From Deltaproteobacteria bacterium (GTDB taxonomy: Bacteria > Desulfobacterota > Desulfobacteria > Desulfobacterales > Desulfobacteraceae): a DNA stretch of 47,163 nt. The notes under the pieces were generated by a model. It was not told where the DNA came from, searched no databases, and worked only from the letters and a program-made list of their open reading frames with translations. The stretch covers positions 1 to 47,163 of the forward strand of contig JAQIBP010000052.1 of the NCBI GenBank assembly GCA_027858995.1, given 5' to 3'. Numbering within the stretch: the first letter of the stretch is position 1; each line of letters starts with the position of its first letter. The translations under genes and the position numbers were made by a program. Below are positions 1-47,163 of this stretch, in pieces.

Positions 1-2
1 GA

Positions 3-86
3 TTGGTATTTCAACGACTGATCGAACAAGCTGTAGCAACTGGTCCAATTACAGATGCGAAAGTTACGCATGGATATTCTTGGTGA
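3..86 (+). CDS. Possible 3' end of an unidentified gene entering from the left edge
   Basis: An open frame runs from the window edge for 27 codons and stops at TGA 84-86. The peptide ends KVTHGYSW and reads like a normal protein C-terminus. It converges on and overlaps the 3' end of the minus-strand HEPN-like gene by 23 bases, so at least one of these two ends may be artificial or the product of recombination. The fragment is too short to assign a family. Confidence 0.2.
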   Translation: MVFQRLIEQAVATGPITDAKVTHGYSW

Positions 87-540
87 TATTGCAGGAGGAG
101 CTAACCGCCCACCCCCTTACCGGTATTAAGGCTTCTCCAATTTGGTCAAGCTTTAGCATTATTTCATTTGCATGGATTGTTATTTTTTCCATCTTTTGGA
201 TGTAATAATCAAACCTCTCGCCTTGAGTTAAAAACGGTGTTGATTCTTCATCAAAGTCGTGAGCCAACCAATTTCTTTGTTTTTTAAATTCTATTATTTC
301 CTCAAATAACTCAGGTTTCGATGGGGAGTCTTTTTCTATAGAACTAACAATAACTCCCATTGGCTTTGACAGATGAAAGGATATTTTTTCTTTTGCTTTT
401 TCTTTACTCCATTTGCTATGCACCATATGAAATACCGAATAATAGTGAGCTAAGGCAAATTGTAATTTTTGTCCCATCATGAGGGCAAGACCGACTTTTT
501 CGCATAGTTCTTTGAATTTTTCCGGTTCTTCTTGGATCAT
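64..540 (-). CDS. HEPN-like small protein (integron cassette cargo)
   Basis: This is a 158-residue soluble protein of unknown function. Around residue 88 it carries RNWLAH, which fits the R-x4-6-H motif of HEPN domains; many HEPN proteins are RNases in toxin-antitoxin or abortive-infection systems. The predicted make-up is mostly helical, as expected for HEPN. No antitoxin partner (MNT nucleotidyltransferase or similar) is adjacent. An attC-like recombination site lies just upstream at 583-645, so the gene appears to be cassette cargo. The start is ATG at 540. The last 15 or so residues overlap a convergent reading frame and may not be native, because no second attC is recognisable after the gene. 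The HEPN call rests on one short motif and general character. Confidence 0.55.
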   Translation of the reverse strand: MIQEEPEKFKELCEKVGLALMMGQKLQFALAHYYSVFHMVHSKWSKEKAKEKISFHLSKPMGVIVSSIEKDSPSKPELFEEIIEFKKQRNWLAHDFDEESTPFLTQGERFDYYIQKMEKITIHANEIMLKLDQIGEALIPVRGWAVSSSCNITKNIHA

Positions 541-582
541 GTGTTTTTCCCATTTAATATTTAGTTCACAAGCTTGCCTGAG

Positions 583-645
583 TGCAACGGTTGAGCTGAG
601 AGGTGCGCCAATTATGGCGCATCCTTTCCAGCGATTTGTTATAAT
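583..645 (-). repeat. Integron attC recombination site
   Basis: Read on the minus strand, the site starts with ATAACAAATCGCTGG and ends with CAGCTCAACCGTTG. The arms pair imperfectly: AAC opposite GTT at the ends, then GCTG/CAGC, then an A-rich block opposite CCTCT, then TGCGCC/GGCGCA around a six-base loop. One arm has two unpaired extra bases. This imperfect stem with extrahelical bases and R/L box order is the hallmark of attC sites folded for integron integrase. Orientation matches: the site follows the 3' end of the lipoprotein gene and precedes the HEPN-like gene. No integrase gene is in the window. Confidence 0.7.
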
Positions 646-711
646 TTTTTTAGAATCCTTTAAATATAAAAAGACTCCTTAGTGCATACGTTATAAACTA
701 AGACTACTGTG

Positions 712-1626
712 TTAACGTAATAACTTCCCATCAAATGATACACTAATAGCAATATCAAAGTCATTTATACCTATATAAAAAGTATAAACATATTTCGAAG
801 CGAATAAATTTGGAATTTCATAAAGTGTATAACCTCCACCCTTCAGATTAACTTGTTCGTATTCATTTGCTTTTTTATCATAAAATCTGCCAACAATTCT
901 ATATGTAGATTGCGCAGTTAAATAATTTATATCTGCTATTGTTTTTATACCTTTAGCCTCATTTTCATGAAAAAAAGTTTCAACATCAAAATTTTCTTTT
1001 TTAATATCACTTTTAAGTAAGTCTAAGACCTTTTCTGACAAAGGAAATATTTTATCCCCAGTTCTTATTTGTGGTGATTTTATGTAATTTTCTTCAAAAT
1101 TATCCCAAAGGATACTGTCTTCAACCTTTTGTATCTCGGTTTTATCCATAACTGTAATTGAAATTTCTTTGGTTGATTTATTTAGCGTAAACCCCAAATT
1201 ATATTTATTGAAAACCTTCTTAAAATTATCTTTTTTAAAGATTTCTTCGATGTTAGATTTTGTGATAGCAGCCTCTTCATTACCAGCACGAATATGTGCG
1301 TTTTTTAATTTAAATGTTATGCGATAGTTAACTGCCTCTGCAACTCGAACAATATTTATTTCAACATAGATTGTTCCAGCAAGTTCAAATCGCTCATTTT
1401 TGCTTTTATCGTTAAAAATAACACGAACTATACAATCACCACTAATCTTGTTTGTGGTGTCTTCCTTAAGCTCTAAGGTTATTGGATTTGCAATAGGAAA
1501 ATCGACTTGGAGAGCAGGATAATTGTGAACCAGAAGGTTATTTCGAAGGTTACCGTGAAGCGCAGGTTGACATCCAAACAACAGTACAATTACAAAGAAA
1601 AACAACAATACTTTTAATGTTTTCAA
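712..1626 (-). CDS. Predicted lipoprotein of unknown function (probable integron cassette)
   Basis: This is a 304-residue protein with a lipoprotein signal: positive N-terminus, a hydrophobic stretch of about 13 residues, then a lipobox ending LFGC with Cys19 as the likely acylated residue. The rest is a hydrophilic beta/alpha mix with no motif I recognise. The start codon is TTG at 1624-1626, chosen because GAGAGG sits six bases upstream; no in-frame ATG is near. The gene is followed about 70 bases later by an attC site and preceded by a GC-rich palindrome, so it is probably mobile cassette cargo. Functions such as surface binding or defence cannot be read from the sequence. Confidence 0.6.
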   Translation of the reverse strand: MKTLKVLLFFFVIVLLFGCQPALHGNLRNNLLVHNYPALQVDFPIANPITLELKEDTTNKISGDCIVRVIFNDKSKNERFELAGTIYVEINIVRVAEAVNYRITFKLKNAHIRAGNEEAAITKSNIEEIFKKDNFKKVFNKYNLGFTLNKSTKEISITVMDKTEIQKVEDSILWDNFEENYIKSPQIRTGDKIFPLSEKVLDLLKSDIKKENFDVETFFHENEAKGIKTIADINYLTAQSTYRIVGRFYDKKANEYEQVNLKGGGYTLYEIPNLFASKYVYTFYIGINDFDIAISVSFDGKLLR

Positions 1627-1642
1627 AATTTCCTCTCATTTT

Positions 1643-1737
1643 AATCCCGGTCCAGCCCCTTGTTCAGGCGCCAGAGGCGACTGAACAAGGGGCTGGACGA
1701 AGTCAGCACCGGGATTCATGGCGGCGGTGCCGCCATG
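1643..1737. repeat. Two nested/adjacent perfect palindromes, GC-rich
   Basis: An 18-base arm at 1650-1667 is perfectly repeated in inverted orientation at 1681-1698, and a second outer pair (AATCCCGGT at 1643-1651 and ACCGGGATT at 1708-1716) encloses it. Immediately right is a separate hairpin, CATGGCGGC/GCCGCCATG at 1717-1737 with a three-base loop. The block is much richer in GC than its surroundings. It lies directly upstream of the lipoprotein cassette. It could be a recombination site remnant, a transposon end or a dispersed palindromic repeat. Confidence 0.75.
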
Positions 1738-1980
1738 AACAAGTAATTAACCGGTTGTCCGCATATCTTTAAAATATGGGGCATATCTGACTATTAAAAT
1801 AAAAAAACCTGACCCTGAATTCCATATCAACATCTTTAAAGCCTGTAAAGGTATTTCAACAATTCAACTTTGGTGAAAATATAATTTATTCAGAAACGAT
1901 CCGCCAAAATAGCCTTTATTGGAGACACAGTAGATTTTGCTAAAAGCAGCTTGCAAATCAAGTAGTGACACAAAACTTCA
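1738..1980. other. Gene-free stretch between cassette region and MBL gene
   Basis: No supportable gene is seen in this AT-rich sequence, which separates the palindrome block from the 3' end of the MBL-fold gene. Stop codons occur frequently in all frames. With the palindromes it forms the 354-base gap after the lipoprotein gene. Confidence 0.5.
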
Positions 1981-3075
1981 TCATTCAATGAGGAGAATTT
2001 CACCGATATTCATAATTTTAAACTTAGATGAATCAAGTTGGTTTTTTGCAATATGTCTTGCCAGATCAAATCCTGGAAATCCTGGTGGTTCACTCCCAAG
2101 GGGGAAAGTTCCCCATTGGGTTGGAATAAAAAACCTGGCATTGAGGTCTTCAAACCCTTGAATAGCTTCAGGTATATTCATATGTTGGTAATGCATGAAC
2201 CATCTGGGGTGGTAGGCTGTGGTAGCCATAAATGCGTAGTCTATCTCTGGATATTTGCGACCAATTTCTTTAAATCCTTTAAAATAGCCTGAATCCCCAC
2301 CAAAATAAATCGTCACAGAGGGAGTTATCAGAAGATAAGAAGCCCAGAGGGACTCATTTATTCCCTGACCGATTCTCATAGACCAGTGTTGGGCTGGCAG
2401 GCATATTAATTTTGAGTCTTTATCAATTTTGAGTTCTTCCCACCAATCCATTTCACGGACATTCTTTTGGTCCATAGCCATGACAAACTCTTTTAACCCT
2501 TTTGGAACAACCAAAGTAGAATTTTTTGGCAGTTGTTTTATGCTGGAATGATCCAGATGATCATAATGATTATGGGAAATTAAAACATTGACGTTTTTTA
2601 CAATGCTGTTAAATTCTTTCAAGGTGAGAGCTGGTGGAGTCAATCTTGATGGCAGCAATGCCCGTTTAGAAAAAATTGGATCGGTCATCCAGTAAATACC
2701 ATCAATGCGGATTAAGAATGTATTATGACCAATCCATAGAATAAAATTCTCTCTGGTTTGTGATATTCTTTTAAGAGTATCAGGAAAAACCTTTGGTAAA
2801 AATTCTTTTTCTTTTTTTGTAAAACTTGTTTTATAAAATAGCTTCCACTCAAGCACCTCTAAAAAATTTTTATCTTTCATTTTCATCCAGGGTGAAAAAT
2901 ATTTTCCATCTATATAATGGGATGCATAAAGATCCTTGGTCTTTGTTTTTTCCACCTTCTGTTTCCATTTAATTTCTGAAAAGTTTTCTTTATCTTTCGA
3001 TGAACATGAAAAATTCAACCAGATTGCTATAAACAGTATTCCAATGAGAGAAAAAATACGTTTAACATATCTCAT
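1981..3075 (-). CDS. MBL-fold lipoprotein hydrolase, NAPE-PLD/RomA-like
   Basis: This 364-residue exported protein has an N-terminal signal ending FSCSS, so it is likely a lipoprotein acylated at Cys24. The catalytic core shows the metallo-beta-lactamase signature SHNHYDHLDH near residue 170, followed by conserved His and Asp residues (AQHWS, GGDSGY) and a later histidine in the W-GTF region. The arrangement and the TDPIFSKRA segment resemble the NAPE-phospholipase D / RomA branch, which hydrolyses phosphodiester-type bonds using two zinc ions. The substrate here is unknown. The start is ATG at 3075, with a weak ribosome site. It lies downstream of ligA on the same strand with a 195-base gap, so it may be a separate transcript. 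Confidence 0.75.
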   Translation of the reverse strand: MRYVKRIFSLIGILFIAIWLNFSCSSKDKENFSEIKWKQKVEKTKTKDLYASHYIDGKYFSPWMKMKDKNFLEVLEWKLFYKTSFTKKEKEFLPKVFPDTLKRISQTRENFILWIGHNTFLIRIDGIYWMTDPIFSKRALLPSRLTPPALTLKEFNSIVKNVNVLISHNHYDHLDHSSIKQLPKNSTLVVPKGLKEFVMAMDQKNVREMDWWEELKIDKDSKLICLPAQHWSMRIGQGINESLWASYLLITPSVTIYFGGDSGYFKGFKEIGRKYPEIDYAFMATTAYHPRWFMHYQHMNIPEAIQGFEDLNARFFIPTQWGTFPLGSEPPGFPGFDLARHIAKNQLDSSKFKIMNIGEILLIE

Positions 3076-3270
3076 GATATAATCAATAGCTCTATGACCA
3101 GCGCTGAATAAGTGATGCTGTATGAAAATATCCTGGAAATATCAGGAAGATAAAAAGTATTATAGTGATTTTGAAACATTTATCATAATATGTTTGTTAG
3201 TTTACCAGTTTTTTATGAGTAAAATCCAAAGGAGAACTCAACATACAAAATCTATTGGTGTAAGACAAAT

Positions 3271-5307
<2,037 letters not shown>

Positions 5308-5312
5308 TTAAT

Positions 5313-5402
5313 TCAACAACCTGTCGACAGGCTGTTACACAACCCCAATTTTCCCAATTTCGGCGTTGGAAAAATTTGCATTATGTAACAACCTGTCGAC
5401 TG
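5313..5402. repeat. Inverted-repeat intergenic element, copy 1 (GTCGACAG family)
   Basis: Arms at about 5323-5342 and 5381-5400 both read GTCGACAG followed by a TGTTACA block when read inward, and they flank a central stretch of about 38 bases. The right arm, read on the minus strand, matches 36481-36505 with one mismatch over 25 bases. This is therefore a dispersed mobile-like or palindromic repeat, sited between ligA and its upstream neighbour. Confidence 0.75.
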
Positions 5403-5455
5403 GAATTTACAATTGATTGTACAATTATTAATTCATTTATTTCTGTGAATATTTG

Positions 5456-5713
5456 CTATTCCGGCCCTACAACGTCAGATAATTGATCTTTTACCTCATC
5501 AATAATATCATAAATCCATGCAATATCTTCAATGGAAAGTCTGCCAGCTTTAGAAGGTGCTCTGTCAGATCCATCTTTTTTCTTTAAAATTCTTGGTCCA
5601 AGCTGGACTTTAGGCTCTCCCTCTCCATATTGCTGAATCGAAATAAGCAGTCCTGTCTCTTCATTTTTCCACTCTTTTATTTTTTTATCCTTTTCAGGAT
5701 CATATCCTGCCAT
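5456..5713 (-). CDS. Small conserved hypothetical protein (PC4-like candidate)
   Basis: This 85-residue, charged, soluble protein has an N-terminal lysine-rich segment, a short beta-strand-rich middle (LLISIQQYGEGEPKVQLGPR) and a C-terminal helix. The strand-then-helix pattern recalls PC4-like single-stranded-nucleic-acid-binding domains, but the resemblance is weak and the function is unknown. The start ATG at 5713 has a strong ribosome site, GGAGG, seven bases upstream. It sits 42 bases after glyS on the same strand and is probably the last gene of the glyQ-glyS transcript. Confidence 0.7.
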   Translation of the reverse strand: MAGYDPEKDKKIKEWKNEETGLLISIQQYGEGEPKVQLGPRILKKKDGSDRAPSKAGRLSIEDIAWIYDIIDEVKDQLSDVVGPE

Positions 5714-5755
5714 AATACTGCCTCCAAGTTTTTTAGCTGTCGATTTTATAAAATG

Positions 5756-7831
5756 TTATAACATTGAAAAATTTGCTATATTCTTAAACAACTCAGAAAT
5801 CAATGACAAAAGTGCAATTCTGTTTTGTTTTAATTTTTTATCTTCCGCCATTACCATGACATCATCAAAAAAAGTATCAACTTTAGGCCGCAGTGTGGCA
5901 ATAGTTGAAAGTGCTTTATCATAGTTTCCGTCTTTACTAAAAGCATTAATACTTTGACTGACCTCATTGACTGCCTCAAACAATTTTTTTTCACAGGCAT
6001 CTTCAAAAAGGCTTTCATTTACAGAAATATCCTCTACTGTTCCTGCCTTTTTAATTATATTTTCAACTCTTTTAAAAGTAGTGGCAAGGGGTTCAAAATC
6101 AGGCTCTTTTCTTAAAGAATCCAATGCTTTGACTCTTAAAACAACGTCGGGAAGATTATCAAAGGAGGCAAACAGAGCTGAGTTAACAGCCTCTTTTGAA
6201 AATTGCTTGTCAATCAGTATATTAACCATTCTGTTCTGAAAAAACTCTCTGATTTTCAGGGAAATCTTTTTTAATATGTTTTTATCATCAATAAAGGATT
6301 TAAGCCCCTGATCAATCATGGAATTCAGAGAAAAGGTCAAGTTCTCTTCCAGCATAATCTGGATGATGCCAATTCCCTGTCTTCGTAAAGCATAGGGATC
6401 TGCTCCACCTGTCGGAATCAAGCCTACGGAAAAACAGCCGCAAATGGTATCTAATTTATCTGCAATGGCAAGAACAGTGGCAGTTGGAGTCTCCGGCAGT
6501 TTTCCCCCGGAGTAAACAGGTCTGTAATGCTGTTCAACAGCATAAGCAATATCATGTTTCTCTCCAGCATTAAGTGCATATGCTCTGCCGATCACTCCCT
6601 GAAGTTTTGTGAATTCAATAACCACCTGGCTGACAAGGTCTGCCTTGCAAATTTGAGAAGCTCTTGCAACATCTAATCCTAAGATTTCTTTATCATCAAA
6701 AGAGGACTCTTCTACAAGATATTGGCAAAGTTTTCCAATTCTCAGGGTTTTTTTATAAACACTTCCAAGTTTTTCCTGAAAAGTGACATTTTTAAGTCTA
6801 TCACGAAATTCATCCAAAGAAGATTTGCAATCCTGCTCATAGAAGAATTTAGCATCTGACAAACGGGCTCTGAGAACTTTCTCATGACCATGGGCAACAA
6901 GTGCCATATCCCTGACATTTGTATTGTTAACAGCTATGAACAATGGTTTTAAATTCCCTTTTTCATCTGTAAGGGCAAAACATTTCTGATGTTCTCTCAT
7001 GGCTGTAATCAAAACTTCATCAGGCACTTCAAGGAATTTTTCATCAAACCTGCCAACAATTGGAAATGGATATTCGACAAGATTAGTTACTATATTCATT
7101 AAATCATCATCTTTGAGAATCTGTGAATTATACTCCTTTGCACATCTTTCAACAGCTTTTGTTAAAACTTTTTTTCTTTTATCAATATCTGGAATAACAC
7201 CGGCTGATTCGACAACTTTGGTATAATTATCTGCACAATCAACTTCATGTTCTCCCGGATTCATGAATTGATGGCCAAAAATTTTTGAGCCTGACTTAAT
7301 ATTCCCAACTTTAAAATTAATTGTTTTATCTGCGTAAAGTCCAACAAGAGAAATTATGGGACGGGCAAAACTTATGGAAAGACTTCCCCATCTCATTCTT
7401 TTGGGAAAGGGAATAGATAAAATCTGTTTTTCAAGTATATTTTCAAGAATGGATATGGTGGATTCACACTTTTCTTCAATAACAGCAGTCAGGTATCTGC
7501 CTTTTTTTGTCTCTTCAACCCAGATTTGATCAACATCAATGCCGGCTTTTGCTGCAAATTTTTCTGCTGCAATAGTAGGATTCTTATTTTCATCATATCC
7601 GATTTTTTCAGGCGGTCCTGTAATGGTTGCTGTTTTCGGGTTTTGCTGTTCTGCAAGATCTTCCACCATTAATGCAAGTCGTCTTGGTGTTCCAAAAACT
7701 TGGGCCCTGCCATGGTTAATTCGATATTTATCAAAAGCTGCAATAATATTTTTCTTAAAAGTATTGAGAGCAGGGATAATATATCCTGCCGGTATCTCTT
7801 CTGTTCCAATTTCAATTAAAAGTTTATTCAT
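5756..7831 (-). CDS. glyS: Glycyl-tRNA synthetase beta subunit
   Basis: This is the beta chain of the bacterial alpha2beta2 glycyl-tRNA synthetase, which recognises tRNA(Gly) and is needed for charging. The 691 residues match the family length. It begins with the typical [15 protein letters not shown] segment, has the conserved core REHQKCFAL region and [12 protein letters not shown], and ends with an anticodon-binding-like helical domain. It overlaps the 3' end of glyQ by eight bases, which points to translational coupling of the two subunits. Confidence 0.96.
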
Positions 7832-8729
7832 CTAATTTGCCTCCACCGTTTTCCAACTTATTGTGTTTCAAAAGAGGATGCCCCATCTCTTCTCTTTGAA
7901 TGATATATGCCCTGGAACAAGCCCTTGCAATGTCCCTGATACGTTTAATATATCCTGTTCGCTCAGTGACACTGATAGCGCCTCTTGCATCAAGAAGGTT
8001 AAATGTGTGGGAACATTTCAAGCAATATTCATATGCAGGGATAACAAGCCCTTTTTTTACAATCTTGTGGGCTTCAATTTCATATTTTTTAAACAGATCA
8101 AAGAGCATGTCCACATCTGCAACCTCAAAATTATAGGTCGACTGCTCTACTTCCTGTTGATGATAGACATCTTTATATGTAATTTCATCATTCCATTGAA
8201 GATCAAAGACATTATCAACACCCTGCAGATACATACAAATTCTCTCAAGACCATATGTCAATTCAACAGGAACCGGATTTACTTCCACACTGCCTGTTAC
8301 CTGAAAATATGTAAATTGTGTGACTTCCATGCCATCCAGCCACACCTCCCACCCAAGCCCTGAAGCTCCAAGGGTTGGAGATTCCCAGTCATCCTCCACA
8401 AAACGTATATCATGTTCCATGGAATCAACACCAAGAACTTTCATGGAATCGAGAAATAACTGCTGAACATCGGGGGGAGACGGCTTTAAAAGCACCTGGT
8501 ATTGATAATAGTGCTGGAGTCTGTTGGGGTTTTCACCATAACGCCCGTCTGTGGGTCGCCTTGAGGGTTGCACATAGGCAACTTTCCAGGGTTCCGGTCC
8601 AAGAGCTTTTAACAGTGTTGCAGGATGAAAAGTTCCTGCACCCACTTCCATGTCATAGGATTGTATAAGAACACAACCTTTTTTTGCCCAAAAATTGTTC
8701 AGGTTTAAAATCACATCTTGAAAATTCAT
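7824..8729 (-). CDS. glyQ: Glycyl-tRNA synthetase alpha subunit
   Basis: This is the catalytic class II synthetase subunit, which activates glycine with ATP. The 301-residue length and the hallmark segments match GlyQ closely: the N-terminal [20 protein letters not shown], the [13 protein letters not shown] motif and the [19 protein letters not shown] block. The start ATG at 8729 is preceded by GGAG. It is the first gene of the glyQ-glyS-small protein group, and its upstream region is filled by inverted repeats. Confidence 0.97.
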
Positions 8730-8793
8730 TTTACTCCACTCTTTTTAAATTAATAATTAATAATAACCTAACCTGGACAAGCCAGAACCAAAC

Positions 8794-8922
8794 AGGTTTC
8801 TTAATTCTCTTGCCAAAAAAACACGAAATTGAGAATTAAGAACCTAAAGGTCAGAACCTGAAAAATTAATGAATAACATAGTTATTACCATTCTCAATTA
8901 TTCAGTTTCTGACCTTTAGGTT
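8794..8922. repeat. Composite inverted repeats (TTCTGACCTTTAGGTT family)
   Basis: Two inverted repeats overlap. The first pairs TTCTTAATTCTC at 8798-8809 with GAGAATTAAGAA at 8831-8842. The second pairs a 16-base perfect arm at 8841-8856 with TTCTGACCTTTAGGTT at 8907-8922. A small hairpin, AATAAC/GTTATT, sits inside. The right arm extends into the last codons of the GHMP kinase gene. The same 16-mer recurs at 34239-34254. It lies between glyQ and the upstream kinase and may act as a terminator or an mRNA-stabilising element. Confidence 0.75.
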
Positions 8923-9966
8923 ATTATCAATGATTTGTATTCCTCTATTATCAATTCCAGCATTAAGAATTTCTGCATCTTTAACAGGTTCAAGATTTTT
9001 TTTCCATAAAACTTTTAATTTGTTGATATCAGCTCTTTCACCAATTGCCCAAAGGCAGCCACCGCCGCCAGCTCCGGTAAATCTTGCACCACAATTAAAC
9101 TCCATGGCATTTTTAAATAATTTTTTTCCCGTATTATCAAGCACATCAGGTGTCATTTCAAGTCTTAATTTTGTCTCCTGGTTCATTAGGCGGGCAGCCT
9201 TTGAAAAATTTTTACCTTTTACAGCTTTTGAGAATTGAGTAGTTAAACCAGCAATTTGTTCAAAAACCATCCTTGTTTCACCATTTATAAAAGATTGAAC
9301 CCATTGGGAGTTAATATCTTTGGAAACATGGGGTATACCGCAATAAGCAACAATAATATTTGAGTTGAATGCTTCAATATCAACATCCCGGTCAAAAACG
9401 GGAACCTGTTGGAACTCAGGAGATGTCTTACCCATTTTCCAGATCCATTGATTTACACCGCCAAAAGCTGCTGCAAGCTGATCCTGCATACCACACGGAA
9501 CCCCTGCCACACTTGATTCAATATAGTGTGCAAGCCATGCAACCTGTTCAGGAATTATTGGTTTATCAAATATTTCAAAAAATGCAGAAATAATGGCAAC
9601 AGCAGCTGCAGAAGAACCTCCGAGAGCACTTCTTGGGGGAGAAGAAGACTCAATATATATATGAACTCCATGCACATTAAAATAATTTGCACATGCAAAC
9701 ATCAATCCCATTGGATGATTAAAGGATACTTCATTCTCTTTGAAAACTGCACTTTTAAATCCTTTTGAAGAGACTTTGATATATCTCTTTTTAAAAGATG
9801 ACAGGCATACCTTTGTTCTTAAATTAAGAGCAATGTTAAAAGTTGAAGGAGTTAGATTTTGTAAAGTCAGATAAAATGTACTTATATCCAATGTTCCGCC
9901 GAGATCTACCCTGCAGGGAACAGATGTCTGAACTGTTCTTTGTTCAAGTATGTTATTAATATTCAC
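8902..9966 (-). CDS. GHMP-family sugar kinase (galactokinase-like)
   Basis: This 354-residue protein has the three GHMP kinase motifs: an N-terminal substrate loop (SVPCRVDLGGTLD), the ATP loop PPRSALGGSSAAAVA near residue 110-124 and the C-terminal glycine-rich FTGAGGGGCLW. GHMP kinases phosphorylate small alcohols such as galactose, mevalonate or heptose-7-phosphate. The exact substrate is unclear; a heptose/galactose-type role fits the VPCGMQDQLAAAFGG segment. The start is GTG at 9964-9966, overlapping the recO stop as GTGA, so translation is coupled. The last eight codons lie in a dispersed inverted repeat, so the C-terminus may be an addition from that repeat. Confidence 0.75.
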   Translation of the reverse strand: MNINNILEQRTVQTSVPCRVDLGGTLDISTFYLTLQNLTPSTFNIALNLRTKVCLSSFKKRYIKVSSKGFKSAVFKENEVSFNHPMGLMFACANYFNVHGVHIYIESSSPPRSALGGSSAAAVAIISAFFEIFDKPIIPEQVAWLAHYIESSVAGVPCGMQDQLAAAFGGVNQWIWKMGKTSPEFQQVPVFDRDVDIEAFNSNIIVAYCGIPHVSKDINSQWVQSFINGETRMVFEQIAGLTTQFSKAVKGKNFSKAARLMNQETKLRLEMTPDVLDNTGKKLFKNAMEFNCGARFTGAGGGGCLWAIGERADINKLKVLWKKNLEPVKDAEILNAGIDNRGIQIIDNNLKVRN

Positions 9967-10766
9967 TTTGTTTGTCTTATGCTCTTAAGAAACTGCAAAC
10001 TTTTAAAATCCCTTCCGATATGAAAGGGAATAAAGGCTTCCAATAAAACTGCCCCCTCTTTTATGGCATAGGAGGAAAATTTTATTCTATCTGCTTTTTT
10101 GATATCAGTGTTATTTATCCAGAAAAGTTGTTTTAACGTTCCTTTGGATACTGTCATGCTGTGCTTTGATTTTTTGTTAAAGCAATTTTTGCAGATAATC
10201 TCTCCCTCTTTAAAATCAAATGTTATGTTTTTTTGTTGAAAATCATCAATAACTGTCTGACATTTATTACAATTTTCAAGATTGGGAGAAAATCCTGCAA
10301 TACTCATGAATTTTATTTGAAACAAAAGATTTAATACCTCTTTGGATATGGTATCACTGTTTAATGCTTTAATGGCAAAAAGTAATAAATCATAAATATC
10401 AGACTGGGGTTTGTTCTCTTCAAGATAAAAATAGAGCATTTCAATCCAGAAGCTTGCATAGGCAGTTTTAAATACATCATACCGGATATTTGCAAACCCC
10501 TCTTCAAGGTCAGATTTCGTAAGTATGGTCAAGCCATCCTTTTTTTTTTTTGGAAAACTGCACTGGATATGATTCAGACAAAAGAGATCAAAATGTCCTG
10601 AAAAGCGTTTGATACTCTTTTTTGCATTTTTTGCAATAACTGATATTTTGCCATTGGATTCTGTCAGAAAACTGATGATAAAATCATGATCACCAAACTC
10701 GATTTTTTTTAACAGTATTGCATTGGTACTAAAATCTGGTATTGACAAAACAGGCAGCCGTTCCAT
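9963..10766 (-). CDS. recO: DNA repair protein RecO
   Basis: RecO loads RecA onto SSB-coated single strands together with RecR in the RecF pathway. The 267 residues show an N-terminal OB-fold-like region, a helical middle and a zinc-binding cysteine set (CNKC near residue 180, then CKNC). The start ATG at 10766 shares one base with the stop codon of the upstream parvulin gene (TAATG), and its own stop overlaps the kinase start. This is tight coupling within one operon. Confidence 0.88.
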   Translation of the reverse strand: MERLPVLSIPDFSTNAILLKKIEFGDHDFIISFLTESNGKISVIAKNAKKSIKRFSGHFDLFCLNHIQCSFPKKKKDGLTILTKSDLEEGFANIRYDVFKTAYASFWIEMLYFYLEENKPQSDIYDLLLFAIKALNSDTISKEVLNLLFQIKFMSIAGFSPNLENCNKCQTVIDDFQQKNITFDFKEGEIICKNCFNKKSKHSMTVSKGTLKQLFWINNTDIKKADRIKFSSYAIKEGAVLLEAFIPFHIGRDFKSLQFLKSIRQTK

Positions 10767-11707
10767 TAAAGCATAATTTCTATATGAGCATTCTGTTTTA
10801 ATGACTCAAGCCAGGTCTTAAATTTTTTTTCTGCTTGTTGGCTGTATAATACCTTATGAATTTCTTCACGGGCCTGGTCATAGGTCTTTTCACCATCCAA
10901 AACAATATCTTCAATATAAAAAATCTGAAATCCCTGGGGAGTTGTAATTACATCACTGAATTGACCCTTTTTTAATTTTGCTATTTCAGTTTTGATATTG
11001 TCAGGGAAATTTTTTATATCAAACAGTCCTAGATCACCACCATCTTTTGCATTAGGTGCAATGGAATATTGTTTTGCAAGCCCTTTAAAATCCTTTTTGT
11101 CATCTAATTGACTGCTTATTTCTTGAATCTTATCCTTTTTGTTCATTAATATATTTCTTAAATAATATTTTTTATTGCCTGAATAGTCTTCTTTATGATT
11201 TTCATAATATAGCTTTATATCAGAATCCAGCACAACTACTTTTGATTGTACCACATTACTGATCAGCTTGGTTCGCAATATCTGTTTTTTTATATTTTTA
11301 CGATATTCTGTTAAAGTAAGCCCCTCATTATTCAGGGCTCTTTCAAGCTCTTCAATGCTCATGGATTTTGATGCCATCATATTTTCTACAGCTTTGTCTA
11401 TTGCATTATCAGATACACTGATACGATACTTTTTTGCCTCCTGGTTGGTTAAAGAGGTATCAATCAAAGCATTTAAAACTTTTAAATTGATCTCTTGAAT
11501 CATTTTCTGTTTTTGATCATCAGAGTAAGCTGCTGCCTCAATTTTACCTCTATAGGTTGATGTTCCTTTGTTTAATTCAACCAGAGTGATAATCTCACTG
11601 TCTACAATTGCGACTATTCTGTCTATTACTTCGGCTGATACAGAACAGCTAAAAATCCAATAGATCGTCATTAAAAAAAGAATACTCCAATTAATTCTCT
11701 TTTTCAT
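10766..11707 (-). CDS. surA: Periplasmic parvulin-type peptidyl-prolyl isomerase, SurA-like
   Basis: This is a 313-residue exported folding factor. A signal peptide is followed by SAEVIDRIVAIVDSEIITLVEL, typical of the mature start of SurA, then a SurA-N chaperone domain to about residue 165. One PpiC domain follows, with the GGDLGLF and TPQGFQIFYI hallmarks. E. coli SurA has two parvulin domains, whereas this shorter form has one. It probably helps outer-membrane protein folding. The start overlaps the upstream lipoprotein gene by 17 bases. Confidence 0.85.
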   Translation of the reverse strand: MKKRINWSILFLMTIYWIFSCSVSAEVIDRIVAIVDSEIITLVELNKGTSTYRGKIEAAAYSDDQKQKMIQEINLKVLNALIDTSLTNQEAKKYRISVSDNAIDKAVENMMASKSMSIEELERALNNEGLTLTEYRKNIKKQILRTKLISNVVQSKVVVLDSDIKLYYENHKEDYSGNKKYYLRNILMNKKDKIQEISSQLDDKKDFKGLAKQYSIAPNAKDGGDLGLFDIKNFPDNIKTEIAKLKKGQFSDVITTPQGFQIFYIEDIVLDGEKTYDQAREEIHKVLYSQQAEKKFKTWLESLKQNAHIEIML

Positions 11708-12425
11708 TTTTATATTCCTTGTTTTTTTTAATATCTATTAAAAAACTTTTTAATTTATCCTCATTTATTTCTACTGGATAGGTATTGTAAAGGTTTTGTA
11801 TCCAGCCGCTATATTTTTCTTGAGTTTTTTGTATGCGAAGCCTTGTTACCAATTCTCTCTCATCTTCAATTTTATTTAAAACAGTGGCATTGCCTTTTGA
11901 ATTCTGATTGGTTTCAAAATTATTGTTATAAAATTCTACAATATCGTTTGGTGTGATTTCAATTTTCTCTTTTAATTCCTGATCAATAAGTTTTTCAATG
12001 ATCATGTTTCTTTTAAACCGTTTTTTCCAGAGAGGATATGATATGGCCTCTTCCAACAAGATTTGATCAAAGCTATCTTCTGGATACTCTTTTTTGAATT
12101 CTTTTTCAGCGGCTGCTGCTTCCTGGTCAGTAATATTAATTTTTTTATCAGAAGCAGCACTGAGTAAAACAATCTCATCGGAGATTATTTTAACAAGATG
12201 GATTACCATGTCATTATATTCTACTGGATTTTTCTTTATATCATATGGATATGCAGCTCTTTTTCGATCAAGCTCTTCTGAAAAATTTAAACTTGAAACA
12301 GTTATTAACGAAGTTCTAATTAAAAATTGAGTAACAGTTTTTTCTTTAGATTCACCACATCCGGTCAACCCTATAACACAGCATATCAAGCTACAGATAA
12401 AACTTTTTTTAAAAAAATATTTCAC
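11691..12425 (-). CDS. SurA-N-like periplasmic lipoprotein lacking a PpiC domain
   Basis: This is a 244-residue lipoprotein with lipobox LTGC and Cys23 as the likely anchor. The body is helical and charged, with a layout like the SurA/PpiC chaperone N-domain (a DKKINITDQEAAAAEKEFKK segment and an EITPNDIVEFYNNNF segment), but no isomerase domain follows. It probably works with the overlapping downstream parvulin as a periplasmic chaperone pair; this is an inference from order and fold character. The start codon is GTG at 12423-12425 with GGAA upstream. The gene is the first of the chain SurA-N lipoprotein, parvulin, recO, kinase. Confidence 0.65.
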   Translation of the reverse strand: MKYFFKKSFICSLICCVIGLTGCGESKEKTVTQFLIRTSLITVSSLNFSEELDRKRAAYPYDIKKNPVEYNDMVIHLVKIISDEIVLLSAASDKKINITDQEAAAAEKEFKKEYPEDSFDQILLEEAISYPLWKKRFKRNMIIEKLIDQELKEKIEITPNDIVEFYNNNFETNQNSKGNATVLNKIEDERELVTRLRIQKTQEKYSGWIQNLYNTYPVEINEDKLKSFLIDIKKNKEYKNEKEN

Positions 12426-12516
12426 TTACTATTCCAACAATAATATAAACAATAATTCTTTTAACAAAATTAATAATTTTATCATTACAATGCATTTTGT
12501 GCAAGAAAATTCGAGA

Positions 12517-13482
12517 TCAAAAGAAGAAATGGCAGGCAGTTAAATGATTTGGATCTTTCAGGTTTTTAAAAAGTTCAGGCTCTTTTGTCATGCAGATATT
12601 TTCAACATATTGACATCGTGTATTAAACCTGCATGCTGACGGAGGATTCTCCACTGAAGGGACTTCACCTTTTAAGATAATTCGCTCCCGTGTCGATTCT
12701 GGATCTGGTCTGGGAATAGAAGATAAAAGTGCTTTGGTATATGGGTGTTTCCCCCTATTATAGATCGTGTCTGCCCCGGCAATTTCAATAATTTTCCCCA
12801 TATACATAACAGCTATATTATCTGAAATATGTTTAACCACAGATAGATCATGGGAGATAAAAATATAAGTTAACCCCAAATTGTTTTGAAGTTCCAATAA
12901 AAGATTCAAAATTTTCGATTGGACAGAGACATCAAGGGCTGAAACTGGTTCATCACATATAATAATTTCAGGCTCCAGACTTATAGCCCTTGCTATGCCG
13001 ATTCTCTGTCGTTGACCACCTGAAAATTCATGGGGGAATTTCGAGAGATCATTTTGTGTAAGCCCTACCCTTTCAATTAATTTATAAACCTGGGAATTTA
13101 AACTCCTACTTTTTTTACCATGGATAATATATTTTTCTTCAAGAATCTCTTTAACAGTATGTCTGGGATTTAAAGAGTCAAATGGATCTTGAAATATCAT
13201 TTGCAGATTCAGTGCAAGTTTTTTTTTTAGTTTTGAATTAAATTTTGAGATTTGTCGATTTTTGATAATAACTTGACCGTCAGATGGATTATAAATCCCC
13301 ATAATACATCTTCCCAGGGTTGTTTTTCCGCATCCGGATTCTCCAACAACACCAAGTGTTTCTCCCTGGTTCAGTGTAAAAGAGACACCATCAAGTGCAT
13401 ACACCCAGCCTGTACGTCTTAAAAATATTCCCCCTGTTACGGGAAAATATTTTTTTAGATTTTTTACTTCAAGAATTACCAT
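12517..13482 (-). CDS. oppF: Oligopeptide ABC transporter ATP-binding protein OppF
   Basis: This nucleotide-binding subunit couples ATP hydrolysis to peptide import. It has Walker A (GESGCGKTT), a Q loop (MIFQDPFDSLNPRHT), the ABC signature (LSGGQ-type FSGGQRQRIGIARA) and Walker B (IIICDEPVSALD). The C-terminal oligo_HPY region contains the cysteines NTRCQYVENIC. A TTG at 13497 could add five residues, but ATG at 13482 is the more likely start. The gene starts about a dozen bases after the terminator of the cold-shock gene, so its transcription must come from read-through or from a promoter inside that terminator region. No permease gene is nearby. Confidence 0.9.
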   Translation of the reverse strand: MVILEVKNLKKYFPVTGGIFLRRTGWVYALDGVSFTLNQGETLGVVGESGCGKTTLGRCIMGIYNPSDGQVIIKNRQISKFNSKLKKKLALNLQMIFQDPFDSLNPRHTVKEILEEKYIIHGKKSRSLNSQVYKLIERVGLTQNDLSKFPHEFSGGQRQRIGIARAISLEPEIIICDEPVSALDVSVQSKILNLLLELQNNLGLTYIFISHDLSVVKHISDNIAVMYMGKIIEIAGADTIYNRGKHPYTKALLSSIPRPDPESTRERIILKGEVPSVENPPSACRFNTRCQYVENICMTKEPELFKNLKDPNHLTACHFFF

Positions 13483-13494
13483 ATCGTCCAGATA

Positions 13495-13545
13495 CAAAAA
13501 AAGGGTTTTCTTTTAATACTGCCCTACTCCAAGAAAACCCTTAAA
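13495..13545 (-). terminator. Rho-independent terminator of the cold-shock gene
   Basis: A perfect 12-base stem pairs AAGGGTTTTCTT (13501-13512) with AAGAAAACCCTT (13531-13542). On the minus strand it is followed directly by a run of seven T. It lies just downstream of the csp stop codon and just upstream of oppF. Confidence 0.9.
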
Positions 13546-13550
13546 AAGTT

Positions 13551-13751
13551 CTATTCAACAGTTACATTAACTGCTGCTGGTCCCTTTTGTCCATCTTCCA
13601 CATCAAAAGTGACTTTATCACCTTCGTTAAGTGATTTAAAACCAGATGAATTAATACCTGAATGATGAACAAATACATCAGGTCCATCTTCCTGCTCAAT
13701 AAATCCGTAACCTTTTGAATCATTGAACCATTTTACAATCCCGTTTGCCAT
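13551..13751 (-). CDS. Cold-shock domain protein (CspA family)
   Basis: This is a 66-residue single cold-shock domain, with RNP1 KGYGFIEQ and RNP2 DVFVHHSGI, that binds single-stranded RNA/DNA and acts as an RNA chaperone. It has full length for the family. The start ATG at 13751 is preceded by AAGGAGA. The roughly 200-base leader up to oppD holds complementary segments (AGTTTC with GAAACT, AAGCCT with AGGCTT, GGG with CCC), consistent with a structured thermo-responsive leader as in other csp genes. It has its own terminator, so it forms a separate unit between oppD and oppF. Confidence 0.95.
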
Positions 13752-13949
13752 TGTGACAATCTCCTTGACTTAAAATAAATAATAATAGTTTCAAACTTCT
13801 GGGTCTTGCCACTCTCACAAACTGGGTTTTCCCTTTAGAACGAAACTGCTAAGCCTTTCTCTTATAAGGCTTTGTATAGGTCTTATTGACTTTAAATTAA
13901 AAAATCAAGGATTATTTTAAATAAAATTAATTTTTTTAAAATAATCATT
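13752..13949 (-). promoter_or_regulatory. Long structured leader of csp
   Basis: This non-coding stretch upstream of csp reads, on the minus strand, as AT-rich DNA followed by hairpin-forming segments: AAGCCT with AGGCTT, AGTTTC with GAAACT enclosing GGGAAAACCC, then the AAGGAGA ribosome site. Long 5' leaders with temperature-dependent folding are known for cspA-type genes. No clear promoter hexamers could be fixed. Confidence 0.45.
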
Positions 13950-14942
13950 CTAAGCTAAATGACAGGCTACAGTGTGATTTTTTCCAATATTTTTAATTTG
14001 AGGGGTCGTTTTTTTACAAACAGTTTCAGTCAAAGAACATCGATCGGCAAACCTGCAGCCATGGGGCATGTTCATTAGTGATGGAACCTGGCCTGTAATT
14101 GTAGGCAGAATAGTTTTAGAATGTTTTGCAAGCTGTGGAATTGAAGTTAATAACCCTTTGGTGTAAGGATGCCTGGGATGTTTAAATAAATTTTTAACCC
14201 CGGCTTTTTCAGCAACTCTTCCTGCATACATAACAACAACATCATCACAGTTTTCCGCAATAACTCCGAGATCATGGGTGATTAAAATTACAGACATATT
14301 TAATTTTTTCTGTAAAGAATTTATCAAATCAAGAATCTGGGCCTGAATAGTTACATCCAAAGCTGTAGTCGGTTCATCTGCGATAAGAATATCAGGTTCG
14401 CATGCAAGGGACATTGCAATCATTATCCTCTGCCTCATACCTCCTGAAAGCTGGTGTGGATATTTTTTAATAATTTTCTCTGGATCAGGAATACCCACTT
14501 TCTCAACCATTTTTATGGAAGAGTCTCTCATCTCTTTGGAAGACAATTGGGGGAAATGAAGTTTATATATCTCTTTCATCTGTTTTCCAATGACATGGAC
14601 AGGGTTCAGCGCTGTCATGGGTTCCTGGAAAATCATGGAAATTTTTTTACCCCGGATATGATGCATATCAGTTACCGGCAGATCAAAAATATTTTGATTA
14701 TCAAATAGAGCTTTGCCCTGAACTATTTTTGAAACAGGTTTTGGCAAAAGTCTCATGATGGAGAGAGCTGTTACACTTTTTCCACACCCAGATTCACCTG
14801 CAATGCCAAGAATTTTGCCTCTCTTGAGTTTAAAGCTTACTTCATCAACAGCCCGTACCACTCCAAGTTCTGTATTAAACTCAACTGTAAGATCTTTTAC
14901 ATCTAAAATAGTATTATCGGTTATGACAACTTTATCCGGCAT
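13950..14942 (-). CDS. oppD: Oligopeptide ABC transporter ATP-binding protein OppD
   Basis: This 330-residue ATPase subunit has Walker A (GESGCGKSV), a Q-loop segment (MIFQEPMTALNPVH), the signature LSGGMRQRIMIAMSLA, Walker B (ILIADEPTTALD) and the C-terminal oligo_HPY domain with CRFADRC. It pairs with OppF to energise a membrane permease. It starts seven bases after the binding-protein gene stops, so the two are co-transcribed. The permease subunits usually encoded alongside are absent from this window. Confidence 0.93.
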   Translation of the reverse strand: MPDKVVITDNTILDVKDLTVEFNTELGVVRAVDEVSFKLKRGKILGIAGESGCGKSVTALSIMRLLPKPVSKIVQGKALFDNQNIFDLPVTDMHHIRGKKISMIFQEPMTALNPVHVIGKQMKEIYKLHFPQLSSKEMRDSSIKMVEKVGIPDPEKIIKKYPHQLSGGMRQRIMIAMSLACEPDILIADEPTTALDVTIQAQILDLINSLQKKLNMSVILITHDLGVIAENCDDVVVMYAGRVAEKAGVKNLFKHPRHPYTKGLLTSIPQLAKHSKTILPTITGQVPSLMNMPHGCRFADRCSLTETVCKKTTPQIKNIGKNHTVACHLA

Positions 14943-14948
14943 AACAAC

Positions 14949-16814
14949 CTACTTTGTCTTGAAAGTTTCGTCTTTAATGACGACAGGTTTGAATTTTATA
15001 TTCTGTTTCTTAGCATTGAGAGTCTCTTCCTTTTTTTTTTCATCAATCCAGAACAGCCCTCCTGTTGTAGAGGAGAATGGGTCAAACAGGCTGTCAGAAC
15101 GTCTGGTTCCATGGAAATCAGGCAGTTGGAGCCATCTCCAATACCCAAGTCTGACATAGGGGACCATAAAAGTAGGGACAAAAGCTCCTGTATCATGTAT
15201 AACAGTCTGTATTTTATTGGATAATTCTATTCTCTCTTCTTCCTCCAGACTTGCCCTGTATTTGTCTATCAACGCATCTAAATCAGACCTGTCAGTATTG
15301 GTGATATTATTGGTCTGGGGTTTGTGAGCATTATCAGAATGCCATCCCTGCCAATAGGAAGGTCTCATGTTGGTACTCCATCCCATCCATGCCACATCAT
15401 GTTTTTTTTCTAAAAATTTTTTAAACATGGCCGTGGAATCCAAACGTTCAAGGACAAGCTCAATCCCTGCTTTTAATGATTCTTCTTTGAGTACCACAAG
15501 CCTTGGAGTATGCTCTTCATAACTATATGTTACCTTGACAGAAAATTTTATATCATCCTTCTGCCAGATCCCATCATTACCTCTTAACCATCCTGCATCT
15601 CTCATGAGTGTATTTACTTTTTTTATATCATATTGTCTTGGTTTTATTTTATTATTGGTGTATTCCCCATATCCAAAAAAAGCCTGGGGCAGCCTGAAAT
15701 AATCTTTTCTCAATACACTGTTTATAACTTTTTCTATATTCATGGCATGGGCAAAGGCATAACAAAGCCTTTTGTCCTTAAAAAAAGGTTTGTCCTGATT
15801 CAACCACATTCCCTGGGCTGATCTCTCCTGATCATTAAAAAACCATATTTTATTAATATATCCATCTTTAAACAGAGGAATATTTGATTTTTTATGCCAG
15901 TATTTTGGCATTGTTAAACCAAAAGCATCGAGCCTCCCTTTTTTAAAGTATTCCCATTGAAGGTTGAAATCCCTTATTACATCAAACACTACATAATCAA
16001 CATTAAATCTGTTTTTCAGATACCTCTTATTTTGAGCCCACCAGTTTTTCTTTCTTTTAAATTTGATGAATTTACCTTTTTTAAAATCGGTTAATTGGTA
16101 TGCTCCTGTATTGGGAATAATTTCCCAATTATATTTTTGAACGAAAGTTTCATCAAGGGTTTCAAAATAGTGTCCTGGTATGGGTGAGATCCCTAGTTTC
16201 AGGTGAAGATCTGGAACAGCCTTAGTACTTTTTAATCCTATGGTATGTTCATCATAAACAATAACCTTATCTATCTCTTTTGTATAATAATCATTATACC
16301 AGGGAGCAATAATATGTTCCGAACGCATAAATTCAAGGGTGTAGACATAGTCCCAGGCTGTAACAGGTTCTCCGTCTGACCATACAGCACCCTTGTCCAA
16401 TTTAAAGTACATGGTTTTTTTATCATTACCAAAAGCCCAGTGGGTGGCAAGTTCAGGAATAATCTTATCAGTGTTTGGATGAATATTAATCAAAGAGAGT
16501 TGATTGTCCAGAATTGCATTTCTAAAGGAGCCGTTTGAATCAGGCCCCACAACCCTGAATGTCATGGGGAAACTTGTAATAGCAGAGTGAAGGATACCTC
16601 CTTTGAGTGCCTTTTCAGAGGAAAAAACCGGGTCAAAAACATTTGTCAGCCAATTAATATTCCCAGGAAGATCAGTATACTCTCGATTTTTATGGGGTGT
16701 AACACTATTTTTAATCTCCTTGTCCTGACTCAACTTTTCAGAATCGTTCTGACAACCGGTTAGACAAAAAAATATCAACATTAACATACTAAAACAAACC
16801 CATCTGAATTTCAT
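14949..16814 (-). CDS. Extracellular peptide-binding lipoprotein, SBP_bac_5 family (YejA/OppA-like)
   Basis: This is a 621-residue solute-binding protein with a lipoprotein signal (FFCLTGC; Cys21 from the chosen start). The SBP_bac_5 fold is recognisable from PELATHWAFGNDKKTMYFKL, the DGEPVTAWDYVYTLEF signature and PNTGAYQLTDFKKG. The large size and the ending with WRWLQLPDFHGT resemble the YejA branch, which feeds peptides or peptide-like compounds to an Opp-type importer. I chose ATG at 16814 because GGAG lies eight bases upstream; the ATG at 16838 would add eight residues with no signal character. It is followed directly by oppD. Confidence 0.88.
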   Translation of the reverse strand: MKFRWVCFSMLMLIFFCLTGCQNDSEKLSQDKEIKNSVTPHKNREYTDLPGNINWLTNVFDPVFSSEKALKGGILHSAITSFPMTFRVVGPDSNGSFRNAILDNQLSLINIHPNTDKIIPELATHWAFGNDKKTMYFKLDKGAVWSDGEPVTAWDYVYTLEFMRSEHIIAPWYNDYYTKEIDKVIVYDEHTIGLKSTKAVPDLHLKLGISPIPGHYFETLDETFVQKYNWEIIPNTGAYQLTDFKKGKFIKFKRKKNWWAQNKRYLKNRFNVDYVVFDVIRDFNLQWEYFKKGRLDAFGLTMPKYWHKKSNIPLFKDGYINKIWFFNDQERSAQGMWLNQDKPFFKDKRLCYAFAHAMNIEKVINSVLRKDYFRLPQAFFGYGEYTNNKIKPRQYDIKKVNTLMRDAGWLRGNDGIWQKDDIKFSVKVTYSYEEHTPRLVVLKEESLKAGIELVLERLDSTAMFKKFLEKKHDVAWMGWSTNMRPSYWQGWHSDNAHKPQTNNITNTDRSDLDALIDKYRASLEEEERIELSNKIQTVIHDTGAFVPTFMVPYVRLGYWRWLQLPDFHGTRRSDSLFDPFSSTTGGLFWIDEKKKEETLNAKKQNIKFKPVVIKDETFKTK

Positions 16815-16999
16815 GTTTTCTCCACTATTTAGCGCCATCTCATAACTTTGAGTTATCTCTTAAATTTATATCTGTTTATCAGAAGAAACTATGAATAAGC
16901 AACTCTTCTTTTATAATTTAAGACCTTAATATTTACAATAGTGTCCAACTGGTTATGGAAAATGGCTTAGGCAGATATCGAATTTAAGGCAGCTTGGTC

Positions 17000-17028
17000 T
17001 TGACCATCAAAATAATATCATATAGCAT
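17000..17028 (+). promoter_or_regulatory. Candidate sigma-70 promoter for motA
   Basis: TTGACC at 17000-17005 is followed after 17 bases by TAGCAT, or after 15 by TATAGC, about 40 bases before the motA start. It lies in the 253-base divergent gap between the peptide-binding protein gene and motA. The match is moderate and unproven. Confidence 0.3.
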
Positions 17029-17067
17029 TGTTTCAAATCACGATAATAGATAATAAGACAGGTTAAT

Positions 17068-17847
17068 ATGGACATTGCTTCTTTTACAGGTATAATTTCC
17101 GGTTTAGCGTTAATCATAAGTGCTATATATCTGGGCGGAGACCTTCATAATTTTATCAATGTGCAGGGCTTAATGATTGTTTTCGGCGGCACCATTGCCA
17201 CCACTTTGATTACATTCCAGTTCAGAGATGTTATAGCTGCCTTTAAAGCTGCATATTTTGTTTTTTCCAAAGATAAGGAGGATCCAAACGATGCTGTGGC
17301 AACCATGATTAAACTGAGCTATATCAGCAGACGTCAAGGGCTTCTTGAGTTAAGTAATGTTAAGACAGATTCTCTTTTTTTAAAAAAAGCCTGCGGTCTT
17401 CTTGCTGACGGCTCTTCTGAAGAAGTCATAAGAGCAGCATTGACAACGGAAATTCAATCTCTTCAAATGCGTCATTTCATTGTCCAGGATGTCTTCAGGA
17501 AAATGGGCATCTATGCTCCTTCCTTTGGAATGCTGGGGACATTGATAGGTCTTGTACAAATGCTCAGCCGTCTTCAGGATCCTTCCAATATTGGTCCTGC
17601 AATGGCTGTTGCCCTCTTGACCACATTTTATGGTTCCTTGCTGTCAACCCTCTTTTTTCTTCCCATTGCAGGAAAGCTTCGTTCAAGAACTGTTATTGAA
17701 ATTATAAATCTCGAGATTAAAAGAGAGGGTGTGATATCAATTATTAAAAATAATAACCCTGTTATCATATATGAAAAGCTTTCAAGTTTTATATCCTCAA
17801 GACTGCGCAAACCCCTTGAGAAAATGAACTTTAAAAAGATAAAATGA
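17068..17847 (+). CDS. motA: Flagellar motor stator protein MotA
   Basis: This is the ion-channel stator subunit of the flagellar motor, 259 residues. Hydrophobic segments occur near residues 6-24, 30-50, 150-170 and 180-200, giving the four-helix MotA plan. The conserved cytoplasmic loop and the GMLGTLIGLVQML and MAVALLTTFYGSL segments of helices 3 and 4 are present. The stop overlaps the motB start (ATGA), so the two subunits are made together. The coupling ion (proton or sodium) is not decided by the sequence seen. Confidence 0.94.
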   Translation: MDIASFTGIISGLALIISAIYLGGDLHNFINVQGLMIVFGGTIATTLITFQFRDVIAAFKAAYFVFSKDKEDPNDAVATMIKLSYISRRQGLLELSNVKTDSLFLKKACGLLADGSSEEVIRAALTTEIQSLQMRHFIVQDVFRKMGIYAPSFGMLGTLIGLVQMLSRLQDPSNIGPAMAVALLTTFYGSLLSTLFFLPIAGKLRSRTVIEIINLEIKREGVISIIKNNNPVIIYEKLSSFISSRLRKPLEKMNFKKIK

Positions 17848-18569
17848 GAGACAACACATATAACAGCACCTTTATCACATATGATGACGAGGCTACATGG
17901 CTTGTAACCTATGCAGATCTCATGACTATTCTGCTGGTGTTTTTTGTTCTTTTATATACCCTTGCATTTTTTGAAAAAGAGAATTACAGACGTGCTGTAG
18001 AAACCATTAAGGTTGAGATGGAAGCGAATGAAAATCTTATTGGTCTGATGGAATTGATGGAAATACCTGAAACCATGGATACTCAAATCACCATTGAAGA
18101 TATCACTGGTCTTTATTCCCGGGATAAATCTCTGTTTAAAAAGATTACAAAATTTGCCAGGGCAAGCAGTCAGAAACAAAATATTTCAACAAGAATACTT
18201 GATGGCAAAGTTATAGTCAGTGTTAAGGGTAAAGCACTGTTCAATTCTGGCTCAACATCTTTGAACAGTCCTGCTGTATCAATATTTGATGAGATTATTC
18301 AAATTCTTGATGATTATCCTGAATATAATATTAATATAAAAGGTCATACTGATAATATTCCCATATCAACAGATATTTTTCCATCCAACTGGGAACTCTC
18401 TGCAGTTCGTGCCACTACGGTCTTAAAATATCTTGTATCAAAAGGTGTTAACCCCAAACGTCTTACTGCCACAGGTTTCGGTGAGATCATGCCTCTTGTA
18501 CCAAACAATTCCGAAAGCAACAGGGCCAAAAACAGGCGGGTGGAATTCGTTCTGGAAAAAAAGCAATGA
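17844..18569 (+). CDS. motB: Flagellar motor stator protein MotB (OmpA-like domain)
   Basis: This is a 241-residue stator partner that anchors the channel to peptidoglycan. A single membrane helix near residues 21-43 carries the conserved channel aspartate in VTYADLMTILL (Asp25). The C-terminal OmpA-like domain has GHTDNIPI and NRAKNRRVEF, the peptidoglycan-binding signatures. It overlaps motA by four bases upstream and dinB by four bases downstream. Confidence 0.95.
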   Translation: MRDNTYNSTFITYDDEATWLVTYADLMTILLVFFVLLYTLAFFEKENYRRAVETIKVEMEANENLIGLMELMEIPETMDTQITIEDITGLYSRDKSLFKKITKFARASSQKQNISTRILDGKVIVSVKGKALFNSGSTSLNSPAVSIFDEIIQILDDYPEYNINIKGHTDNIPISTDIFPSNWELSAVRATTVLKYLVSKGVNPKRLTATGFGEIMPLVPNNSESNRAKNRRVEFVLEKKQ

Positions 18570-19750
18570 TCCTGCACATTGATATGGATGCTTTCTTTGC
18601 TGCTATTGAACAGAGAGACAATCCAGATCTAAAGAACAAACCTGTCATTATTTCCGGCAATTCAAAAAGAAGTGTTGTTGCAACTGCAAGTTATGAAGCA
18701 AGAAAATTTGGTATAGGTTCTGCCATGCCGGTTTTTAAAGCAAAACAATTGTGTGATCATCTTGAAATTGTTCCTGGTAACAAAAAAAAATATAAGGCAG
18801 AATCAAAGAAAATCATGCAGATTATTTCTCATTATTCGCCTCTGATGGAACAGGTGTCCATTGATGAAGCCTATCTTGATACTACAGGATGTGAAAGATT
18901 GTTTGGATCTTTTAAAGATATTGCCCTTTCAATAAAAAAAGAGATATATAATCAACTGGCTTTAACATGCTCCATTGGTATTGCACCCATAAAATTTTTA
19001 TCAAAAATTGCCTCGGACATGAACAAACCGGATGGTTTAACTACTATTGAGCAATCCAGGGTAAAGGATTTTATTTTTTTCCTGCCCATACAAAAAGTTC
19101 CCGGTATTGGAAAAAATTCAATGAAGAGTATGCAACTGCTGCAGATCAAAACTCTTGGTGACATAAAAAAATATGGTCTGCCTGTTTTAACTCAAAAATT
19201 CGGTAAAATGGGAAAAAGATTATTGGAGTTGTCCAATGGCATAGATAAGTCAAGGGTTGAAACCAATTATATAAGAAAATCGATTTCAAGTGAAATAACA
19301 CTTTTTAAAGACATTACTGACTTTCAAACCATTAGAAAAATCATATTGGAAAGATCACAAATTGTCGGCAAAACTTTAAGGGAAAAAGAGTTTTTGTGTA
19401 AAAATGTATTTATCAAATTAAAATTTTCTGATTTTTCACAAATCACAAGGAGCAGAAAACTTAACTCATTAATCTGCTCTTCATCTGCTATATTTAATGA
19501 AGCACTCTTTTTATATAAAAAAGTTAAAGTAAAAAAGAAAATAAGACTTATTGGAGTTGGTGTCACAGCCCTTAAAGATAAAAATACCCCTGTCCAGATG
19601 CTTTTGATACAAGATCCTGACAATCACAATAAACAGTGGGAATCAGTTGATTTTGCAGTGGATTCAATATCAGAAAAATTTGGTATGGATATTATTAATA
19701 AAGCCTCTTTGACTAAAGATAACCAAGGGAGAAAAAAATATGACAGCTAA
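18566..19750 (+). CDS. dinB: DNA polymerase IV (Y-family translesion polymerase)
   Basis: This 394-residue error-prone polymerase bypasses DNA lesions. Metal-binding acidic residues are visible in ILHIDMDAFFA (Asp6, Asp8) and SIDEAYLD (Asp-Glu near 103-104), with the YEARKFGI finger region after the palm, a helix-hairpin-helix-like segment (KVPGIGKNSMKSM) and a C-terminal little-finger domain. It is co-transcribed with the motor genes through four-base overlaps, an unusual neighbourhood for a DNA damage gene. No LexA-type box was recognised upstream of the operon. Confidence 0.93.
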   Translation: MILHIDMDAFFAAIEQRDNPDLKNKPVIISGNSKRSVVATASYEARKFGIGSAMPVFKAKQLCDHLEIVPGNKKKYKAESKKIMQIISHYSPLMEQVSIDEAYLDTTGCERLFGSFKDIALSIKKEIYNQLALTCSIGIAPIKFLSKIASDMNKPDGLTTIEQSRVKDFIFFLPIQKVPGIGKNSMKSMQLLQIKTLGDIKKYGLPVLTQKFGKMGKRLLELSNGIDKSRVETNYIRKSISSEITLFKDITDFQTIRKIILERSQIVGKTLREKEFLCKNVFIKLKFSDFSQITRSRKLNSLICSSSAIFNEALFLYKKVKVKKKIRLIGVGVTALKDKNTPVQMLLIQDPDNHNKQWESVDFAVDSISEKFGMDIINKASLTKDNQGRKKYDS

Positions 19751-20021
19751 TATACAAATCAAACTTGTTATTACCGGCAGAGTCCAGGGAGTCTTTTTCA
19801 GGGCTGAGACAAAAAAAACAGCAGACAGACTTGGCATAAACGGATATGTTAAAAACCTCTCTGATGGATCTGTTGAAGCGGTTATAAAAGGAGATCAAGT
19901 AAGTATTTCCCAAATGATAGAGTGGTGCCGCAAAGGGCCGGCAATCTCAAAAGTCCAATCTGTAAAGACGGAAGAGATCAGCAGTGTTTCAAATTTCAAC
20001 ACATTCGAAGTTATCTACTAA
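19740..20021 (+). CDS. acyP: Acylphosphatase
   Basis: This is a 93-residue enzyme that hydrolyses acyl phosphates such as acetyl phosphate or carbamoyl phosphate. The family motif GRVQGVFFRAETKKTA carries the phosphate-binding arginine, and the catalytic asparagine is in GYVKNLSDGSVE. The start ATG at 19740 overlaps the dinB 3' end by 11 bases and has AAGGGAG upstream. It is the last clear gene of the motA-motB-dinB-acyP unit. Confidence 0.93.
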   Translation: MTANIQIKLVITGRVQGVFFRAETKKTADRLGINGYVKNLSDGSVEAVIKGDQVSISQMIEWCRKGPAISKVQSVKTEEISSVSNFNTFEVIY

Positions 20022-20034
20022 AAAGGAGACAAAT

Positions 20035-20289
20035 ATGCCTATTCCCGGGAATCTTGTAACAACTGCCATGGCAGTGATGCCCCATACAGATGTTGCTCAG
20101 GCCCTTGAAGCTGCATTAAGTCTTGATGTACCTTACTGGCCCCAGCTTCCTAATTTCAGTTATTATGAAGACATGTATGTCCAGGCAGGGGAACATTTTC
20201 CCGGTATTGTTCCAACCGGTATGGAATCATTTGAAAAAGAGAATTTTGATCTTTCCTATATTTTAAGGGAACAATATAAGTTGATTTAA
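20035..20289 (+). CDS. Short METE/UROD-like ORF, apparently internally deleted
   Basis: This 84-residue ORF has an excellent ribosome site (AAAAGGAG, ATG at 20035); upstream in-frame ATG 19984 lies inside acyP and was rejected. Its first 58 residues (IPGNLVTTAMAVMPHTD, PYWPQLPNFSYYEDMY, GEHFPGI) look like the N-terminus of the cobalamin-independent methionine-synthase-like (METE/UROD) proteins of anaerobes, which are normally 330-400 residues. The rest (VPTGMESFEKE, then ILREQYKLI) resembles parts from near the far C-terminus of the same family. The barrel in between is missing. This reads as in-frame internal deletion or a pseudogene; I judge this from remembered family character, not an alignment. 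Confidence 0.55.
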   Translation: MPIPGNLVTTAMAVMPHTDVAQALEAALSLDVPYWPQLPNFSYYEDMYVQAGEHFPGIVPTGMESFEKENFDLSYILREQYKLI

Positions 20290-20296
20290 TCTTTTT

Positions 20297-20917
20297 CTAT
20301 TTTTTCTTTAAAGCTACCTTTAAAGCAGCTGTATGAATCTCGGCTGCAACATGAACCGGGCTTTTCCCCCACAAAGGATCCCAGGAGGCTGGGTCGGCTG
20401 TACAAAAAAACTGGACTTCAAGACCAAATCTTGTCAATACCTCTTTAATTGGCATATTTTTTATTTTTTTTGCGGCATTCCATGTAGCACCGCATGGTGC
20501 ACCTCTTAATACTTTGATTTCAGTGACTATATCCTTATCAATACTAATTTGAATATCAGGTGCACCAAAAATTCTATCATAATCCCCAAGGCAGCCCTGC
20601 CTTGAAAGAGTACATCATGTTGGTGAACAGATAGCCTGTCCTGTTGTTATTTTTTTCCCTGAAGCAATAACAGGAATATTTAATTTTTCACACAAAGAGC
20701 TTAAATCATCGGAAAGGTCCTGATGTTTCAAAAAATCAAGAACAATGTCTGCATCAATTATTTTGGGTAAATAATCTGATGTGTCATCAAGTACAGGGGG
20801 CAAAGGTTCATCAATATCAAAAGTTTTGATTAAAAATTGTTTTTCTCCGAATTTATTGATACCTTCTATTTTACTTTTTCCAGACCCATTTTGCTGGAAA
20901 ACCATGATTTTCTGCAT
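20297..20917 (-). CDS. DUF166-family protein with in-frame TGA: candidate selenoprotein
   Basis: The frame starts at ATG 20917 and would stop at TGA 20615-20617 after 100 codons, but the same frame continues for 105 codons of clean coding sequence to TAG at 20297-20299. The joined 206-residue protein reads PTUCTLSRQGCLGDYD across the TGA (U101). Downstream segments FGAPDIQ and LRGAPCGATW are hallmarks of DUF166, a family once linked to thymidylate synthesis but without proven function. Cys102, Cys109 and Cys142 are present, so U101 would sit next to a Cys at a probable redox or metal site. A stem-loop placed like a bacterial SECIS follows the TGA. It begins four bases after the LUD-domain gene stop and is coupled to it. 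Confidence 0.8.
20587..20604 (-). promoter_or_regulatory. Candidate bacterial SECIS element
   Basis: On the minus strand CAAGGCA pairs with TGCCTTG around the apical loop GGGC. The loop begins 17 bases after the in-frame TGA at 20615-20617. Known bacterial SECIS elements need a stem-loop at about this distance with a G in the first two loop bases; the E. coli fdhF element has GCAGGTCTGC at its tip, and this one has GCAGGGCTGC. Confidence 0.75.
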
Positions 20918-20920
20918 ATA

Positions 20921-21574
20921 TTAGAATCCTAAATCTTCGTTAACAAGAATAATATTTATCCTCTCCTTAATAAAACTTTTTTCTGTAATTGTCCAATAGT
21001 TGCAGATTCTGTCAGGACTGCTGCAGTCTTGACAGGTTCCGGTCTTGACACAGGGAGTCTTCTTATCAAGATTCATGGTATTTACAACAGCAGCATAATT
21101 TTTAATTCTCAGCATGGCCTCTTCAAGATCTTCACATATTTTATTTCTGCCAATTATCAACAGTACATTTTTAGGTCCCCACATAATCGCAGCAACTCTG
21201 TTTCCCACCATATCAAGGTTGACGAGTTGGCCGTCCTGGGTTACTGCATTGGTGCCTGTAACAAAAAGATCAACCATTAAAGACTGTCTTCTAAGCTCCA
21301 GCATCTGTTCAGGTGTTAGTTTTTGATTAAATGTATTTAAAACTTCAAGGTCTGGATTATCTTTGAGTTCATGGAAAAGACCCGTTGCAACAAAAGACAT
21401 GGAGCCACCCCAGGAAACAGTTTTAATATCAAGTTTGGAAATTATATCCTTTAACGCAATATCTTTGGCCGTTTTTGCATCCGGGGCAATAAAAACATTA
21501 AACCTGTTTTTTTCAAGGTTTTCTTTTACTGCTTCAAGTTTAAGCTTCCAATAATTATCAATGGGGTTTTTCAT
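20921..21574 (-). CDS. LUD-domain protein (LutC/YkgG-like)
   Basis: This 217-residue protein is of the LUD (formerly DUF162) family. Diagnostic segments are VSWGGSMSFVATG, the LFVTGTNAVTQDGQLVNLDMVGNRVAA core and the C-terminal CQDCSSPDRICNYW cysteine segment of the stand-alone LUD group. LutC members help oxidise lactate in the LutABC complex; stand-alone versions like this one are common in anaerobes and have no settled role. The start ATG at 21574 has GAGGAGA upstream. It is followed by the DUF166 candidate selenoprotein gene, so the two are probably expressed together. Confidence 0.88.
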   Translation of the reverse strand: MKNPIDNYWKLKLEAVKENLEKNRFNVFIAPDAKTAKDIALKDIISKLDIKTVSWGGSMSFVATGLFHELKDNPDLEVLNTFNQKLTPEQMLELRRQSLMVDLFVTGTNAVTQDGQLVNLDMVGNRVAAIMWGPKNVLLIIGRNKICEDLEEAMLRIKNYAAVVNTMNLDKKTPCVKTGTCQDCSSPDRICNYWTITEKSFIKERINIILVNEDLGF

Positions 21575-21616
21575 ATTTTATCTCCTCACAAATTATTAGT
21601 AATATTTTAAAAACTA

Positions 21617-21646
21617 TTTATATAATTTTACAAACCCTTGTGGCAA
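21617..21646 (-). promoter_or_regulatory. Candidate promoter for the LUD-DUF166 operon
   Basis: On the minus strand TTGCCA (21641-21646) is followed by TATATA (16-base spacing) or TATAAA (18-base spacing), about 45 bases before the LUD start codon. Both hexamers are close to the sigma-70 consensus, but activity is unproven. Confidence 0.35.
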
Positions 21647-21768
21647 GTCTTTTATTTACAAGCAGAGAAGTATGAGTGAGGTCAGGGAAGTCAAGCAAAA
21701 ATAATTATAAAACTTTTTGCAATGCCCCTTCAGCGGACGTAAGGGGATCAACCTGATACAGATTAAAC

Positions 21769-21810
21769 AAAAAAAAGGCTGACCCACTTTTACATGGATC
21801 AGCCTTTTTG
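21769..21810 (-). terminator. Rho-independent terminator of the symporter operon
   Basis: On the minus strand AAAAGGCTGATCC pairs with GGGTCAGCCTTTT with one G-T pair, around a ten-base loop, followed by a run of T. It lies 56 bases beyond the symporter stop codon and separates it from the LUD operon. Confidence 0.9.
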
Positions 21811-21865
21811 GATTAAATGTTTTGCTATTTAATTTAGCACCATTGCTAAATCAAATACTTTGAGC

Positions 21866-23641
21866 TTAATGATCAACTGCTTTGCCAGAGCCTTTTGGAA
21901 CACGGATATCTTCAATCAGATCCTGAATTCTTTGAGGAACTGGGGCAGTCATACCCGAAACTATATATGCAACTATAAAGTTGATACATGCGCCGACAAA
22001 ACCAAATGCCTGTGGTTTAATTCCAAACAGGTGGTTGGCTTCAATATCTGCAAGCATTCTTGTTTCAGGAAAGAAAAACCAGCCTTTATATATAAAGATA
22101 TAAAGAAGGGTTGATCCAAGACCAGCCAGCATGCCTGCTACAGCACCTCTATTGTTAATTTTCTTGGAAAAGATACCCATCATGATTGCAGGGAATATGG
22201 AAGCTGCTGCAAGACCAAATGCAAGTGCAACAACCTGGGCTGCAAATCCCGGAGGATTCATCCCGAGATAACCTGCTATAATGATGGCTCCGGCTATGGC
22301 AATACGGGAGTACATCAACTCCTGCTTATCATTAATATTCGGCATTAACCAGCCCTTTAAAACATCATGGGAAACTGCAGTTGCAATTGCAAGCAGAAGA
22401 CCTGCAGCAGTTGAGAGAGCAGCTGCAATACCACCTGCTGTAACAAGTGCTATAACCCAGTTGGGAAGCCCTGCAATTTCAGGATTGGCAAGAACCATTA
22501 TATCCCTGTCAACCTTGATCATTTCATTACCTTTCCAGCCAAAGGATGCGGCTTTGTCTCCCATTCCTTTTTCATCATAGTACTGGATTCTGCCGTCACC
22601 ATTTTTGTCTTCAAATATTAATAGCTTGGTCTCTTCCCAGCTTTTAAACCATTCTGGCCTGTCAGCATACTTGAGGTTTCCTGTGGGTGAGCCAACTTCG
22701 CCTATTTGAATTGTATCCATCAAATTCATACGAGCCATGGCGCCGACTGCAGGAGCAGTTGTATAAAGAAGTGCAATAAAAACAAGTGCCCAGCCTGCAG
22801 ATGCACGGGCATCCTTAACCTTTGGCACTGTAAAGAAACGCATGATAACATGGGGAAGTCCAGCAGTACCGATCATCAGCGACATTGTCAAAAAGAGCAT
22901 ATTTGTCGTCGACATCTTCTGGGCCGTGTATTCCGCAAACCCGAGATCCACCAGAATAGTATCAAGTTTGGCAAGAAGATGTACTCCGCTGCCATCTGCC
23001 ATTGTACTTCCAAGACCAAACTGTGGAATAGGCATGCCGGTTAACTGCAGAGCAATAAATACTGCAGGAACAGTATAGGCAAAAATAAGAACACAATATT
23101 GGGCAATCTGTGTATTGGTAACACCCTTCATACCGCCGAAGACCGCATAGATAAAAACAATTATCATACCAATGACAATCCCCGTTTTAAAGTCGACGTG
23201 AAGAGAGCGGGAAAATACAACCCCGATTCCTTTCATCTGGCCGATAACATAAGTTATGGATGCAGTAACAAGACAAAGCACTGCAACCATTCTTGCAGTT
23301 AAAGAGTAGTATCTCTCACCAATAAATTCTGAAACTGTAAATTTTCCAAATTTTCTTAGATAAGGTGCGAGCAGCATGGCAAGAAGGCAGTAACCGCCTG
23401 TCCAGCCCATTAAATAGACAGATGCATCATAACCGAGAAATGCGATAAGACCTGCCATGGAGATAAAAGAAGCTGCTGACATCCAGTCAGCACCGGTAGC
23501 CATACCATTTAAAACAGGATGGACACCTTTGCTGGCCACATAAAAGTCACTGGTATCTTTTGCCGTTGATTTTATGGCAATGTAAATATAAAGAGCAAAA
23601 GTTGCTCCAACTACTAAGTACGTCATAACTGTTAAACTCAT
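21866..23641 (-). CDS. Sodium:solute symporter, VC_2705/ActP-like (acetate permease)
   Basis: This 591-residue inner-membrane transporter of the SSS family has about 13 hydrophobic segments and the SSS core ATGADWMSAASFISMAGLI. Members next to a DUF4212 subunit form the VC_2705 group and are usually linked to acetate or other short-chain acid uptake. An insert of about 80 residues before TM8 is soluble and contains DKNGDGRIQYYD, which fits a calcium-binding EF-hand loop. The start ATG at 23641 has AAGGAGGG upstream. It follows the DUF4212 gene with a 15-base gap, and the divergent acetyl-CoA synthetase supports an acetate role. Confidence 0.9.
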   Translation of the reverse strand: MSLTVMTYLVVGATFALYIYIAIKSTAKDTSDFYVASKGVHPVLNGMATGADWMSAASFISMAGLIAFLGYDASVYLMGWTGGYCLLAMLLAPYLRKFGKFTVSEFIGERYYSLTARMVAVLCLVTASITYVIGQMKGIGVVFSRSLHVDFKTGIVIGMIIVFIYAVFGGMKGVTNTQIAQYCVLIFAYTVPAVFIALQLTGMPIPQFGLGSTMADGSGVHLLAKLDTILVDLGFAEYTAQKMSTTNMLFLTMSLMIGTAGLPHVIMRFFTVPKVKDARASAGWALVFIALLYTTAPAVGAMARMNLMDTIQIGEVGSPTGNLKYADRPEWFKSWEETKLLIFEDKNGDGRIQYYDEKGMGDKAASFGWKGNEMIKVDRDIMVLANPEIAGLPNWVIALVTAGGIAAALSTAAGLLLAIATAVSHDVLKGWLMPNINDKQELMYSRIAIAGAIIIAGYLGMNPPGFAAQVVALAFGLAAASIFPAIMMGIFSKKINNRGAVAGMLAGLGSTLLYIFIYKGWFFFPETRMLADIEANHLFGIKPQAFGFVGACINFIVAYIVSGMTAPVPQRIQDLIEDIRVPKGSGKAVDH

Positions 23642-23656
23642 TGCAACCCTCCTTTA

Positions 23657-23914
23657 TTAATCTTCTTCAACGTCAAATTCTTTATCCAGATTCCCAATCA
23701 GCTTGGAATATACAAAAATCAATGCCACAAAGACATACATCGATCCCTGCTGGGCAAACCAGAATCCTAATTTATACCCTCCGATACTGATAGCATTGAG
23801 AGGATGAACAAGGATAATCCCAAAACCAAAAGAAACCACAAACCAAATAACCATACAGATGGTTATGAGTTTAACGTTTCTTCGCCAATACTCTTTTCTT
23901 GAGTTGTCACTCAT
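23657..23914 (-). CDS. DUF4212 small symporter subunit
   Basis: This is an 85-residue membrane protein with two hydrophobic helices (near residues 14-36 and 46-70) and the family pattern YWRRNVKLI, FGFGIILVHPLN and GFWFAQQGSMYVFV. DUF4212 proteins sit immediately upstream of VC_2705-type sodium:solute symporters and probably act as a partner subunit. The start is ATG at 23914 with a short AGGAGG-like ribosome site. It is the first gene of the transporter transcript. Confidence 0.9.
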   Translation of the reverse strand: MSDNSRKEYWRRNVKLITICMVIWFVVSFGFGIILVHPLNAISIGGYKLGFWFAQQGSMYVFVALIFVYSKLIGNLDKEFDVEED

Positions 23915-24257
23915 CGATCTTACCTCCTTAAATAAAATTAGTTAATAAACACCATTCATTTAATTACACCAACTTATGTTACGGTTTCTATTGCATTATG
24001 TTTTTGCCTTGTCAAGGCTGATTGCAATCTTTTTTATTTTTTTTTCCTTAATAAAAAAATCTAATTTTTTTGTTGACTTAAACTTTAGTTCTTATTAAGG
24101 CATATTTGTAGTATAAATATTATTCAGCAAATAACTTAAATTTTTTGTAAATACGGCAGTTTTTTAAAAAGCCGTATTTAACAGGAAAGGAGGTAATAAT
24201 AACCTCTACAGTAAAAATATTGACCTTTTAACATTTAAATCCAAAAGGAGAAAATCA
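23915..24257. promoter_or_regulatory. Divergent control region between symporter and acs operons
   Basis: A 343-base AT-rich gap with no gene. Seen in it: a TTGACT at 24073-24078 reading right; a TATAAA at 24112-24117; a nine-base-stem hairpin AAATACGGC/GCCGTATTT at 24149-24179; a second hairpin GAGGT/ACCTC at 24190-24206 that hides an AAGGAGG sequence; and a GCCTTG/CAAGGC palindrome near 24010. The real acs ribosome site AAAAGGAG follows. Transport and activation of acetate are thus probably controlled from one shared region. Confidence 0.5.
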
Positions 24258-26288
24258 ATGAGCCAAAAAGAAGTAATGGAAACCACAGAAGCCCAAATTG
24301 CAGTCCATTGGAAAGAAGAAGATTATTACTATCCCTCTTCAAAATTTGTTGGTCAGGCCAATCTTACAGATCCAGCGGTCTTTGATCGATTCAGTCTGGA
24401 TAACTTTCCGGATTATTACACTGAGTATGCTGAACTGCTTACATGGTACAAGTACTGGGATGAAGTTCTCGATACCAGTGACGCTCCATGTTACAAATGG
24501 TTTAAAGGCGGAAAGCTCAATGCCAGTTATAATTGTATTGACCGTCATTTGAAAGACAATAAAAACAAAACTGCCATCCATTTTGTTCCTGAACTTGAAG
24601 AAGAGAAGGTCGAACATATCACTTACCAGGAGCTTTACGTAAGGGTTAATGAATTTGCAGCATTGTTACGCGATACTGCAAAACTCAAAAGAGGGGACAG
24701 AGTCACCATCCATATGCCCATGTCAGCAGAGCTTCCCATTACCATGCTTGCCTGTGCAAGACTGGGCGTTATTCATTCTGTTGTTTTTGGAGGATTCTCA
24801 CCCAGTGCAAGTGCAGACAGAATTGTTGATTCCCAGTCCAGGGTTTTAATCGTTACAGATGCTTATTACAGGGCAGGCAAACTTTTGAATCATAAATTTA
24901 ATGCTGATGAGGCAGTTAAAATTGCAGCAGAACAGGGGCAAACAGTTGATACAGTTCTTGTATGGCAGAGATATTCGAGTAAATACTCTTCTGATACCCC
25001 AATGGTTGAAGGAAGAGATATTTGTGTAAATGAAAAATTAAAAGATTATTATGGCGCCAGGGTTGAACCTGAAGAGATGTTGAGTGAAGATCCTCTTTTT
25101 TTGATGTACACCAGCGGCACTACAGGTAAACCAAAAGGCTGTCAGCACAGCACAGGCGGTTATCTTGCATATACAGCTGCCATGTCCAAATATATTCAGG
25201 ACATTCACCCTGAAGACGTTTACTGGTGTATGGCAGATATTGGATGGATCACAGGTCATTCCTTTATTGTTTACGGCCCTCTTGCTCTTTGTGCTTCCTC
25301 AGTAATCTATGAAGGAGTACCCACATATCCCGATGCAGGAAGATCCTGGAGAATTGCCCAGGAACTTGATGTCAACATTTTCCATACTGCACCTACTGCC
25401 ATCAGGGCTTTAAGGAAACTCGGACCTGATGAACCTGCCAAATATAACTACCATTTTAAACACATGACAACCGTTGGTGAGCCCATCGAACCTGCTGTAT
25501 GGAAATGGTATGAATCAGCAGTTGGCAAGGGAGAAGCCATTATTGTTGATACATACTGGCAGACAGAAACCGGTGGATTCCTCTGCAGTACCGTGCCAGG
25601 GATCAAACCCATGAAACCAGGCAGTGCTGGTCCCGGAGTTCCCGGCATCCACCCGATTATCTATGATGATGAAGGCAAAAAAGTCGCCCAACCTGGTATT
25701 GCAGGTAATATCTGTATACAGAATCCCTGGCCCGGAATGTTTCAAACCATCTGGGGCGACAGGGACAGGTTTGTTGATACTTATTTTGCAATGTATAATA
25801 CAAAACCTGACAGTAAAGACTGGAGAGACTGGCCATATCTGACCGGTGATGCTGCTACCATGTCTGAAGACGGCTACTACAGGATCCTTGGCAGGATTGA
25901 TGATGTTATCAATGTATCCGGTCACAGACTTGGAACAAAAGAGATTGAATCTGCATCCATGGTAGTGGACGAGGTTGCAGAAGCAGCAGTTGTACCTGTT
26001 GCCCATGATATTAAAGGAAAAGAGCCTGATCTTTATATATCTCTTAAACCAGGCATTGAGGCAACTGATGAACTTGCACAAAAAATATCTGATGCCATTT
26101 GTGAACAGATAGGTAAAATTGCCAAACCAAGAAAAGTATGGCTGGTTCCGGATATGCCTAAAACAAGATCCGGTAAAATCATGAGAAGGGTTCTTGGGGC
26201 AATCTCCAATAAAGGTGATGTGGGTAATGTTATGACACTTGCAAATCCTGAGATTGTGGAAGAAATTAAAACTATGGTTGATAAATAA
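24258..26288 (+). CDS. acs: Acetyl-CoA synthetase (AMP-forming)
   Basis: This enzyme converts acetate, ATP and CoA into acetyl-CoA through acetyl-AMP. The 676 residues have the ACS N-terminal domain, the P-loop-like YTSGTTGKPKGCQH, the acyl pocket and motif DTYWQTETGGF, the hinge GRIDDVINVSGHR and the C-terminal KTRSGKIMRR with the lysine that is acetylated in many bacteria. The usual WWQTE reads YWQTE here. The start ATG at 24258 has AAAAGGAG. It is divergent from the acetate symporter and followed by prpE, so it belongs to a short-chain acid uptake and activation module. Confidence 0.94.
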   Translation: MSQKEVMETTEAQIAVHWKEEDYYYPSSKFVGQANLTDPAVFDRFSLDNFPDYYTEYAELLTWYKYWDEVLDTSDAPCYKWFKGGKLNASYNCIDRHLKDNKNKTAIHFVPELEEEKVEHITYQELYVRVNEFAALLRDTAKLKRGDRVTIHMPMSAELPITMLACARLGVIHSVVFGGFSPSASADRIVDSQSRVLIVTDAYYRAGKLLNHKFNADEAVKIAAEQGQTVDTVLVWQRYSSKYSSDTPMVEGRDICVNEKLKDYYGARVEPEEMLSEDPLFLMYTSGTTGKPKGCQHSTGGYLAYTAAMSKYIQDIHPEDVYWCMADIGWITGHSFIVYGPLALCASSVIYEGVPTYPDAGRSWRIAQELDVNIFHTAPTAIRALRKLGPDEPAKYNYHFKHMTTVGEPIEPAVWKWYESAVGKGEAIIVDTYWQTETGGFLCSTVPGIKPMKPGSAGPGVPGIHPIIYDDEGKKVAQPGIAGNICIQNPWPGMFQTIWGDRDRFVDTYFAMYNTKPDSKDWRDWPYLTGDAATMSEDGYYRILGRIDDVINVSGHRLGTKEIESASMVVDEVAEAAVVPVAHDIKGKEPDLYISLKPGIEATDELAQKISDAICEQIGKIAKPRKVWLVPDMPKTRSGKIMRRVLGAISNKGDVGNVMTLANPEIVEEIKTMVDK

Positions 26289-26294
26289 TTTAGG

Positions 26295-26370
26295 TATGAG
26301 TGGTGAGATTTGAGATTTGAAAAGGAGCATTAATAGTTTATCCTTCATCTCTCACAACTCACTACTCATA
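26295..26370 (+). repeat. Inverted repeat between acs and prpE
   Basis: TATGAGTGGTGAG (26295-26307) pairs with CTCACTACTCATA (26358-26370) with one mismatch of 13. It fills most of the 114-base gap. It could limit read-through or stabilise mRNA. Similar TGAGATTTGAG words recur after prpE. Confidence 0.6.
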
Positions 26371-26402
26371 TCTCATAATTAACTTGTCTGGAGGATAATT
26401 AA

Positions 26403-28304
26403 ATGTCCAATTTGTATGATAAAGCCTATGAGCAATCCATTAATGATCCTGATGGATTCTGGGGAGATATAGCAAAAGAGTGTCACTGGTATAAAAAATG
26501 GGATAAAGTTCTTGATGATTCCAATAAGCCTTTTTACAGATGGTTTACAGGCGCTGAGACAAACACATGTTATAATGCTGTTGATCTGCATGTTGACAAT
26601 GGTATAGGAGATCAGGATGCCATAATCTATGACAGCCCTGTAACCGATACCATTAAAAAATACACCTATTCTGAACTTAAAGAGATCGTTTCAAAATTTG
26701 CCGGTGTCCTTAAATCAAAAGGAGTAGAAAAAGGTGACAGAGTTGTTATCTATATGCCCATGATCCCGGAAGCTGTGTTTGCCATGCTTTCCTGTGCAAG
26801 GTTAGGTGCTGTTCACTCTGTGGTTTTTGGCGGATTTGCCGCCAATGAGCTTGCCACCCGTATCGATGATGCAAAACCCAAGGTTATTGTCTCGGCATCA
26901 TGCGGTATTGAAGTAAAAAAAATCATTAAATACAAACCCCTTCTTGATGAAGCCATTGATCTTTCCACTTTTAAACCAGATGCCTGTATTCTTTTCCAAA
27001 GACCCCAAGCCGAGGCTGGCATGATAGAAGGCAGAGATTTTGACTGGAATGATGAAATGGAAAAAGCAGTACCTCAAGATTGCGTTCCGGTAAAAGCTAC
27101 TGATCCTCTATATATACTCTATACCTCCGGCACAACAGGACAACCCAAGGGAGTTGTTAGGGACAACGGCGGACACATGGTAGCTTTAAAATGGACAATG
27201 GGTGCCATTTATGGTGTTAATCAGGGAGATGTCTACTGGGCGGCTTCTGACATAGGCTGGGTTGTAGGCCATTCATATATAGTTTACGGCCCTCTTTTTA
27301 AGGGGTGTACAACTATCATTTTTGAAGGCAAACCAGTTGGAACTCCTGATGCTTCAGTTTTCTGGAGAATTATTTCACAGCATAAGATAAGCACTCTTTT
27401 TACTGCTCCCACAGCATTTAGAGCAATTAAAAGAGAAGATCCCCAGGCTAAACTGATGGAAGATTTTGATCTTTCCAGCTTTAAATATCTATTCCTTGCA
27501 GGGGAAAGACTTGATCCTGATACTTTAACATGGGCTGAAAACTGCTTAAAAATACCTGTAATTGATCACTGGTGGCAGACAGAGACCGGCTGGGCAATTG
27601 CTGCAAATTGTGTCGGGCTTCATTCATTTGACATTAAACCAGGATCTCCCACAAAAGCTGCTCCAGGCTGGAACATGGCTGTTCTTGGCGATGATGGGAA
27701 TCCCATTAAGCCAGGAGATATTGGAGCCATTGTTGCAAAACTGCCTCTGCCTCCTGGCACACTGCCCACACTCTGGCAGAATGATGAGCGCTTTAAGGAT
27801 GCTTATCTCAATGAATTCCCTGGCTATTATGAAACTGCTGATGCAGGATTTATTGATGAAGACGGATATATTTTTGTCATGGCAAGAACCGATGACATTA
27901 TCAATGTTGCCGGTCACAGGCTTTCCACAGGTGCCATGGAAGAAGTCATTGCTGCACACCCGGATGTTGCAGAGTGTGCTGTCATGGGAGTCGCTGACCA
28001 GCTCAAAGGCCAGATTCCCCTTGGCATGATGGTTTTAAATGCTGGAGTAGATAGAGATCATGATGAAATTGTTAAAGAAGTTATTCTGCAGATGAGAAAT
28101 AAAATAGGCCCTGTTGCTGCCTTTAAAACAGCTGTAGTAGTAAAACGGCTTCCTAAAACAAGATCCGGCAAAATTCTGCGTGGTACAATGCAATCCATAG
28201 CAGATAAAAAAGATTATAAAGTACCGGCTACCATTGATGATTACTCTATCCTTGATGAGATTAAAGAGTCTTTGGGAACAATTGGCTATGGCAGCAAAGC
28301 TTAA
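26403..28304 (+). CDS. prpE: Propionyl-CoA synthetase (PrpE-like AMP-forming ligase)
   Basis: This 633-residue AMP-forming acyl-CoA synthetase activates propionate (and probably acetate). It carries YTSGTTGQPKGVVRDNGGH, GERLDPDTLTWAE and HWWQTETGW, a combination typical of PrpE/ACSS3 rather than Acs, plus the hinge ARTDDIINVAGHR and the C-terminal KTRSGKILRG lysine. The start ATG at 26403 has GGAGG eight bases upstream. It is on the same strand as acs. The neighbouring sensor and nucleotidyltransferase-like genes suggest joint control. Confidence 0.88.
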   Translation: MSNLYDKAYEQSINDPDGFWGDIAKECHWYKKWDKVLDDSNKPFYRWFTGAETNTCYNAVDLHVDNGIGDQDAIIYDSPVTDTIKKYTYSELKEIVSKFAGVLKSKGVEKGDRVVIYMPMIPEAVFAMLSCARLGAVHSVVFGGFAANELATRIDDAKPKVIVSASCGIEVKKIIKYKPLLDEAIDLSTFKPDACILFQRPQAEAGMIEGRDFDWNDEMEKAVPQDCVPVKATDPLYILYTSGTTGQPKGVVRDNGGHMVALKWTMGAIYGVNQGDVYWAASDIGWVVGHSYIVYGPLFKGCTTIIFEGKPVGTPDASVFWRIISQHKISTLFTAPTAFRAIKREDPQAKLMEDFDLSSFKYLFLAGERLDPDTLTWAENCLKIPVIDHWWQTETGWAIAANCVGLHSFDIKPGSPTKAAPGWNMAVLGDDGNPIKPGDIGAIVAKLPLPPGTLPTLWQNDERFKDAYLNEFPGYYETADAGFIDEDGYIFVMARTDDIINVAGHRLSTGAMEEVIAAHPDVAECAVMGVADQLKGQIPLGMMVLNAGVDRDHDEIVKEVILQMRNKIGPVAAFKTAVVVKRLPKTRSGKILRGTMQSIADKKDYKVPATIDDYSILDEIKESLGTIGYGSKA

Positions 28305-28315
28305 ACGAGTTATGA

Positions 28316-28348
28316 GATTTGAGTAGTGCGTAATGCACTACTCAAATC
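28316..28348 (+). terminator. Strong hairpin after prpE
   Basis: A perfect 14-base stem, GATTTGAGTAGTGC with GCACTACTCAAATC, surrounds the loop GTAAT 12 bases after the prpE stop. It is followed by TTAATTTT, not a full T run, so it may be a partial terminator or an mRNA 3' protector ahead of the sensor-exonuclease gene. Confidence 0.55.
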
Positions 28349-28400
28349 TTAATTTTGAGTTATTAATTTTTAATTTAGGATTTGAATATTTGCTGCTCAA

Positions 28401-30104
28401 ATGAAACAAACCCACCCTTTCTGGAAATATGTCTCTTTCACTCTGCTTGGCCTGACAGCAGTGATATTTATTATTCTCTTTTTTTTCTGGAATTCTCTTA
28501 ATAACGAAGAAAGCACTCTTCTGATAAAAATTTTCAATCAATATTATTTGTACATCATCGGTATTCTTTTTATTTCTGGCTGTGCAGTTTTTTTTGGTCT
28601 TGAATTCATATTTAATGAATATATCAAGCCTTTAAAAAAAATCAGCAGTGAAGCCTCCATGATTGTTTCATCCAACCACTCCCACAGGTTAAATATCACC
28701 GGGAATAAGGATATAAAGCTCTTATCTTCTGCCATCAACAATTTTGCAGAAAATCTTGAAAACATGGATAAAAATATTACAGAACAGGCACTTACTGCCA
28801 GAAAAGATACTGAAAAGGAGAGAAATCTGCTTGCCGCTATTATGGCGGAACTTCCACAGGGAGTTGTGATATGTAATAAAAATGGAAGAATACTTCTGTT
28901 TAACAATCTTGCAAAAACCATATTAACCCAGGATGCCCACGCAACAAAAGATAAGTATTTTATAGGAATTGGAAGATCACTGTTTAAACTCATTAATAAA
29001 AACCTGCTTTTAAATGCTATAAAAAATATAGAACAGCATTTGCAGCAAAATACAGAGAACATGGCTTCCTTTTTTGTAACCTCTATTCAAACCGGGCATT
29101 TAATCAGTGCCGAAGCTATCCCTATTCTTGACCAGAAACAAGAGATGACCGGATTTATCTTAACTTTCCAGGATGTTACCGAGGATATAACTCAATATGA
29201 TATAACCCATGAAAAATTCACTTCGTTAAAGCAGGATTTAACTGGCTATACTACCACAATAAAAAAAGCAATAAATCAATCAGTGAATAAAGAAAGACAC
29301 AAACATCTAATAACAACACTTGACCAACTTTCAGACAAATATGATCAGATCACAAATATTGTTCTTGAGACTTTAAACCCTGAAACATCTTTAAAAGAGA
29401 AACAACGATCAGCTGTCTTTACAGCATCAAGACCTGAATTTTATGATTTCGACCTCTTTAAAGCAGGAGATGTAAAAGCTGGAAAAGAAAACATTGACCT
29501 TCTTGATACCAATTTAAAAGATCTCATGTACACAGTTTTTGATACAGAAACAACGGGATTGGACCCTGATAGAGGTGATGAGATTATATCCATTGGAGCT
29601 GTAAGAATTTCCAATAATAAAATTGTATACCATGATCTTTTTGAAGAACTTGTTGATCCCAAAAGAGATATCCCTTTGGAGTCCTATAATATTCACGGAA
29701 TTAATTATGAAATGGTTGCAGGGAAAAAAGATATTAATGCAACCCTGCCAATATTTAAAAATTATACTTCCCAAAGTGTACTTGTGGGCCATAATATTGC
29801 TTTTGATATGAAAATGTTAAAAGTAAAAGAAAAAACAACAAATATTAAATTTTCCAATCCTGTACTTGATACTCTTTTGTTATCTGCCATATTGCACCCA
29901 TCCCATGAAAAGCATGATATGGAAAGTATTGCAAAACGCCTTGGGATTGATATCCTTGGCCGGCATACTGCCCTTGGTGATGCCATGGCCACAGCAGAGA
30001 TTTTCTTAAAATTAATTGATATTCTTAACAGCAATGGTATTTTGACCCTTAAAGATGCTATAAATGCATCACAGAGAACTTATTATTCTAGACTTAAATA
30101 TTAA
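28401..30104 (+). CDS. Membrane HAMP/PAS-like sensor fused to a DnaQ-type 3'-5' exonuclease
   Basis: This is a 567-residue two-part protein. The N-terminal part has two membrane helices (about 9-30 and 48-70), a HAMP-like stretch (PLKKISSEASMIV, 77-90), a coiled region and a PAS-like domain near 140-265 (LPQGVVICNKNGRILLFNN). A degenerate helical linker follows. The C-terminal part is a full DEDDh exonuclease: FDTETTGLDP (Asp381, Glu383), GHNIAFDMKML (Asp469) and His522 with Asp527. This is not a standard replication epsilon subunit: it is membrane-anchored and sits where a histidine kinase output domain would be expected. Its place after acs/prpE and before the DUF294 gene suggests acetate-related signalling; the substrate nucleic acid or nucleotide is unknown. 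Confidence 0.82.
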   Translation: MKQTHPFWKYVSFTLLGLTAVIFIILFFFWNSLNNEESTLLIKIFNQYYLYIIGILFISGCAVFFGLEFIFNEYIKPLKKISSEASMIVSSNHSHRLNITGNKDIKLLSSAINNFAENLENMDKNITEQALTARKDTEKERNLLAAIMAELPQGVVICNKNGRILLFNNLAKTILTQDAHATKDKYFIGIGRSLFKLINKNLLLNAIKNIEQHLQQNTENMASFFVTSIQTGHLISAEAIPILDQKQEMTGFILTFQDVTEDITQYDITHEKFTSLKQDLTGYTTTIKKAINQSVNKERHKHLITTLDQLSDKYDQITNIVLETLNPETSLKEKQRSAVFTASRPEFYDFDLFKAGDVKAGKENIDLLDTNLKDLMYTVFDTETTGLDPDRGDEIISIGAVRISNNKIVYHDLFEELVDPKRDIPLESYNIHGINYEMVAGKKDINATLPIFKNYTSQSVLVGHNIAFDMKMLKVKEKTTNIKFSNPVLDTLLLSAILHPSHEKHDMESIAKRLGIDILGRHTALGDAMATAEIFLKLIDILNSNGILTLKDAINASQRTYYSRLKY

Positions 30105-30135
30105 ATATTTGGATGAAAAGCTGCCCATCTGCTTT

Positions 30136-30214
30136 GTTGCTTCACAATTTTGCAATCCTCATGTACTACAGTACACTCAGGTTTCAAAATTGATTGTGCC
30201 GCACATATGAACAA
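30136..30214 (+). repeat. Dispersed-type palindrome before the DUF294 gene
   Basis: CAATTTTG (30145-30152) pairs with CAAAATTG (30185-30192); inside it TGTAC and GTACA pair around a four-base loop, with CCT/AGG flanks. Outer GTTG/CAAC words lengthen the structure. It fills the gap between the sensor-exonuclease and DUF294 genes and is probably a REP-like intergenic repeat. Confidence 0.5.
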
Positions 30215-30263
30215 CTTTTATCTATAGGATTCTATTAAGAATTAAATGAAAGGTGGATCTAAA

Positions 30264-32138
30264 ATGGAAAAACAATCTTTGAACACTCCATTATCATTGC
30301 TTTCAAGTGAAAAACAAAAAGGGATCAACAGTGATTTTTCCCTTGAAAAAATTGCAAAAAATTACGTCTTATTTGAACAGGAGATCACAAAAGTTGAAAA
30401 ATTTTATATTCTCTCAAAAGGTCTTGCCAGATTTTATTATGAACAAAACAACAGGCAGATTCTTACAGGCGAACTAAAGCCAGGAGATAATTTTGGTGGC
30501 ATTTCCATCCTTTTAAATGATACTGTTTCCATAAGATCATTAATTGCTCTTGAAGATTGTCTGTTTACAACTATTACGGCAGATTCTTTTTTAAAACTGT
30601 GCAAAGCGAATCAAGAATTCAAAGATTATTTTACCAATGAATTTGGCAAATGCATGCTGAATAAATCTTTTGCAGGAATAATTTCAAGGCAGATAAAAGA
30701 TAAGGAATTTTCCCTGCCCTTTTTCAATCGCCCTATTCATACAATTTTTAAACCCAGTATTTTAACTTGTACTATTGATACAACCATTGAAGATGCTGCA
30801 TTTAAAATGAGCAAGAACAGTGCTTCTGCCATATTTATAAAAGAGAAAAAACTCGGAATTAAAGGGATTGTAACAGATGCTGATTTAAGGAAAAAAGTAC
30901 TGGGGAATAATATGGACATTAAGCTGCCTGTCTCCAATATCATGTCATCGCCTCTTGTTTCAATATCTGCTGACTGCCAGGTCTTTGAAGCATTTTTAAC
31001 CATGAACCAGAAAGACAAACGCCATCTTGTTGTCCATGGACAGTCAGGTGATATTACCGGTATTATTAATGAAAAAGACCTTATCTCCGCCCAGGTGGAT
31101 TCAACCTATCTTTTAATAAAAACCGTAAAATCTGCCAAAGCCATATCTGATATTGAAAATATTCATTCAAAACTTGAAAAAATGCTTCTTGATCCAATTA
31201 AAAATGGTGCAAACACTGAATACATAACACGGGTGATAACTACATTTGCAGATGCAATTATTGATAAGATAATCTCATTTTCTCTGGAAAAAATGGGTAA
31301 ACCTCCCTGTAAATTTGTATTTCTAACCATGGGTTCAGAAGGCAGAGGGGAGCAAACCCTTGTATCTGATCAGGATAATGCCATTGTTTTTGAAGATACA
31401 AATGACAATGAAACCATGAAAAAATATTTTGATGATTTGTCAATATTAATTTGCGATCAATTGGCCCTGGCTGGATTTAAATATTGTGACGGCAATAATA
31501 TGGCAAAGAACCCTAAATGGTGCCAGCCTCTCTCCCAATGGAAAAAATATTTTAAATCCTGGATTCAGACACCTGCTCCTGAAAATCTCCTGAATTCAAG
31601 TATATTTTTCGATTTCAGGGGAACATGGGGAGATATTGCCCTTGCCGATGAATTAAAGGATTATCTTTTCAAGTCCATTGAAAAAGGATCATTTTTCTTA
31701 AGAAACCTTGCAGAAAACACACTTACAATCAAACCACCCTTAAATATGTTTGGCAAACTTGTAACAAAAACTGAAGGTGAAAGAAAAGGATCGCTTGACA
31801 TAAAAAAAGCCATGCTGCCCATTGTTGATTTTGCACGAATATATGCTCTTAAAAATGCTATCCCGCAATCCAATACCCTTACAAGGCTTTTCAGACTCTA
31901 TACCAGGCATGCCATAACCAATAAGGAGTATATGGATATCATCAGAGCTTATAATTATATGATGCAGCTAAGATTTCTTCGACAAATCACTACTCTTATT
32001 GATGAAGAAAAACCTGCGGATAATTATATCTATCTATCTAACCTCTCTGCCCTTGACCATATACTGTTAAAAGAAATTATTAAAACAACAGAAAAATTTC
32101 AGCAAAAACTTAAAGGTGAATTTGCAAGGAGTGCATAG
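30264..32138 (+). CDS. cNMP-binding/CBS/DUF294 nucleotidyltransferase-like protein
   Basis: This 624-residue soluble regulator has domains in the order cyclic-nucleotide-binding fold (about 20-130, GELKPGDNFGGISILL), two CBS domains (about 160-280, IKGIVTDADLR and DITGIINEKDL), and a DUF294 nucleotidyltransferase domain with TMGSEGRGEQTLVSDQDNAI, then the DUF294 C-terminal helical part. The GSEGR and D-x-D pattern resembles GlnD-type nucleotidyltransferases, which modify proteins. I start at ATG 30264, which has GGTGGA upstream; ATG 30246 lacks a ribosome site. Pairing with a DnaQ-like exonuclease near acetate genes recurs in other bacteria as far as I recall. The target is unknown. Confidence 0.85.
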   Translation: MEKQSLNTPLSLLSSEKQKGINSDFSLEKIAKNYVLFEQEITKVEKFYILSKGLARFYYEQNNRQILTGELKPGDNFGGISILLNDTVSIRSLIALEDCLFTTITADSFLKLCKANQEFKDYFTNEFGKCMLNKSFAGIISRQIKDKEFSLPFFNRPIHTIFKPSILTCTIDTTIEDAAFKMSKNSASAIFIKEKKLGIKGIVTDADLRKKVLGNNMDIKLPVSNIMSSPLVSISADCQVFEAFLTMNQKDKRHLVVHGQSGDITGIINEKDLISAQVDSTYLLIKTVKSAKAISDIENIHSKLEKMLLDPIKNGANTEYITRVITTFADAIIDKIISFSLEKMGKPPCKFVFLTMGSEGRGEQTLVSDQDNAIVFEDTNDNETMKKYFDDLSILICDQLALAGFKYCDGNNMAKNPKWCQPLSQWKKYFKSWIQTPAPENLLNSSIFFDFRGTWGDIALADELKDYLFKSIEKGSFFLRNLAENTLTIKPPLNMFGKLVTKTEGERKGSLDIKKAMLPIVDFARIYALKNAIPQSNTLTRLFRLYTRHAITNKEYMDIIRAYNYMMQLRFLRQITTLIDEEKPADNYIYLSNLSALDHILLKEIIKTTEKFQQKLKGEFARSA

Positions 32139-32309
32139 GGATTGACAGTGATTTTTTTCAACAATGACTTCCCTGTTCAAAGATTTGCTCAAGTTATCCT
32201 GTAAGATATTTTTACCAAAATAAGGTAATAAAAAAAAATCAACCAGAGTGTAGAGCAAAATCACAACACATGGGATAATAATAATTTTTTTGAAATAATT
32301 TCTTTACTA
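32139..32309 (-). pseudogene. Remnant of a DUF748/AsmA-like gene start
   Basis: In this gap the minus strand encodes VILLYTLVDFFLLPYFGKN and LSKSLNREVIVEK, a membrane helix followed by the segment that starts DUF748 (AsmA-like envelope) proteins. After an A7 run near 32151-32158 the next frame gives ITVNPYAL, the expected continuation, so a one-base frameshift is present. Nothing more of the roughly 1,000-residue protein is found; the sequence then meets the DUF294 3' end. No convincing start codon is seen. It is a decayed gene. Confidence 0.5.
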
Positions 32310-33659
32310 TTACTCTTTGACATAACCCCATTTTTGCAGTCGCTTATACGCATATTGAGAATATTTATTGGATTGATAATTAACCATTTTCAGATATGTC
32401 ATATAATTATCTGCAGCAACTTGTTTTTGATTGAGCTTATCAAGACAATATCCCTTATAAAATTTTATTTGAGGGTTTCCAGGCAAAACCGTGTCACACT
32501 TATTAAAATCCTTAAAGGCTCTATTGTATTTTTTAAGTTCTTTATTTGCTATTCCGGCAATAAAAAGAGCCTGGGCTTCTTCAGGATAGAGTATTTTGGC
32601 ACTCTCGGCATATGACAATGCCTGCAAAGGTCTTTCCATGACCATTAAACACTTGGACATTAATACATATGCTGTATAATCATATTTCAATTTTTTTATT
32701 GATTTTTTAAAGGCGCTCCTGGCTTTGTCATACTCTTTTCCCCCCAGATATTTTTCACCCTGCTGTAACAATTCAATACCTTTTTTTTTGCCACGTAAAG
32801 AGGCTATACTATCCATATATTTTTCACGGTTTAAAGGATGTTTCGTGGAAGAGTGATACATCCCTTTTTCTCTTTTAACAGCTGAATTGAGACGTTCTGA
32901 ACTCATTGGATGGGTGGAAAAAAGAATCTGGGCAGTGTCTGTTTGTTTCTCATGTAAAGATTGAAGCATCTTCATAAGCCCCACAAATCCTTTTGTGGAA
33001 AATCCAGCCTTAACCATATATTGATTACCAAGAAAATCTGCTTCCCTCTCATTATCACGGCTGTATTTGGATAACAACAAACTCTGACTCAACATCCCAA
33101 GTTGTTGAGTCAACTGGCCAAGACCTGTGCCTTGAGTTCCTGCAGCAATGGATAATCCACCAACCAGCATTGAAGAGAGCTGTCCTTTTGTCATCTGTTC
33201 TGCTGTATGCCTTGCATTTACATGTCCAAGTTCATGGCCCAGCAGAGAAGCCAGCTGCGCCTCATTATCAAGTTCCAATAAGATTCCCCTGGTAACGGCA
33301 ATGGAACCACCCGGGAAGGCATATGCATTAATATACGTGGCATTCACACATTGGAAATTATAGGGCATGTCAAGTCTGTGAACATTTGACGTCAAAGTTT
33401 TGCCCACCTGTGACACATAGCTGTTGATTTTTTTATCTCTGGTAATGCCGTAATCCGATGAGAATTGAAAAGGTGACTGCTGTTTATCAATCCCGATTTC
33501 CTGCTGCCTTGAAACCATCATTAGTTCTTTTTTTCCTGTAACCGGATCAACAGCACATCCGATAAAAGATAGGGGCAAAGCAATACCAGCAGACATGGCT
33601 GCAAGATATTGCAATAACTGTCGTCTTGAGATTTTGTTATTTTCAAATAGTTTATCCAT
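32310..33659 (-). CDS. M48 metallopeptidase with TPR repeats (BepA/YfgC-like), exported lipoprotein
   Basis: This is a 449-residue envelope protease. The N-terminus has twin arginines (SRRQLLQYL) and a lipobox-like FIGC, so it is likely exported and lipid-anchored, possibly by the Tat route. The zinc site is LLGHELGHVNARH near residue 140, with the third ligand in NEREADFLG. The last 150 residues form TPR-like repeats. BepA-type enzymes degrade or help assemble outer-membrane proteins. The start ATG at 33659 has a GAGGGTAAGG ribosome site. It is preceded closely by the small membrane protein gene. Confidence 0.88.
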   Translation of the reverse strand: MDKLFENNKISRRQLLQYLAAMSAGIALPLSFIGCAVDPVTGKKELMMVSRQQEIGIDKQQSPFQFSSDYGITRDKKINSYVSQVGKTLTSNVHRLDMPYNFQCVNATYINAYAFPGGSIAVTRGILLELDNEAQLASLLGHELGHVNARHTAEQMTKGQLSSMLVGGLSIAAGTQGTGLGQLTQQLGMLSQSLLLSKYSRDNEREADFLGNQYMVKAGFSTKGFVGLMKMLQSLHEKQTDTAQILFSTHPMSSERLNSAVKREKGMYHSSTKHPLNREKYMDSIASLRGKKKGIELLQQGEKYLGGKEYDKARSAFKKSIKKLKYDYTAYVLMSKCLMVMERPLQALSYAESAKILYPEEAQALFIAGIANKELKKYNRAFKDFNKCDTVLPGNPQIKFYKGYCLDKLNQKQVAADNYMTYLKMVNYQSNKYSQYAYKRLQKWGYVKE

Positions 33660-33683
33660 TTTTACCTTACCCTCTCTTTTAAA

Positions 33684-33962
33684 CTAACGGGTTTTCTCAA
33701 ACAAACTGATTATTAATAGAATAAATCCTATACCAAGCAGAATACAGAAAAATGGGAGGTCATAAATTATAACATCAGAAATATTTTGAACTACAGCAAT
33801 ATCTGTTAATAAAACAATTGTTTCGGAATTTTCCTCCCCGATTATCTTTGAGGTTGTCAAATCTACAAAAAAAGTATTGGTTTCAAGAAACTGGGAGATA
33901 CCACTGAAAAGTGCAACACAAATGCCTGCCAACAATGTAATGATTCCAAGTTTTGTTATCAT
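33684..33962 (-). CDS. Small two-helix membrane protein
   Basis: This 92-residue protein has hydrophobic helices near residues 4-24 and 67-87 separated by an acidic segment of about 40 residues (IIGEENSETIVLLTD), which would lie on one side of the membrane. No family is recognised. The start ATG at 33962 is preceded by AAAGAGAA. It lies 24 bases upstream of the M48 peptidase gene on the same strand, so it probably shares its transcript and acts in the envelope. Confidence 0.6.
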   Translation of the reverse strand: MITKLGIITLLAGICVALFSGISQFLETNTFFVDLTTSKIIGEENSETIVLLTDIAVVQNISDVIIYDLPFFCILLGIGFILLIISLFEKTR

Positions 33963-34363
33963 ATTCTCTTTTTCCCCTGTTTATAATGTCTCTAAATACA
34001 ATTAATACTTAATATATTCTGTTCGCCTTGTTCAAGTCAAACTCTTTGAAAATTGGATACTCTTTAAGATTTTCTGCTTCGACCAGTTCAAGAATAGCTG
34101 CCTTCCACAGGATATGACAGCAAATATTCAGTTATAAATCCAAGAAAGGGTTTTTTACAAATGATGTTGCCATCATAACTTTTCTTTGATAATCATTGGA
34201 TGCTATTTAGTGCCTGAACAAAAATCTGAAAACCTGGTTTCTGACCTTTAGGTTAAAGAGTACACGTATTTTGTTCAAGTACAAGGCAGGAAAAATACAA
34301 GTGAACTTATTGCTATACACAAAGAGAAAATATTTTTATAAAAATGAAAGAGAGGGAAAACCA
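33963..34363. other. Gap with a repeat word and a possible coding remnant
   Basis: Four hundred bases without a supportable intact gene. The minus strand at about 34009-34113 has a 34-codon open stretch ending in TAA (AAILELVEAENLKEYP, then FKEFDLNKAN), which looks protein-like and may be the tail of a lost gene. The word TTCTGACCTTTAGGTT at 34239-34254 repeats the inverted repeats near 8841-8922. The region also carries the promoter zone of the exported protein at 34364. Confidence 0.4.
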
Positions 34364-34855
34364 ATGAAAAAAGAGTTCAGACTAATTTCTATATTTGTTG
34401 CGTTGTCTGTTTTTTTATGTATAAATCCATCTTCGATATTGGCAGGAGATGGCGCAGTTGAAAAAGTAGTAAAAGACTTTGCCAAAGCCTATTTCATGAT
34501 AGATCAATCAATGGCAGGATATCTTAATGAAAAGGCTCTCATCAATGAAAATGGAGTGAATTTAGTGGATCTTTATATCCGCAAGAAGACCATTGAAGCA
34601 CAAACTCAAGGCTACAAACTGAGTTTCCTGCAAAAAAAACCTGTCAAAATGAAAACCAGAGTATTAAATGAAAAAGGGTCATCTGCACAGATTCTGTTCA
34701 ACTCGACTACCATTCGAAGTATAAACCCTTTATATAGAATTATAGGGTCTACTCTTGGTGTGCTCGAAGAGTATAAGGTTCAAGATATCATCACTGTAGT
34801 GAAGGAAAACGGGGAGTGGAAAATTGCTCCCGGTGCATTTGATATGCCAATATAG
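34364..34855 (+). CDS. Exported hypothetical protein, possibly NTF2-like
   Basis: This is a 163-residue protein with a signal peptide (MKKEFRLISIFVALSVFLC, then a SSILAGDG cleavage region). I chose the ATG at 34364 with GAGAGGG upstream, because the longer in-frame ATG at 34271 has no signal peptide character. The mature part alternates helices and strands and ends with ITVVKENGEWKIAP, a pattern common in NTF2-like and lumazine-type periplasmic binding folds. No specific function can be given. It is followed by murJ 47 bases later. Confidence 0.6.
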   Translation: MKKEFRLISIFVALSVFLCINPSSILAGDGAVEKVVKDFAKAYFMIDQSMAGYLNEKALINENGVNLVDLYIRKKTIEAQTQGYKLSFLQKKPVKMKTRVLNEKGSSAQILFNSTTIRSINPLYRIIGSTLGVLEEYKVQDIITVVKENGEWKIAPGAFDMPI

Positions 34856-34902
34856 TCAGACCTTTGAACAGGTTCAATTTTGTTTTGTAAAACTCAAAAT
34901 TA

Positions 34903-36480
34903 ATGAATAACAACCTATTAAAAAAAGTTGGGCTTGCATCTTTTATCATGATGGCATCAGTCTTTGCCAGCCGTGTGATAGGTGTTTTCCGTGAGATGGC
35001 AATTGCCGGCTTTGGCGGCATCAATGCAGGAGTTGATGCTTATCAGATTGCCTTTATAATTCCTGAAATTCTTAATCATATTGTCGCAAGCGGCTTTCTC
35101 TCCATTACATTTATTCCCATTTTTGCCCACTACCTCTCTTTAAACAGAAAAGATCAAGGATACAAGGTCTTTTCCATAATAATAAATACATTCGGACTTT
35201 TGCTTTTATGCTTTATTGTTGTCACCTTGATATGGACACCAGAGCTGGTACATTTTTTTGCTCCCGGCATTCAAGATCCAGAAACATTTGTTCTTGCTGT
35301 AAAAATGACCAGAATTATTATCCCTGCCCAGTTTTTCTTTTTTTGCGGCGGGCTTTTCATGGCAATTCAATTTGCAAATGAAAAATTTTTCATCCCTGCC
35401 CTGGCACCTTTGATCTATAATCTTTCAATCATCTGTTGTGGACTTCTGCTTGGTCCTTTTATAGGTATGGAGGGATTTGCCTGGGGAGTTCTTGCAGGAG
35501 CATTTATTGGAAATTTTGCTGTTCAGATTATAGGAGCCAGAAAACTTGGAATAAGATATTATCCTATCCTCAGTTTTACCCATCCTGACTTAATAAAATA
35601 TATCAAGCTTACACTTCCTTTGATGATAGGCTTGACCATGACATTCTCAACGGAAATTCTCTTGAAATTTTTTGGTTCCTATCTTGATGAAGGCAGTATT
35701 GCCGCCATGAATTATGCGCTTCGAGTTATGTTTATTCTTGTGGGGCTTTTTGGCCAGGCCATTGGAGTTGCATCATATCCTTTTATGGCAAAGCTTGCCC
35801 AGAAGGGAGATATATCAGGATTAAACCATCTTTTAAACAAAACACTGAAATTTATTTTCCTTGTTATTCCCATTTCCATACTTTTTATGATCTTAAGCCA
35901 GGAAATCATAACCATTCTTTTTCAGAGAGGTCAATTTAATGCCCAGGCAACTCTTGTGACCGCTGGTATCCTGCCGTTTTTCATGTTTGGAGCCTTTGCT
36001 TTTTCAGCTCAAAATATTGTTTCAAGAGGGTTTTATGCTACTCAAAATACAATGTTTCCTGCTGTTTTTACAACTATTTGCGTTGTGTTGACTCTTCCTT
36101 TAATCTTCTGGCTCATGAAAACAATGGGTGTTAGAGGTGTAGCATTAGGCCTGTCACTCTCTGTTATTATTCAAGCAGTTATCCTGTTTGAATGCTGGAG
36201 TAAAAAAAGCAGTAATTTAGAAAAAAAAGGAGTTTACCTCTTTCTTCTGAAAATAATATCCTTGAGTCTGATAATTGGTTTCTTTCTTTTTGTTACAAAA
36301 TATGGGTTGAAAAACCTCTTTGACCAATTAACTTTTTCAGGCTCTATATCTATCAGCTCTATTATTGGAGTGGAATTTTTGTTTCTGTTCTTTTTAGCAG
36401 GAGCAGTGTTTAAAATTCCGGAAATTCTTATGCTTTATGAAAATATTTTTAAAAAACTTTTACCCCGTTTAAAAAAATAG
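34903..36480 (+). CDS. murJ: Lipid II flippase MurJ
   Basis: This 525-residue inner-membrane protein has about 14 hydrophobic helices; it moves lipid II to the outer face for peptidoglycan synthesis. Family signatures include the start FIMMASVFASRVIGVFREM, GINAGVDAYQIAFIIP, the FFFFCGGLFMAIQFAN region and the SAQNIVSRGFYATQNT segment. Length and order are normal for MurJ/MviN. The start is ATG at 34903 with no strong ribosome site. An inverted repeat of the GTCGACAG family begins right at its stop codon. Confidence 0.95.
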   Translation: MNNNLLKKVGLASFIMMASVFASRVIGVFREMAIAGFGGINAGVDAYQIAFIIPEILNHIVASGFLSITFIPIFAHYLSLNRKDQGYKVFSIIINTFGLLLLCFIVVTLIWTPELVHFFAPGIQDPETFVLAVKMTRIIIPAQFFFFCGGLFMAIQFANEKFFIPALAPLIYNLSIICCGLLLGPFIGMEGFAWGVLAGAFIGNFAVQIIGARKLGIRYYPILSFTHPDLIKYIKLTLPLMIGLTMTFSTEILLKFFGSYLDEGSIAAMNYALRVMFILVGLFGQAIGVASYPFMAKLAQKGDISGLNHLLNKTLKFIFLVIPISILFMILSQEIITILFQRGQFNAQATLVTAGILPFFMFGAFAFSAQNIVSRGFYATQNTMFPAVFTTICVVLTLPLIFWLMKTMGVRGVALGLSLSVIIQAVILFECWSKKSSNLEKKGVYLFLLKIISLSLIIGFFLFVTKYGLKNLFDQLTFSGSISISSIIGVEFLFLFFLAGAVFKIPEILMLYENIFKKLLPRLKK

Positions 36481-36526
36481 GTCGACAGATTGTTACATAA
36501 TGCAAATTTGTATAACATCCTGTCGA
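36481..36526. repeat. GTCGACAG inverted-repeat element, copy 2 (shorter)
   Basis: This copy matches the copy at 5313-5402: the first 25 bases differ from it by one base, then TGTATAACATCCTGTCGA ends the element in inverted form. The centre is much shorter than in copy 1, so the element seems to exist in long and short forms. It lies between murJ and the Sir2 gene, touching both. Confidence 0.7.
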
Positions 36527-36540
36527 GAAAAGGATAGGAG

Positions 36541-37296
36541 ATGGATAAAAAAACAGGCATAGTTGCAGACAAAATTAAAAAATCAAAACAATTGATTGTT
36601 TTTACAGGAGCCGGCATTTCAACAGAAAGCGGCATACCTGATTACAGAAGTCAGGGAGGCATCTGGGATAAATTTCAACCTGTCTATTTTGATGAATTCA
36701 TGGCCTCAGAAAAAGCAAGAATCAAATACTGGCAACAAAGAGTTGATATGGAAAAAAGCCTCTCTGTTTCAAAACCAAACATAGGGCATGAAAGCATAGC
36801 CAGACTATATGAACTTGGATTTTTAAAAACTTTGATCACCCAGAATATTGATGGATTACATGAAGAATCAGGAATCCCCAAAGAAAAAATCATTGAACTC
36901 CACGGCAATACAAGGCGCGTCAGGTGTATGACATGTAAAAAACTGATTTCCTGGGACAAGGCTCAGGTAATGATTGATGCAGGAGATCAAGCCCCGATTT
37001 GTTCCTGCGGAGGTTTTTTAAAGCCAGACACTATCTCATTCGGCCAGGCCATGCCTGTTGAAGAGACACAAAAAGCTGCCATGCTTTCATCAAAAAGTGA
37101 TGTTTTTATTGTAGTCGGTTCCACACTGCTTGTGCAGCCTGCATCGCTTATGCCGGAATATGCAAAAAATGCAGGCGCTTTTTTTGTTATCATCAATTTA
37201 TCTGAAACCCCCTATGACAATGTGTGTGATATCCTGATAAGGGGCAAGGCAGGAGAAGTCTTAAAAGAAATTGTTTCCAAGGTCAATTCTGCCTGA
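36541..37296 (+). CDS. Sir2-family NAD-dependent protein deacylase
   Basis: This 251-residue sirtuin removes acyl groups from lysines using NAD+. It shows GAGISTESGIPDYR (NAD binding), TQNIDGLHEESG, the catalytic histidine in ELHGNTRRVRC, a four-cysteine zinc site (CMTC and CSCGG) and VVGSTLLVQPAS. A known target of bacterial sirtuins is the C-terminal lysine of acetyl-CoA synthetase, here KTRSGK in both synthetases of this window; that link is inference from distance and family knowledge. The start is ATG at 36541 with a GGATAGGAG ribosome site. Confidence 0.93.
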   Translation: MDKKTGIVADKIKKSKQLIVFTGAGISTESGIPDYRSQGGIWDKFQPVYFDEFMASEKARIKYWQQRVDMEKSLSVSKPNIGHESIARLYELGFLKTLITQNIDGLHEESGIPKEKIIELHGNTRRVRCMTCKKLISWDKAQVMIDAGDQAPICSCGGFLKPDTISFGQAMPVEETQKAAMLSSKSDVFIVVGSTLLVQPASLMPEYAKNAGAFFVIINLSETPYDNVCDILIRGKAGEVLKEIVSKVNSA

Positions 37297-37321
37297 AACA
37301 GCATTTTTCCCAATAAAATTA

Positions 37322-40252
37322 TCACCATTGAACTGGAACTCTGACTCTGTTCCCTGCTTTATTTTTAAAAACTAAAAACCGGTTTTGTTTACCATAGAGG
37401 TATAAGTCTCTGGTAACTTTGACATCCTGCCTGCAGTATTTTAGTATCTTATCAATTTCTCCCTGCTTCCACCATTTAAGTGCCATGAGGCCGTCTGCAC
37501 TTTTACTGATACCAAGGGTAACAGTTGCAAGGCGATCAAGGGAGAGTCTGTAGCCAAGTCTTTCATGGACTTTTAACAGAAGATCGAGAGTGGGAAGTGA
37601 ATCAAAATCAAAATTGCTCAAACCTGACAACACTTTATAGTCAAAGCGGATAATATTGAAACCGATAACCAGATCAAACTTTTTAAGATCTCTGCAAAGC
37701 AGTTTAATATCATCCTGGAGGTACTCTTTATAACTATTATTTTTAGAATCATATACTACAACGCAGCTGACTCCCATCTGTTTTGCTCTATTCCATCCAC
37801 CAACTTCTTTGGCTGATCTTCTTGTTTCTATATCAAGAACTGCGTATCTCAAATCCTTTTTATTATGATCTATATTTGAGTCATAACTTGAAAATTTTTC
37901 TGATATGGATTCTGGAGCAGGTTCATTGATCCTATATTCTGTTTTGAATTGCTGCTCCTTTAATATCTTTTTTTCAGGTGCATTAAGCATCATTTCAAGG
38001 ATTTTCAGAGCGGATGCTTTATCTATGGGCCGGTTCCCGGAACCACATTTAGGAGAGTGAACACAGGCAGGACATCCTGTTTCGCACTGGCATGACTGTA
38101 TAACATCAAAAGTTCTTTCAAGCAGCTCTTTTGAATTTTCAAATGCCTGCCTGCTCAGTCCAAGTCCTCCCGGGGCACCGTCATAAATAAAAACAGCGGC
38201 TTTGCCTGTCTGGTGATGAAAGGGGATACTGATTCCCCCAAGATCATTTCTATCTGTCATCACAAGCAGAGGCATAATGCCGATTGCTGCATGTTCCAGG
38301 GCATGTATGCCTCCCATAAAATGCATAAGCTCAGTTTCAATCTTATCTCTTACAAAATCAGGGATTTCAATCCATAACCCCTGAGTTTCAAATTCAAGTT
38401 TTGGCAGATCAAGGGGTATGATACCAATTGATTTTTGATTGGAGGCCCGTTTTTTTTCATATCCTGTCACCTGCTCGATAATCTTCAGAGTTCCAAACCC
38501 AACTCTTGTACCATTGATTACACATGAATCAAGCTGTTTTAAAATTTGAGTATTTTTTGATGAACGTGCCTTTGTAAAGTAGTGCACATCTTCTTGTTTT
38601 GCCTGAATAACGGCTTTTTCATGATCAAACAGGGTAATAGTGTAAGATTTGCCTCTGTGCAGATAAACTGCCCCCTCATGGGTTTCAAAATATGACCTGT
38701 GTTTATCAATCTCTCCAAGACTCTGTTTTGTCTTCTCAAGGAAAATCGGGATACTTTTGCCGGCTCCCCTTAAATTAACATCCCTGTGGGGTGATTTTTT
38801 GGAGGCATACCACAAATTACCTTTAAAGCTTCTTAAAAGTCTGCCTGAATATTCAAGCTTTGATATGGTTTCTTGAATAATTTTTCGTTTTAAAAAAGGT
38901 TCTGACTGATCTAATCTTAATTCAGCTGCTGCACATTCAAGATGTTTTTTTAAAACAAATTTATTATCCGGATTGATAATTGCCTTTTCAGGAGGCATAC
39001 TGAAAAAAACATCTGGATGGTTGATAAAATATTGATCAAGAGCATCTTCATGGGCAATGAGTATCAATGCTGAATCCTTGCCATCTCTGCCAACGCGGCC
39101 GGCTCTCTGCCAGGTTGACATGATCGTCCCTGGATATCCGACCAATATACAAAGATCAAGATTTCCAATGTCAATTCCCAACTCAAGAGCACTGGTAGAT
39201 ACTACGGCAAGAAGTTCTCCACTGCTTAGCTGCTGTTCAATCAATCTTCTCTCTTCCGGCAGAAAACCGGCTCTGTAAGCAGTGATTCTGTCAGAAAAAG
39301 ATTTGGCTTTCCGGGAAGCCCAGAGAGCAATTAATTCAGTAATCTTTCTTGACTGTGTATAGCAAATGGTTCTTAAATTCCTGTGAACAGCTGCATGAAT
39401 AAGGGCAATTGAAGTTTGTGCAGCACCTTCAACCCCTCTCATTAAAATGACATCTTTTTTCCCGGAGGGAGAACCTGATTGATCAACAATTTTGACATCA
39501 AGGCCTGTCAGCTTGTTAGCCAGGGATGCTGGATTTGAAATGGTTGCAGAGCAAAAAATAAATACAGGACTTGATCCGTAAAGATTGCATATCCTTTGAA
39601 GCCTTCTGAAAACCCAGGCCATGTTGGAACCCATTATTCCGCGGTAAGTATGGACTTCATCAATGACAACATATTTTAAATTTTTAAAAAAGGCTTCCCA
39701 CAGATGATGATGAGCCAGCATTGACAGATGGAGCATTTCAGGATTTGTCAATAAAATTTGGGGCAGGTTTTTTCGCAATTTTGCTTTTTGATAGGAAGAG
39801 ACATCACCGTCATATACAGCAGCTTTTAACTGCACTGCAGCATGACTCATTTCCTGGGCAGCAGTGAATAGTTGCTGAACTGTTTCCAACTGATCCCTGG
39901 CAAGCGCTTTTAAGGGAAAAAGATAGAGAGCATGGGATTGAGGATCTTTCATTATTTCATCTATAACAGGAAGGTTATAAATAAGAGTTTTACCGCTGGC
40001 TGTTGGTGTGGCAATCACAGTGTGAATACCATTTTGAACCATTGTTATGGCTTTTTTCTGGTGATTGTAGAGTTTTTTAATGCCTAAGAATTTTAACAGA
40101 AGAGATATATTTGATTTTTGCTCAAAATTTTTATAAGCAAAAACAGCTTTTTGGCCTTTAATGGTTTTGTGGCAGACAATATCACCGGCAAATCCCTTAT
40201 AATTTTTAAGGGATAAAAGATACTCATTCAGGTCATAATAATCCCGGCTCAC
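37322..40252 (-). CDS. MrfA-like DEVH helicase with DUF1998 fused to a MrfB-like exonuclease
   Basis: This 976-residue protein joins two activities. Residues 60-500 form an SF2 helicase (ATPTASGKT at 81-89, DEVH at 198-201, then a helicase C domain with RAGRVGRDG). The next part is DUF1998 with a cysteine cluster (CQCETGCPAC, then KCGSGN). From about residue 800 a DEDD exonuclease follows: LDIET with Asp807/Glu809, FDYKVL with Asp871, and YCRQD with Tyr939/Asp943. In Bacillus the separate proteins MrfA and MrfB repair mitomycin-type DNA damage. The start is GTG at 40250-40252, overlapping the arginase stop. Confidence 0.85.
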   Translation of the reverse strand: MSRDYYDLNEYLLSLKNYKGFAGDIVCHKTIKGQKAVFAYKNFEQKSNISLLLKFLGIKKLYNHQKKAITMVQNGIHTVIATPTASGKTLIYNLPVIDEIMKDPQSHALYLFPLKALARDQLETVQQLFTAAQEMSHAAVQLKAAVYDGDVSSYQKAKLRKNLPQILLTNPEMLHLSMLAHHHLWEAFFKNLKYVVIDEVHTYRGIMGSNMAWVFRRLQRICNLYGSSPVFIFCSATISNPASLANKLTGLDVKIVDQSGSPSGKKDVILMRGVEGAAQTSIALIHAAVHRNLRTICYTQSRKITELIALWASRKAKSFSDRITAYRAGFLPEERRLIEQQLSSGELLAVVSTSALELGIDIGNLDLCILVGYPGTIMSTWQRAGRVGRDGKDSALILIAHEDALDQYFINHPDVFFSMPPEKAIINPDNKFVLKKHLECAAAELRLDQSEPFLKRKIIQETISKLEYSGRLLRSFKGNLWYASKKSPHRDVNLRGAGKSIPIFLEKTKQSLGEIDKHRSYFETHEGAVYLHRGKSYTITLFDHEKAVIQAKQEDVHYFTKARSSKNTQILKQLDSCVINGTRVGFGTLKIIEQVTGYEKKRASNQKSIGIIPLDLPKLEFETQGLWIEIPDFVRDKIETELMHFMGGIHALEHAAIGIMPLLVMTDRNDLGGISIPFHHQTGKAAVFIYDGAPGGLGLSRQAFENSKELLERTFDVIQSCQCETGCPACVHSPKCGSGNRPIDKASALKILEMMLNAPEKKILKEQQFKTEYRINEPAPESISEKFSSYDSNIDHNKKDLRYAVLDIETRRSAKEVGGWNRAKQMGVSCVVVYDSKNNSYKEYLQDDIKLLCRDLKKFDLVIGFNIIRFDYKVLSGLSNFDFDSLPTLDLLLKVHERLGYRLSLDRLATVTLGISKSADGLMALKWWKQGEIDKILKYCRQDVKVTRDLYLYGKQNRFLVFKNKAGNRVRVPVQW

Positions 40253-41154
40253 AAAATACTTTTCCCAAGAGCTGACAATATTAATTCCACAGCCAGCTCT
40301 GATGTTTTATTGGCAATATCAAGAATTGGATTAATCTCAACAAGATCCATTGAACTCAGTTTGCCTGAATCTGCAAAAACCTCCATTAAAAGATGGGCTT
40401 CACGATAGGAAATGCCGCCTGGAACAGGTGTTCCAACCCCTGGTGCCTCCACTGGATCAAGAGCATCCATATCCACACTCAAATGGAATTTTTTCAGGTG
40501 AACAAATTTCATCAAAGCTTTATGGGCAATGGAACTGATACCTTGTTCGTCAATATCCCGCATGGTGAATATGGTAATACCCGTTTTTTTGAGTCTGAGT
40601 TTTTCCTTAGTATCCAGATCTCTTTGACAGATCATGACAATATTATCAGGATGAATTTTTGCTCCTTTCCTTCCCACATTAACAAGAGATTCATGACCTT
40701 CACCAATTAAAGCAGCAAGGGGCATGCCGTGGATATTTCCTGAAGGAGAAGTCTGAGGAGTATTAAAGTCTGCATGGGCATCAATCCAGATCAGTCCTGC
40801 GGGTTCTTTGTTGGTGACTGAAGAGACAGTACCAATGGCAATGGAGTGATCTCCACCGAGAAACAGTGGGAAATGGCCCTTTTGAACCACTTTTTTCCCG
40901 GCTTTATATATTGACTCACAAATTTGTGTAATCTCGTTTAAAAATTTATTTTTATCTCTATCTTTTCTGGCAATATTGGCATTATCATCTCTTATGGGAA
41001 TATTGATATCTCCTGTATCAACCACCTCATACCCCAAGTCTCTGAGTCTTGGGATCAATCGTGTATATCTTACAGCAGCAGGTCCCATGTCAACGCCTCT
41101 GAGCAATTGGCCAAAATCCATGGGTATCCCTATGATACTGATTTTCTTTGCCAT
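40249..41154 (-). CDS. rocF: Arginase family enzyme
   Basis: This is a 301-residue ureohydrolase. The binuclear manganese site is visible in GGDHS, DAHADFNTP and SVDMDALDP, and the segment NTPQTSPSGNIHGMP together with the NKTSELAVEL end fits arginase (arginine to ornithine and urea) rather than agmatinase. The start ATG at 41154 has a strong AAGGAG. Downstream it overlaps the helicase gene by four bases (GTGA), so an arginine catabolic gene and a DNA repair helicase share a transcript, perhaps by chance. Confidence 0.9.
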   Translation of the reverse strand: MAKKISIIGIPMDFGQLLRGVDMGPAAVRYTRLIPRLRDLGYEVVDTGDINIPIRDDNANIARKDRDKNKFLNEITQICESIYKAGKKVVQKGHFPLFLGGDHSIAIGTVSSVTNKEPAGLIWIDAHADFNTPQTSPSGNIHGMPLAALIGEGHESLVNVGRKGAKIHPDNIVMICQRDLDTKEKLRLKKTGITIFTMRDIDEQGISSIAHKALMKFVHLKKFHLSVDMDALDPVEAPGVGTPVPGGISYREAHLLMEVFADSGKLSSMDLVEINPILDIANKTSELAVELILSALGKSIL

Positions 41155-41172
41155 TTAAATTTCTCCTTAAAT

Positions 41173-41228
41173 ATTATAGCAAATAGTTCGAACTGTCTGT
41201 ATCAAACTTGACTATGCCTATAGCATAG
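41173..41228 (-). promoter_or_regulatory. Candidate promoter and operator-like palindromes before arginase
   Basis: On the minus strand a perfect TATAAT lies at 41173-41178. Just upstream sit two short palindromes: AGTTCGAACT (41185-41194) within the spacer and CTATGC/GCATAG around CTATA (41212-41228). The -35 hexamer (TACAGA at 17-base spacing) is poor, which suits an activator- or repressor-controlled promoter. The region is also the divergent start zone of the phosphatase gene. Confidence 0.4.
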
Positions 41229-41284
41229 AGTATGAAAACTATTCAATAAAAAGATATGAAATTAAAAAAAGGATTATGACATAG

Positions 41285-41968
41285 ATGACACTGAGATATG
41301 AAGTAAGAACAGAACAAACCATTGATACCATCAATAAAACAATTGACCAGGGAATAAAAAAAATAAGTGTGCTTATCCGCCACTCGGACAGATTTTTTTC
41401 AAAAGAAGCAAAGCCAGAACCATTTATGGGACTGACAGATATTGGCAAAGGCCTTGCCTATGATTTTGGTTTGAAACTGCGCTCAAACCCTGTACCCAAA
41501 TTATGTTCAAGTTTTATTGGAAGATGTATTGAAACAGCCTACTTAATTGATAAAGGATATACAAAACAAAACAATCTGTTAATTGATCACAATTATTTAG
41601 CAGAAATGCTTGGACCTCTGTTTATTAAAGATGTTGAAAAAGCCCTCAACCTGGTTCAAAAACAGGAAACCAATGTTTTTTTACGCAACTGGTTTGACAA
41701 GTGTATTGATGAAAAAATAATGGAAAACCCTGAAAAAACTTCAGATAATTTATGTGAATTCATGATTGAACAGATAAGAAATCTTAAAGAAAATCAAATT
41801 GCTCTCTGTATTTCCCATGACTGGAGTATTTTTCCCATAAAAGAGTTTAAAATGAATCTTAAACACGAAACATCCGGAGATATTGGTTATCTTGATGGTC
41901 TTGTATTCTTTGAAAAAGAGAGTAAATATTATATTACAAATTATCAGTCAGACCCGATATTATTGTAA
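41285..41968 (+). CDS. Histidine phosphatase-like protein
   Basis: This 227-residue protein has an LIRHSDR motif (RHG-type; His near residue 33) and a late ISHDWS segment near 178 with the second histidine, which fits the histidine phosphatase superfamily. The middle is unlike phosphoglycerate mutase, and I do not recognise the substrate. The start is ATG at 41285. It lies divergent from arginase and convergent with cmoB, so it is a single-gene unit. Confidence 0.65.
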   Translation: MTLRYEVRTEQTIDTINKTIDQGIKKISVLIRHSDRFFSKEAKPEPFMGLTDIGKGLAYDFGLKLRSNPVPKLCSSFIGRCIETAYLIDKGYTKQNNLLIDHNYLAEMLGPLFIKDVEKALNLVQKQETNVFLRNWFDKCIDEKIMENPEKTSDNLCEFMIEQIRNLKENQIALCISHDWSIFPIKEFKMNLKHETSGDIGYLDGLVFFEKESKYYITNYQSDPILL

Positions 41969-41988
41969 ACCATAACCTTGCAACTTTA

Positions 41989-42963
41989 TTATCTATCTCT
42001 ATTGGCAATAAAGATAGCCCTGACAGGAGCTGGATATCCCTCTATGGTTTTATAAGGATCATCTGGATCAAGAAAATCCTTTAAGGTTTCAGTATGAATC
42101 CATCTGGTTTTTCTCTGTTCCTTAAAAGATGTCTTTTTAACATCAACACAACGGATATTTGTAAAACCGGCACGTAAAAGCCATGATTCCACAACAAGAA
42201 GATCTGGAATAAAAAAGACATTTCGCATTTTTGCATATCTGTTTTTGGGAAAAAGGCAGATATTTTGTTTAGAATCAATGACCAGATTTTCAAGGACCAG
42301 CTCACCTCCAGGTCGCATGGAATCATAAATACTTTTAAGCATCTCAATGGGCGATTTTCGATGGTATAAAACTCCCATGCAGAATATTGTATCAAAAATT
42401 CTATCCATCTTTGGCAGCTGATCATGGGGAACAGGAAGGCAGAATACATTCTCCTGTTGTAAAAATTTTTGTACGGCAAGATATTGGAAATAGAATGAAC
42501 TCTGGGGCTCAACACCCAGGATCATCAAAGGATTGCTTGCTGCCATTTTAAACATGTAATATCCATTGCTGGAACCGATATCCAGAATTCGTCTGCCTTT
42601 AAGATTTCCAATATGGCCTTCAAGTCTTTCCCATTTCATCCACGATTGCCATTCTGAATCAATATCAATTCCAAAAATATTATATGGACCTTTCCGCCAG
42701 GGACAGAGCTGTTCCAATTGAGTGTTTAATATCCTCTGTTCTTTCTCACTGATATCTGATTTGTCGCCGATTACAATGGTTCTGCCTTTAAAATCTCTTC
42801 TCGATGGATTATGACCTGACATATGTTCAAGAATATCTTTGAATTTTAAAAAATTACCTTTTGCATTATCAAGAAAATCCCTTTTTTCTTTTACAAGTAT
42901 TTCAAAATCTTTATAATAGTAATCCATTCTAAGATCATGAATTTTTTCAAGCAGCTTTTCCAT
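41989..42963 (-). CDS. cmoB: tRNA U34 carboxymethyltransferase CmoB
   Basis: This enzyme transfers a carboxymethyl group from carboxy-S-adenosylmethionine to 5-hydroxyuridine 34 of tRNA, making the wobble base cmo5U. The 324 residues carry an N-terminal region (LRMDYYYKDFEILVKEKRD) and a Rossmann methyltransferase core, with ILDIGSSNGYYMFKM near 130 and FDTIFCMGVLYHRKSP near 195, plus WRKGPYNIFGIDIDSEW typical of CmoB. It lies 37 bases downstream of cmoA, which makes its cofactor. Confidence 0.95.
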   Translation of the reverse strand: MEKLLEKIHDLRMDYYYKDFEILVKEKRDFLDNAKGNFLKFKDILEHMSGHNPSRRDFKGRTIVIGDKSDISEKEQRILNTQLEQLCPWRKGPYNIFGIDIDSEWQSWMKWERLEGHIGNLKGRRILDIGSSNGYYMFKMAASNPLMILGVEPQSSFYFQYLAVQKFLQQENVFCLPVPHDQLPKMDRIFDTIFCMGVLYHRKSPIEMLKSIYDSMRPGGELVLENLVIDSKQNICLFPKNRYAKMRNVFFIPDLLVVESWLLRAGFTNIRCVDVKKTSFKEQRKTRWIHTETLKDFLDPDDPYKTIEGYPAPVRAIFIANRDR

Positions 42964-43000
42964 TCTACGTGTGGCCTCTATGGTTATGTGTGACCCTCAG

Positions 43001-43729
43001 CTATTTTTTTATGGCAATCATTGAGACAAAATTAAACCATTTAAGCCAGACATCAAAATGTGCAAACCCAGCCTTTAAAATCCTGTTTGCATGGGTTTCT
43101 ACAGTATCTGGCACAAGTACTTTATCAAGGGCGTCTCTTTTCTGACTGATTTCAAGCTGTGAATATCCATTCTCAATTTTAAATTTTTTATAAAATTGAT
43201 TTTGAAGAGTGTTTATATGCTTTGATGGATGAATGGTTTTTTCTGTTAAAAGAAGAATACCGTTGTGATTCAGGTTCTGATAGATCTTTTTTATAAGGTC
43301 ATTGCGTTTTTTTGTGTCAAGAAACTGCAGAGTCAGATTTATTAAAACCACAGATGCATTTTTAATTTGAATATCTTCGAGAAAACCACATATAAGATCT
43401 ATCTGTCCCATATTATCATGCTTTTTAAGACGGTTAGAATATTTTTCAATCATTGGCCTGGAACTGTCCACACCAACCATGGAAAATATCCTCTCCTTAA
43501 ATTGCTCTAAAATTAAAATGCCAAGATTTCCATGGGAGCATCCAAGGTCATAAATACGGCTTTTGTCCTGATAATATCGGGCAGTAAGCTGTGCTTGTCT
43601 TTTTATACTCTGAGCATATAAGGGCACTGAACGATTAAGCATATCATCAAATACATCAGTCACTTCTTTATTAAATTCAAAGGGGAGAACTTTCTTTTTT
43701 TTATCAACAAAGACCCGATCTTTTTCCAT
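43001..43729 (-). CDS. cmoA: Carboxy-S-adenosyl-L-methionine synthase CmoA
   Basis: This 242-residue enzyme makes carboxy-SAM from SAM and prephenate for CmoB. SAM-binding motif IYDLGCSHGNLGI is near residue 60, with the following acidic loop (VGVDSSRPMIEKY), NLTLQFLDT and the C-terminal segment of CmoA. The start is ATG at 43729; it is the first gene of the cmoA-cmoB pair. Confidence 0.93.
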   Translation of the reverse strand: MEKDRVFVDKKKKVLPFEFNKEVTDVFDDMLNRSVPLYAQSIKRQAQLTARYYQDKSRIYDLGCSHGNLGILILEQFKERIFSMVGVDSSRPMIEKYSNRLKKHDNMGQIDLICGFLEDIQIKNASVVLINLTLQFLDTKKRNDLIKKIYQNLNHNGILLLTEKTIHPSKHINTLQNQFYKKFKIENGYSQLEISQKRDALDKVLVPDTVETHANRILKAGFAHFDVWLKWFNFVSMIAIKK

Positions 43730-44223
43730 TTTTTTTTACCAATACAATAATATTTTTTTGTACTTTTATAATATTTTATATGAAAGAACAAGCTATGAAC
43801 TTGTAATCTGGATATTTACCTGAGTTTTATATAACAAGGACATAACCCGTTCCAGGAGCTTTACCTTTTGGTCGCTATGTTGGAACTTGCAACAGTTTCT
43901 AAGATCGGCTCCACTGACCGCCAAAAACTCGGTCATTCTTCCCTCAGACAATTTGGCGATTTAAACGTTACACCAATCCAGAACCTGTAAGCAAAACCCA
44001 AATGCGTCCAAAAGGCAAATCCCCTTACACTGGAAAGCATAGTAAATTTATAAATTTTTAATGATTTCGGAAGAACATGAATCATACTCATGTTGTTATA
44101 TTATTTAGTAGAATATGGAAGAATGACTTGGGGGGCTGGTTTTGGTTCATATAATTTAATCTGACTATTCACCATAAAAGCAAAAAACACACCATATGTG
44201 ACGATTTTTTTCTTAAGCGATTT
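43730..44223. other. 494-base gap between cmoA and the cyclase/ATPase gene
   Basis: No convincing gene. The left part is AT-rich and should hold the cmoA promoter, but I could not fix hexamers. A 37-codon plus-strand open stretch from ATG 43877 to TAA 43990 (ELATVSKIGSTDRQKLGHS in its middle) looks protein-like and may be a remnant of a mobile or repeat gene. A hairpin, AACATGA/TCATGTT, lies near 44085. No tRNA cloverleaf was found. Confidence 0.4.
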
Positions 44224-47163
44224 CTATTTATTTAACTGGTGAAGCTCCTCTTTTGCCTGTTTTAAAAATGCGTAGGCGCCCACCTCCTCAAATAGCTCAA
44301 TGGCTTTTTCAAGATGTTCTTTTGCTTTGCTGTTTTGTTTTTTAATCCTGTAAAGAATACCAAGATCAAGTAGGGCCTGGGCTTTTTTTCCGAGTGCCCC
44401 GGTCTCTTCTGCTATCTCAATAGTTTTTGAGTACCAGTATATTGCCTTTTTGTAGGCAGTTGGGACATTTTGAATGATAAACCCGATATTTTTCAGCATG
44501 GTTAAAATGCTAATGGGCACGGTTTTTTGGATGATTTTAAGATAGACTTTACCAAGGCTAAATCTTGTACCCATTAAAATACTAAGTTGCTTTTGCCTGG
44601 TAAATGTCTGCTCCATCTTTTTTGCAATTTTTAACCCTTCAGCCATTCTACCATTTACAACAAGCACCATACTGTTTGCTACAGCTGCCAGATCTCCAGA
44701 AAAGATATCTTTGTTGTTTTTAAAAAATGGCATTGCATCTCGAAGTAACTCTTCAGTTTTTTTCACGTCATTATTCAATAAATATGTAAAATTCAGAGAG
44801 AGACTGAAAGCATATTTATAGAAAGGATCAGCGCTGACTGTAACAGCCTTCTCCCCAGAGGCAATGGCCTTGTTAAAATTTCCAAATTGCATATAACCAT
44901 TAGTTTTTATAAAATATCCTATAGCAATACAGCGTGTCTGGGAATGTCTGTTCCCGTACAGGACAATTTTTTCTCCTATTTTGATGCACTCAGATGCATA
45001 TCCCATATTGGAATAGTTATATCCAATACCGGCAAGTGACTTGTAATAAAGATAATGGTCCTGTTTCAACTCTTCTGCTATTTTATTGGCCCTTTTACCA
45101 TATTCAATCCCTCTTTCAAAAAAACCGAGGTCAGCGCAAACCCATGCAAGCCAGGTACAGGCATAACCAGTCACTTTTTTATTATCGATCCTGGTGCCTA
45201 AGTCCAAGGCTTTTTTCAACAGGGTTTCTGATTTTACATATTTGCCTACAAAATTGAGTACATATCCCTGCCAGGCAATAAACATTCCTTTGATCTCATT
45301 GTCTTCCATATTGGCTATAAGATGTTCCTGGGAAGACAAAAGCTTTCCAAGGTCATAAAAAGTGCCGTTATAGTAAAAGACCAATGCCCATCTAATCAAA
45401 AGATCTATCATTATCTCATTAGTTTGAGCTGTTTTTTTATCAATTGTATCTAACAGGTCAAATGCTTTTTGAAAATAATCATTGGATTCATCAAGTGAAT
45501 ATATTTGAAGACTTTTATCCCCGGATTTTATGAGATAATCCACAGCTTTTAATGTGGAACTGCCCTTTAAAAAATGGTGTGCAAGAGTTTCATAAAATTC
45601 AGGCAGACGATCATGAAAGATTGCTTCAATCACTGTTCCGATTTTTTCATGGATTATTTTTCGCTGAGCCTTTAAAAGACCGTTATACACCACCTCCTGG
45701 GTCAGGGCATGCTTGAATATGTACTCAAGATCAATTTTTGTCTGGTTTTCATTTGCCTTAGCCTTAATAAAATCAAACCCCTCAAGGGTTTCAAGACAGA
45801 TATTGATATCTTTTTTTGTCTCGTTGATTTTATTGATAATTTCATAATAAAACGATCTGCCGATTACTGAAGCTTCCTGAAGAATACGTTTTGAGTCTGA
45901 TTCAAGACGATCAACTCTTGCTGCAATCACCCCGTGGATGGAAGAGGATATATCAGATTCAACGATCTTGCGTTTAAGTTCCCATGCATCATCATTTTTT
46001 ACCAAAACCTTGGATTCAATAAGGGAGTTTATTATTTCTTCAAGATAAAAGGGGTTTCCTTGGGTTTTCTTTTCAATTAATAATTCAAGGTCTGAGGGTA
46101 ATTTTTTTGTTTTCAGCAGAGACTGCACCATCATTTTTGAATCTGAAGCAGAAAGATCTTTTAAATTGATTTCATGGTATTCCATATTCATCTTCTCGAT
46201 CTGTGGCTCTGAGAAAATTCTGATAACGGGTCTTGTTACATAAAGAAAAATTACAGGAGCTTCAAATTTTGAATGTATGAAATGAATAAGCTCCAAAGAT
46301 GAAGGGTCGGCCCAATGCAGGTCTTCAAAACAGATTATAGTGGGTCTATCCTTAGTCATGACTTTAAGAAGCTGATAAACCGCATCAAACAGTTTTGATT
46401 TGAAAAATTCGGGACTTACACTTTCTATTTCAGGATAGTCCAAAGAATAAAGCTTGCCTATATAAGGTATTATATCTTTGCTGTCTTGGATTAAACTGCC
46501 TATGCCTTTTTCTATCTTAGATTTACGATTTTCTGATGAATCATCGTCTTTAATGCTCAGGGCCTGATCAAACAAGGCAATAATGGGAAAATAGGAAATG
46601 TTTTTTGTATATGGGTATGTATAGCCTTCAAGCCAATAGACATTTGTTACAGCTTTAAATTCTTCCACAAGTCGACTTTTCCCGATGCCGGCAGTTCCAT
46701 ACAGACATAAAACCGAACCTGTGCCTTTTTTAAGGGATTTTACGACATCACCGAATCTTATTGATTCGTTATCTCTTCCGACAAGTTCTGCCTGAACCCC
46801 TTTAAGTTGTTTTTTCTTTTTACGATGTTTTTCTGAATCATTTATTTTAAAGACCTTGATAGGGTCTTTTTTCCCTTTAACATGGACAGGATCACCTGGA
46901 TCAAATGAGAAATGATGCATTGCCATTTTATATGTTTCAGGGCCAATGACAATCTCCCCTGATTTTGCAAGCCCTGTCAAACGACTGGCAATGTTGATTG
47001 TATCTCCAGCAAGCCCTTGTCTGCCTTTGCCGATATACTTGTCACCAGTAATAACAAGTCCCGTGTTGATGCCTGTGTGCATACTGAGTTTACCCAAATT
47101 TTGTTTCTCAAATTTAGGACTCAATTCTTCAACCAGCTTGTGGATTTCAATCGCTGTATGAAT
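44224..47163 (-). CDS. Adenylate/guanylate cyclase-domain, AAA ATPase, TPR regulator (5' end off window)
   Basis: This is a long multi-domain protein, with 979 residues in view; its start lies beyond 47163, because the frame is open to the window edge. It begins with the C-terminal part of a class III cyclase domain (MHTGINTGLVITGD, GDTINIASRLTGLA), then an AAA/NACHT-type ATPase (LYGTAGIGKSR and ICFEDLHWADPS), then about 450 residues of TPR-like helices. Such proteins act as signal-responsive ATPases in many bacteria. Whether the cyclase domain is active cannot be judged, as its catalytic half is missing here. A TTG at 47124 is internal, not the start. Confidence 0.85.
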   Translation of the reverse strand: MHTAIEIHKLVEELSPKFEKQNLGKLSMHTGINTGLVITGDKYIGKGRQGLAGDTINIASRLTGLAKSGEIVIGPETYKMAMHHFSFDPGDPVHVKGKKDPIKVFKINDSEKHRKKKKQLKGVQAELVGRDNESIRFGDVVKSLKKGTGSVLCLYGTAGIGKSRLVEEFKAVTNVYWLEGYTYPYTKNISYFPIIALFDQALSIKDDDSSENRKSKIEKGIGSLIQDSKDIIPYIGKLYSLDYPEIESVSPEFFKSKLFDAVYQLLKVMTKDRPTIICFEDLHWADPSSLELIHFIHSKFEAPVIFLYVTRPVIRIFSEPQIEKMNMEYHEINLKDLSASDSKMMVQSLLKTKKLPSDLELLIEKKTQGNPFYLEEIINSLIESKVLVKNDDAWELKRKIVESDISSSIHGVIAARVDRLESDSKRILQEASVIGRSFYYEIINKINETKKDINICLETLEGFDFIKAKANENQTKIDLEYIFKHALTQEVVYNGLLKAQRKIIHEKIGTVIEAIFHDRLPEFYETLAHHFLKGSSTLKAVDYLIKSGDKSLQIYSLDESNDYFQKAFDLLDTIDKKTAQTNEIMIDLLIRWALVFYYNGTFYDLGKLLSSQEHLIANMEDNEIKGMFIAWQGYVLNFVGKYVKSETLLKKALDLGTRIDNKKVTGYACTWLAWVCADLGFFERGIEYGKRANKIAEELKQDHYLYYKSLAGIGYNYSNMGYASECIKIGEKIVLYGNRHSQTRCIAIGYFIKTNGYMQFGNFNKAIASGEKAVTVSADPFYKYAFSLSLNFTYLLNNDVKKTEELLRDAMPFFKNNKDIFSGDLAAVANSMVLVVNGRMAEGLKIAKKMEQTFTRQKQLSILMGTRFSLGKVYLKIIQKTVPISILTMLKNIGFIIQNVPTAYKKAIYWYSKTIEIAEETGALGKKAQALLDLGILYRIKKQNSKAKEHLEKAIELFEEVGAYAFLKQAKEELHQLNK

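Follow-up and report, generated by a model that had tools for sequence, protein, structure and literature searches.

A probable selenocysteine form of the DUF166 family, DfsP, and a possible tie of the family to CODH/ACS

The window (the whole stretch of DNA analysed, 47,163 nucleotides) encodes a DUF166-family protein whose gene, dfsP, carries an in-frame TGA at codon 101. We conclude that UGA101 is very probably recoded to selenocysteine (Sec), in which case the locus encodes DfsP, the Sec form of DUF166. This reading, which a preliminary description of the DNA had put forward, is supported by a covarying SECIS-like hairpin, by the exchange of Sec and Cys at column 101 of the protein alignment and by the Sec machinery encoded in the genome. 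What looks new is the genomic evidence that ties the wider DUF166 family to the CO dehydrogenase/acetyl-CoA synthase complex (CODH/ACS). How the nickel clusters of this carbon-fixing machinery are put together is understood only in part. The evidence gives a handle on the function of DUF166, pointing to CODH/ACS. Judging from the nearest relatives of the DfsP protein, the host appears to be a Desulfobacula-like sulfate reducer. The features of the locus are collected in Table 1.

Table 1. Coordinates of dfsP, its recoding elements and neighbouring genes in the window
Feature	Position	Strand	Remarks
dfsP, DUF166-family selenoprotein gene (predicted)	20297..20917	minus	206 codons and stop, TGA probably read as Sec101
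TGA codon 101 (probable Sec)	20615..20617	minus	only Sec or Cys across 52 aligned rows
SECIS-like hairpin	20584..20607	minus	10-bp stem TTTCAAGGCA/TGCCTTGGGG (G-U pairs counted), loop GGGC; covariation
LUD-domain protein gene	20921..21574	minus	directly upstream of dfsP, 3-nt gap
Sodium:solute symporter (SSF)	21866..23641	minus	upstream of LUD gene, context
DUF4212 gene	23657..23914	minus	beside symporter, context
Acetyl-CoA synthetase-type AMP-binding enzyme	24258..26288	plus	context
Second acetyl-CoA synthetase-type AMP-binding enzyme	26403..28304	plus	context

With the TGA translated as U, dfsP encodes MQKIMVFQQ...SPTUCTL...FGAPDIQ...LRGAPCGATW...KKK, a protein of 206 residues that ends at a stop codon. 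The translation of the minus strand, a strand that the preliminary description does not name, bears out the earlier observation of a single TGA, at codon 101, with 105 codons beyond it that hold FGAPDIQ and LRGAPCGATW. There is no open frame on the plus strand of 20297-20917, which is full of stops. The Pfam DUF166 profile spans the TGA without a break, scoring 131 bits in the genome search and 135.5 bits with the window protein. The latter is above the Pfam cut-off, and DUF166 is its sole Pfam match. The NCBIfam model NF041372, ‘DUF166 family (seleno)protein DfsP’, aligns with 329 bits over 203/203 profile positions (cut-off 200). The likeness to this model is thus full-length, and no sequence difference from it was found.

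DUF166 is not new as a selenoprotein family, because NF041372 models DfsP and two reviews list DUF166. It stands among the prokaryotic selenoprotein families in a table of the first (PMC9312934) and appears under NF041372 in the selenoprotein list of the second, which names Nucleic Acids Res 35:4952-4963 as its source (PMC13188914). The label ‘candidate new selenoprotein’ in the preliminary description is therefore not supported; the family is already known and the window protein is an ordinary member. The CODH/ACS association described below is absent from the DUF166 entries of these reviews (PMC9312934, PMC13188914). In Pfam, DUF166 is still labelled a ‘domain of unknown function’.

Homologs were expected to have Cys where the window protein has U101. 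Indeed, column 101 of a 52-row DfsP alignment, in which the window and L029 are one gene, contains Sec in 38 rows, Cys in 14 and no other residue. Apart from the window and its copy, 36 of 50 rows share TGA101, so a sequencing error at this codon, which the preliminary description had named as a concern, can be excluded for practical purposes.

The GGGC loop of the dfsP hairpin starts 17 nt past the TGA. This stem-loop had been noted before and is present, with a stem that reaches 10 bp when G-U pairs are counted. In the bacterial SECIS model, a hairpin lies close downstream of the UGA and has a G at the start of its loop. GGTC is presumably the loop of the E. coli fdhF SECIS, and we take the tip of the dfsP hairpin to be one base away from the fdhF tip. 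The first two loop positions are G in all 37 Sec loci compared, and the loop is GGTC in 26 of them and GGGC in four. By a simple stem search, a stem of at least 6 bp occurs in 31/37 Sec loci versus 3/14 Cys loci (L024, L060 and L064); the remaining 6/37 Sec loci have none of this length. Folding energies compared with synonymous codon shuffles gave a mean z of -1.77 for Sec loci and -0.61 for Cys loci (Mann-Whitney p 5e-4).

For covariation, the 37 Sec loci (36 distinct ones) were aligned as DNA. Base pairs are formed in 81.7% of the cells of a 7-bp helix, compared with 75.1% in shuffles and 67.5% in the best slid register. With kinship partly remaining in these tests, the covariation score of the hairpin is 0.236 versus 0.114 in shuffles, and 0 of 500 shuffles scored as high. 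Both sides have changed in four of the seven helix pairs. Of the five measures used, the count of further pair types does not exceed that in shuffles (8 versus 7.9, 316/500 as high). A typed SECIS-like pattern had no match in the window's own genome; it is too strict to mean anything, because the window hairpin itself goes unmatched.

The genome that contains the window (G000, 97.1% complete) encodes selA (601 bits), selB (350 bits), selD (366 bits) and a tRNA-Sec (75.6 bits), each above its curated cut-off. All the Sec machinery looked for was thus found. UGA101 would be read as selenocysteine through SelB and tRNA-Sec together with the hairpin just downstream. Of the 58 genomes with DfsP, 57 have a tRNA-Sec above the gathering score, and the single miss (G367) has the Cys form. 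In G168, G338, G205 and G346 the best tRNA-Sec match does not go beyond about 50 bits and is doubtful; the first two carry Sec forms and are incomplete genomes. The selD gene of G000 (L019, G000:C151:10190-11116) has one in-frame TGA of its own, so the selenophosphate synthetase of this genome is probably a selenoprotein too.

If UGA101 were a true stop or an error, the open reading frame would end after codon 100 and leave a 100-residue fragment, which is highly improbable given the recurrence of TGA101 in other rows, the retention of C142, C172 and H189 downstream, the covarying hairpin and the Sec machinery.

A larger alignment of 89 rows combines DfsP with distant DUF166 proteins (PF02593). 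C102, C142, C172 and H189 are invariant in 89/89 rows, and the distant members thus have these four residues in common with the window protein. C76, C102, C142 and C172 are invariant in the 52-row DfsP alignment, and in the larger one Cys occupies column 76 in 64/71 DfsP rows and 0/18 distant rows. Column 101 contains 37 Sec and 34 Cys in the 71 DfsP rows (with one gene counted twice, as L051 and L091). The distant members, by contrast, have Phe or Leu at this column (18/18) and form a separate clade. In the 89-protein tree, the distribution of Sec and Cys needs six parsimony changes among the DfsP rows, and the starred branches force two. A redox or metal site at Sec101 is plausible, because Sec101 adjoins C102, one of the three Cys that are invariant in the 89 rows.

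A sequence search of solved structures returned no convincing homolog, only eight chains of the designed-ankyrin type with E-values of 0.037 or worse. The predicted DfsP structure has a mean pLDDT of 78.3 and an N-terminal half that is Rossmann-like in look, whereas the C-terminal part predicted alone is of low confidence (pLDDT 62.4). Since Foldseek found nothing at E 0.001 or better with the predicted structure and VIA-align recovered common arrangements only (best Z 8.3, residues 1-118), we draw no function from it.

The family was surveyed in 395 genomes of the phylum. NF041372 matches in 84, of which 58 are above cut-off, and Pfam DUF166 is above cut-off in 82. A single Pfam DUF166 match per genome is the rule among these 82. 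The one exception is G132, where only one of two dfsP genes (C1:2217402-2218007 and C1:1460845-1461453) contains an in-frame TGA. No survey genome was seen to carry the DfsP form alongside the distant one.

CODH/ACS-system genes lie within 8 kb of DUF166 in 13 of 22 distant loci. In the seven loci of family f18, the order is cdhA-DUF166-cdhB-cdhC, and in L105 DUF166 and cdhA overlap by 4 bases. In the six loci of family f38, the gene immediately before DUF166 encodes a CooC-type ATPase. Genes for RACo, CdhD/E-family and CdhC proteins are found further upstream in five of them (L106, L108, L111, L119 and L120), while the sixth, L125 of G363, has CooC and RACo only, on a 3.4-kb contig. The two families differ in gene order and fall into separate clades of the 89-protein tree. 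No CODH/ACS neighbours were found in the other 9/22 distant loci. Two of these nine, G350 and G010, are fragments that do not reach the Pfam cut-off, and the one in G350 could be part of a DfsP-type gene. DUF166 lies away from CODH/ACS genes in five loci of family f21 (L107 and L121-L124), L107 being one of the nine.

DfsP-type genes themselves are rarely beside CODH/ACS genes, which is the main weakness of a CODH/ACS role. Such genes were found near only three of 60 DfsP-type loci (L066-L068, all Desulfobulbaceae), although contig ends shorten many of the stretches compared. In these three, dfsP is 2-6 kb from acsE-, cooC- and CFeSP-type genes. There are none within 8 kb of dfsP in the window. 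L066 also has a DUF3786 gene (L066:3542-4207) beside Wood-Ljungdahl genes that is possibly another accessory gene.

ACS-beta (PF19436) is encoded in 255 of the 395 genomes, including that of the window (E 4.8e-120). It is present in 75/82 genomes with DUF166 versus 180/313 others (Fisher 9e-10, with kinship ignored and within one phylum). By genus the figures are 50/54 versus 112/192 (p 6e-7, kinship again ignored), and with the wider DUF166 list 77/84 genomes have ACS-beta. Shared ancestry may inflate this co-occurrence. Five of the seven DUF166 genomes without ACS-beta carry a CdhD-family (CFeSP) gene above cut-off. The other two, G168 and G363, have only weak CdhD-family matches of a kind also seen in two control genomes; in G363, DUF166 is the gene by CooC and RACo mentioned above. 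DUF166 is not essential, since 180/255 genomes with ACS have no DUF166 above cut-off. Among 14 control genomes, DUF166 matches occur in three (B. subtilis and two methanogens), above cut-off in two, and ACS matches in the two methanogens only.

We take COG1810 to be DUF166 and, to our knowledge, Methanosphaera stadtmanae is without any CODH/ACS. COG1810 (MMP0976) and the CODH epsilon subunit (MMP0984) are tabled as present in all methanogens and Archaeoglobus fulgidus, and both are marked absent from Methanosphaera stadtmanae, in the table of PMC1852104, which gives an independent hint of the association. A link between DUF166 and CODH/ACS was not found in the literature searched, including the available parts of PMC1852104, PMC13056359 and PMC6006190.

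We give a little less than an even chance to the proposal that DUF166 assists CODH/ACS of the Wood-Ljungdahl pathway as an accessory factor for metal or redox handling. The Cys3-His set C102/C142/C172/H189 would be compatible with a metal or Fe-S centre, and we infer that these residues could hold a metal ion or an Fe-S cluster. Possible tasks include the delivery of nickel or a cluster to CODH/ACS, the repair of CODH/ACS or the reduction of its corrinoid protein. Sec101, which is Cys in some lineages, may contribute a selenol able to reduce the C102/C142/C172/H189 site or to serve as a transient ligand there. Lying beside C102, it could in this way alter the redox behaviour of the site or its ligation. 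The CODH maturation factors CooC, CooJ and CooT are likewise accessory genes in CODH operons, as described in part of PMC6006190, and their likeness to DUF166 is one of analogy only. In several loci the gene adjoining DUF166 encodes a CooC-type ATPase, but CooC is an ATPase according to the same part of that source (PMC6006190), whereas the window protein matches DUF166 alone in Pfam.

More tentatively, we speculate that DUF166 of methanogens and sulfate reducers could be an unrecognised CODH/ACS maturation or activation factor with a Cys3-His metal site, and DfsP its selenium-upgraded version. If true, the Wood-Ljungdahl pathway would have a further selenium-dependent step besides its selenium-containing formate dehydrogenase. 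The switch between Sec and Cys beside an invariant Cys furthermore represents a built-in probe of DUF166 chemistry.

Two other roles are conceivable, and we consider both unlikely. The first is that DfsP is a selenoprotein that works with the LUD-domain protein in acetate/lactate metabolism, in redox or Fe-S handling, and not with CODH/ACS. The LUD-domain gene is directly upstream of dfsP in 15/15 Desulfobacula-type loci (the window and L052-L065), and the two genes are probably one transcript. The symporter with its DUF4212 gene and the two acetyl-CoA synthetase-type genes of the window would also suit such a metabolism. The LUD gene cluster is confined to these 15 of the 62 loci compared, though, and the invariant residues of DfsP are common to relatives that are embedded in CODH/ACS gene clusters, which argues against a role specific to the LUD protein.

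The second, about as improbable, is that DUF166 is a general redox or Fe-S assembly protein with no dedicated partner, and that its link to CODH/ACS reflects an anaerobic life style and shared ancestry. In L107 of family f21, DUF166 has a SufBD-core gene on one side, and its neighbour on the other side matches the FMN reductase and low-molecular-weight phosphatase families; the former neighbour would be consistent with such a function. The neighbourhoods of dfsP are otherwise little conserved (62 loci compared), and the co-occurrence statistics, as noted, disregard kinship. A generalist is nevertheless harder to reconcile with the placement of DUF166 inside CODH/ACS clusters in both f18 and f38, in different orders and separate clades, or with the CdhD-family genes in most of the DUF166 genomes that are without ACS-beta.

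Other neighbours of DfsP-type genes recur in a few loci. A FolE2/MptA-like divergent GTP cyclohydrolase gene is directly upstream of Cys-form DfsP in L092, L095 and L100, and it touches DfsP in L092 and L100. The L092 copy is below the NCBIfam equivalog cut-offs, and the L095 and L100 copies were placed by clustering. This gene and the Fe-ADH neighbours of some Cys-form loci were dropped as functional clues, each being found in three loci only. On the plus strand of the window, a 101-residue frame at 19984-20289 is kin to a protein of 340-341 residues that is convergent to dfsP in L053, L057 and L061. The long relative in L053 has no Pfam match, and the 101-residue frame looks like a shortened remnant.
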